The translations under genes and the position numbers were made by a program. Below, piece by piece: positions 1-45,587 of a stretch of 45,587 nucleotides of DNA. The notes below the pieces were generated by a model. It had not been told where the DNA came from and did no database searches. It saw only the letters and a program-made list of their open reading frames with translations. Origin of the DNA: Crocinitomicaceae bacterium (GTDB lineage Bacteria; Bacteroidota; Bacteroidia; Flavobacteriales_D; Crocinitomicaceae); NCBI GenBank assembly GCA_029247685.1, contig JAQWKT010000064.1:1-45587 (forward strand), read 5' to 3'. Position 1 is the first letter of the stretch. Each line of letters opens with the position of its first letter.

Positions 1-609
1 ACAAAAATAAAAACTGATAAAATCAAACATGTTTATAATGAAGAAACTTTTGAGTATACCCAAGTAATCTCAAAAAAGGAAGAAAATATGCCTCTATTTA
101 CATTAGGACTTGTCTCTGACAACCAATTATTACTTGAAAAAATTTTTAAAAGTATCTCAAAGTTAAACCCATTATTTAAACAAAAAGACGACTATTGGAT
201 TCTTGAGGATGCAGTAATGAACTCCTCTCCTATTTATTTTTTTCATAACAAAAAACTTTTTTTCATTAGTAATGATGTAAATATGATTAAAAAGAATAGA
301 AATGGCTATACTGAAAAAACACTAAGCAAAAAAGAGTTTAAAGCCATAAACAAAGGAGGGGCAATCTATTTTAAATCAAATTTAGATAAAACAACTCAAC
401 AATTACCTAGCAATCTATTTTCTGAAAAAGAGGCTGAATTTATTTCCTTTATTAAAAAGGGAAGTGGTAGTATCGAGCTTACTTCTAGTATAACAAATAA
501 AAATAACACCGAATTTGAAATGCTCTATTCTTGTAATAACCAAGAGATAAATAAAGGGGTTCATTTATTAGATCTAATAAATGCTATCTATTTATTTACA
601 AATAATTAA
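1..609 (+). CDS. Unknown protein, 5' end cut by window edge
   Basis: The reading frame is open from base 1 through the first ATG at 88 to the TAA at 607-609, so the visible 202 codons are probably the C-terminal part of a longer protein rather than a gene starting at 88. No catalytic motif, signal peptide or membrane segment is visible in this part. The stretch with DDYWILED, SPIYFFHNKKLFFISND and GGAIYFK resembles in layout the C-terminal third of the next gene (HYYFLFSPALR, EGNQLIFYSG), so the two look like tandem paralogs. The general look (repeated 'value read-out' beta strands) recalls Bacteroidota DUF4836-type proteins, but I cannot confirm the family. The next gene starts 5 bases downstream, which implies cotranscription. 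Confidence 0.6.
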   Translation, partial: TKIKTDKIKHVYNEETFEYTQVISKKEENMPLFTLGLVSDNQLLLEKIFKSISKLNPLFKQKDDYWILEDAVMNSSPIYFFHNKKLFFISNDVNMIKKNRNGYTEKTLSKKEFKAINKGGAIYFKSNLDKTTQQLPSNLFSEKEAEFISFIKKGSGSIELTSSITNKNNTEFEMLYSCNNQEINKGVHLLDLINAIYLFTNN

Positions 610-614
610 AAAAA

Positions 615-1949
615 ATGCGAAAAAAGGCAGTTTTAATTGTCGTTGTAGCTTTATCTCTTATTGCTTTTCTTATTTATAAATCTTTTTTCATTACTCCTAA
701 ATCAAAAGTTAGGATTATCGATCGGCTTCCTGATACAAGTTATAAAGGAAAAATTCATGTGTTGGATTTCTCAAAAAACATTCAACGTAATCTCAAAGAA
801 ATGCAAGTTCCTTTTCGAGATTTTCTTTCCCCAGATTTTTTATTAGAACAATCAAAAAAATATGGGCTAAATATTCAAAACCCCATTTATTTTTTTGGAG
901 AAAACGAAACAGAATGGGGAGTACTAATTGAAGTTAATGATGAAAAAAAGCTTTCTAAAGGGATTATTAAAATAAAAAAATTATTTGATCTCAAAGACAC
1001 CATTATTGATAAAAAAAAATTGATTCATAATTCTATTGCTAACATTAAAATATATAAGCAATCCGATTTAATTCTTCTTTACATGGGAAATGACTTTTTT
1101 CCCATTTTAAATAAAGTTACCAATGCTAAAAAAGGAGATGTTAGTGCCTCTTGGAAAGAATTTTTAGACAAACCAATTGCATCTAGAGAAAAAGTGATTA
1201 TATCAAACACCTCTAAAGACATTAAATCTATTGGATTTAAAGAGATTGTTTTATCACATGAATTTGATTCAACTTATTTTAAAATTAAAACAAAATTATC
1301 ACGAAATTTCCCAATAAATATTTCGCTCAAAAACAAAGGAGTTTCATTTAAAAAAGGAAAGTATACTACTTTATTTGCTAACATTCATTTAGATATCTCC
1401 AAATTCAGAAAGACGGTAGATGAAAATCTACTTAAATTCATTCACAAATTAACCAAAAATATTGGATTCCCAATTACAGAATTTATTAATGCTTGGGAAG
1501 GCGACTTATGTATTTTAAGGGGTGGGTTTTACAAAATGAGTAAAGAATATTTTGAAACAGAAATGGATGATAACTTTAATCCAATTCAAGTTAAAAAGAG
1601 AAAAAAAATAAAAGTTCCCGAATTTTCAGTTTTACTTACTTTAAATGAAAATAAAGACAAATTCTTTAATGCTTTAATTAAAAAAGGACTTCTTAGAAAA
1701 GAAGAAGAACACTATTATTTTTTGTTTTCACCAGCTTTAAGACTTTCTGAAGAAGGCAATCAACTGATTTTCTACTCTGGTAAATATAGAACACCACTAA
1801 TAGAAAATGAGAAGAATAAGCTACTGATTGAATATAAGTCAAATAAAATTGAATTTAGTTTGGACTCCATTAAAGGAAATGAAGTTTTTGGTGGAGCTGC
1901 TTTTCCTTTAAATCCAAATACAAATCCATTAACTATTTTAAAAGACTAA
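615..1949 (+). CDS. Unknown membrane-anchored/exported protein, DUF4836-like
   Basis: The 444 aa product begins with a basic patch and a single hydrophobic segment (about residues 4-25, AVLIVVVALSLIAFLIY) that has no lipobox, so it is either an uncleaved membrane anchor or a signal peptide. The rest is a lysine-rich, mostly beta-type domain without recognisable catalytic motifs. The start 'RIIDRLPDTS...IHVLDFSKN' and later 'LNIQNPIYFFGE' look like Bacteroidota DUF4836-type proteins of unknown function; this is a resemblance judged by eye. It follows the upstream paralog by 5 bases and is followed by a 60-base gap before the YebC gene. Function unknown. Confidence 0.65.
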   Translation: MRKKAVLIVVVALSLIAFLIYKSFFITPKSKVRIIDRLPDTSYKGKIHVLDFSKNIQRNLKEMQVPFRDFLSPDFLLEQSKKYGLNIQNPIYFFGENETEWGVLIEVNDEKKLSKGIIKIKKLFDLKDTIIDKKKLIHNSIANIKIYKQSDLILLYMGNDFFPILNKVTNAKKGDVSASWKEFLDKPIASREKVIISNTSKDIKSIGFKEIVLSHEFDSTYFKIKTKLSRNFPINISLKNKGVSFKKGKYTTLFANIHLDISKFRKTVDENLLKFIHKLTKNIGFPITEFINAWEGDLCILRGGFYKMSKEYFETEMDDNFNPIQVKKRKKIKVPEFSVLLTLNENKDKFFNALIKKGLLRKEEEHYYFLFSPALRLSEEGNQLIFYSGKYRTPLIENEKNKLLIEYKSNKIEFSLDSIKGNEVFGGAAFPLNPNTNPLTILKD

Positions 1950-1988
1950 AAAAATAAAAAAACAACTTTTACTAGTGCTTATAATAAT

Positions 1989-1996
1989 TAAATTTG
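1989..1996 (+). promoter_or_regulatory. Candidate -7 promoter box for yebC-family gene
   Basis: TAAATTTG fits the Bacteroidota -7 consensus TAnnTTTG and lies 13 bases before the ATG at 2010, giving a very short leader. I see no clear -33 TTG at the usual spacing, so this is a moderate candidate in an AT-rich gap. Confidence 0.4.
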
Positions 1997-2009
1997 TTTA
2001 AAATATATT

Positions 2010-2720
2010 ATGGGAAGAGCATTTGAATATCGAAGAGCAGCAAAAGAGAAACGATGGGATAAAATGTCTCGTGTTTTTCCAAAACTAGGAAAAGCCATAA
2101 CACTTGCAGCCAAAGAAAGTGGATCTGACCCTTCGACTAATGCAAAACTAAGAACAGCTATTCAAAATGCGAAGGCTGAAAACATGCCTAAGGATAATAT
2201 TGAAGCAGCAATCAAAAGAGCAACTCAAAAAGATGTTTCTCAATTCACTCAAATAAACTATGAAGGAAAGGGGCCACATGGCGTACTAATTTTTGTGGAA
2301 TGTGCAACAGATAACCCCACTAGAACGATTGCTAATGTTAAATCTTATTTCAATAAAGCTGGTGGTGGTCTAGTTCCCACAGGCTCTTTGGAATACATGT
2401 TTAACCGAAAAAGTGTTTTTGAAATAAATGATTCCGTAATTAACAATCTAGAAGAACTTGAATTTGAGCTTATTGATTATGGTTGTGAAAGTGTAGAAAA
2501 AATGGATGACACTGTTTTTGTTTATGGAGATTACACTTCTTTTGGATCTTTAACTGCGGGTCTAGAAAAAAACAATATTGAAGTTCAAAAATCTAACCTC
2601 GAAAGATTTCCTGTTACTCCAGTTGAATTTTCAGAAACACAACTAGAAGATATCGAGAAAATGCTAGATAAAATTGAGGAGGATGATGATATCCAATTTG
2701 TTTTTACGAATATTGCATAA
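2010..2720 (+). CDS. yebC: YebC/PmpR (TACO1) family protein
   Basis: This 236 aa protein has the full length and hallmarks of the YebC/TACO1 family. The N-terminus is [21 protein letters not shown], followed by the conserved stretch [28 protein letters not shown] (about residues 45-72) and YEGKGPHGV near residue 88. Family members are cytosolic; some were described as DNA-binding regulators, and recent work on relatives (mitochondrial TACO1 and bacterial YebC) supports a role in translation through difficult sequences such as polyproline. The N-terminus has the Bacteroidota-type GRAFEYRR in place of the AGHSKWANI seen in E. coli. The PorW/SprE gene follows after 51 bases on the same strand, so cotranscription is possible. 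Confidence 0.93.
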
Positions 2721-2771
2721 TAATGGTATTTGTTACAATAATCTAAAAAAAATACTGTTATTAATACACCC

Positions 2772-5426
2772 ATGAAAAAGCATAGCTACGCTTCATTTTT
2801 TTATCTCTTTGTAATTCTAATAATTGCATTTTCTTGCTCTACAAACAAAGATGCTTTTCTTAATCGCGCTTACCATAGCACAACAGCAAGATATAATGGA
2901 TATTTCAACGCTAATGAATTAATAAACCAATCTATAAATAGCTATAGATCAAGCTATAAAGAAGATTATTATAACTTAATTCCAATAGAAAGAAACCCAA
3001 ACAAAGATGAGGTAGAAGCATTGTTGCCATCACTTGATACAGCAATATCGAAATGCAAAAAAGTGATTCAAAATCACAGCATGCCTAGCATTCGAAGATC
3101 TTATAAAAAAGTGGAATACAACTCATGGATCGATGAAAATTTTATCACAATAGGAATTGCTTCTTACCTCAAAAGAGACTTTGAAACTGCTCAAAAGAAC
3201 TTCAAATATATTAGTAAGTTTTATGCCAATAATCCTTCAAATTATATCGGAACTGTTTGGGAAGCTAAAATAGATATTGAATCTGGCTTGTATACTGAAG
3301 CAGGATTTAAATTAAAAGAAATGGATCAAGTTATTCGTGATCAAGAAAATAAAGAAAAATCAAAACCAAAAAAAAAATTATTTAAAAAAAAGAAAAAAGG
3401 CAAAAGCAACGAACCTGCTAAATTCCCAAAAAAACTATATGTAGAACTTGAAAAAACAAAGGCAGAACTTGCTCTTAGAAAAAAAGATTTTAAAAATAGC
3501 ATTAAACATTTGGAGAAAGCAATCAAATATTGCAAAAAAAGAAAAGACAAAAGCCGATTGCATTTTGTTATTGCACAACTTTCTGAGCAAACTGGAAAAA
3601 CAAATAAAGCACAACAAAATTACACGCAATGTCTTAAATATCCAGCTCCCTATGCGATGCATTTTAATGCAAGACTAAGAAGAGCATTTTGTGGGGGTGG
3701 TAAATCCATAAAAAAAGAACTTAATAAAATGCTAAAGGATGCCAAAAATGCTCCTTATCTTGACCAGATTTATTTTGCTCTAAGCGCCATTGAAATTGGA
3801 GAGGGAAATCAAGATAAAGCAATACAATTATTAACTAAATCGGCATTTTACTCTACTACAAATAAACGTCAAAAAGCCATGGCTTATGAAAAGTTAGGAG
3901 ACATTTCATATGAATCTAAAAAATATGTGCCTGCTCAAAAATATTACGATTCGTGTACTAGATTTATGCCAGAAACCTATCCAAATGGAGAGTTTATTCA
4001 AAATAAAGCAGACAAGCTTGATAAGCTAGTTCAAGCCGTTGAAATAATCACTTTTGAAGATAGTGTACAAATGATTGCAGGACTTAATGAAAAAGAACGC
4101 ATCCTCTTTGTTGAAAATGTTATTGACCAATTAAAGGACAGAGAAAAAAGAAGGAAAGAAATGGAAGCAGCAAAACTTATTGCACTTCAAGAAATACAAA
4201 ACAATGCTTCTCAAAATTCCTCCAATGGAAATAAGTGGTACTTCAATAACCCGAAATCTAAAAAAGAAGGTTTAATTGATTTTAAAAAAATGTGGGGAGT
4301 TCGTGAAAACAAAGATGACTGGAGAAGAAGTGAAAAAATGCCTGCCATCGAAGATTTTGAGACGGAGGCAGAGGATAGCTCAATGGTAGTTAGTGAAACG
4401 GAAGAAGAAGACGAAACTAAAAACGATAGCCTAACTGTTGAAAGTCTTTTAAAAAACATCCCATTAACGCAACTAGAAATGGACAGCTCTATTGAACGTT
4501 TATTAAGCGCCTGTTTTACTGCAGCTGTAATTTATAAGGATCAATTAAATGAACCCGAATTAGCAACAGAATTGCTTCAAAAAATCTATCAAAAAAACCT
4601 GACTCACCCAATTGATCTTCGAGCATCTTTTCAGCTTTACAAGATTTTTGAGAAAAAATCAAATGCTTCCTCTTTTAAAGGCCATATATTATCTATTTAT
4701 CCTGAATCAGATTATGCCTCCTTTCTTAAGGATCCAGATTTTTATCTTAAACGACAATCCAATGAAGATCTCGCAATAAAAAACTATCTAGATTTACTTA
4801 AACAGTATCGACAAAAAAAATATAAAAATATTATTACCTCAATAGAAAATCTACTTAAAGAAGACACCACAATTGCCTTTAAAGCAAAATATTTATTACT
4901 ACAAATCACTGCAAAAGCGCAAATCACAAAAAACAAAAAACAATTATTACCTGAACTAAACAACCTTGTTTTAATCTACAAAAATACCCCTGAAGCATCT
5001 CGTGCAGAAGAGATGATTGCTATAATAAACAATGGGTATTCTAAAAATATTCCTTTTGAGAAAGCAAAATCTCCATATACATATGATGAAAACGAAAAAT
5101 TATATGCGCTTGTTGTTCTTAAAGACAAGATGAGAGGAAAAGATGCTAAAATTAAAATCTCTTATTTTAATAGCAAAAAATTCAAATCACTTCGACTAAA
5201 AATAACTCCCCTTGTCCTTTCTGAAAAAGAAGACTTGTTGCTTTTAAAAGAATTTAAAACCTTAAAAAAAGGAAATGAATATATTTCGACATTCAAAAAA
5301 AGCAAACGAGAACTTCAAAAATATATTGATGCTTCGGTTTATTTAATTTCTAACAAAAACCTTAAAATTCTACTCGAGAAAAAAAACCTCGAGGAATACG
5401 AATCATTCCATGAGGAAAACTATTAA
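2772..5426 (+). CDS. sprE: T9SS TPR lipoprotein, PorW/SprE family
   Basis: The 884 aa protein starts with a lipoprotein signal (hydrophobic residues 8-20, lipobox AFSC with Cys22), followed by a conserved-looking segment (CSTNKDAFLNRAYHSTTARYNGYFNANE) that matches the N-terminus of SprE of Flavobacterium and PorW of Porphyromonas as I know them. A series of TPR-like helical repeats covers about residues 120-400 and again 560-760, broken by Lys-rich (about 195-215) and acidic (about 530-560) linkers. SprE/PorW is an outer-membrane lipoprotein facing the periplasm, needed for type IX secretion and gliding in gliding species, where it links ring and trans-envelope components. A T9SS cargo gene occurs in this window at 14814-16397. 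The stop lies 2 bases from the convergent gene's stop at 5429. Confidence 0.85.
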   Translation: MKKHSYASFFYLFVILIIAFSCSTNKDAFLNRAYHSTTARYNGYFNANELINQSINSYRSSYKEDYYNLIPIERNPNKDEVEALLPSLDTAISKCKKVIQNHSMPSIRRSYKKVEYNSWIDENFITIGIASYLKRDFETAQKNFKYISKFYANNPSNYIGTVWEAKIDIESGLYTEAGFKLKEMDQVIRDQENKEKSKPKKKLFKKKKKGKSNEPAKFPKKLYVELEKTKAELALRKKDFKNSIKHLEKAIKYCKKRKDKSRLHFVIAQLSEQTGKTNKAQQNYTQCLKYPAPYAMHFNARLRRAFCGGGKSIKKELNKMLKDAKNAPYLDQIYFALSAIEIGEGNQDKAIQLLTKSAFYSTTNKRQKAMAYEKLGDISYESKKYVPAQKYYDSCTRFMPETYPNGEFIQNKADKLDKLVQAVEIITFEDSVQMIAGLNEKERILFVENVIDQLKDREKRRKEMEAAKLIALQEIQNNASQNSSNGNKWYFNNPKSKKEGLIDFKKMWGVRENKDDWRRSEKMPAIEDFETEAEDSSMVVSETEEEDETKNDSLTVESLLKNIPLTQLEMDSSIERLLSACFTAAVIYKDQLNEPELATELLQKIYQKNLTHPIDLRASFQLYKIFEKKSNASSFKGHILSIYPESDYASFLKDPDFYLKRQSNEDLAIKNYLDLLKQYRQKKYKNIITSIENLLKEDTTIAFKAKYLLLQITAKAQITKNKKQLLPELNNLVLIYKNTPEASRAEEMIAIINNGYSKNIPFEKAKSPYTYDENEKLYALVVLKDKMRGKDAKIKISYFNSKKFKSLRLKITPLVLSEKEDLLLLKEFKTLKKGNEYISTFKKSKRELQKYIDASVYLISNKNLKILLEKKNLEEYESFHEENY

Positions 5427-5428
5427 CA

Positions 5429-5857
5429 TTAGTCCACTCGATATCGCATCACGTATTTATTATTACTTAAGTTTCTTTCTAAAGTAAGATACTTGCTTTT
5501 TAACTCTTTAATCTCCCAGTCAACAGGGATTTGAAGCGTATCTTTAGTCATGGAAACAATTCCTTTGTTGTCTTTAAATTCCCAAACCCCATATTCATGG
5601 GTAGATGCCAATTGACCTAAATTTTCAGTTATTTCAGCTTTTGAATATGTTCCATCTTTTTCAATAGAAAGCTTTACGACCGTATTGTTTTGAATTTCTT
5701 CTGAACCATTTATGGTGTAGCTATATAATTCCCAATCGTTACAAAGTCTATTTTTTCTGGTTAATAATGAGAACGATGGTCCTTCTGAATATTTGTTACA
5801 AGAGCTGAATAGAAATACAACTGATAGAACAATAAAAAGTGGTGTGATTTTTTTCAT
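5429..5857 (-). CDS. Small lipoprotein, lipocalin-like
   Basis: I start this gene at the ATG at 5857 (142 aa), although the frame opens further upstream, because this start gives a clean lipoprotein signal (MKKITPLFIVL...FLFSSC, Cys20) and because a promoter box lies just upstream, inside the longer reading frame. The mature part (LCNDWELYSYTINGSE, VKLSIEKDGTYSKAEI, YGVWEFKDNKGIVSM) has the alternating strands of the small lipocalin-like lipoproteins common in Bacteroidota. No ligand or function can be read from it. It lies downstream of thiL on the same strand, 93 bases apart, and converges with the PorW/SprE gene. Confidence 0.75.
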   Translation of the reverse strand: MKKITPLFIVLSVVFLFSSCNKYSEGPSFSLLTRKNRLCNDWELYSYTINGSEEIQNNTVVKLSIEKDGTYSKAEITENLGQLASTHEYGVWEFKDNKGIVSMTKDTLQIPVDWEIKELKSKYLTLERNLSNNKYVMRYRVD

Positions 5858-5874
5858 AAAAGCTAATATTAATT

Positions 5875-5908
5875 CAAATATAATAATAATCAGTTTTGTT
5901 GTACGCAA
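5875..5908 (-). promoter_or_regulatory. Promoter for the lipocalin-like lipoprotein gene
   Basis: On the minus strand a TTG (5906-5908) and TATATTTG (5875-5882) are separated by 23 bases, at the upper edge of the TTG-N17-23-TAnnTTTG pattern described for Flavobacterium. Transcription would start around 5869, leaving a leader of about a dozen bases before the ATG at 5857 and excluding the longer reading frame. Confidence 0.55.
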
Positions 5909-5950
5909 TATAAAGTGGTTTTGTTACTACAAACAAAAAAGGAAAAGACG

Positions 5951-6985
5951 CTAAAAGTGTTTCCAGCCTTGTGCTTTTAGAGCAATCGCTGAATCATTTT
6001 TATCCACAAGGTACATCCCTTCGTTTTCGCTAGTGACATGCCCAATAACACTAAAATTTGGGTGTTTTTTTATTTTATCAAAGTCTTTTTGACTAATTGT
6101 AAACAACAATTCATAATCTTCCCCCCCATTTAATGCACAAGTGTTATGGTCTAAATTAAAATCTAAAGCAGCACTTACTGTTTTAGTATCAATAGGCAGT
6201 TTTTCCATATACAAAACACATCCTTTTTTACTTGATTTGCATATATGCATTACTTCTGAAGCTAATCCATCTGAAATATCTATCATAGAGCTTGGCAGTA
6301 TTTCAAGCTCTTCTAGTTGTTTGACAATATCTAGGCGCGCTTGCGGCTTTAACTGTCTTTGGATTATATAATCATTCCCGTCCAAATCAGGCTGAATAGA
6401 AGGATTTTCATCAAAAACCATTTTTTCTCTTTCCAACACCTGTAATCCCATGTATGCAGAACCCAAATCTCCAGAGGCTACTATTAGATCATACTCTTTA
6501 GCTCCAGATCTATACGTGATTTTGTTCTTATTTGCCTTTCCTAACACCGTCACATTAATAATTAAACCCGAGGTGGAAGAAGTTGTGTCTCCACCAACCA
6601 GATCCACTTTATAAAATTCACATGCTTCGGCAATTCCATTATACAATTCCTCGAGAGCCTCAACAGAAAACCTATTTGATACCGCAACAGAAACAAGAAC
6701 TTGTTCTGGTTTTGCATTCATGGCGCAAATATCAGACACATTAACCGAAATAGCCTTGTATCCTAAAAAACTTAATGGAACATAAGTAAGATCAAAGTGA
6801 ACTCCTTCGATAAGCGCATCGGTGGAGGCAAGTATGGCTTCTTTATCGTTAGAATTGATAACGGCCGCATCATCTCCGACACCATAAAGAGAAGAATTGT
6901 TTTGCGTTTTAAATTTATTTGTTAACCTGTTTATTAACTCAAATTCTCCAAGTTGATCCAGTTCGGTTCTTTTTTGTTCGTCCAT
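5951..6985 (-). CDS. thiL: Thiamine-monophosphate kinase
   Basis: ThiL phosphorylates thiamine monophosphate with ATP to give thiamine pyrophosphate, the last step of de novo synthesis. The 344 aa length fits the family. Visible marks are GVGDDAAVI (about residues 36-44), STDALIEGVHFD, the metal-binding SDICAMNAKP, DLVGGDTTSS (about residues 129-138), SGDLGSAYMGL and the C-terminal DISDGLASE and NGGEDYELLF. These cover the ATP, magnesium and substrate loops of the PurM-like fold. The gene has no thiamine riboswitch in front of it; the only TPP riboswitch in this window is at 34293-34368, before a TonB receptor. The tRNA-Gln terminator ends just upstream of its start. Confidence 0.95.
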   Translation of the reverse strand: MDEQKRTELDQLGEFELINRLTNKFKTQNNSSLYGVGDDAAVINSNDKEAILASTDALIEGVHFDLTYVPLSFLGYKAISVNVSDICAMNAKPEQVLVSVAVSNRFSVEALEELYNGIAEACEFYKVDLVGGDTTSSTSGLIINVTVLGKANKNKITYRSGAKEYDLIVASGDLGSAYMGLQVLEREKMVFDENPSIQPDLDGNDYIIQRQLKPQARLDIVKQLEELEILPSSMIDISDGLASEVMHICKSSKKGCVLYMEKLPIDTKTVSAALDFNLDHNTCALNGGEDYELLFTISQKDFDKIKKHPNFSVIGHVTSENEGMYLVDKNDSAIALKAQGWKHF

Positions 6986-7000
6986 CTTATATCAAATTAA

Positions 7001-7028
7001 AAAGAGAGGCTTTGAAGAGCCTCTCTTT
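7001..7028 (-). terminator. Rho-independent terminator of tRNA-Gln
   Basis: A perfect 10-bp stem (7001-7010 with 7019-7028, AAAGAGAGGC on the minus strand) encloses an 8-base loop and is followed on the minus strand by TTTAATTT. It begins one base past the end of the tRNA, so it is best read as the tRNA terminator. It also insulates thiL from upstream transcription. Confidence 0.85.
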
Positions 7029-7029
7029 G

Positions 7030-7102
7030 TTGACCCACCAGGGCTCGAACCTGGACTCTTCTGTACCAAAAACAGACGTGTTGCCAGTTACACCATGGGT
7101 CA
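7030..7102 (-). tRNA. tRNA-Gln (anticodon TTG)
   Basis: The minus strand folds into a complete 73-nt cloverleaf. The acceptor stem is TGACCCA/TGGGTCA, with the U1-A72 pair typical of tRNA-Gln. The D arm is GTGT-AACTGGCA-ACAC, the anticodon stem TCTGT/ACAGA with loop TTTTGGT (anticodon TTG, reads CAA and CAG), the variable loop AGAGT, and the T arm CCAGG-TTCGAGC-CCTGG. The discriminator is A, and the 3' CCA is not encoded and must be added after transcription. A terminator follows directly. Confidence 0.97.
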
Positions 7103-7183
7103 TTGTGGGGGCAAATTTAAAAACTTCTTTTTAATATTAAAGCACAATTAAATATTTATAACAATAAATATGAAAAATGAATG

Positions 7184-10100
7184 CTACAAAGACAACTTTT
7201 GAAGAGCCGCATAGACTTCGTTGATATTATATACTCCATCGATTATCAAGCGTAATTTTTCGTTTTTTTGAACTAAGCGATAAGCATTATTTGATTGTTG
7301 AACATTCATTAATATTTTTCCAAAAACATCGGAATCATAAAATGGAGATCGTGCAACTTGAATAAAGAATGCAACAAACTTATTGGATTTAAACACTAGT
7401 CTCTGCATTCCTAACTTTTGGGAAAGCCATCTTAAACGAAAAGATATGAAGAGTTCTTCTGCTTCTTTTGGTAGTTTGCCAAATCTATCTTCAAGTTTGG
7501 ATGAAAAAAGAAGAAGATCTTCTTCTTTTTTAAAATTATCCATCTCTCTATATAGGCTTAATCTCTCTGTAACACTATTTACATAGGTGTCTGGCAACCT
7601 TATTTCTTTATCTGTTTCAAAAACACAATCATTTACATCTTCAATAAAGCTATCGCTATTTCGGTCTTTAAAAAGATCTTTAAATTCCTCTTCTTTTAAT
7701 TCTTTCATGGCTTCGCTTAATATTTTCTGATACATTTCAAAACCAATTTCCGCAATAAAACCACTTTGTTCTGCCCCTAACAAATTTCCAGCCCCTCGGA
7801 TATCCAAATCCTTCATGGCGATATTAAATCCAGATCCAAGATCTGAAAATTGAACCAAAGCCTCTAGTCTTTTTCTTGAATCGGAACTTAGCAAACTAAA
7901 TTTTGGAGCTACCAAATAGCAATACCCTTTTTTATTACTTCGCCCTACCCTACCTCTTAACTGGTGTAAATCGCTAAGGCCAAATTTATGGGCTTCATTA
8001 ATAATGATTGTATTTGCATTAGGAATATCTATTCCGGATTCTATTATCGTTGTTGCTATCAAAACATCAAATTCTCCTTCGATAAAATCCATCATCACTT
8101 TTTCAAGTTTGTTCCCTGGCATCTGGCCATGACCAATACCAACACGAACTCCTGGACAAAGTCGTTGTATTGTTGCAGAAATATCTCCAATATTAACCAG
8201 CCTATTATTCACAAAGAAAACCTGACCACCCCTTGAAACCTCATGCCTTATTGCTTCCTGCAGAACCGATTCATTAAAAGAAATTATTTCGGTTCTAACT
8301 GGTTGGCGGTTTGGTGGCGGAGTATTAATAATACTTAAGTCCCTTGCGCCCATAAGTGAAAATTGAAGGGTTCTAGGAATAGGAGTTGCTGTTAAAGTCA
8401 ATGTATCCACTGTTTCTCTTAAGGTTTTTAATTTGTCTTTTACCGAAACTCCAAACTTTTGCTCTTCATCGATTATAATTAAACCCAAGTCCTTAAATTC
8501 AACTCTTTTTGAAGCAATGGCATGCGTACCAATTAAAATATCAATTTTCCCTTCTTTAAGATCTTTTAAAGTCTGGGTTATTTTTTTTGCGCTTTTAAAT
8601 CGATTTAAATACTCAACATTACATGGGAAGTCCTTTAGGCGATCTCTAAAGCTATAAAAATGCTGAAGTGACAAAATGGTGGTAGGAACAAGGATAGCGA
8701 CCTGTTTGCTATCTGTAACAGCTTTAAAAGCAGCCCTTATGGCAATTTCAGTCTTTCCAAAACCTACATCTCCACAAATTAATCGATCCATTGGCGTGGA
8801 TGACTCCATGTCTTTTTTAAAAGATACGGTTGCTTTTATCTGATCAGGTGTGTCTTCATACATAAAAGACGCTTCTAATTCATTTTGCAAATAACTATCT
8901 GGTGAAAAAGAAAAACCAGGTTTTCCTTTTCTTTTTGCGTAAAGTTTGGTTAGGTCAAAAGCCAGTTCTTTTATTTTATTTTTGGTTTTCTTTTTAAGAT
9001 TTGACCAAGCAGCAGAACCAAGTTTATTAAGTGTTGGTTGCGTGCCTTCTTTTCCAGAAAATCGAGATATTCTATGCAAAGAATGAATACCAACATAAAG
9101 CACATCTCCATCTTTATATAGCAAACGAACAGCCTCCTGAGGATTTCCATTAACATCAATGGTCTCAAGTCCAGAAAAACGACCAACCCCATGATCAATA
9201 TGAGTCACAAAATCTCCTTTCTGAAGATTATAAATATCTTTTAAAGTGATCGATTGTTTTGACTCCTTAAATCCTTCTTTTAAACGAAAACGATGGTATC
9301 TATTGAATATTTGATGATCGGTATAACAAGCAATTTTTGATTTTAACGAAAAGAAACCATCATTTAATGCGATGTTAATCGGAACAAAGACATTGTTTTG
9401 ATTTGTGTCATTTAATATTTGAAATAAGCGTTCGGTTTGTTTTGGTTGGTTTGAAAAGATATAGGGCCGAATTCCTTTTTTTAGGTGATTGGTTAAATCC
9501 TTGGTTAAAACATCAAAATCTTTATTAAAAGTTGGCTGGGGTTTAAAGTCAAAAGACACCACTGCATTTTTTTTTGAACTATATTCAGGACCAAATTCAA
9601 TTAAACATAAATCATTTAACTCTTTTTGCACAAATTCAGGATGAACGAATCTATCCAATATATCATGTTCTGTTGGAATTGAATCTTCTTGAAAACTTGA
9701 TTTTGAAGTGATTTTTTGATGACATTCATTAATTCTTTCAAACAAAGAATCTTGAGAAGAACACCAAATTACACTCTCTTCGCCTAAAAAAGAAAATACA
9801 GATTGAAGGGTCGATTTATTTATATTGATATTTACATTTGGAGTAATGTTACAAAAATCATAAGTAGATTCGGATAGTTGGGAAGCAGGATCAAAAGTTC
9901 TTATGGAGTCAACCTCTTCTCCAAATAATTCTATTCTGAAAGGAAGGTCATTTCCAAATGAAAAAATATCCACAATGCCTCCCCTAGTTGAAAATTGCCC
10001 CGGTTCATATACAAAGTCAACTACCTCAAAACCAAAATCAACTAATAATTCATTAAAAAATTCAACGGAATAACAAACGCCTTTCTGTATCGTTAAAATT

Positions 10101-10522
10101 TTATCGTTTATCTCTTTTTTTCTTGGCACTTTTTCAAGAAGTGCATCTGGATAGGTAACTACCCACGTGTTTTTACCTAATGCACATCTTTCTAAAACTT
10201 CCGATCTTGAAATTGCAGTAAGACTATCTATTTTGTTTCGATTATGTTTTTTCGGGTTTGATTCTGGGAAAAACAACACTTGTTTTTCATTATTATTAAT
10301 TGCTTCAAGATCATTAAAAAAATAAGCTGCATCTTCTTTATCGGATAATACAAATAAATGATTTCTATTATTTTTTCTAGCAATACTACTAGCACAAAAT
10401 GCTTTGGAAGAGCCCGAGGTTCCTTTCCATTGAATTTTTACTGCTTTCTTTTCTAGTAAAGCATTTGTTCTTTCAATTTGTGGAAGATTATTAAAAAGTG
10501 AATTTATATCTGAAAGAGTCAT
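7184..10522 (-). CDS. mfd: Transcription-repair coupling factor Mfd
   Basis: Mfd displaces RNA polymerase stalled at DNA lesions and recruits UvrA for nucleotide excision repair. The 1112 aa protein has the whole layout: an N-terminal UvrB-like module, the RNA-polymerase-interacting region with GDFVTHIDHGVGRF (about residue 440), the translocase with Walker A GDVGFGKTE (about 585), DEEQ (about 685), TATPIPRTL, the TRG/motif VI region LHQLRGRVGRS (about 860), and a C-terminal TRCF domain. I use the ATG at 10522; the frame's first start-like codon is a TTG 3 bases earlier. It lies 11 bases after the phosphofructokinase gene and is probably cotranscribed with it. Confidence 0.97.
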   Translation of the reverse strand: MTLSDINSLFNNLPQIERTNALLEKKAVKIQWKGTSGSSKAFCASSIARKNNRNHLFVLSDKEDAAYFFNDLEAINNNEKQVLFFPESNPKKHNRNKIDSLTAISRSEVLERCALGKNTWVVTYPDALLEKVPRKKEINDKILTIQKGVCYSVEFFNELLVDFGFEVVDFVYEPGQFSTRGGIVDIFSFGNDLPFRIELFGEEVDSIRTFDPASQLSESTYDFCNITPNVNININKSTLQSVFSFLGEESVIWCSSQDSLFERINECHQKITSKSSFQEDSIPTEHDILDRFVHPEFVQKELNDLCLIEFGPEYSSKKNAVVSFDFKPQPTFNKDFDVLTKDLTNHLKKGIRPYIFSNQPKQTERLFQILNDTNQNNVFVPINIALNDGFFSLKSKIACYTDHQIFNRYHRFRLKEGFKESKQSITLKDIYNLQKGDFVTHIDHGVGRFSGLETIDVNGNPQEAVRLLYKDGDVLYVGIHSLHRISRFSGKEGTQPTLNKLGSAAWSNLKKKTKNKIKELAFDLTKLYAKRKGKPGFSFSPDSYLQNELEASFMYEDTPDQIKATVSFKKDMESSTPMDRLICGDVGFGKTEIAIRAAFKAVTDSKQVAILVPTTILSLQHFYSFRDRLKDFPCNVEYLNRFKSAKKITQTLKDLKEGKIDILIGTHAIASKRVEFKDLGLIIIDEEQKFGVSVKDKLKTLRETVDTLTLTATPIPRTLQFSLMGARDLSIINTPPPNRQPVRTEIISFNESVLQEAIRHEVSRGGQVFFVNNRLVNIGDISATIQRLCPGVRVGIGHGQMPGNKLEKVMMDFIEGEFDVLIATTIIESGIDIPNANTIIINEAHKFGLSDLHQLRGRVGRSNKKGYCYLVAPKFSLLSSDSRKRLEALVQFSDLGSGFNIAMKDLDIRGAGNLLGAEQSGFIAEIGFEMYQKILSEAMKELKEEEFKDLFKDRNSDSFIEDVNDCVFETDKEIRLPDTYVNSVTERLSLYREMDNFKKEEDLLLFSSKLEDRFGKLPKEAEELFISFRLRWLSQKLGMQRLVFKSNKFVAFFIQVARSPFYDSDVFGKILMNVQQSNNAYRLVQKNEKLRLIIDGVYNINEVYAALQKLSL

Positions 10523-10533
10523 CAAGGTATCTG

Positions 10534-11724
10534 TTAATACTGCCCTATATCCGATAATAAATCAACAAACCAAGATTCTTTTACATCAAAAGGTTTTCCT
10601 CCTTTGATTCTTTTAAAATCAATACAAGACATCGTTGAATTTAAGTTATCATCTAATCCTGCAACGCCACTATTTTGCTGAAGTGCCGAATCAACAGCAA
10701 ACTCAACACTTTTAAAAATTAAATCTAAATCTTCATTATTAGATGCCGCTGAACGAGCAAAATATCCACTCTTTTGAACTAAAACTTTTTCAGCTCCAAT
10801 GGCATTTGCAAACTTTTCTGCAAACCACTTTCCAGGATTTATTTCATCTAATCGAACATGTCCAAATGCATCTCGGTTTATTTTCTCTCCATTTTTTTCC
10901 ATGTCAGAAATGATAGAATCCAAACCTGCACCTTCGCTTAAAAAAATATTTACACAATCTTGTTTGTCCATTATTTTTCGAAGTCTGCTCATTTCAACTT
11001 CCATATTTATTTCCATTTCCGGAACAAAAACTGCATGGATATCCCATCTTTTTTGATTTACCAAAATTTCAGGCAAAAATTCTTTTTTCTGAAGCATGTG
11101 TCGATAAATGGCCGCCGATTTCGCAGTAAGCCAGCCACAATTCCTGCCCATAACCTCATGAATAACAAATTGTCTGGAACTAGTGGTGTTTTCATTGACA
11201 ACATTATTAAAAAACAATGCTGACTGTTCTGCAGCAGTTGACGCACCAAGAGTTTGAGATATGGGATAAACGTCGTTGTCAATCGTTTTTGGTAGACCTA
11301 CAACCGTTAACTCATAATTATTTTCTGATAAATAAGAAACCAAATCGGCAGCTGTAGTGTTCGTATCATCTCCACCAATCGTATGCAAAATAGTTATCTT
11401 ATCCTTTACTAATTGCTTTGCTGCAACTTCTAAGGGAACTTGTCCTTCATTTATATAGCCTTTTTTTATACAATCCTTAACATTGGTAAGCTTAACTCTA
11501 CTGTTTCCAATCGGAGATCCTCCAAACGCATATAGTTTTGAGGCATTCTTTCGAATTTCATCATCAATAGAAATGAAATCACCCAACAATAAGCCTTTGT
11601 ATCCATTTTTATATGCAATTAGTTCTATTGCAGGACATTTCTCATGATACGTTTTGATAAAATGCCCTAGAGATGAGGATAAACAAGGAGCGATTCCTCC
11701 TGCCGTTAAAAATGCCACCTTCAT
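10534..11724 (-). CDS. pfp: PPi-dependent 6-phosphofructokinase
   Basis: The 396 aa protein belongs to the phosphofructokinase superfamily, which phosphorylates fructose 6-phosphate to the 1,6-bisphosphate. Marks are the N-terminal FLTAGGIAPCLSS, GGSPIGNSR, the phosphoryl-donor loop TIGGDDTN (about residues 116-123), the catalytic PKTIDND (about 145-151), and EVMGRNCGWL (about 188-197). An aspartate in GGDD, where ATP-dependent enzymes have GGDG, is the established signature of pyrophosphate specificity, so the reaction should be reversible and serve both glycolysis and gluconeogenesis. This is inferred from the motif. The gene lies directly upstream of mfd and diverges from panD. Confidence 0.9.
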   Translation of the reverse strand: MKVAFLTAGGIAPCLSSSLGHFIKTYHEKCPAIELIAYKNGYKGLLLGDFISIDDEIRKNASKLYAFGGSPIGNSRVKLTNVKDCIKKGYINEGQVPLEVAAKQLVKDKITILHTIGGDDTNTTAADLVSYLSENNYELTVVGLPKTIDNDVYPISQTLGASTAAEQSALFFNNVVNENTTSSRQFVIHEVMGRNCGWLTAKSAAIYRHMLQKKEFLPEILVNQKRWDIHAVFVPEMEINMEVEMSRLRKIMDKQDCVNIFLSEGAGLDSIISDMEKNGEKINRDAFGHVRLDEINPGKWFAEKFANAIGAEKVLVQKSGYFARSAASNNEDLDLIFKSVEFAVDSALQQNSGVAGLDDNLNSTMSCIDFKRIKGGKPFDVKESWFVDLLSDIGQY

Positions 11725-11810
11725 AAATAAAATTTATTTTTCACAAATATCGTAATTCGAATTTGAATATTTATTAACAAACAAAAGAAAGCAATAATAT
11801 ATAGAATGAC

Positions 11811-11818
11811 TACTTTTG
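11811..11818 (+). promoter_or_regulatory. Candidate -7 promoter box for the panD operon
   Basis: TACTTTTG fits TAnnTTTG and lies 23 bases before the panD ATG at 11842. It falls inside the upstream extension of the panD reading frame, which argues that the extension is not translated. No convincing -33 element is visible. Confidence 0.5.
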
Positions 11819-11841
11819 TGGGTCTTTTATTTATATGCTAT

Positions 11842-12192
11842 ATGTTAATACAAGTTGTTAAATCAAAAATACATCGAGTTCGAGTAACCGAAGCAGAGTT
11901 AAATTATATTGGCAGCATTACCATCGACGAGAAATTGATGGAAGCATGCAACATGGTGGAAGGAGAGAAAGTACAGATTGTAAATATTAACAATGGACAG
12001 CGTTTAGAAACCTATACGATTAATGGAAAAGCTGGATCTGGGGTGATTTGTTTAAACGGACCAGCAGCAAGACTAGTTGCAGTAGATGATCCAATTATTA
12101 TTATTGCCTATGGGTTTATGGAAATGGAAGAAGCGAAATCGTTTAAACCTTCTATCATATTTCCGAATGAAGAAACTAACCAACTTTGCTAA
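11842..12192 (+). CDS. panD: Aspartate 1-decarboxylase
   Basis: PanD makes beta-alanine from aspartate for pantothenate and CoA synthesis. The ATG at 11842 (116 aa) gives the family's usual start [18 protein letters not shown]; a start 36 bases earlier is in frame but would add 12 residues and overlap the promoter box. The autocatalytic cleavage site Gly24-Ser25 (YIGS), which generates the pyruvoyl cofactor, is intact. NGPAARL (about residues 72-78) and the conserved VKSKIH N-terminus are present. The stop overlaps the ATG of the next gene (TAATG), so it is the first gene of a four-gene operon. No panC or panB is nearby. Confidence 0.95.
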
Positions 12193-13196
12193 TGGCTAAA
12201 AAAGTCGTTTTATTCTTTGTAAAAACAATTCTTCCAATACTACTTGGAATTTATCTTTTCTGGTACTTTTTTGACAGCATGGAACAAAAAGAACTAGATC
12301 TTTTTTATGCAAGCATGAAAGATGCTGAATATTCATGGATAATCGTTTCACTCCTCCTTGGATTTGGGGCGTTCGTTTCTAGAGCAATGCGATGGAAGTA
12401 TATGCTAGAACCACTTGGATACCCCTCCAAAAGAATGAATAGATACCACGCCATAATGATTGGATACCTGGTTAATTTAACCATCCCAAGAGCTGGAGAA
12501 GCATCAAGGGCGGCAATGCTTTATCGATCCGATGGAATTCCATTTACCAAAAGCTTTGGAACCATTATTAGCGAAAGAATTATTGATCTTGCTATTCTTG
12601 GCTCATTTACTTTGTTTACTATTTTTTGGGCGTATGACGATTTTTTTCTAATCAAAACCCAAATGCAAAATGTTTTTGGAACAGAAAAAACAGAAGGGCC
12701 TAATTGGTTTTTGATTGGGTTTATTATTCTATGTTTGACTTTTTGTCTGGTGCTTTATTTAAATAAAAAATGGCGAAATAAAATTATCGCTCTTTGCAGA
12801 GAAGTTCTTGTTGGACTTGTCTCGATATTTAAAACAAAAAACCCATCTGCATTCATTCTGCACACTATCTTTATTTGGTCTTGTTATGTTGTCATGTTTA
12901 TGTTGCCGTTTTATTCCTTTGAACAAACCAAAGACTTGCCAACACAATGCATGTTTATTGCATTTGTAGCAGGAGCAATTGGGATGACCTTTACTAACAG
13001 TGGAGTTGGCAGCTACCCTATTTTAGTTGGGCTGGTTGTATCCTTTTATTTAAATCGGGAACAAGTAGGAGATAGCAAAGCAATTGGGAATGCTCTTGGT
13101 TTGCTTATTTGGGCATCTCAAACTTTTGTTATGGCAATTTTAGGCCTCTTTTCATTAGTTTTACTCCCAAATAATTATTCCAAAAAAGATGCATAA
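12192..13196 (+). CDS. Flippase-like integral membrane protein (UPF0104/LPG synthase TM family)
   Basis: The 334 aa product is a polytopic membrane protein with about eight hydrophobic segments. It carries the family's characteristic patches: SRAMRWKYMLEPLGY (about residues 61-75), NLTIPRAGEASRAAMLYR (about 96-113) and GTIISERIIDL, and a C-terminal stretch with NSGVGSYPILVGL. This is the membrane domain shared by MprF-like lysylphosphatidylglycerol synthases and YbhN-type proteins, which probably move lipids or lipid-linked intermediates; there is no aminoacyl-transferase domain here. I chose the ATG at 12192, overlapping panD's stop by one base, over a TTG 6 bases earlier. It overlaps the downstream heptose adenylyltransferase gene by 8 bases, suggesting coupled translation and an envelope role. 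Confidence 0.88.
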   Translation: MAKKVVLFFVKTILPILLGIYLFWYFFDSMEQKELDLFYASMKDAEYSWIIVSLLLGFGAFVSRAMRWKYMLEPLGYPSKRMNRYHAIMIGYLVNLTIPRAGEASRAAMLYRSDGIPFTKSFGTIISERIIDLAILGSFTLFTIFWAYDDFFLIKTQMQNVFGTEKTEGPNWFLIGFIILCLTFCLVLYLNKKWRNKIIALCREVLVGLVSIFKTKNPSAFILHTIFIWSCYVVMFMLPFYSFEQTKDLPTQCMFIAFVAGAIGMTFTNSGVGSYPILVGLVVSFYLNREQVGDSKAIGNALGLLIWASQTFVMAILGLFSLVLLPNNYSKKDA

Positions 13197-13707
13197 AATC
13201 GAAGACATAAAAAAACGCATTGTTTCGATAAGCGATACTCAAAAAAAAGTATCTCAATGGAAAAGTGAAAACCAAACCATTGTTTTTACCAATGGATGTT
13301 TTGATATCTTGCATAAAGGACATGTAAGTTATCTTTTTGAAGCAGCTTCTTATGGAGACAAACTTGTTATCGGCATTAATGCCGACGCTTCTGTAAAGCG
13401 CTTAAATAAAGGAAACGATAGACCAATTAATGATGAAAATGCTAGAGCTTTTCTTATCGCCGCTTTATCCTGTGTCGCATTGGTCGTAGTTTTTGAAGAA
13501 GATACTCCCAAAGAATTAATCGAAAACTTATCACCGGATTGCCTTGTCAAAGGAGGAGATTATGATGCCAATGAGACAAATATAGAATCCAAAAAGTATA
13601 TTGTAGGGTCGGAGCATGTTAAAAAACGAGGAGGAAAAGTAATAACCATTGATTTGGTGGAAGGATTTTCAAGCACTTCTATTATTAATAAAATGAAATC
13701 CAATTGA
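13189..13707 (+). CDS. rfaE2: D-glycero-beta-D-manno-heptose 1-phosphate adenylyltransferase
   Basis: The 172 aa protein is the stand-alone adenylyltransferase half of HldE/RfaE. It transfers AMP to heptose 1-phosphate, forming ADP-heptose for the LPS core. The nucleotidyltransferase motif TNGCFDILHKGHVSYL (HxGH-type, about residues 33-48) and the later LVKGGDYDAN (about 119-128) and EGFSSTSIINKM are all present. The kinase half is not in this window and must be encoded elsewhere if the pathway is complete. The start overlaps the flippase-like gene by 8 bases, and the next gene begins 6 bases after its stop. Confidence 0.93.
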   Translation: MHKIEDIKKRIVSISDTQKKVSQWKSENQTIVFTNGCFDILHKGHVSYLFEAASYGDKLVIGINADASVKRLNKGNDRPINDENARAFLIAALSCVALVVVFEEDTPKELIENLSPDCLVKGGDYDANETNIESKKYIVGSEHVKKRGGKVITIDLVEGFSSTSIINKMKSN

Positions 13708-13713
13708 TCGCCT

Positions 13714-14694
13714 ATGCTTAGAGTCTTTTTTTTGTTCTTGCTTTTAAGTTTTGTGGGGTGCACTCCCAAAAAAGAAAGTAAAAATAAAAGCCAAAAAGAA
13801 AGCATCTCTAAAATCCAAAAACCAACAATTTCATCTACTAGTTTAGTTATCCTAGGAACCATTCAAGATGCGGGATCTCCTCACATTGGATGCGAAAAAA
13901 TTTGTTGTGATTCTCTATTTGATAGAGGCACTTCGAATCGAAAAGTAGTTAGCCTAGGGTTGATCGATCCAGAAAGCAAAAAAACCTTCTTGATTGAAGC
14001 AACACCAGACATTGCCTCTCAAATGAAAACCTTGCTAGAAAGTATTGATCAAGGAGACAAAAAAACACCGGATGGGATTTTATTAACTCACGCGCATATT
14101 GGCCATTATGCAGGGATCATGTATTTGGGTAAAGAAGCCATGAATGCTAAAAACGCATCGGTATATGCCATGCCAAGAATGAAAACATTTTTAGAAAAAA
14201 ATGGACCTTGGAGTCAATTGGTTAAAAACCAAAACATTTTAATTACAGAAATCCAAGATCAAAAAGAAATCAAACTCACCAAAAACATTTCTGTTACTCC
14301 TATTCTTGTTCCACATAGAGATGAATATTCGGAAACTGTAGGATATAAGATAAAAGGACCCTCTAAAAAATGTTTATTTATTCCAGACATTGATAAATGG
14401 AACAAATGGGAGAAAGACATTATTAAAGAAATTAAAAACGTCGATTATGCCTTTTTGGACGCCACTTTTTACAGTGGAAAAGAGATTAACAATAGAAGTA
14501 TTAAAGAGATACCTCATCCCTTTATTATTGAAAGCATGGCTCTTTTTAAAGATTTACCTCTAAAAGAGAAAAACAAAATCCATTTCATTCATTTCAACCA
14601 TACCAATCCTGTCTTAAATAATTCGCCCGAAAGAAAGGAAGTGGAAAAAAAAGGGTTTAAAATTGCCAAGCAAAACGATGTGATAAAGCTATGA
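13714..14694 (+). CDS. PqqB-like metallo-beta-lactamase-fold lipoprotein
   Basis: The 326 aa product has a lipoprotein signal (MLRVFFLFLLLSFVGC, Cys16), a Lys/Ser-rich linker, and then a metallo-hydrolase domain of the PqqB branch. LGTIQDAGSPHIGC (about residues 48-61) with a nearby ICC motif matches the PqqB start, the metal motif is HAHIGHY (about 126-132), and VPHRDEYSETVGY, FIPDIDKW and HFNHTNP follow. PqqB proper is a cytosolic protein of pyrroloquinoline quinone synthesis; this copy is an exported lipoprotein with no pqq genes around it, so a different, unknown substrate in the periplasm is more likely. Last gene of the panD operon. Confidence 0.85.
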   Translation: MLRVFFLFLLLSFVGCTPKKESKNKSQKESISKIQKPTISSTSLVILGTIQDAGSPHIGCEKICCDSLFDRGTSNRKVVSLGLIDPESKKTFLIEATPDIASQMKTLLESIDQGDKKTPDGILLTHAHIGHYAGIMYLGKEAMNAKNASVYAMPRMKTFLEKNGPWSQLVKNQNILITEIQDQKEIKLTKNISVTPILVPHRDEYSETVGYKIKGPSKKCLFIPDIDKWNKWEKDIIKEIKNVDYAFLDATFYSGKEINNRSIKEIPHPFIIESMALFKDLPLKEKNKIHFIHFNHTNPVLNNSPERKEVEKKGFKIAKQNDVIKL

Positions 14695-14813
14695 TTTAAT
14701 TGCTTTTTTTTTGCGAATTTTTTTAACATTCCATCTTGTAAGTATGATTGTACTAATTAATAAGGATATTAAAACAAACCAATAAAAAATAATTGCAGCG
14801 TATTTATAATCAG

Positions 14814-16397
14814 CTAACGCTTGATTACTTTTTGATGAGAGATAACTCCATTTACACTAAAAGAGATGTAATATAAACCAGCATTTACCTCGACTCCCCT
14901 GTCTGTTTTGGCATCCCAATTAATTTGAAGGACTTCATTTTGAACGATTCTATTTTTTAGAAGTTCTTTTACTTTTTTGCCGTTAAAATCATAAATATAT
15001 GCCGTAACATTATCGCCCGGAGATAATCCTTGACAATGAATATTTAAATCCTTATCAAAAGGGTTTGGGTATACGAATAAATTGCTTGGTTCTATATTAT
15101 TCTCGATAATGTCTGCAAATGTCAAGTTCATTAGACTATCCATGTTATAGTTTTCATCTCCAGCTTGGTATTGCATTAAATGAAAATATACAACCAACAT
15201 CTCGTCGGCGGTATTAAAACCTGCCGTAATGGTAGCTGGTGGACTGTTTGGATTGTGAATATTTCCTGAAGTGTTGTCGTATACTGCATCGGCTTTAACC
15301 GTAGTACCAGGTGGAACATGCTTCATGTTTTTAAAATAGTAAAAGTCTTGCCATTCAAAATCCCAATGAGGAACATTAATCATTCTTATGGAATCTTGAT
15401 TGGGTTTTAGCCCATAAACTTTCATGTTGTCGCCAATAAGGTGCATATGCGGAAAGACGCTGATAAACGAAAGATCAGGGTAATTTGAAGAAATGGAATA
15501 ACTTGCTGATACAGAGGTAACCTGTTCAGGAGGTAGAGAGAAAGTCCAGTTTTGAAGAAGAGGCAAGGCAAAAACATCGCGAACGCCAGGTTCTCCTGGA
15601 GGATAAAAGTGAAAAATAACCTTAGTACTATCGGATTGTCCAAAGCTTCCTTCGGGATAATGCATGGCAAAAATAACCTGGGAATTCGCCCTCATATGCA
15701 CACCCATCTTAAGTGGGTCTTGCGATGGGAAAATAGTAGGCACGGCACCTGGTGCAAAACCACAAGCCAATGAGGCTGTATTTGAAGAAGGAGTGATGCA
15801 TTGACTTCCAAGACTATCTGTTGGCGAATTAAGAGGAACCGAATCGACATAAATTAGGGCATGATGAACTATGGCTTCATTTCCGGGAATCACCTCAATG
15901 GCTTTTATTACCCTGTCTTGAGTTAATCCAGAGGGAATCGTAAAACAAGTATAATCATCAGCCGTTGATGTTGCTTGGCTGGTATAAGCGGGCATTTGAA
16001 TTTCAAGGTCTCCATTGCCTAAAATAGAACCAGAATTAAATACAGGAGGCGGAGGAGTATTTGCAGGATCTCCTTCTGGAGTACCGCTAGATAACCAAGA
16101 TAAAACCGTGGTTTTTTCAGTGGGAGTAAGCGCTCTATCATGGGCATATTCCATATAGTTATTATCTGGTGGCCATGGGGGCATTTCATTGGTGTTAACT
16201 TGATCATATAAAAAAGAGGCAAGAGAGCTTGCTTCTTGATAAGTAACTAAAGAAAAACCTCCGGCTCCACCACTTCGATGACATTTAGAACATTTGTCAT
16301 AAAAAATCTGTGCCACATCGTCGCTCCAAGTTGCTTGAGAAAAAAGAAAGTTTCCAAGAAAAAAAAGAAAGGAAAATAAAAGTAAATGCTTCTTCAT
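14814..16397 (-). CDS. Secreted cytochrome c / copper monooxygenase-like T9SS cargo
   Basis: I start at the ATG at 16397 (527 aa) because it gives a clean signal peptide (MKKHLLLFSFLFFLGNFLFSQ). The order is a haem-binding CSKCH (residues 36-40, CxxCH), with MPPWPP as a possible axial Met region, then a domain like the copper type II ascorbate-dependent (peptidylglycine hydroxylase-type) monooxygenases. That domain shows EAIVHHALIYVD, VIFAMHYPEG, FPHMHLIGD and a later DEMLVVYFH, which could supply the six copper ligands. A C-terminal type A sorting domain (LFVYPNPFDKDLNI to SHQKVIKR) targets it to the T9SS. It is expected outside the cell or on its surface; the substrate is unknown. Confidence 0.85.
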   Translation of the reverse strand: MKKHLLLFSFLFFLGNFLFSQATWSDDVAQIFYDKCSKCHRSGGAGGFSLVTYQEASSLASFLYDQVNTNEMPPWPPDNNYMEYAHDRALTPTEKTTVLSWLSSGTPEGDPANTPPPPVFNSGSILGNGDLEIQMPAYTSQATSTADDYTCFTIPSGLTQDRVIKAIEVIPGNEAIVHHALIYVDSVPLNSPTDSLGSQCITPSSNTASLACGFAPGAVPTIFPSQDPLKMGVHMRANSQVIFAMHYPEGSFGQSDSTKVIFHFYPPGEPGVRDVFALPLLQNWTFSLPPEQVTSVSASYSISSNYPDLSFISVFPHMHLIGDNMKVYGLKPNQDSIRMINVPHWDFEWQDFYYFKNMKHVPPGTTVKADAVYDNTSGNIHNPNSPPATITAGFNTADEMLVVYFHLMQYQAGDENYNMDSLMNLTFADIIENNIEPSNLFVYPNPFDKDLNIHCQGLSPGDNVTAYIYDFNGKKVKELLKNRIVQNEVLQINWDAKTDRGVEVNAGLYYISFSVNGVISHQKVIKR

Positions 16398-16474
16398 TTT
16401 GTTAAAATACAAATTATCAAAATGAAATACAATTATAAAGCATTAATCATCAACAACTAAATCAGATAATTGCG

Positions 16475-17518
16475 CTACTCTTTATTTTTGATCATGGTCA
16501 TCTCTCCACATAAATCAATTTTTAATAATTGAATAATCTCTTTCTTATTTTCAAGATTATCAAACAAATACATTAGCTTGGTTACGGCAGCCTCCGTCGT
16601 TAAATCTCTTCCACTAATGACTCCTATTTTCTTTAAAAAAGCACTAGTTGCATATGCAGATTGTTGGACAAATCCGGAATTACACTGCGTAATATTTACC
16701 ACTATTCCACCTTCGCCTATATATTTTTTTAAGCACTCCTGAAAGGTTTTATTTGCAGGAGCATTTCCAGATCCAAAAGTTTCTATTACAATAGCAGAAA
16801 GACGTTCAATATTAAATAACTCCTTGTAGGATTCCATTGGAATTCCTGGATAAATTTTAAACAATCCTATTTTAGAATGAAGTTTATTAGAAAAAATGGG
16901 GTTTTGAAGAGACGATCGATGAAGGTATTCGTTATTATAGGCAATATTAACTCCTGCAACAGCTAATTGAGGAAAATTTGGCGACTGAAATGCTTCAAAT
17001 TGATTTGCAGATATTTTTGAACATCTATTGCCTCTATATAAGGAATATTCAAAATAAACTGCCACTTCTTGTACAATAGAGCGATTGAATTTGTCTTTAG
17101 CTGAGGCTATTTCAATAGCTGTAATGAGGTTTTCTCTTCCATCGGTTCTTATGGTTCCTATTGGTAACTGGGAACCGGTTAAAATAATTGGCTTTTGTGT
17201 TCCCTGAATTAAAAAACTAAGTGCAGAAGCTGTATAGGCCATGGTATCAGAGCCATGCAAAATAACAAAACCATCATAAGTAGAATAATGCTCTTTAATT
17301 AACTCGGATAAGTCGACCCAATTGGATGGCAACATTTCTGAAGAATCTATAGGCTCATCAGTACTAATGCAGGTAATTTCCGTTTCAAATCTTTTTAATT
17401 CTGGGACATGGTCATAAATTAATTCAAAATCAATGGCTTTTAAACGATCGGTTTCGGGATCCTTTATCATTCCTATGGTTCCTCCAGTATATATTAATAA
17501 AACCGCTGATTTTTTCAC
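16475..17518 (-). CDS. ansA: Type I (cytosolic-type) L-asparaginase
   Basis: The 347 aa protein has both catalytic threonine regions of the asparaginase/glutaminase family: LIYTGGTIGM (about residues 7-16) and ILHGSDTMAYTA (about 85-96), plus TGSQLPIGTIRTDGREN. It hydrolyses asparagine to aspartate and ammonia. No signal peptide is visible, which fits the cytosolic AnsA type. It sits 3 bases after tatD on the same strand, in the run galE - barrel protein - tatD - ansA with gaps of 0-3 bases. Confidence 0.93.
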   Translation of the reverse strand: MKKSAVLLIYTGGTIGMIKDPETDRLKAIDFELIYDHVPELKRFETEITCISTDEPIDSSEMLPSNWVDLSELIKEHYSTYDGFVILHGSDTMAYTASALSFLIQGTQKPIILTGSQLPIGTIRTDGRENLITAIEIASAKDKFNRSIVQEVAVYFEYSLYRGNRCSKISANQFEAFQSPNFPQLAVAGVNIAYNNEYLHRSSLQNPIFSNKLHSKIGLFKIYPGIPMESYKELFNIERLSAIVIETFGSGNAPANKTFQECLKKYIGEGGIVVNITQCNSGFVQQSAYATSAFLKKIGVISGRDLTTEAAVTKLMYLFDNLENKKEIIQLLKIDLCGEMTMIKNKE

Positions 17519-17521
17519 GAA

Positions 17522-18295
17522 CTAAAGACTAAGGTTAAATAATTCTGCTGCATTTTTTGTGGTTAATTTCTCTATTTCAAGCAAGGGAATATCCAACACT
17601 TCGGAAACTTTTTGAGCAACATGGACAATATACGAACTTTCATTTCTTTTTCCTCTATATGGCACTGGAGGAAGGTATGGAGAATCTGTTTCCAAAATAA
17701 GTTTGTTTAGAGGAATATGCTTTAAAACATCAGAAAGCCCTGAGTTTTTATAGGTAAGCACCCCTCCTATTCCAAAATAAAAATTAGTGTACGAATTTAT
17801 TTTTTCTACTTCTTGTAGCCTTCCTGTAAAACAATGAAAAACCCCAGAAAGTTTTTTTAAGTTAAGTGTGTCCAAAACTTCAAATATTTCTGTAAAGCTG
17901 TCTCTTGCATGAATAACCACAGGGAGGTTCAGTTCATTTGCAAGCTTTAATTGTACCGAAAACGCTTTTTTTTGTTCTTCCAAAAAGGTTTTGTCCCAAT
18001 ATAAATCAATGCCTATTTCTCCAAGGGCAATGTAGGGTTTTTCTCTTAGTAGCTTTTCAATAGGTGCAAATTGACTTTCCCAATCGTTATTAATGCTACA
18101 TGGATGAAGCCCCATCATGGGGTAAAACATATCAGGGTGTTTTTGACAAATGTCTTCCATTAAGGAAATAGAATCCATGTCAATATTTGGCAATAAAATT
18201 TTGGCCACCTTATTTTCTTTGGCTCTGTCTAGAACTTCCAAAAAATCGTTTTGAAACTCCTTCGCGTAAAGATGGGAATGCGTATCGATTAACAT
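17522..18295 (-). CDS. tatD: TatD family metal-dependent DNase/hydrolase
   Basis: This 257 aa TIM-barrel protein shows the full TatD metal site: DTHSHLY with the HxH pair at residues 6 and 8, GEIGIDLYWD (catalytic Glu), PVVIHARDSF, FHCFTG and ETDSPYLPP. Family members are metal-dependent 3'-5' exonucleases or deoxyribonucleases in the cytosol. It lies 2 bases after the barrel protein gene and 3 before ansA. Bacteroidota genomes often carry tatD and ansA side by side. Confidence 0.95.
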   Translation of the reverse strand: MLIDTHSHLYAKEFQNDFLEVLDRAKENKVAKILLPNIDMDSISLMEDICQKHPDMFYPMMGLHPCSINNDWESQFAPIEKLLREKPYIALGEIGIDLYWDKTFLEEQKKAFSVQLKLANELNLPVVIHARDSFTEIFEVLDTLNLKKLSGVFHCFTGRLQEVEKINSYTNFYFGIGGVLTYKNSGLSDVLKHIPLNKLILETDSPYLPPVPYRGKRNESSYIVHVAQKVSEVLDIPLLEIEKLTTKNAAELFNLSL

Positions 18296-18297
18296 TG

Positions 18298-19029
18298 CTA
18301 AAAAAGAGATAAACTTATGCCAAACTGCAACCAGTTTATGTTGGTGCTTTTTTTATTTCGAAAAAGCGAATTTAAATTATAGGAAGCAAAAAAGGCATAA
18401 TTTCTAATGCCTAATCGAGCATGCACGGAATAGGTAAACCTTGAAGATTTATCCGTAAAATCAAGCTTCGTATTTTGGCTTTCTTCGGGATAAAACATTT
18501 TTGAAATCAAACCCGTTTGAAATCCTAATTTTGCTCCCAAGTGAAATTTTGTGTGCTGCCAGCCCTTTGATCTAAATCTTAATTCTATTGGAATAAACAA
18601 ATTACTAGAAATTAATTTGTTTTTTGAATACGTATCTTCAGGTGTTTTCTCCGAAATAACAACTACTCCCCCATGAAGTGAATTAAGTTTATCCCGCATT
18701 TGGATGTGTGAAAATGCCATTCCTATTCCTGTTCCAAATGAAAGCGTGTTTTTTTTATTTAAGGGGATATCAAAAATAAAATTTGGATTCACTCCAAAGG
18801 AATTATATCCTTGAGAAAAAGGAGAAATCTCTCCCGAAAAATCATTGTATGTGATGTCAATCACAAGTCTATCATACTTTGGCAAGTAACGGTCTTTTTT
18901 GTAATTCCAACCATGTATGTACCAAAAAATTCCTGGATTATGTTTTTCTTGACGCTCTTTATTTCTTTGTGCAATGCTTTTAAAACACGAAGAAAAAACC
19001 ATGAAACATATAAAGAGTCTTAAAATCAT
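18298..19029 (-). CDS. Outer-membrane beta-barrel protein, function unknown
   Basis: The 243 aa product has a signal peptide (MILRLFICFMVFSSCFKSIAQ) and then a series of alternating amphipathic strands typical of small Bacteroidota barrels (FGVNPNFIFDIPL, TLSFGTGIGMAFSHI, TKFHLGAKLGFQTGLI, FTYSVHARLGIRNYAFFASYNL), ending in LQFGISLSLF with a terminal aromatic residue as outer-membrane proteins usually have. It may relate to the broad PorT-like/OMP_b-brl family, but no specific role can be read. Its start abuts the galE stop and its stop lies 2 bases from tatD, so it belongs to that operon. Confidence 0.75.
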   Translation of the reverse strand: MILRLFICFMVFSSCFKSIAQRNKERQEKHNPGIFWYIHGWNYKKDRYLPKYDRLVIDITYNDFSGEISPFSQGYNSFGVNPNFIFDIPLNKKNTLSFGTGIGMAFSHIQMRDKLNSLHGGVVVISEKTPEDTYSKNKLISSNLFIPIELRFRSKGWQHTKFHLGAKLGFQTGLISKMFYPEESQNTKLDFTDKSSRFTYSVHARLGIRNYAFFASYNLNSLFRNKKSTNINWLQFGISLSLF

Positions 19030-20049
19030 TTATTTAGAATTAATTTTTTTCTCCCACTCCCACGCATGTATTAACGCATCAGCAATGGAATAGGATGCCT
19101 CCCAAGACAATATTTTTTTTGCCTTGCTAACGTTTGCATATATTTCGGTTACATCTCCACTCCTTCTTGGACCAAAAGACCAATTTAATTTTTGACCAGT
19201 TTTGGATTCAAATAGCGTAATTAATTCTAAAACACTTGTTCCTTTTCCAGTGCCTACATTAATTACTTCACAACAAGAACTTTCTTGTTTTTCCAAAAAA
19301 GAAATTGCTTTAACATGTGCATTAGCAAGATCCATAACATGGATGTAATCTCGAATACAAGTGCCATCTTTTGTTGGATAATCATTTCCAAAAACAGTTA
19401 ATTCCTCTAATTTGCCAATGGCGGTTTGTGTAACATATGGCAATAAATTATTTGGTTTTCCAATTGGATATTCTCCAATTAAAGCAGATGAATGGGCGCC
19501 AACCGGATTAAAATAGCGAAGATTAACTGCTTTTAGCATAGGCCATGCAGCGTGGTAATCTTGGATTATTTCTTCGGAAATACATTTGGTATTCCCGTAT
19601 GGAGAATTTGCTTGTACTTTGGGAGTTTGCTCATCAACTTCTTTTAAGTCTTTTGGCTCTCCATAAACCGTACAAGATGAAGAAAAAACAAGTTTGTCCA
19701 CTGCATGTTTTTTCATGCATTCTAAAACAACCATCAAACTGTTTAAGTTATTATGATAATATTTTAAAGGAAAATCGACGGATTCGCCAACTGCTTTGTA
19801 AGCTGCAAAATGAATAACTCCTTCAAAAACATGTTTTTCAAAAATTTCATTCATTTTTGATTTATCACAAACATCCACTTGATAGATAAGCAAGTCTTGC
19901 TCTACTAACTTTTTAAGCCCTTGAACCACTGTTTTATTTGCATTTCTAAAATCGTCTACAATGATTGGAGTGTATCCCGAATTTATCAAACTAACCACGG
20001 TGTGTGAGCCAATAAATCCAGCTCCTCCAGTAACCAAAATACTTTTCAT
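19030..20049 (-). CDS. galE: UDP-glucose 4-epimerase
   Basis: GalE interconverts UDP-glucose and UDP-galactose with bound NAD. The ATG at 20049 gives MKSILVTGGAGFIGSHT, with the glycine-rich NAD motif at residues 7-13. The frame's TTG 6 bases earlier is less likely. SSSCTVYGEP (catalytic Ser region, about residues 122-131), SPYGNTK (YxxxK, about 147-153), NLRYFNPVGAH and RDYIHVMDLA are all present, and the length (339 aa) is typical. It is the promoter-proximal gene of the galE - barrel protein - tatD - ansA run and probably supplies UDP-galactose for envelope glycans. Confidence 0.97.
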   Translation of the reverse strand: MKSILVTGGAGFIGSHTVVSLINSGYTPIIVDDFRNANKTVVQGLKKLVEQDLLIYQVDVCDKSKMNEIFEKHVFEGVIHFAAYKAVGESVDFPLKYYHNNLNSLMVVLECMKKHAVDKLVFSSSCTVYGEPKDLKEVDEQTPKVQANSPYGNTKCISEEIIQDYHAAWPMLKAVNLRYFNPVGAHSSALIGEYPIGKPNNLLPYVTQTAIGKLEELTVFGNDYPTKDGTCIRDYIHVMDLANAHVKAISFLEKQESSCCEVINVGTGKGTSVLELITLFESKTGQKLNWSFGPRRSGDVTEIYANVSKAKKILSWEASYSIADALIHAWEWEKKINSK

Positions 20050-20052
20050 GTT

Positions 20053-20060
20053 CAAAAATA
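20053..20060 (-). promoter_or_regulatory. Candidate -7 box touching the galE start
   Basis: TATTTTTG on the minus strand fits TAnnTTTG and ends 3 bases before the galE ATG. If active, the message would begin at or inside the start codon (leaderless). In this AT-rich gap the match could be chance. Confidence 0.3.
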
Positions 20061-20227
20061 AGGAAATTGATACTACTTTTAACGTGTTGTTAACTCATTA
20101 TGGACAAAATAAATTTAAAAAAACATGCCAAACCAAAAGCGAGAGCTTTTTATGTTCTTAAATTAGCATGTTATCTAATAATTGTTCTGATTCTCTGTTT
20201 TTTTCTTTTAATAAAATACAACAACTA

Positions 20228-20587
20228 ATGTCTGAATTAACCATTTATCACCTTAAGACATGTTCCACATGCAAAAGAATTATAAACGAATTGACGCTTC
20301 CCTCAAAAACCAATCTGAAATGCATAAAAGAAATTCGTATAAGTCTAAATGAATTAGAAAAAATGCGAGCACTTTCTGGAAGTTACGAGTCTCTTTTTTC
20401 AAAAAGATCACAAAAATATAAAGCACTTGGTCTTAAAGAAAAAAAATTAAGTGAGCATGAATTAAAAGACTTAATTCTTAAAGAATATACTTTTTTAAAA
20501 AGGCCTGTTTTTATGTTTGAGGATGGAATATATATAGGGAATTCCAAAAAAACAATTGCATTATTAAAGGAAAATAAAAACCTTTAA
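20228..20587 (+). CDS. ArsC/Spx-like thioredoxin-fold protein
   Basis: I use the ATG at 20228 (119 aa) because MSELTIYHLKTCSTCKRI is the normal start of the family; the frame extends 60 bases upstream without a recognisable extension. The CxxC (Cys12, Cys15) near the N-terminus matches Spx/YffB-like members of the arsenate reductase family, and FLKRPVFMFEDGIYIGN is the conserved C-terminal 'RP' loop. Classical ArsC reduces arsenate with glutathione or glutaredoxin; many relatives have other roles, and there are no ars genes nearby, so arsenate reduction is not claimed. Its stop overlaps the convergent kinase gene by 4 bases. Confidence 0.85.
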   Translation: MSELTIYHLKTCSTCKRIINELTLPSKTNLKCIKEIRISLNELEKMRALSGSYESLFSKRSQKYKALGLKEKKLSEHELKDLILKEYTFLKRPVFMFEDGIYIGNSKKTIALLKENKNL

Positions 20588-21429
20588 AGCAAATACTTTT
20601 TATGGTAATCAACCAAACTTTCTGCTGGTTTTCTAATTATTTGACCAACATTTATTTTAAGCTCTTTAGCCACTTCTTTTAGTTCATTTTCAAAAACGCT
20701 AGAAATAGATCCAACAAAATTAACTTCTGCTTTTTCAATATTCTCATAACATAAAACATGGGTTTTTATAAAACTTTTGAACCCTTCTTTTATCATCTCC
20801 TGAATGAACTTGTTTTCTTTATGAGATGCAATAAATGGCATAAACGATGCTAGATAAACGTTTGCATTTCCTTCTTGATAAACTCTTTCAATTATTTTTT
20901 CAGAATTTAAGTCAAATTTTTCTAAAAAGTCCTGTTCTATTTCTTTTGGAAGTTTCTTATATAAAAAAGAAGAAAGCAATTTCTTTCCAAAATAACTTCC
21001 ACTCCCTTCGTCACCCAAAACATAGCCTAAAGCGGGAATTAAATCCACCAATGTCTCTCCATCAAAAAAACAAGAATTAGACCCTGTTCCTAAAATACAA
21101 GAAACGGTAGGCTTGCCTCTATAAGTTGCGTAAGCACAAGCTTTTAAATCGTGATCGATAACAACAGAAGCATTAGAAAAAATAGAAGATAATGCATGGT
21201 GCACCACCTTGTTCATCTTTTTACTAGAACAACCAGCGCCATAGAAAAAAACTTTTGTTACTTGTTTGGACAACTCCATTATAGAGTCATTTTTATTAAT
21301 AGAAGCTACAATAGTTTGAGAATCATGAAAACATGGATTGTATCCCATGGTGCTATATTCTCTAATTGCATTGTTTTCCAACAACATCCAATCGGATTTT
21401 GTAGAGCCACTTTCTATAATAAAAACCAT
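20584..21429 (-). CDS. BadF/BadG-type kinase, likely N-acetylglucosamine kinase
   Basis: The 281 aa protein has the ASKHA ATPase-fold motifs of the BadF/BcrA group and eukaryotic-type N-acetylglucosamine kinases: the phosphate-1 loop ESGSTKSDWMLL (about residues 6-17), VVIDHDLKACAYA, the phosphate-2 loop ILGTGSNSCFF (about 113-123), and ALGYVLGDEGSGSYFGK (about 132-148). It probably phosphorylates an amino sugar recovered from cell wall or chitin, though the substrate is an inference from the family. It lies immediately downstream of the HMA protein gene (one-base overlap), so it may be transcribed with the TonB-HMA pair despite no obvious functional link. Confidence 0.85.
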   Translation of the reverse strand: MVFIIESGSTKSDWMLLENNAIREYSTMGYNPCFHDSQTIVASINKNDSIMELSKQVTKVFFYGAGCSSKKMNKVVHHALSSIFSNASVVIDHDLKACAYATYRGKPTVSCILGTGSNSCFFDGETLVDLIPALGYVLGDEGSGSYFGKKLLSSFLYKKLPKEIEQDFLEKFDLNSEKIIERVYQEGNANVYLASFMPFIASHKENKFIQEMIKEGFKSFIKTHVLCYENIEKAEVNFVGSISSVFENELKEVAKELKINVGQIIRKPAESLVDYHKKYLL

Positions 21430-21788
21430 TAATCTAACTTAAAATGGGCGCCAGGCTGACAACATTTTGGCAATTTCTGAATGTCTTCTTCTTTTGCTTT
21501 TACCTCATCTGCATCATAGCCAATTTTAGCGATTTTTTGTTTTAACGCTTGCAAAGAAATTTTAGCTGGCTTAAACTTTACGGTTAGCATTTGCGTTGGA
21601 ACATCCAATTCTGAATATATAATTCCTTTGGAATAATTAAGTTCCTCCTCAATTTTTTCTTTACACATGCCGCATTGCGTTGATGTTTTTATCACCACTT
21701 TTTGTGTTTTCGCTTCTTTTTTCTGCGAAAAACTAAAAAAAGTAATAAATAAAAATACAAGCGATAAAAAAGATGTTTTATTAATCAT
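21429..21788 (-). CDS. Exported heavy-metal-associated (HMA) domain protein
   Basis: From the ATG at 21788 the product is 119 aa with a signal peptide (MINKTSFLSLVFLFITFFSFSQ) and an HMA fold: KVVIKTSTQCGMCKEKIEEEL with the CxxC metal site, then GIIYSELDVPTQMLTVKFKP and the closing helix IGYDADEVKA. The C-terminus adds a second cysteine pair (PKCCQPGAHFKLD). HMA domains bind Cu(I) or similar soft metals. An upstream in-frame ATG at 21818 would overlap the TonB receptor gene by 14 bases and put 10 polar residues before the signal, so I prefer 21788. The pairing with the TonB receptor suggests a periplasmic metal carrier. Confidence 0.85.
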   Translation of the reverse strand: MINKTSFLSLVFLFITFFSFSQKKEAKTQKVVIKTSTQCGMCKEKIEEELNYSKGIIYSELDVPTQMLTVKFKPAKISLQALKQKIAKIGYDADEVKAKEEDIQKLPKCCQPGAHFKLD

Positions 21789-21804
21789 GTTATTCGTATT
21801 AAAG

Positions 21805-24000
21805 TTATTTTTCTTCATTTCTTTCTAATTCTATTCTAATTCCTAAATAAATATTTGTTCCAACAATTGGTCCCCACACTTTGGTTGCGTCAAAATTTGG
21901 GCCAAAAGGGTTTTGTGCATCAATAATAGCATTTTCTTGTCGATAATTGGTGATGTTTTCTCCCCCAAGATACAAGTCAAAGCGTTTTAATTTATAGGTT
22001 ATTTGTCCATTCAATCTTAAAAAGGTTGGACTGTAAACCTCTTTTGCAGCTCCCCAGCCCATCGCTGGCAATCTTGTTGAACCAATAATAACAGGGGTTA
22101 AATCAAATTCCCAACGTTTATTTCTTGTAGAATATGCAAAATTCATAAAGCCGCGGTGCTTTGGAAGCATTACTTGCTGTTGAAGCTCTCCAGCATATTC
22201 GGCTTTTACATCGAGTAATTTATATGCAAATCGAAGGTCCAAGTTTTTGAATGGACTAATAGCCAGCTCAACTTGAACAGCATTCGAATACGATACCCCA
22301 TTTAAATTCTTAAAGACAATTAAATTAGGATCTTGGTCTCTGTCTGCTATTAATTGATTTTCAAATCTTGTGTGGTAATAATCAAGAGTAAGACTGGATT
22401 TTCTTTTAAATAATTTAAATCGTTGAATAATGGAGAAACCACCATTCCAAGAAATTTCTGGGAGAATCTGATCGGGATAAACCCAGGTTTTTGAATTAGC
22501 TAAAAGTGAAATATTATCGATAATCATGTTTGGAACTCGCCATGCTTTTCCGGCAGTTAAACGCAAATCGGTATACTCTGAAAGAATAAATTTTAAGTGT
22601 GCTCTGGGTGAAAATTGAGACCCATACAAATTATGATAATCGTATCTACTTCCTAAAATTACATTCATTCGAGCACTTGAAAAAGTATATTCAAAAAAAG
22701 CTCCAGGAACGTATTGAATCATCGATAAAGTGGTATCTAAATTTTGAGTGATGTCGGAATACACGAAACTCAAACCTGTTTTTATGGCATGGTCCTTATT
22801 TCCGATACAGTCATCATAAATAACATTTAAGTAGCCTCTTTTTTCATCTCCGGAGAAATTTCTTGAACCAAACTGGCTTTGTAACTGATGGATTTTATAA
22901 TTAGAAACCAAACCAAGTGAACGATTGATTTTTTTAAAGAAAAAACCTGTTTTTGCAAATAAATCAATGTTTTTGGTGGTTTTGTCAACGTTATATAGAG
23001 GTAAGACTGTTGCCTTATTGAATTGTCCCCCACTATGATTGTCTGCGTACAAATGTGCGCCAAATTGTGCTTCCATATTTTCACCTCGGTAATCCCATCT
23101 ATTTAAAAAAGAAAAATCTGTTCCGGTGGACATGTCTAAAAACCCATCGTTATTGTAATCGTTTTCTAAAAAAACACCTGCCCCATGAGCCATTAAAGAG
23201 GTTTTCCATTTTTTACCTAAATGATGACTTGAATTTAAATTAAGTTCGGATCTGCCATAAGCATTTGCATATGCATTAAATAAAAAGCGCTCCATGTGAT
23301 TCGGTTTTTTTAACTCCAAATTAACCAATCCTGCCATGGATTCGTAACCATTAACTACATTTCCAGTACCTTTGGTGATCTGAATAGATTCTACCCAAGT
23401 TCCTGGAATAGAATGGAGGCCAAATGCACTTTGTAAACCTCTTAAATATGGAATGTTTTCCATTTGAATCTGCGTATACACACCATCAAGACCCATCATC
23501 TGAATTTTCTTCGCTCCAGAAACAGCATCAGTCATATTAACATCTACGGAGGCATTTGTCTCAAAGGATTCTGAAATATTACAGCATGCTGCTTTTTTTA
23601 GTTCCGAAGAGGTTAATTCCTCCATATGAAGCGTTTTTAATTTTAAAATTGAATGCGATTGCTTTTTAAATTCTATGATAACTTCCTCCAATAGTTGATC
23701 GGAATACAAAACAATATTAAGACTGATAAAACGATCCGATTTTGTTAAAACAATTGAATCTGAAGTATATCCGTAATGGGAAAAAACAAGGGTATCTGGC
23801 AATTTTTTTGGCAAGATCAATTCAAAGGTTCCATCTTCATTTGTATAGGTACCAATACGAGCATTTACACATTTAATTTTAACCTGTTCAAGTGGCGATT
23901 TTTTATTATCAGAATAACCCTGAATTAATCCTCGAACTTGACATTTCAAGCTAAAAGAGAAAAAACATGAAACCATTAAAAATAGAAGTGTGTTTTTCAT
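21805..24000 (-). CDS. TonB-dependent receptor paired with an HMA protein (probable metal uptake)
   Basis: The 731 aa protein has a signal peptide (to about residue 20), a carboxypeptidase-regulatory-like domain (about 22-105), a plug (about 120-230, with MGLDGVYTQIQMENIPYLRGL and the TKGTGNVVNGYESMAGLVNLEL end) and a 22-strand-type barrel ending LGIRIELERN. The plug start reads SSELKKAACCNISESFETN, with a Cys pair unusual for a plug but, as I recall, frequent in receptors of this sort. With the HMA gene 16 bases downstream, a copper or related metal substrate is the best guess; this is inferred from neighbours. It diverges from the TetR-RND operon. Confidence 0.88.
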   Translation of the reverse strand: MKNTLLFLMVSCFFSFSLKCQVRGLIQGYSDNKKSPLEQVKIKCVNARIGTYTNEDGTFELILPKKLPDTLVFSHYGYTSDSIVLTKSDRFISLNIVLYSDQLLEEVIIEFKKQSHSILKLKTLHMEELTSSELKKAACCNISESFETNASVDVNMTDAVSGAKKIQMMGLDGVYTQIQMENIPYLRGLQSAFGLHSIPGTWVESIQITKGTGNVVNGYESMAGLVNLELKKPNHMERFLFNAYANAYGRSELNLNSSHHLGKKWKTSLMAHGAGVFLENDYNNDGFLDMSTGTDFSFLNRWDYRGENMEAQFGAHLYADNHSGGQFNKATVLPLYNVDKTTKNIDLFAKTGFFFKKINRSLGLVSNYKIHQLQSQFGSRNFSGDEKRGYLNVIYDDCIGNKDHAIKTGLSFVYSDITQNLDTTLSMIQYVPGAFFEYTFSSARMNVILGSRYDYHNLYGSQFSPRAHLKFILSEYTDLRLTAGKAWRVPNMIIDNISLLANSKTWVYPDQILPEISWNGGFSIIQRFKLFKRKSSLTLDYYHTRFENQLIADRDQDPNLIVFKNLNGVSYSNAVQVELAISPFKNLDLRFAYKLLDVKAEYAGELQQQVMLPKHRGFMNFAYSTRNKRWEFDLTPVIIGSTRLPAMGWGAAKEVYSPTFLRLNGQITYKLKRFDLYLGGENITNYRQENAIIDAQNPFGPNFDATKVWGPIVGTNIYLGIRIELERNEEK

Positions 24001-24008
24001 TCAATAAA

Positions 24009-24016
24009 CAAACTTA
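24009..24016 (-). promoter_or_regulatory. Candidate -7 box for the TonB-HMA operon
   Basis: TAAGTTTG on the minus strand fits TAnnTTTG and lies 8 bases before the receptor ATG at 24000. No clear -33 element is seen. The inverted repeat at 24061-24086 lies about 45 bases upstream. Confidence 0.4.
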
Positions 24017-24060
24017 AGTAAAGATTTAAAAGTAGCATAAAATTAACCCAAATAATAATG

Positions 24061-24086
24061 GAAACTATTAGCCTGTATATAGTTTC
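24061..24086. promoter_or_regulatory. Inverted repeat, probable TetR operator
   Basis: GAAACTAT (24061-24068) and ATAGTTTC (24079-24086) form a perfect 8-bp inverted repeat with a 10-base spacer. It lies just upstream of the TATATTTG box of the TetR-family gene, covering the place where its -33 element should be, in the divergent gap between the TonB-HMA genes and the RND operon. Size and place fit a TetR dimer site that shuts off its own operon; binding is inferred. Confidence 0.6.
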
Positions 24087-24093
24087 TTTGGTG

Positions 24094-24101
24094 TATATTT
24101 G
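24094..24101 (+). promoter_or_regulatory. -7 promoter box of the TetR-RND operon
   Basis: TATATTTG fits TAnnTTTG exactly and continues GCACCG, the same bases that follow the atpD promoter box. Transcription should start near 24106, at or next to a GTG codon that would begin the TetR protein. Confidence 0.6.
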
Positions 24102-24105
24102 CACC

Positions 24106-24711
24106 GTGAATTTAAAAGAAACCTATACAGAAAAAGCTGGGAAAATACTGTTAAGGCTTGGGATAAGAAGCGTTACGGTTGATGACATCGCTCGTGAATT
24201 AGGGGTTTCAAAAAAAACCATTTATGTCTATTTTAAGAATAAAAAGGACCTTGTTTTATCCATTTTAAAACAAAAACTTAAAAAAGATCGCGAAAAGCTA
24301 AAACAAAGTGTGGAAGAATCTGAAAATGCAATTGATGAGCTACTTATCATGTCAAAATACATTGAAGAAGAATTTTACTCTATTAACCCTTCCATTTTAC
24401 ATGACATTAAAAAATACCATACTGAAGCATGGGACATACTGGAAAAGCACAAGTGGACATTTGTTTTAAATGGAATCGAAAAAAACATTTATAGAGGCAT
24501 TAAAGAAGATATTTATCACAATGAATGTAACCCATCCATAATTGCAAAACTTTATGTTGGAAAATGCGATTTAATAATGAATGGGGAAATTTTTGAATAC
24601 CCTGAACACAAATTAGATCTAGTTTTTAGAGATGCTATTTTCTTTCATATTAGAGGTCTTGTTAATTCTAAAGGGTTAAACTATTTACAAAAAAGACTAA
24701 AAAACACTTAA
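24106..24711 (+). CDS. TetR/AcrR-family repressor of the RND operon
   Basis: The product has an N-terminal helix-turn-helix of the TetR type (RSVTVDDIARELGVSKKTIYVYFKNKKDLV, about residues 20-49 counted from the GTG) and a longer helical ligand domain with no readable ligand. I place the start at the GTG at 24106 (201 aa): the frame's ATG at 24058 lies upstream of the promoter box and would put the operator inside the gene, and NLKETYTEKAGKILLRLG is a normal TetR beginning. The stop is one base from the TolC-like gene. It is likely autoregulated through the inverted repeat at 24061-24086 and controls the efflux operon. Confidence 0.88.
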   Translation: MNLKETYTEKAGKILLRLGIRSVTVDDIARELGVSKKTIYVYFKNKKDLVLSILKQKLKKDREKLKQSVEESENAIDELLIMSKYIEEEFYSINPSILHDIKKYHTEAWDILEKHKWTFVLNGIEKNIYRGIKEDIYHNECNPSIIAKLYVGKCDLIMNGEIFEYPEHKLDLVFRDAIFFHIRGLVNSKGLNYLQKRLKNT

Positions 24712-24712
24712 A

Positions 24713-26044
24713 ATGAAATATTTACTTTTTTCGATTTTGTTTTCGATTTCGTTTTTATACCAGGCGCAAGATTCCCTAAGTTTTTCAATGGATCGAGCAG
24801 TTAATTATGCGCTAGAAAATCACTTGTCGATAAAAAAATCTTCTCTAGAACTTCAAAAATCAATTCAACAAAAAAAAGAAACACAAGGAATTGGTTTGCC
24901 TCAAATAAATGCAGAAGGAAGTTTTAACCATTTTCCTAATCTACCTGTTCAAGTTTTATCGGCATCTTTTTTTAATCCTTTTGCTCCAGAAGAGGAAATT
25001 ATCGCCTTTAGAGCTGGAACAAAATTTAACACCAATGCTTCCTTACAAATTAACCAATTATTGTTTAATGGCTCCTACATCGTAGGACTTGAATTTTCAA
25101 GGTTTTTAATCGATATGCAACAGGCATTCATTGAAAAAAGTGAATTGGAGGTTTGTTATCAAGTTAAGCTTGCTTATCAAGCATCAGTGGTGTCTAAGGA
25201 AAATCTGGTTTTTTTAGATTCCATGTTATATCTGACTCAAAAAACATTTACTCAACAAAAAGACTTAGTTAAACTTGGCGCTCTTAGCCCAGATGAGCTT
25301 CATCAAATTGAATTTTTAGTGAGCAGTGCTAAATCGCGATTAAAAAGCGCCGAAATACAATATAAAAACAGCCTTTTAGCATTAAAAATATCCATGTTTT
25401 ACCCTTTAGAAATGGAGCTCATTTTAAGCGAAGATGTTAAATCAATAACTAGAAACAACCTTCTTCCTAAAGGCAGTATTGACGATAACATTGATCTTAA
25501 AATTTTAAAAAATCAAGAGCAGTTAACTAAATACGACATCAAAAACAATATTGCTGTTAAGCTACCTTCATTATCTGCTAGCTTTCAACATGCATACAAT
25601 GCCTATCGAAATAAATTTGATTTTTTTGCGGATAAACCATGGTATCCGCAAACAATTTGGGGTATAAAATTAGGGATACCAATTTATTCTGGAGGGCAAA
25701 AAAATGCAAAGATTCAACAATCTAAAATTGAACTATTGAAAAATCAAAATGACACGAAACTTTTAGAGTATAATCTTAACGCTCAAGAAATTCAAATAAA
25801 AAGAAACTATCAAAATGCCCTTATTAATCTTGAACTACAAGAAAAAAACATTTCATTAGCACAAAAAATTTACAAAAACTCGTTAATCAGAAAGGATCTT
25901 GGCGCAGCAAACAATCTAATTATAACCCAACAATACAATCAATTAATCAGTGCTAAAACGAGTCATAATCTTGCATACCTTGAGGTATTACAAACTCAAA
26001 TAAACTTAGAAAAAATTTATAACCAAATTTTAAATACGAAATGA
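24713..26044 (+). CDS. TolC-type outer-membrane efflux protein
   Basis: The 443 aa product has a signal peptide (MKYLLFSILFSISFLYQAQ) and two long helical hairpin halves typical of the TolC family, with the repeated start DRAVNYALENHLSIKKSSLELQKS and the second-half marker GIPIYSGGQKNAKIQQSKIELLKNQ. TolC-type trimers form the outer-membrane channel of tripartite pumps. It starts one base after tetR and its stop overlaps the next ATG (ATGA), so the pump genes are translationally linked. Confidence 0.92.
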   Translation: MKYLLFSILFSISFLYQAQDSLSFSMDRAVNYALENHLSIKKSSLELQKSIQQKKETQGIGLPQINAEGSFNHFPNLPVQVLSASFFNPFAPEEEIIAFRAGTKFNTNASLQINQLLFNGSYIVGLEFSRFLIDMQQAFIEKSELEVCYQVKLAYQASVVSKENLVFLDSMLYLTQKTFTQQKDLVKLGALSPDELHQIEFLVSSAKSRLKSAEIQYKNSLLALKISMFYPLEMELILSEDVKSITRNNLLPKGSIDDNIDLKILKNQEQLTKYDIKNNIAVKLPSLSASFQHAYNAYRNKFDFFADKPWYPQTIWGIKLGIPIYSGGQKNAKIQQSKIELLKNQNDTKLLEYNLNAQEIQIKRNYQNALINLELQEKNISLAQKIYKNSLIRKDLGAANNLIITQQYNQLISAKTSHNLAYLEVLQTQINLEKIYNQILNTK

Positions 26045-27111
26045 AACTAAACAAAATACTTCTATTTCAATTTATTCTCGCATCCACAATCCCAGTAATA
26101 TTTATGGGATGTTCTGAAAAAAAAGAAGCGAAAAATAAAAAAACAGAAAAAAAACTATTGCCTCTGGTTAAGATTCAAAAAGCAGAAAGAAAAGAATTTA
26201 AACACCAAATCACTTCTCAAGGGAGTATAAAATGTAATGAAGAAGCAATGTTAAATGCAGAAATAGGTGGCCTTGTATCACAAATTCACATACAAGAAGG
26301 CGATTATGTAAACAAAGGTCAAGTGTTAATTAGCATGGATACCGAACTAATGTCGCTTAATCTTAATGAATTAGATACCCAAATGAAGTATGCTAAGTTT
26401 TTGCTAAACAAACAAAGTGAACTTAATGAAAAAGGATTAGGAACGGAGATGGAATTAGAAGCAGCATTCAACCAAGTAGCTTCGCTTAGTGCCAAAAGAA
26501 GAATTATTAATGCCCAAATCAACAAATCGAAAATAGTTTCGCCATTTGCTGGGATTATTGATAAAATTTATACTGAAAAAGGCCAAATGGTAGGACCTCA
26601 AAGTCCAGCAATTCATTTGATGAACAATAAAAACATGGAACTTATTTCTAGTATTTCAGAAAAATATTTGAGCAAAGTCGGAAAAGGATCTACTATTGAG
26701 GTTTCGTTTCCAAATTATTCAGACACTATTTTAAACCTTAAAATAGATCAAATAAGCAAATCCATTGATGCCACAAACAGAACTTTTGAGATAAAATCGA
26801 CGCTTAAAGAAAACAAACTGTTTTTATCTAACATGCTCGCAGAAGTTAAAATAACAGATCTATTTGTTAAAGATGGATTAATCATTCCAAGTAAAGCAAT
26901 CATGAAATCTCCGGATAACGTTGACTTTATTTTTGTTGCTACAAAAACAGAAAAAGAAAACTACAAAGTTGTAGAAGTTGTTGTGGAAGTTATCGAAAAA
27001 TATAATCAAGAAGCACTAATTAAAGACAATAAAAAAATAAGCAATACCTCTTTAATTGTAGTCGAAGGAGGTAGAGGTATTGCATCAAAGGATCTTGTAC
27101 GAATAAATTAA
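26041..27111 (+). CDS. RND efflux periplasmic adaptor (membrane fusion protein)
   Basis: The 356 aa product has a lipoprotein signal (lipobox FMGC, Cys24), a first lipoyl half (GSIKCNEEAMLNAEIGGLVSQIHIQEGDYVNKGQVLISMD, about residues 61-100), a short helical hairpin (about 104-155), the second lipoyl half (KIVSPFAGIIDKIYTEKGQMV), and a beta-barrel part. This is the layout of HlyD/AcrA-type adaptors that join the RND pump to the TolC channel. It overlaps the TolC-like gene by 4 bases and is 5 bases from the pump gene. Confidence 0.93.
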   Translation: MKLNKILLFQFILASTIPVIFMGCSEKKEAKNKKTEKKLLPLVKIQKAERKEFKHQITSQGSIKCNEEAMLNAEIGGLVSQIHIQEGDYVNKGQVLISMDTELMSLNLNELDTQMKYAKFLLNKQSELNEKGLGTEMELEAAFNQVASLSAKRRIINAQINKSKIVSPFAGIIDKIYTEKGQMVGPQSPAIHLMNNKNMELISSISEKYLSKVGKGSTIEVSFPNYSDTILNLKIDQISKSIDATNRTFEIKSTLKENKLFLSNMLAEVKITDLFVKDGLIIPSKAIMKSPDNVDFIFVATKTEKENYKVVEVVVEVIEKYNQEALIKDNKKISNTSLIVVEGGRGIASKDLVRIN

Positions 27112-27116
27112 GAATA

Positions 27117-30100
27117 ATGAGTAAGTCTATCAAGGAATTTAAACTATCCACATTAGCAATTAAGAATACCAAAACAGTATTTCTTATCACTTTTATTATT
27201 CTTTTTGGAGGAATTATTGCCTACAATACCATGCCCAAGGAAAATTTTCCTGAACTTCAAATACCAGAAATCTATGTGGGGATTTCAAAACCTGGATCTT
27301 CTCCAAAATTTATGTCTGAAAAAATAACCAAAGAAGTTGAAAAAGAACTGGCAGGCATAAAATATGTGGATGAAATAAACTCAAATTCGGTTAATGGATA
27401 CACCACCATTCGCATCAAATTTGACTTTAAAATGAAGGTAGATGATGCGCTTCAAAAAGTGAAAGATGCGGTTGACAGAGCAAGAAGTAAAAAAGACTTT
27501 CCACAACTTCCTATAGAGCCTAATATTTTTGAATTAGACCCCTCTAAAATCCCAATTTTAAATGTCAATCTTCGTGGAAATAATGCCGCCGTTCTTAAAG
27601 AAGTGGCAGAAAGCCTTGAAGATAAAATTGAAGACCTTCCAGAAATTAGCGAGGTCGATATTCGAGGGATCCAAGAACAGCAAATGCGCATTGAGGTAGA
27701 TCCAGTTAAATCTCAAGCAGTTAATGTAACCATAGATAACATTGAAAATGCAGTAAAAAGTGAACACCAAACTATTTCTGGAGGAGAAATTTTAACCAAT
27801 GGAGTTAGAAAAACCATCCGTGTAGAGGGAGAATTTAAAGATGCAGAAGAATTAAAGAAAATAGTAGTCAAACAGGACAATTTTAAGCCCGTTCTTTTAG
27901 AAGATGTGGCGGAGGTGTTCTTTGGAAATGCCGACACTACTTCTTATGCTAGAGAATTTGGTATGCCTGTAGTAATGCTTGATATCAAAAAGCAAGGAGG
28001 AGAAAACCTTTTAGATGCATCTGACAAAATAAGCAAGCTCCTCGAAGAAGCTAAAAAAGAAGGGGTAATTCCATCTAGCATTAGTCTTAGTAAAACTGGA
28101 GAGCAATCCAAAAACACTCGAGAAATGGTAGAAAATTTAGAAAACTCTATCATATTTGGAATTATTTTAGTGGTTGGCGTTTTATTGTTTTTCCTTGGAC
28201 TTCGAAATGCTCTATTTGTTGGAATTGCTATTCCACTATCTATGTTAATGTCTTTTTTAATCTTAAATTCTCTAGGAATCACCATGAATGTAATGGTCTT
28301 ATTTTCACTGGTTCTGGCTTTAGGAATGCTAGTCGATAATGGAATTGTAATTATTGAAAACATCTATCGACATATGGATGAAGGGAATACTCCTGTTAAA
28401 GCAGGTATAAACGGAGTAGGAGAAGTCGCTTGGCCAATAATTTCTTCCACAGCTACTACCGTTGCTGCATTTATACCACTTGCCTTATGGCCCGGAATAA
28501 TGGGGGAATTCATGAAATACCTTCCAATTACCCTAATTATTGTACTAAGTTCTTCTTTGTTTGTAGCCCTTGTAATCAACCCTGTTTTAGCGGTTAGCTA
28601 CATGAAAGTTGGGGAAAATATTCCTAGAAAAAAGCGAATAATTATTTCATCCCTTGGAATGCTAATTATTGGTGGAATTATTATTGCAATGGGTTCTATT
28701 AGCCTTGGTAATTTGTTCTTGCTTTTTGGCGTTATTGGCTTTGTAAATCTATTTCTTTTACATCCAGGAACAATTGCCTTTCAAAAAGGTTTTTTACCAA
28801 AACTTGAATCTGGGTATGAAAAATTCTTACGCTATGCATTAAAAGGAGCTCGACCTATTTTTTTCTTATTAGGTACTATAGGCCTACTTGTTTTTTCATT
28901 TGTTTTAATGGGAATTTTTCCTCCTAAAGTGGAATTCTTTCCTGCAAACGAACCAAATTATGTGAACATTTTCATCTCCCATCCAATTGGAACAGATATT
29001 TCAAAAACAAACGAAACAACATTAAAAATTGAAAAGGATTTAAATGTAATTCTAAAAGAATACTTAGCGAAAGGAGATCAAAATAATTTAAGCTCCGAAA
29101 AAAATATTATTACATCCATTATTTCACAAGTTGGGGAAGGAACAAGTGATCCGGCTCAAGGTGTTTCGCTTGGAAATACGCCACATAAAGCTAGAATTAC
29201 AGTAAATTTCACTGAGTTTAAACATCGAAATGGGATTAAAACTTCGGACATTCTTAAAAAGATCCAAAATGGATTACGTGGAAAATACGATGCTTCTATT
29301 GAAGTTTCTGCGGTTAAAAATGAACAAGGCCCTCCTCAGGGTACCCCTATAAATATTCAATTAAGTGGAAAAGGGGATTACAAAAATCTGATAGCGGAAG
29401 CACAAAACATCAAAAGATACCTTAACAATAAAAATGTAGATGGGGTCGAAAAGCTAAAACTAAACGTGGAAACTAGCAGGCCTGAAATACCAATTCGAGT
29501 CGATAGAGATCAAGTAAGAAAACTAAACTCATCGACTTACCAAGTGGCTATGGCACTTAGAAAATCCCTTTTGGGACAAGAAATAACTACTTATACAAAG
29601 GGAGATGAATCTTATGACATTGTTGTGCGGTTTAACAAAAAAAACAGAGAAAACCTAGATGCCTTGCTGGATCAAAGAATGATCTTTAGAAACAACAAAG
29701 GAAAATTAATGAACATCCCGGTTCGTTCAGTTATTGAAAACCCTGAAGAGATTTCCTCTTATACCGCTGTAATCAGAAAAGATCAAATCCCTGTAGTCTC
29801 CATTACATCTGGACTAACAGAAGGGTTCAACGCAAATGAAGTCGTTGCCAAACTTAAAACGCATTTAACTAAATATGAAAAAGATGTTGGATTGGCAAAA
29901 GGAATATCTTATCGTTTTGCAGGACAACAAGAAGAACAGCAAAAGGAAATGGCTTTTCTTTCTAAGGCATTAATGATTGCCGTTTTTTTAGTTTTATTAA
30001 TTATCGTATCGCAATTTAATTCTTTTTCCGCACCAGGAGTTATCATGCTTTCTGTCCTTTTATCACTTATTGGCGTTCTCTTAGGCTTGGTTATTTCCCA

Positions 30101-30584
30101 ACAAAACTTTGTGATTATCATGACCATGATAGGGATCATCTCTTTAGCAGGCGTTGTGGTAAACAATGCAATTGTTTTAATTGATTACACGAACCAACTT
30201 CGTAAAAGAAGGCGAGAAGAATTAAATCTTGGAGAAAATGATATTCTCCCTGCTAAAGACTTAATTGAAACAGCTGTAGAAGGAGGAAAAACAAGATTAA
30301 GGCCAGTATTACTTACGGCAATCACTACGATTCTTGGATTAATTCCATTAGCAATTGGATTTAACATTAACTTTTTCAGCTTTTTTAAAAGCTATGATGC
30401 GCAGATTTTTATTGGTGGAGACAACAACATGTTTTTTGGACCAATGTCTTGGACAATCATTTATGGCTTAACATTTGCAACCTTTTTAACCTTGGTTATT
30501 ATTCCATCTTTATACTTGCTTACTTTTAAATTTAAAGTATGGTTATATGGAAAACTTAATTTAAAAATTAAGAGTAATGTTTAA
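27117..30584 (+). CDS. RND efflux pump, inner-membrane permease
   Basis: The 1155 aa protein has the standard RND plan: TM1 (FLITFIILFGGIIAYNTMP), a first porter domain, TM2-TM6 around residues 335-500, an extra hydrophobic stretch between the halves (about 500-560), a second porter domain, and TM8-TM12. The proton-relay helix reads GMLVDNGIVIIENIYRH (about residue 403): the first Asp is kept and the second, present in AcrB, is Asn. GVVVNNAIVLIDYTNQ is the matching motif in the second half. The length is somewhat above the usual 1020-1060. Substrate unknown; the divergent metal-receptor genes make a metal or a metal-linked compound possible, but the drug-type group is equally likely. Confidence 0.93.
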   Translation: MSKSIKEFKLSTLAIKNTKTVFLITFIILFGGIIAYNTMPKENFPELQIPEIYVGISKPGSSPKFMSEKITKEVEKELAGIKYVDEINSNSVNGYTTIRIKFDFKMKVDDALQKVKDAVDRARSKKDFPQLPIEPNIFELDPSKIPILNVNLRGNNAAVLKEVAESLEDKIEDLPEISEVDIRGIQEQQMRIEVDPVKSQAVNVTIDNIENAVKSEHQTISGGEILTNGVRKTIRVEGEFKDAEELKKIVVKQDNFKPVLLEDVAEVFFGNADTTSYAREFGMPVVMLDIKKQGGENLLDASDKISKLLEEAKKEGVIPSSISLSKTGEQSKNTREMVENLENSIIFGIILVVGVLLFFLGLRNALFVGIAIPLSMLMSFLILNSLGITMNVMVLFSLVLALGMLVDNGIVIIENIYRHMDEGNTPVKAGINGVGEVAWPIISSTATTVAAFIPLALWPGIMGEFMKYLPITLIIVLSSSLFVALVINPVLAVSYMKVGENIPRKKRIIISSLGMLIIGGIIIAMGSISLGNLFLLFGVIGFVNLFLLHPGTIAFQKGFLPKLESGYEKFLRYALKGARPIFFLLGTIGLLVFSFVLMGIFPPKVEFFPANEPNYVNIFISHPIGTDISKTNETTLKIEKDLNVILKEYLAKGDQNNLSSEKNIITSIISQVGEGTSDPAQGVSLGNTPHKARITVNFTEFKHRNGIKTSDILKKIQNGLRGKYDASIEVSAVKNEQGPPQGTPINIQLSGKGDYKNLIAEAQNIKRYLNNKNVDGVEKLKLNVETSRPEIPIRVDRDQVRKLNSSTYQVAMALRKSLLGQEITTYTKGDESYDIVVRFNKKNRENLDALLDQRMIFRNNKGKLMNIPVRSVIENPEEISSYTAVIRKDQIPVVSITSGLTEGFNANEVVAKLKTHLTKYEKDVGLAKGISYRFAGQQEEQQKEMAFLSKALMIAVFLVLLIIVSQFNSFSAPGVIMLSVLLSLIGVLLGLVISQQNFVIIMTMIGIISLAGVVVNNAIVLIDYTNQLRKRRREELNLGENDILPAKDLIETAVEGGKTRLRPVLLTAITTILGLIPLAIGFNINFFSFFKSYDAQIFIGGDNNMFFGPMSWTIIYGLTFATFLTLVIIPSLYLLTFKFKVWLYGKLNLKIKSNV

Positions 30585-30597
30585 GCTAATTAAACGA

Positions 30598-31785
30598 TTA
30601 AATAACGGCTAATTCTTTTCCGACTTTTATAAATGCATTTATGGCTTTATCAAGGTCTTCTTTAGAATGTGCTGCTGATATTTGTGTTCTAATTCGGGCT
30701 TGATCTTTTGGAACAACGGGATAGAAAAAACCTATTGCATAAATCCCTTCTTTTAATAAAAGATCTGCAAATTTTTGAGACAAAGCTGCATCGTATAACA
30801 TAATTGGAACGATAGGAGAATCCCCAGGTTTAATATCAAACCCGGCGGCAATCACTTTTTCTTTAAAATAATTGGTGTTATCTTCTAGTTTATCCCTTAA
30901 TTCTGTCGTAGAACTTAAAAGATCAAATACTTTAATTGCTGCACCAACAATAGATGGCGCCAATGAATTTGAAAACAAATAAGGGCGAGAACGTTGTCTT
31001 AGCATTTCAATGATTTCTTTTTTTCCAGTAGTGTATCCACCCATTGCGCCTCCTAATGCTTTTCCAAGGGTTCCAGTAATGATATCTACTCTGTCCAATA
31101 CTCCACAATATTCTGGAACTCCTCTTCCTGTTTTGCCAATAAATCCTGCAGAATGACATTCGTCTGTCATTACTAGCGCATCGTATTTATCAGCCAAGTC
31201 ACAAATCTCATCCATTTTTGCAATATCTCCATCCATAGAAAACACTCCGTCAGTAACAATAATTCGGTAACGTTGTGCTTGTGCTTGTATTAATTGCTGC
31301 TCCAAATCTTTCATGTCTGAATGCGCATATCGATATCGTTGTGCTTTACACAAGCGAACTCCATCAATAATAGAAGCATGATTAAGGGCATCCGATATAA
31401 TTGCATCTTCTTTGGTAAATAATGGTTCAAAAACACCTCCATTTGCATCAAAACATGCCGCATAGAGAATAGTGTCTTCGGTTCCATAAAATTTGGAAAT
31501 CTTTTCTTCAAGCGTTTTATGGATATCTTGTGTTCCACAAATAAACCTTACCGAGGACATCCCAAATCCATGTGTGTCAAGTGTATCTTTAGCGGCCTGA
31601 ATTATTTCAGGATTAGAAGAAAGTCCCAAATAATTGTTCGCACACATGATTACCACATTATCTCCACTATCTACATCCACACTTGCTCCTTGAGGAGAAA
31701 CGATTATTCTTTCTTTTTTAAACAACCCAGCACTATCAATCGATGCTAACTCGTTTCCTAAATCCTCTTTAATTTTACCGTACAT
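30598..31785 (-). CDS. kbl: Glycine C-acetyltransferase (2-amino-3-ketobutyrate CoA ligase)
   Basis: The 395 aa protein is a PLP enzyme of the alpha-oxoamine synthase family. [15 protein letters not shown] (about residues 48-62), the [13 protein letters not shown] and [18 protein letters not shown] (Asp/His cofactor contacts) and the Schiff-base lysine in [16 protein letters not shown] (about residue 243) are clear. Within this family the start [28 protein letters not shown] fits Kbl, which cleaves 2-amino-3-ketobutyrate with CoA to glycine and acetyl-CoA in threonine breakdown. No threonine dehydrogenase gene is next to it. It converges with the RND gene, 13 bases apart. Confidence 0.93.
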
Positions 31786-31843
31786 ATCCCTATTTTTTAC
31801 AAAACTAAAAAACTCTACTAATTATTGGATTACAATCATTTAA

Positions 31844-33769
31844 TTAATCCGAAGATGGTTCCATCCAATCTCCATTATCTTTGATCAAATCTATCAATGC
31901 ATTTACGGCATCAACCTCCATTACATTTTTTTTGACTACTGTTTTTTCTTTATATAAATTGATTCTTCCCGGTCCAGTTCCAACATATCCATAATCCGCA
32001 TCCGCCATTTCTCCTGGACCGTTAACAATACATCCCATTATCCCAATCTTTAGACCTTTTAGGTGGGCTGTTTTGTTTCTAATTTTGGAAGTGGTTTCTT
32101 GTAAATCAAATAAGGTTCTTCCACAAGATGGACAAGAAATGTATTCTGTTTTTGAAATTCTTGTTCTTGTTGCTTGTAAAATACCAAAAGAGGTAGAATT
32201 GATTTCTCTGACTGGATGATCGCCTTTAATCCATACCCCATCCCCAAAGCCATCAATTAATAAAGATCCTGCATCGCTAGAAACCGATAATTTAAAGTAT
32301 TCAAGATCCGTGCTTGATTCATTTATTTGAAGGACAACGGGTAAATCCATCTTTTGCGTTAAAAGAGAAACAAAAAAACTTCTAAAGTCTTGAGTCACGT
32401 TCTTTTTAGAAGTTCTTAAAACAAGAACAAGGTTGGCAAAATCAGACATATTTTCTGGCAAATCATTGCTAGCATCAACATGCAAAAATGCTTTTTGATT
32501 CTTATCAATAGCTGTTAAATCATTGGAAGAAATAAGCGGATAAAAGCCTGGTTTATTTTGATGTTTATTTTGCCATGTATCAAAATTGAAAATAGCACCT
32601 AATGTTCCTGGTATTTCAAAATCCAAGGGATTATTTCCTAAAAAAACATAATCTGCAGCAAGATCGCTAATGTTCCATTTATCTAATTCTATGGAATATG
32701 AATAGCCAAAACCAAAAAAATTGGCGGGCGAAATTTGTTTTTTTTTGGACAAATCGGCAATCACCACAGGGGGATTTGCCGAGCCTATATTTTCAACTCT
32801 TTTAGAAACCCTCCGTTGATATTCAAATGGGTTATAAGGAAGTGACGTAGTGGAGCAATTAGACTCCAGGAATTTTGTCTCGTATTTTTTTGCCAGCTTT
32901 TTAGCTACAGGGATTTCATACTCGGGCTCTTCGGTTAAAGATACCCGAATGGTGTCCCCTATCCCATCTGCCAATAATGCTCCAATTCCAACTGCAGATT
33001 TTATCCTACCATCTTCTCCATCTCCTGCTTCAGTGACACCAAGATGTAATGGGTAAATGCTTTTATGTTCAATCATGGTAGCACATAGCAATCGATATGC
33101 TTGAACCATTACTAAAGCATTGCTTGCTTTCATGGAAATAACTAAATCGAAAAAATTGTTTTTTTCGCAAATTCGAATAAACTCCATTGCAGATTCCACC
33201 ATCCCTTCAGGAGTATCCCCATATCTACTTAGTATTCTATCCGAAAGAGAACCATGGTTGGTCCCAATTCGCATTGCTCTTTTTTGTTGTTTACAAATAA
33301 GAACCAAAGGGGTAAACTTTGCCTCTATTCTTTTTAATTCTTCTTGGTAACTTTCGTCTGTATATTCTATTTCTTTAAATCTTTTTTTGTCGGCATAGTT
33401 TCCTGGATTAACCCGTATTTTCTCGACATATTTTGCGGCAATTTCGGCTGCATTAGGCGTAAAATGGATATCTGCTACCAAAGGGCTTTTATAGCCTTTA
33501 TCACGCAAATCTTTATGAATATGAAAGAGGTTTTCTGCTTCTTTCTTGCTAGGCGCTGTTAAACGAATTAGTTCTGAACCAGACTCCTCCATTCTTATGC
33601 TTTGTTCCACACTCGACAAGGTATCCATGGTGTTTGAGGTAGTCATGGATTGAACTCGAATTGGGTTATTGCCTCCAATGCCTATGCTTCCAACCAAAAC
33701 CTCTCGAGTCAAAAGACGCTTATGAAGCAATGGATCATAACAATATGAAATATTCTTCTTTTTATTCAT
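31844..33769 (-). CDS. ispG: 4-hydroxy-3-methylbut-2-enyl diphosphate synthase, long form
   Basis: IspG (GcpE) carries out the reductive ring opening of the MEP isoprenoid pathway with a [4Fe-4S] cluster. The N-terminal TIM barrel begins at VGSIGIGGNNPIRVQSMTTSNTMDT and includes LVADIHFTP, RVNPGNYADK and GTNHGSLSDR. The C-terminal cluster domain has SCPSCGRTLFDLQ (about residue 545) and GIMGCIVNGPGEMADADYGYVG (about 577). At 641 aa it is the long form with an extra domain between barrel and cluster domain (about residues 270-500), known from Bacteroidota, chlamydiae and plants. The start is the ATG at 33769. Confidence 0.96.
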   Translation of the reverse strand: MNKKKNISYCYDPLLHKRLLTREVLVGSIGIGGNNPIRVQSMTTSNTMDTLSSVEQSIRMEESGSELIRLTAPSKKEAENLFHIHKDLRDKGYKSPLVADIHFTPNAAEIAAKYVEKIRVNPGNYADKKRFKEIEYTDESYQEELKRIEAKFTPLVLICKQQKRAMRIGTNHGSLSDRILSRYGDTPEGMVESAMEFIRICEKNNFFDLVISMKASNALVMVQAYRLLCATMIEHKSIYPLHLGVTEAGDGEDGRIKSAVGIGALLADGIGDTIRVSLTEEPEYEIPVAKKLAKKYETKFLESNCSTTSLPYNPFEYQRRVSKRVENIGSANPPVVIADLSKKKQISPANFFGFGYSYSIELDKWNISDLAADYVFLGNNPLDFEIPGTLGAIFNFDTWQNKHQNKPGFYPLISSNDLTAIDKNQKAFLHVDASNDLPENMSDFANLVLVLRTSKKNVTQDFRSFFVSLLTQKMDLPVVLQINESSTDLEYFKLSVSSDAGSLLIDGFGDGVWIKGDHPVREINSTSFGILQATRTRISKTEYISCPSCGRTLFDLQETTSKIRNKTAHLKGLKIGIMGCIVNGPGEMADADYGYVGTGPGRINLYKEKTVVKKNVMEVDAVNALIDLIKDNGDWMEPSSD

Positions 33770-33786
33770 TAATTAAAGAAATCTAG

Positions 33787-33794
33787 CAAATTTA
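33787..33794 (-). promoter_or_regulatory. Candidate -7 promoter box for ispG
   Basis: TAAATTTG on the minus strand fits TAnnTTTG and ends 17 bases before the ispG ATG. A -33 TTG is not evident. Confidence 0.4.
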
Positions 33795-33847
33795 TGAATT
33801 ATAAATTTCTGATTGATAAATAAAGATTATAAAATATCAACATAAAT

Positions 33848-33863
33848 TACCACAAAAGTGGTA
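33848..33863. promoter_or_regulatory. Short palindrome in the ispG/unknown-gene divergent gap
   Basis: TACCAC-AAAA-GTGGTA is a perfect 6-bp inverted repeat with a 4-base centre. It sits between the ispG start (33769) and the unknown gene (33928), 54 bases upstream of the ispG -7 box. It could be an operator or a small hairpin; nothing identifies its binding protein. Confidence 0.35.
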
Positions 33864-33927
33864 TTGCACAAAAAAAAATGCCGCACTTAATTTGCAAAAC
33901 AAAAATAATTCAGAATTTAATATTAAA

Positions 33928-34266
33928 ATGAGTGATTGCAATAAGTATATAAAAACACTTCACAAAAGTAAAGTTGGTTATGTCGCAAGACATGTTTGCG
34001 AAAATAAAATCATTTTATCTTTTGGAAATATTTTTTGTACTATTTCGGAAAAAGGATTTATAAATCTTTGTGCTGCTTTAAATGAAATTTCAAATGACAT
34101 TGAAAACCGAATTAACGACATGATTGATGGGGAAAAAGTTATTCTAAGCACCCCTGTTAAATACATTAATTTAACCTTTAGTCAAGATGAATTTTATGCG
34201 GTTCAGGATTTACTTGAGCAAGCAAAACTTTCTTTAGAAATCGAAAAACACTTTTCATTATCGTAA
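33928..34266 (+). CDS. Small conserved-looking protein of unknown function
   Basis: I use the ATG at 33928 (112 aa); the frame continues to a TTG 36 bases earlier. The product is soluble, without signal or membrane segment. It has a cysteine/histidine-bearing start (MSDCNKYIKTLHKSKVGYVARHVCENKIILSFGNIFCTISEKGF), where HVCENKIILSFGN could be a small metal-knuckle-like or strand region, and a helical C-terminus (DEFYAVQDLLEQAKLSLEIEKH). The layout resembles small Bacteroidota proteins of the DUF6686 kind, but this is a weak visual match. The riboswitch promoter begins 15 bases after its stop. Confidence 0.65.
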   Translation: MSDCNKYIKTLHKSKVGYVARHVCENKIILSFGNIFCTISEKGFINLCAALNEISNDIENRINDMIDGEKVILSTPVKYINLTFSQDEFYAVQDLLEQAKLSLEIEKHFSLS

Positions 34267-34280
34267 TCTAAAAATTTTAT

Positions 34281-34288
34281 TATTTTTG
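34281..34288 (+). promoter_or_regulatory. -7 promoter box of the riboswitch-TonB receptor unit
   Basis: TATTTTTG fits TAnnTTTG and lies 4 bases before the proposed 5' edge of the TPP aptamer (34293), the distance expected for a transcript starting at the first aptamer stem. No -33 TTG is clear. Confidence 0.55.
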
Positions 34289-34292
34289 TCGA

Positions 34293-34368
34293 GTCTCAAA
34301 AGGGGTGCCGTAAGGCTGAGATTACACCCATTGAACCTGTAGGATAATGCCTGCGCAGGGAAGATGAC
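34293..34368 (+). ncRNA. TPP (THI-box) riboswitch
   Basis: All conserved THI elements appear in order: GGGGTGCC (34302-34309), GGCTGAGA (34314-34321), ACCC (34326-34329), GAACCTG (34333-34339), GGATAATGCC (34342-34351) and GCGCAGGGAA (34353-34362). The variable P3 arm is reduced to a 3-bp stem closed by GTAA, a GNRA tetraloop. P1 is formed by GTCTC at 34293-34297 with GATGAC at 34363-34368, with one bulge. The riboswitch binds thiamine pyrophosphate and should repress the TonB receptor that follows 59 bases downstream. Confidence 0.97.
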
Positions 34369-34371
34369 AAA

Positions 34372-34403
34372 GCTAATTTTAAATCGTCAAGAATTAGCCC
34401 CTT
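34372..34403 (+). promoter_or_regulatory. Possible expression platform of the TPP riboswitch
   Basis: GCTAATT (34372-34378) can pair with AATTAGC (34392-34398) in a 7-bp hairpin. The adjoining CCCCTT (34398-34403) can instead pair with AAGGGG inside the aptamer (34300-34305); the two structures share base 34398. This could be the switch between bound and free states. The run after the hairpin is only moderately T-rich, so termination and translational control both remain open. Confidence 0.4.
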
Positions 34404-34427
34404 GTTCTTGTTTAATTTTTATTAAAA

Positions 34428-36887
34428 ATGAAAACAAGTATTTTATTTACCATTTTCTCTTTTTTATTTTTTTCTCATAGTATTGTTGGACAATACACCT
34501 ACTCTGGAAAGGTTACCGATGAAAAAGGAGAGCCGATACCATATGCCAAAATATATGGCAATAAGAATAAAGGAACTGTTTGTAATGAAAAAGGAATTTT
34601 TGAATTTAAAAGCAACTCTCCAGGTATTACGATTACTGCTATTGGATATGAAGAACAAAGACACATTTATTATCCTACATCCCAAAAAACTGAACTTATA
34701 ATTAAATTAAAAAGACAGGTTCAAAATCTTGAAACTGTTCACGTGATTGCAACACGACCACAAATAATTCCTAGCTCAGCAATCCTGATTAGTAAGAAAG
34801 GCGATCTGGAAAAAGACAACTTTGGGCAAGACCTTCCCATTCTTTTACAAAATACGCCATCTGTCGTTACGACCTCAGATGCTGGAGCTGGTGTTGGTTA
34901 TACAGGCATAAGAATTAGAGGTGTGGATGGAGAACGAATTAACGTGACTATTAATGGTATCCCCGTTAATGACCCAGAGTCTCATGGGGTTTGGTGGGTA
35001 AACATGCCCGATTTAATTGGATCAACAGATAATATCCTTGTTCAAAGAGGGGTTGGAACGTCAAGCAATGGCGCAGCATCCTTTGGAGCAAGTATCAATG
35101 TTAAAACCGACAACATTCGTGAAAAATCATATGCCGAAATTGACAATTCTGTAGGTAGTTTTAACACCTGGAAAAGTGGAGTTAAAGCTGGAACTGGACT
35201 AATAAATAACAAATTCTCCATGGATGTTCGTTTGTCAAGGATTTTAAGCGATGGCTATATTGATAGAGCAAGTTCGAATCTTAAATCTTTTTATTTATCT
35301 GGCTCTTATGTAGGAGAAAAATCTCTTGTTAAAGCGATTGCGTTTAGCGGAAAAGAAAGAACTTACCAATCTTGGTATGGGACTCCAGAAAGTAGACTTT
35401 TTGGAAATGGAGAGGAAATGAATGCCTATGCCGACAGAAATTATCTTTCGGATAGTGAACGCGAAAATTTACTTTCTGGTGGTCGAACATATAACTATTA
35501 CGAATATGAAAACGAAGTAGACAACTACCAACAAGACAATTATCAATTGCACTTTACACATGCTTTTTCATCAAAAGCAACACTAAATATTGCAGGACAC
35601 TACACCAAAGGAAGAGGATACTATGAGCAATACAAATACGACCAAAGCCTATCAGAATATGGACTAAACGATATTGTTTCTTCAAGTGATACCATTACTA
35701 GCACTGATTTAATTCGAAGAAGATGGTTAGATAACGATTTTATTGGCGGGGTTTATTCTTTATCGTATAAGATTAATGCAAATCTTGATTTAACCGTTGG
35801 TGGCGCAATAAACACCTACATTGGAAATCATTATGGAGAAATTATTTGGGCAAGAAATGCATCTAACAGTGAAGCTTATGACAAATACTATGACAACAAC
35901 GCACAAAAAACAGAAGCAAGTTCGTATTTAAAGGTTAACTATACAAAAAACAAATGGGCCGTTTATGGAGATCTTCAATATAGAGTTGTAAACTATAATT
36001 TTGGAGGGTTTGATGATGTTTCAGGAGACCTGATTGATATAGACCAGCAAGAAGTGTATGTTTTTTTGAATCCAAAAATTGGTACCTCCTACTCTCCTAA
36101 CGAAAACAACACCCTCTTTTTAAGCGCTGGAATTAGCCAAAGAGAACCGGTAAGAAAAGACTTTAGAGAAAGCTCCGTTAACAGCAGACCTAAACATGAA
36201 ATATTAAGAGATCTAGAACTTGGTCATTCATTGATTACTGATAAACTTAACCTATCAAGTAATATCTACTATATGAATTACATCGATCAGTTGATTAATA
36301 CCGGTAAAATAAATGATGTTGGTTCTTACACAAGAGTAAATGTAGACAACAGTTATAGAGCAGGAATAGAAATCAGCGCCATGTATAGAGTAATCAAATC
36401 TCTTTCCTTAAATGGATCTGTTGCATTAAGTCAAAACAAAATCGCCTCTTTTACAGAATATATAGACAACTATGATGATCCAAATTATGAACAAACACAA
36501 ATAGTTCATGAAAACACGGATATGGCTTTGTCTCCTAATCTAGTGGGAAACATTGGCTTTAGCTATGAACCAATTAAAAATTTAAGTTTTAACTGGATGA
36601 GCAAATACGTTGGCGAGCAGTTTTTGGATAATACCTCTAATAAAGACAATTACAATCGAAAAATTGATGCTTTTTCATATACCAACCTCTCATTAAATTA
36701 TACCCTTAATGATGTGTTATTTAAATCCATGACTTTTGGAGTGCAGTGCAATAACGTATTTAACACTTTATATTCAAACAATGGGTACACTTGGGGATAT
36801 ATTGCAGGAGGTCAAAGAACCGTGGAAAACTTCTACTATCCACAAGCTGGAAGAAACTTTATGGCCAGATTGTTAATTGAATTTTAA
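34428..36887 (+). CDS. TonB-dependent receptor, probable thiamin transporter
   Basis: The 819 aa outer-membrane protein has a signal peptide (MKTSILFTIFSFLFFSHSIVGQ), a carboxypeptidase-regulatory-like domain (about residues 23-100), a plug (about 115-225, with LPILLQNTPSVVTTSDAGAGVGYTGIRIRGVDGERINVTINGIPVNDPESHGV) and a long barrel ending in the aromatic-terminated NFMARLLIEF. The TPP riboswitch directly upstream is the basis for assigning thiamin or a thiamin precursor; Bacteroidota TonB receptors under THI control have been predicted before by comparative genomics. It is a single-gene unit, closed by a strong hairpin at 36902-36926. Confidence 0.9.
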   Translation: MKTSILFTIFSFLFFSHSIVGQYTYSGKVTDEKGEPIPYAKIYGNKNKGTVCNEKGIFEFKSNSPGITITAIGYEEQRHIYYPTSQKTELIIKLKRQVQNLETVHVIATRPQIIPSSAILISKKGDLEKDNFGQDLPILLQNTPSVVTTSDAGAGVGYTGIRIRGVDGERINVTINGIPVNDPESHGVWWVNMPDLIGSTDNILVQRGVGTSSNGAASFGASINVKTDNIREKSYAEIDNSVGSFNTWKSGVKAGTGLINNKFSMDVRLSRILSDGYIDRASSNLKSFYLSGSYVGEKSLVKAIAFSGKERTYQSWYGTPESRLFGNGEEMNAYADRNYLSDSERENLLSGGRTYNYYEYENEVDNYQQDNYQLHFTHAFSSKATLNIAGHYTKGRGYYEQYKYDQSLSEYGLNDIVSSSDTITSTDLIRRRWLDNDFIGGVYSLSYKINANLDLTVGGAINTYIGNHYGEIIWARNASNSEAYDKYYDNNAQKTEASSYLKVNYTKNKWAVYGDLQYRVVNYNFGGFDDVSGDLIDIDQQEVYVFLNPKIGTSYSPNENNTLFLSAGISQREPVRKDFRESSVNSRPKHEILRDLELGHSLITDKLNLSSNIYYMNYIDQLINTGKINDVGSYTRVNVDNSYRAGIEISAMYRVIKSLSLNGSVALSQNKIASFTEYIDNYDDPNYEQTQIVHENTDMALSPNLVGNIGFSYEPIKNLSFNWMSKYVGEQFLDNTSNKDNYNRKIDAFSYTNLSLNYTLNDVLFKSMTFGVQCNNVFNTLYSNNGYTWGYIAGGQRTVENFYYPQAGRNFMARLLIEF

Positions 36888-36901
36888 AAAAGAAAATAAA
36901 A

Positions 36902-36926
36902 AAAGGGAAGCGATGCGCTTCCCTTT
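36902..36926. terminator. Bidirectional terminator between TonB receptor and atpC
   Basis: A perfect 11-bp stem (36902-36912 with 36916-36926, AAAGGGAAGCG/CGCTTCCCTTT) has a 3-base loop. On the minus strand it runs into a long T-rich tract and ends the atpD-atpC transcript; on the plus strand the tail is weaker (TTTAATATTT) but can still serve the receptor gene. Confidence 0.9.
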
Positions 36927-36947
36927 AATATTTATATAAGCAAACTA

Positions 36948-37232
36948 TTACTCTGCTAAAATTATCATTTTATCGTTTTGCAACTCTACCACTCCTCCAT
37001 TAATAGATACTGAAATCTGGTTGTTTGAAGAAGAGGATATTTGATCGCTAGTAAATTTTTCAGCATCAAACTTATCAGAAAGATTCATGTTTATTTCTCC
37101 TTTCTTTAAAGACGAGATAATAGAAGCATGTCCATTAAGTACCTGAAAAATTCCATCTAAACCAGGCAAGGATACAGAATCTGCATTGCCTGAATAAATA
37201 CTTGATACTGGGGTTAAAATCTCTACTTGCAT
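36948..37232 (-). CDS. atpC: ATP synthase F1 epsilon subunit
   Basis: The 94 aa product is the short epsilon form that contains the N-terminal beta-sandwich only (MQVEILTPVSSIYSGNADSVSLPGLDGIFQVLNGHA), without the C-terminal two-helix inhibitor domain of the E. coli protein, as usual in Bacteroidota. It lies 2 bases after atpD and ends before the strong terminator. The C-terminal stretch VSINGGVVELQNDKMIILAE matches the family. Confidence 0.95.
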   Translation of the reverse strand: MQVEILTPVSSIYSGNADSVSLPGLDGIFQVLNGHASIISSLKKGEINMNLSDKFDAEKFTSDQISSSSNNQISVSINGGVVELQNDKMIILAE

Positions 37233-37234
37233 GA

Positions 37235-38809
<1,575 letters not shown>

Positions 38810-38813
38810 CTTT

Positions 38814-40055
38814 TTATTGAAAAAAATTATTTTTCAACATGCCATTAACAAATCTCCTTCTAGCAAGAAATCGAACCGTTAAAAAAGAAAAAGAAATCGT
38901 TAAAAAAATAACTAACGAAACTATATATACTGCATCTACAAATTTAAGAACTATTGGAAAAGGTTCATTGGTTCCAGGCATTAATAAAACAGATTCCGAG
39001 AGCTGAATAAAACAAATTCCATAACCCAACAAAAGACCAAAAAGAACACCTATTGCTGAAATTAAGCTCCCAACATAAAAAAACAAGGAAACCACATGCT
39101 TTTTAGACAAGCCCATTCCTGTTAAAACTTTTAAGTTTTTTGATTTTTCAGCAAACATAATTGTAATAGATGAAATCAAGTTAAATGAAGAAAGAATAAA
39201 AACAAAAATCAAAATAAGAATCACGATAATTTTTTCAGATTTGCTTGTTTTAAAAATTAACTCATTTTTTTCAACTCTTGTTTTTACTACAAAATCACTT
39301 CCTATGTTTTTTTGAATTTTTTCTTTTATTTCAGTAGCATTAACCCCTTTTTTAAGGTCTATACAGATAGAACTTAACTCTTTTTTATACCCAAGAAGAT
39401 CTCTTGCCTTTTCCAATGGAAGTAATAAAACCTCTTCATTAACTTCTTTATTAAAGTTTATTGCATTCTGAATGTGAAATTCCTGTATGTAAAACGGATT
39501 TTTTCCTACTCTAATTTTTAAATCTCTTTTGGGAGCATAGCACAATATTTTATCCCAAAAACCATCTTCATCGCGATTAATATTTAGCTTTTTCAATAAT
39601 CCAGCGCCAATAAAACAAAAATAAGGAGCTTTCTTCTTATTGTTGGCAGTAGTAATTAAATGTTTATTAATATTGCTTATATCCAAAAAAGAACTATCTA
39701 CCCCAACCACTCTCGCATTCACCCATTTTTTTTTATTTTTTAACACTACAAATTCCTCTACAATTCTAGAGTAGTCATTTACTTCTTTTTGAGTGGATAT
39801 AAAAGATAAATTTAGTTGGTTTTCTTCAAATGTTTTGGTTTTAACAGAAGTGATTTCAAGATCCGTATCAAAATCCGAATACATCCGATCAATCATAAAT
39901 TCAATTCCATTAAATGCAGAAATCAAAATAACAAGTGCTGCAGTTGAAACTGCTATACCCAAAATAGAAATTCCAGTAATTAAATTAATCGCATTTCTTT
40001 TCTTCCATGCAAATAAATAGCGACGAGCTAATAAAAAAGAAACCTTCTTTGACAC
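38814..40055 (-). CDS. FtsX-like ABC permease, LolC/LolE type
   Basis: The 413 aa product has one N-terminal membrane segment (NLITGISILGIAVSTAALVILISAFNGIE, about residues 20-48), a large periplasmic domain (about 50-270), and three C-terminal membrane segments, the plan of MacB/LolC/E permeases. The N-terminus (LLARRYLFAWKKRNAINLITGISILG) matches LolC/E, which release lipoproteins from the inner membrane to LolA. The ATPase (LolD) is not in this window. It starts at a GTG at 40055, one base after the rbfA stop, so it is probably cotranscribed with rbfA. Confidence 0.88.
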   Translation of the reverse strand: MSKKVSFLLARRYLFAWKKRNAINLITGISILGIAVSTAALVILISAFNGIEFMIDRMYSDFDTDLEITSVKTKTFEENQLNLSFISTQKEVNDYSRIVEEFVVLKNKKKWVNARVVGVDSSFLDISNINKHLITTANNKKKAPYFCFIGAGLLKKLNINRDEDGFWDKILCYAPKRDLKIRVGKNPFYIQEFHIQNAINFNKEVNEEVLLLPLEKARDLLGYKKELSSICIDLKKGVNATEIKEKIQKNIGSDFVVKTRVEKNELIFKTSKSEKIIVILILIFVFILSSFNLISSITIMFAEKSKNLKVLTGMGLSKKHVVSLFFYVGSLISAIGVLFGLLLGYGICFIQLSESVLLMPGTNEPFPIVLKFVDAVYIVSLVIFLTISFSFLTVRFLARRRFVNGMLKNNFFQ

Positions 40056-40056
40056 T

Positions 40057-40392
40057 TTATTTTTTCAGTAATTTTTCAATTTTTTCGGCATAATCCAATG
40101 AATCATCGACAAAAAAATGCAACTCAGGAATTTTACGCATGTTTTTCAATCGCTTTCCTATTTCCCCTCGAATTTTACTTCGCCGAGACTTTATACTTTC
40201 CAATACGACAGATTTATCTGCTTTTCCAAAAATACTCACATAACATTTTGCCAATGATAAATCAGGAGTTATTCGAACAATAGTTATTGTAACCATAGAA
40301 CCATGAGAAAACTCTGCCGAATTTTTTAAAAAATAATTAGAAAGCTCTATTTGAATTGCAGATTCGATTTTTTGTTGCCTTATTGATGCCAT
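40057..40392 (-). CDS. rbfA: 30S ribosome-binding factor A
   Basis: The 111 aa KH-fold protein has the RbfA features: MASIRQQKIESAIQIELSNYFLK, MVTITIVRITPDLSLAKCYVSIFG and the C-terminal IRGEIGKRLKNMRKIPELHFFVDDSLDYAEKIEKLL. It binds 16S rRNA in late 30S maturation and cold adaptation. It is cotranscribed with the LolC/E-like gene and diverges from the MsbA-like exporter. Confidence 0.95.
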   Translation of the reverse strand: MASIRQQKIESAIQIELSNYFLKNSAEFSHGSMVTITIVRITPDLSLAKCYVSIFGKADKSVVLESIKSRRSKIRGEIGKRLKNMRKIPELHFFVDDSLDYAEKIEKLLKK

Positions 40393-40398
40393 ATTTTA

Positions 40399-40406
40399 CA
40401 AAGTTA
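40399..40406 (-). promoter_or_regulatory. Candidate -7 box for rbfA
   Basis: TAACTTTG on the minus strand fits TAnnTTTG and lies 6 bases before the rbfA ATG, so the leader would be almost absent. Confidence 0.4.
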
Positions 40407-40451
40407 AAAATTACTTCGTCTTGATAGGACATTTAGGACATTGTAAAAGAT

Positions 40452-40459
40452 TATATTTG
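40452..40459 (+). promoter_or_regulatory. Candidate -7 box for the MsbA-like exporter
   Basis: TATATTTG fits TAnnTTTG and lies 8 bases before the ATG at 40468. No TTG at 17-23 bases upstream was found. Confidence 0.45.
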
Positions 40460-40467
40460 TTTTTAAT

Positions 40468-42309
40468 ATGAAATATTTAAGAGAAATATTCCGATATACA
40501 TTTAAATATAAAGCACTTGCAATGCTTACTATTGGGTGTAATTTGTTTTTTGTAATATTTAATCTTTTATCCCTTGTCTTATTTATTCCATTTCTTCAGC
40601 TTATTTTTAAAAGCAATTCTTTGGAAAAAGGTATTCAAAAACCTGTTTTTTCAGGAGACTTTGTCGACCTAATTAATCACATCAAGGACAGTTACAATTA
40701 TAACATGCAAAAAATGGTTCAAGAAAACCCTTTGGATGCCTTATTTTTTGTTTGTGTAAGTGTTTTTGCTGCATTTTTCTTGAAAAATTTATTTCGGTAT
40801 GGTGCAGTTTGGTTTCAATCCGAACTTAGAATGAGAGTCGTTAGAGACATTCGAAACACCCTTTTCAAAAAAGCCATAAACCTTCCTTTGTCCTTCCACA
40901 CCCAAGAAAAAAAAGGAGACCTTATGGCTCGAATGAATAGCGATGTTGGAGAAATTGAAAATGCCGTTATTAGCATGATGGAGCTTGTTTTTAGGGAGCC
41001 AATTTCCATCATCATTCATGTTAGCACATTATTATATTTAAGCCCATCTCTTTCTGTTGCTTCCTTCTTTTTGCTCCCAATCTCAGCGCTAATAATATCT
41101 CGCATTGGAAAAAGCTTAAAGAGAACCGCAAAAAAAGGGCAGCACCAAATGGGGCTTCTTTATTCTGCAATGGAAGAAGGCTTAGGTGGCATTAGAATAA
41201 TTAAAGCGTTTCATGCTCAAGAATTCATTAACAAAAGCTTTGAAGAAATTAATCTTCGATACCAAAAACTAATTACTCGTGCATTTAGAAAAAGAGACCT
41301 CTCCCCTCTTTTAAATGAAACGATTGGTGCCGGAGTAATGATTAGCCTGGTATGGCTTGGAGGTTCCATGATTTTAAATCAATCAGAGAACCATTTAACT
41401 GGAGAGTTATTTATTACATTCATTATTGTTTTTTCTCAGCTTTTAAGACCAATTCAAGGGATCTCAAACAGTATGGCCAACCTAAACAAATCAAAAGCTT
41501 CTCAGGATCGAATTAATGAAATATTAAAAACCGATCTAAAAATAACCAATCCGAAAAAACCGATTAAACTAACTGAATTTAAGGATAAAATTGAATATAA
41601 AAACGTAGGATTTTACTATAAAAAAGACCCTGTTTTAAAAAACATAAACCTTTCTATAAAAAAAGGAGAATCGATTGCCTTAGTTGGTGAATCAGGAAGT
41701 GGAAAGTCGACCATTGCCGACCTTTTGCCAAGATTTTATGACACCATCGATGGCGAAGTTACCTTTGATGGAGTTAACATTAAAAATGTAGCTATCTCTC
41801 AACTTAGAAAAAAAATCGGCATTGTTTCTCAAGAATCCATTTTATTTAACACGACTGTTGCTGAAAACATTTCTTTTGGTGACTCTAATCCATCAATAGA
41901 GCGAATCATCGAAGCTGCAAAAACAGCGAATGCACATGGCTTTATTTCGGAGCTAGAAAATGGATATGAAACCACAATAGGAGAAAGAGGCAACATGCTT
42001 TCTGGGGGACAAAAACAACGATTATGCATTGCTCGTGCAATCTATAAAAACCCCGAAATAATGATCTTAGATGAAGCAACATCTGCATTAGATACGCAAT
42101 CGGAAAAACAAGTTCAACAAGCATTGGACAATCTAATGAAAAACAGAACCTCTATTATTATTGCACATAGACTAAGTACAATAAAAAATGCGAATGAAAT
42201 AATTGTACTTGATAAAGGGGGGATCCTTGAACGAGGAAATCACAAATCTCTATTAAAGTCAAAAGGGGCCTATTTTAAGTTATGCCAACTTCAAGGAATT
42301 AATGAGTAA
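40468..42309 (+). CDS. MsbA-like ABC exporter (fused membrane and ATPase domains)
   Basis: The 613 aa half-transporter has six membrane segments in about residues 1-320 and a nucleotide-binding domain from about 360. Walker A is GESGSGKST (about residue 410), the Q-loop SQES, the signature LSGGQKQR (about 511), Walker B IMILDEATSALD (about 531) and the H-loop IIAHRLST (about 565). A homodimer of this type flips lipids or exports drugs; MsbA-type lipid A transport is the usual essential role, but the substrate is not shown by the sequence. The next gene follows after 3 bases. Confidence 0.92.
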   Translation: MKYLREIFRYTFKYKALAMLTIGCNLFFVIFNLLSLVLFIPFLQLIFKSNSLEKGIQKPVFSGDFVDLINHIKDSYNYNMQKMVQENPLDALFFVCVSVFAAFFLKNLFRYGAVWFQSELRMRVVRDIRNTLFKKAINLPLSFHTQEKKGDLMARMNSDVGEIENAVISMMELVFREPISIIIHVSTLLYLSPSLSVASFFLLPISALIISRIGKSLKRTAKKGQHQMGLLYSAMEEGLGGIRIIKAFHAQEFINKSFEEINLRYQKLITRAFRKRDLSPLLNETIGAGVMISLVWLGGSMILNQSENHLTGELFITFIIVFSQLLRPIQGISNSMANLNKSKASQDRINEILKTDLKITNPKKPIKLTEFKDKIEYKNVGFYYKKDPVLKNINLSIKKGESIALVGESGSGKSTIADLLPRFYDTIDGEVTFDGVNIKNVAISQLRKKIGIVSQESILFNTTVAENISFGDSNPSIERIIEAAKTANAHGFISELENGYETTIGERGNMLSGGQKQRLCIARAIYKNPEIMILDEATSALDTQSEKQVQQALDNLMKNRTSIIIAHRLSTIKNANEIIVLDKGGILERGNHKSLLKSKGAYFKLCQLQGINE

Positions 42310-42312
42310 ATT

Positions 42313-43347
42313 ATGAAGACAACAGGAATTTTTCTTGTGAAGAATGGAAAAAGTGAATTCGCCTTTGCAACTAAAAAATATTCTCTCCCCAAACTAAAAG
42401 AAGACGAATTTTTAATTGAATCAGAAGCATTTGGACTTAATTATGCTGAAGTAATGGCTCGAAACGGCCTTTATCAGGACAGTCCAAAAAAACCATGTGT
42501 GTTAGGGTATGAAAATGTTGGGAGAATTATTAAATCTGGAAACAACAAAGACGACAAACTTCTTGGAAAAAGAGTGGTCGCATTTTGCAGATTTGGAGGC
42601 TACTCCAAACACGTTATTGCTAAAAAAATAGCAATCGCTGAGATTGATGACATGCCTGTAAGCCATGCACTTTCTCTTTGCACTCAAGGGGTTACCGCAT
42701 ATTACATGTCCCACTACATTTCTCCCATTCACAATGGGGACAGAGTCCTTATTCATGCTGCTACTGGTGGAGTTGGAAACCTTCTTATACAACTATCCAA
42801 AATACAGGGAGCTATCGTTTTTGCTAAAGTTGGTGGAGAAGAAAAAGAAACAATCGCAAAAAAACTTGGAGCAGATTACACCTTGAATTATAGAAAAGAA
42901 AACTACTTCAAAAAAATCACTACGCTATTAAACAAACAAAAGCTCGATTGTATTTACAATCCAGTTGGTGGTTCAACATTTAAAAAAGACTTTTCTCTAC
43001 TGCAAAGTGGCGGGAAAATATTTCTATTTGGTGCTTCAGAAATTAATCCATCTGGGTGGAAATTATGGAATATTATACGGTTTATTAAAAAAATGGGGTT
43101 ATTAATCCCGGTTCAATTAATTGGGTCATCCAAATCAATTATAGGGGTTAATATGCTTCGAATCGCAGATGAAAAACCATTTATAATAGAAACCTGTCTC
43201 AAAGAAATGATCGCTTTATACAAAAAAGGACAAATATCCCCTCTAAAGGGTTCTTCTTTTAAAAGCAATGAAATATCCAAAGCCCATCAATTTTTAGAAT
43301 CAGGGAAATCAACCGGTAAAATTACCGTAGAATGGGAAAAAAGTTAA
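42313..43347 (+). CDS. Medium-chain dehydrogenase/quinone oxidoreductase-like protein
   Basis: The 344 aa protein has the MDR fold: an N-terminal GroES-like domain (EAFGLNYAEVMARNGLYQ, PCVLGYENVGRII) and a Rossmann domain with the nucleotide loop ATGGVGNLLIQL (about residues 150-161) and KLGADYTLNYRKENY. The catalytic zinc ligands of alcohol dehydrogenases are not evident, as in the zeta-crystallin/VAT-1 branch that uses NADPH. The substrate is unknown. It is in an operon with the ABC exporter, 3 bases away, and its stop overlaps that of the convergent fabD. Confidence 0.88.
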   Translation: MKTTGIFLVKNGKSEFAFATKKYSLPKLKEDEFLIESEAFGLNYAEVMARNGLYQDSPKKPCVLGYENVGRIIKSGNNKDDKLLGKRVVAFCRFGGYSKHVIAKKIAIAEIDDMPVSHALSLCTQGVTAYYMSHYISPIHNGDRVLIHAATGGVGNLLIQLSKIQGAIVFAKVGGEEKETIAKKLGADYTLNYRKENYFKKITTLLNKQKLDCIYNPVGGSTFKKDFSLLQSGGKIFLFGASEINPSGWKLWNIIRFIKKMGLLIPVQLIGSSKSIIGVNMLRIADEKPFIIETCLKEMIALYKKGQISPLKGSSFKSNEISKAHQFLESGKSTGKITVEWEKS

Positions 43348-44225
43348 ATGGAAGCACTGCTACAAGGAAATGCTCTATCGACTTTTTTAAACAATCCTTG
43401 CAATACTTTACCAGGACCAACCTCAACAACTTCTTTTGCTCCATCATTTATCATCTGATGCATGGTTTGTGTCCAACGAACGGGTGCCGTTAATTGAGAA
43501 ACCAGGTTTTTCTTTATCTCGGACGGATCAGTAATCGCGGAAGCTATTACATTTTGATACACAGGACATATTGGGTTTTGAAAAGACGTGTTTTCAATTG
43601 CAGCTGCTAGCTCTTCTCTTGCAGGCTCCATTAATGGAGAATGAAATGCACCTCCAACTGGAAGGAGTAACGCCCTTCTTGCTCCTGCTTCTGAAAGTTT
43701 TTCACAAGCCTTTTGGACGGAAGCAGTCGATCCAGAAATAACTAATTGTCCGGGACAATTATAATTAGCAGGAACAACAACTCCTTCTATTTGAGAACAA
43801 ATATCTTGAACCAAATCATCTTCTAAACCAAGTATAGCGGCCATAGTGGATGACTGCATTTCACATGCTTTTTGCATTGCTTTTGATCGCATAGAGACAA
43901 GAGTTAAACCATCTTCAAAAGACAAACATTTATTTGCTACTAAAGCTGAAAACTCACCAAGAGAGTGACCAGCAACCATGTCTGGAAAAAATTGCTCACC
44001 AATACATTTAGCCAAAATTGTGGAATGTAAAAAAATAGCAGGTTGAGTAACCTTGGTTTCTTTCAATTGATCGGCAGACCCCTCAAACATAACTTTTGAA
44101 ATATCGAAACCCAAAATTTCATTTGCAAGTTCAAATAAATCTTTGGCTTCTTTTGAACTTTCATAAAGATCTTTACCCATCCCAGAAAATTGCGCTCCCT
44201 GTCCAGGAAAAACAAATGCTTTCAT
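43344..44225 (-). CDS. fabD: Malonyl-CoA:ACP transacylase
   Basis: FabD loads malonate from CoA to acyl carrier protein for fatty acid synthesis. The 293 aa protein has FPGQGAQFSGMG at the start, the catalytic serine in GHSLGEFSALV (about residue 92), the active-site His region GGAFHSPLM (about residue 200), and the C-terminal VEVGPGKVLQGLFKKV. No other fab genes adjoin it. Confidence 0.96.
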   Translation of the reverse strand: MKAFVFPGQGAQFSGMGKDLYESSKEAKDLFELANEILGFDISKVMFEGSADQLKETKVTQPAIFLHSTILAKCIGEQFFPDMVAGHSLGEFSALVANKCLSFEDGLTLVSMRSKAMQKACEMQSSTMAAILGLEDDLVQDICSQIEGVVVPANYNCPGQLVISGSTASVQKACEKLSEAGARRALLLPVGGAFHSPLMEPAREELAAAIENTSFQNPICPVYQNVIASAITDPSEIKKNLVSQLTAPVRWTQTMHQMINDGAKEVVEVGPGKVLQGLFKKVDRAFPCSSASI

Positions 44226-44239
44226 ATTCTTTTTTTTGA

Positions 44240-44247
44240 CAAAATTA
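44240..44247 (-). promoter_or_regulatory. Candidate -7 box for fabD
   Basis: TAATTTTG on the minus strand fits TAnnTTTG and lies 14 bases before the fabD ATG. No clear -33 TTG. Confidence 0.4.
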
Positions 44248-44318
44248 ATAAAACATAAAAAGTATCAATAAAAAAAAAGACAATAAAAAAACTATTGCTT
44301 ATGATTTTAAATTTTGGA

Positions 44319-44326
44319 TACTTTTG
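44319..44326 (+). promoter_or_regulatory. Candidate -7 box overlapping the ABC exporter's apparent start
   Basis: TACTTTTG fits TAnnTTTG, sits inside the frame's upstream extension, and ends 4 bases before an in-frame GTG (44331). This is the same geometry as the TetR gene at 24094-24108. Confidence 0.5.
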
Positions 44327-44330
44327 TCAA

Positions 44331-45587
44331 GTGAAGAAAAAGAAAATTTTTAACCTTTCTATATTTAAACGCTTAATCTCATATGCAAAGCCATATAAGC
44401 GGCTTATTATCCTCTCTTTTTTAACTACAATTACACTTTCACTTGTAAGCCCTTTAAGACCTGCGCTTATCGGGAAAATGGTAGACAATTACATTATTAA
44501 AACTCCAAACGAAAATGCGCTTTTACTCTGGACATTTATTATTGCTGGGATCTTGTTATTAGAGGGGGTTCTTTTTTTTGGAAGGGCTTACTGGTCAAAT
44601 TTATTAGCACAAAACATTATAAAAGACATGAGAAGGAAATTATTTAAAAAAATAATCTCTTTTAAAATGAAATATTTTGACAAAACTCCAGTAGGAGCTC
44701 TGGTCACTAGAGTGGTTTCTGATTTAGAAGCAATAACAGATGTTTTTTCTTCAGGGCTAATTGAGATAATTGGAAATATAATCTCCTTAGTTTTCATCTT
44801 AATATTAATGTTTTCTTCCAATTGGCAATTATCTTTAATGACACTTATTCCAATTCCTTTATTGCTAGTAACTACTAAAATTTTTGCTAGGGCAATGAAG
44901 AACTCCTTTCAACTTGAAAGAAAACAAGTAACTAAACTAAACACTTTTGTTCAAGAAAGAATTAATGGAATGAGTCTTGTTCAACTATTTAATAGACAAG
45001 AAAAAGAAGCCGAAGAGTTTACAAAAATTAATAAAGGACACCGAAAAGCACACTTAAATGCTATTTGGGCAAATTCCATTTTTTTCCATCCGTTGAACTT
45101 TTAAGTTCCTTATCTATTGCCTTTCTTCTAGTTTGGGGTGCATTAATTGCAGGAGGCAAAAGCAATATTGAAATGAGACTCATGTTTGGTCAAATAATCG
45201 CTTTTACTCTTTGGATATATCAACTTTACCGTCCGATAAGAATGCTAGCTGATAAATTCAATATTCTTCAAAGAGGAATGGTTAGAGCGGAAAGAATTTT
45301 TGAAATTCTAAGCCTTGATGATCACATTCAAGATGAAGGCAAAGAAAAAAACACGGATTTTAATGATTTAATTGCTTTTAAAAACGTTTCATTTGCATAT
45401 AAAGAACCTGAGTTTGTCCTTAAAAACTTAAGCTTTTCTATTAATCCTGGAGAAATGATCGCTTTTGTCGGTGCAACAGGAGCAGGAAAAACAAGTATTG
45501 TAAATTTAATGGCTCGTTTTTATGACTATCAAAAAGGAGAGATTTTAATTGGCTCAACTCCAATTAACGACATTCCTTTAAAAACAT
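44331..45587 (+). CDS. ABC exporter, frame broken by one base; 3' end cut by window
   Basis: The first frame (GTG at 44331 or ATG at 44301) encodes the membrane domain of an MsbA/MdlB-type exporter (YAKPYKRLIILSFLTTI, KYFDKTPVGALVTRVVSDLEAI, LVQLFNRQEKEAEEF) and stops at 45102-45104. From about 45086 the -1 frame continues the same protein without a gap: PSVELLSSLSIAFLLVWGAL, YRPIRMLADKFN, MVRAERIFEIL and Walker A GATGAGKTS (around 45473), open to the window end. The break lies at a run of seven T (45079-45085); eight T would restore the frame. It may be a sequencing or assembly indel, a real inactivating deletion, or slippage at T-TTT-TTC. The GTG start is preferred because of the promoter box. 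Confidence 0.8.

Follow-up and report, generated by a model that had tools for sequence, protein, structure and literature searches.

How can a TPP riboswitch control the translation of a gene in bacteria whose mRNAs carry no Shine-Dalgarno sequence? Bacteroidota mRNAs are of this kind, and in F. johnsoniae initiation is tuned by the structure of the start region (PMC6847099), so that the standard route of translational riboswitches does not apply. The aptamer, its target gene and, as far as the title of a preprint tells, translational control in Bacteroides as a general idea are already known (PMC5613172; title in PMC7366714). The 2017 study of thiamin uptake in B. thetaiotaomicron described the mode of action of the TPP switches as uncertain (PMC5613172), and the preprint (bioRxiv 867226, cited in PMC7366714) names in its title transcriptional or translational TPP control of Bacteroides receptors.

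In this work we focused on a TPP riboswitch preceding a TonB-dependent receptor gene in a window of 45,587 nucleotides from a Crocinitomicaceae bacterium. Comparison with related leaders suggests that in this marine Bacteroidota host the vitamin B1-sensing switch probably covers the start of the gene, using the gene's own first codons, when the vitamin is plentiful; under scarcity, an RNA arm would unfold the sensor. The pairings involved are named here and can be mutated, which makes the question of mechanism testable by point mutants.

Methods

Coordinates are those of the window, and all features described are on the + strand unless indicated. Pairings were evaluated in 135 receptor leaders, whose platform regions were clustered at 75% identity (43 clusters) or 65% identity (22 clusters). 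In the permutation test the mean duplex energy of the true partners was compared with the values obtained when partners were permuted among clusters 20,000 times. In the own-composition shuffles each arm was scrambled within its own composition in 200 trials. For an out-of-sample set, TPP loci were taken from 119 genomes across the class; 70 were fetched, and 62 leaders forming 40 clusters were used. These clusters came from other families of the class, and the segment definitions were left unchanged.

The aptamer and its promoter

The cmscan search gave a match to RF00059 (TPP riboswitch) at 34291-34379 with 55.6 bits (E 2.5e-8), just above the gathering score of 54.3 bits, and the covariance model thus upholds the original prediction of a TPP riboswitch. 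The binding-core motifs CTGAGA, ACCC and ACCTG are all present, the core is invariant across relatives, and 127 of 150 relatives have a match of the same type. Judged from its sequence, the segment is a genuine TPP riboswitch, and the genome (2.23 Mb, 83 contigs, 94% complete) has no other TPP match. Another genome of the genus (G021, leader L004) has a second TPP riboswitch, lying before a gene that resembles thiM by eye.

The 5' strand of P1, GTCTC (34293-34297), pairs with GATGAC (34363-34368) with one bulged T, and is conserved within the genus. In the RF00059 alignment P3 is a minimal arm, GCC-GTAA-GGC (34307-34316), as had been predicted from the window; relatives show GNRA variants, and the GNRA-closed minimal arm is the commonest form in the genus. 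The predicted promoter was also found in place: the -7 box TATTTTTG, of the TAnnTTTG type, occupies 34281-34288, and the P1 strand follows after a spacer of four bases (34289-34292). Of 135 related leaders, 119 keep the box at a similar position, where shuffled sequences would lead one to expect about 4. On inspection of the window, no convincing -33 TTTG element was seen.

The receptor gene

The open reading frame at 34428-36887 encodes 819 amino acids with TonB Plug (PF07715) and CarboxypepD_reg_2 (PF13715) domains, and is a probable outer-membrane thiamin/TPP receptor of the OMthi type. By motif search, the TPP motif lies 5' of 69 of the 74 receptor homologs that have upstream DNA. Control of TonB receptors by THI elements was reportedly predicted by Rodionov in 2002 (as cited in PMC5613172). 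Thiamin itself is the putative cargo, inferred from the regulation only.

The gene was expected to stand alone behind the riboswitch, and it does. Upstream, the DUF6686 ORF on the same strand stops at 34266, and the ATP-synthase genes that follow the receptor lie on the opposite strand, so that the receptor is a single-gene unit. A conserved gene neighbourhood was rejected: a search that did find the IspG and ATP-synthase markers in the window itself, as positive control, found none of them around the receptor in eight related loci. Riboswitch and receptor therefore look like a self-contained unit. One contig with a receptor homolog (L053) also carries a SAM riboswitch (RF00162, 56.7 bits) at 12039-12130.

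ThiC, the ThiE family and thiamin pyrophosphokinase (two models, PF04263 and TIGR01378) gave no match in this genome, and the same holds for nearly all of the 18 genus relatives. The genome does have a PnuC-family transporter, its PnuC-like gene being located on a different contig from the receptor (L175, 2933-3583, - strand). This picture fits a dependence on the uptake of thiamin or TPP; either a kinase of unknown family or uptake of TPP itself could account for the absence of a kinase match.

Pairings between the aptamer and its platform

The original prediction named two competing pairings downstream of the aptamer, and placed all four strands correctly: AAGGGG (34300-34305) with CCCCTT (34398-34403), and GCTAATT (34372-34378) with AATTAGC (34392-34398), AATTAGC and CCCCTT overlapping at base 34398. 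They fared differently.

AAGGGG is both the 5' strand of P2 and the 5' strand of the long-range pairing, here called helix B, with CCCCTT as its 3' strand. In the 43 clusters none of the 20,000 permutations was as good as the true partners (z -6.7), in the 22 clusters 7 of 20,000 were, and own-composition shuffles reached the true value in 0 of 200 trials. When the window is taken alone, the pairing is no better than with shuffled versions of its flank, and it is the relatives that lend it support. Within a 27-leader alignment it is nearly invariant, as the aptamer fixes GGGG, and covariation comes from wider relatives, with AAATAGGGG/CTCCTATTT, CAATGGG/CCCATTG and CATCGGGG/CCCCGGTG in place of the window's strands. 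The 40 independent clusters of the out-of-sample set again gave 0 of 20,000 (z -8.5). Helix B is thus strongly supported by covariation.

By eye, the out-of-sample leaders mostly precede thiS-like genes and not TonB receptors, and since helix B recurs in such a set, it looks class-wide, with an output part that appears to vary by gene. A relative from the class (L246) uses the complement of the aptamer's 5' end as the 5' arm of a terminator-like hairpin, followed by a T run; this hairpin is likely a terminator version of the same anti-aptamer. Five leaders (L092, L095, L096, L099 and L106) are much shorter, their ATG being reached about 70 nt after GAACCTG, and have no CCCC loop hairpin; there, TTTAGAA may pair instead with the CTCTAA preceding GGGG.

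A second hairpin, absent from the original prediction, displays CCCCTT in its loop. The arms of this hairpin C are CAAGAA (34388-34393) and TTCTTG (34405-34410). It scored 0 of 20,000 permutations at both clustering levels (z -7.8 in the 43 clusters) and 0 of 200 in own-composition shuffles. In the 27-leader alignment five of its six pairs show changes on both sides, and the pairing is kept with unrelated arms in L127 (ACAAGT/ACTTGT) and L171 (GGACTG/CAGTCC). Bacteroidales leaders have a long and stable hairpin C. Helix B and hairpin C together pair in 95.5% of cells of the alignment, against 44-71% when slid. In the out-of-sample set (62 leaders, 40 clusters), with only three TonB-like leaders, hairpin C was not significant (p about 0.15).

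Helix B formed inside the loop of hairpin C is a pseudoknot. Each of the two covaries in receptor leaders, and their simultaneous formation is putative. The B strand mostly adjoins the 3' arm of C, the offset between them being at most 1 nt in either direction in 14 of 21 clusters; this would suit coaxial stacking.

The GCTAATT/AATTAGC hairpin (hairpin A) held in part. Individually it is strong in the window, L118, L134 and L108, and such strength is confined to the genus and a small number of relatives. As a general counter-structure it was rejected, as its own-composition shuffles equalled it in 163 of 200 trials; permutations did as well in 199 of 20,000 cases in the 43 clusters (z -2.4) and in 1909 of 20,000 in the 22 clusters.

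A proposed hairpin over the start codon

A further hairpin missed in the original prediction, hairpin D, would close over the start codon by means of codons 2-4; hairpins C and D link CCCCTT to the gene. Its 5' arm CTTGTTT (34407-34413) overlaps the 3' arm of hairpin C, its 3' arm AAACAAG (34432-34438) lies within codons 2-4 of the receptor, and an inner stem joins 34415-34420 with 34424-34429. In the 43 clusters hairpin D gave 0 of 20,000 permutations (z -4.3) and 0 of 200 own-composition shuffles; the strictest clustering (22 clusters) gave 660 of 20,000, or p about 0.03. Taken together, hairpins A and D form pairs in 80% of cells; sliding lowers this to 43-52%. In Bacteroidales leaders no hairpin D is evident.

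Among the leaders, the first codons, ATGAAAACAAG, stay the same while later signal-peptide codons diverge. Receptors unlike one another start with MKTR or MKTS, with the near-fixed codons ATG AAA ACA AG(A/C/T) (34428-34439 in the window, and homologs), and the Thr codon is ACA in 65 of 65 cases, from genera including g1, g28, g8, g5 and g3. This suggests that the first receptor codons are conserved for RNA pairing and not for the protein. Where the codons differ, alternative start hairpins can be drawn, namely CATAATA/TATTATG in the L127 clade and ATTTGTAT/ATACAAATG in L108.

Hairpins C and D have bases 34407-34410 in common and are therefore mutually exclusive. Hairpin D covaries, yet folding energies are equivocal on whether the translation start is occluded. 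For the window's C state they predict no opening of the AUG, as it can be re-paired by the U-rich coding region; across 24 relatives, a modest opening of the start region is seen in 18-21. In relatives the D state is more stable than the C state by about 0 to 7 kcal/mol and helix B offers about 9 to 10, so that the energies agree in order with the mechanism proposed below.

Proposed mechanism and its alternatives

We consider it probable that this TPP riboswitch acts on translation: no Shine-Dalgarno sequence would be involved, and the start of the outer-membrane thiamin receptor gene would be closed by hairpin D. Comparative sequence analysis shows the parts from which such a switch could be built, namely the aptamer, helix B, hairpin C in receptor leaders and hairpin D in Flavobacteriales-type leaders. 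Without TPP, AAGGGG would pair with CCCCTT in the loop of hairpin C, which would hold the TTCTTG strand and block hairpin D, leaving the start codon open (ON). With TPP, the folded aptamer would keep AAGGGG in P2 and helix B would be lost; in this genus hairpin A would help to break hairpin C, and the freed strand would pair with codons 2-4, so that hairpin D closes over the AUG (OFF). TPP binding, the direction of the switch, occlusion of the start in cells and repression by TPP are inferred.

More tentative, and somewhat short of an even chance, is the wider proposal that the class Bacteroidia shares an undescribed TPP platform, in which an anti-aptamer strand, displayed in a loop in receptor genes, captures the 5' strand of P1/P2. 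The Flavobacteriales output would then be start closure by a codon 2-4 hairpin, replacing the masking of a Shine-Dalgarno sequence.

Helix B could be all that is needed, hairpins C and D being by-products of relatedness and AT-rich composition, with control exerted otherwise, for instance through RNA decay. The weakness of hairpin D at the strictest clustering, the lack of hairpin C out of sample and the start region that energies do not clearly open would all agree with this; however, the survival of the C pairing with unrelated arms, its 0 of 20,000 even in 22 clusters and the conservation of codons 2-4 at the DNA level make it rather unlikely. Transcriptional output, with hairpin A or D ending transcription directly or via Rho when TPP is bound, appears slightly less likely again. 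The biosynthetic TPP operon of B. thetaiotaomicron does shift at the mRNA level (PMC5613172), and in L246 the partner strand of helix B sits in the terminator-like hairpin with its T run. However, the OMthi mRNA of B. thetaiotaomicron shows no significant change on thiamin (PMC5613172), the start codon and codons 2-4 spanned by hairpin D would be an odd location for a terminator, and no intrinsic terminator was found in 34200-34600, which includes the region from aptamer to gene; a terminator-type transcriptional riboswitch was rejected on this ground.

The wiring could also be the opposite one, hairpin C with a free loop being the TPP-bound form that blocks translation, and helix B releasing it. 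The long and stable hairpin C of Bacteroidales leaders, where hairpin D is not evident, would suit such an arrangement, but hairpins C and D cannot coexist in Flavobacteriales-type leaders, where D alone covers the AUG, and we regard this wiring as very improbable. Start closure by hairpin D in the presence of TPP is the reading we prefer.

Comparison with known systems

In the literature searched, outside which most subscription papers and preprints lay, no description was found of a platform combining helix B with a start-codon hairpin. With the RF00059/THI element the present riboswitch shares the aptamer core, a score over the cut-off and control of a thiamin-linked gene, but its platform takes the 5' strand of P2 as its partner, whereas in a 2026 covariation model of terminator-type TPP switches only two nucleotides are common to aptamer and platform (PMC13273304). 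The leader of the B. thetaiotaomicron OMthi gene (BT2390), for which genetics support thiamin uptake (PMC5613172), likewise has a TPP riboswitch before a TonB thiamin receptor. The gut operon, however, often includes pnuT and tnr3, whereas the receptor here is alone and the PnuC-like gene is on another contig.

In the translational TPP riboswitches of E. coli thiM and thiB, the ligand controls exposure of the start, and it is the Shine-Dalgarno sequence that is hidden. Exposure of the translation start would be ligand-controlled here as well, but the start codon and first codons would be hidden instead; the thiB switch is cited in PMC13273304. In the adenosylcobalamin riboswitch, to which the proposed pseudoknot is comparable, a C-rich loop makes a long-range pseudoknot that governs gene control (PMC2258182), but there the ligand favours the loop pairing, whereas in the mechanism proposed here the loop pairing would compete with the aptamer.
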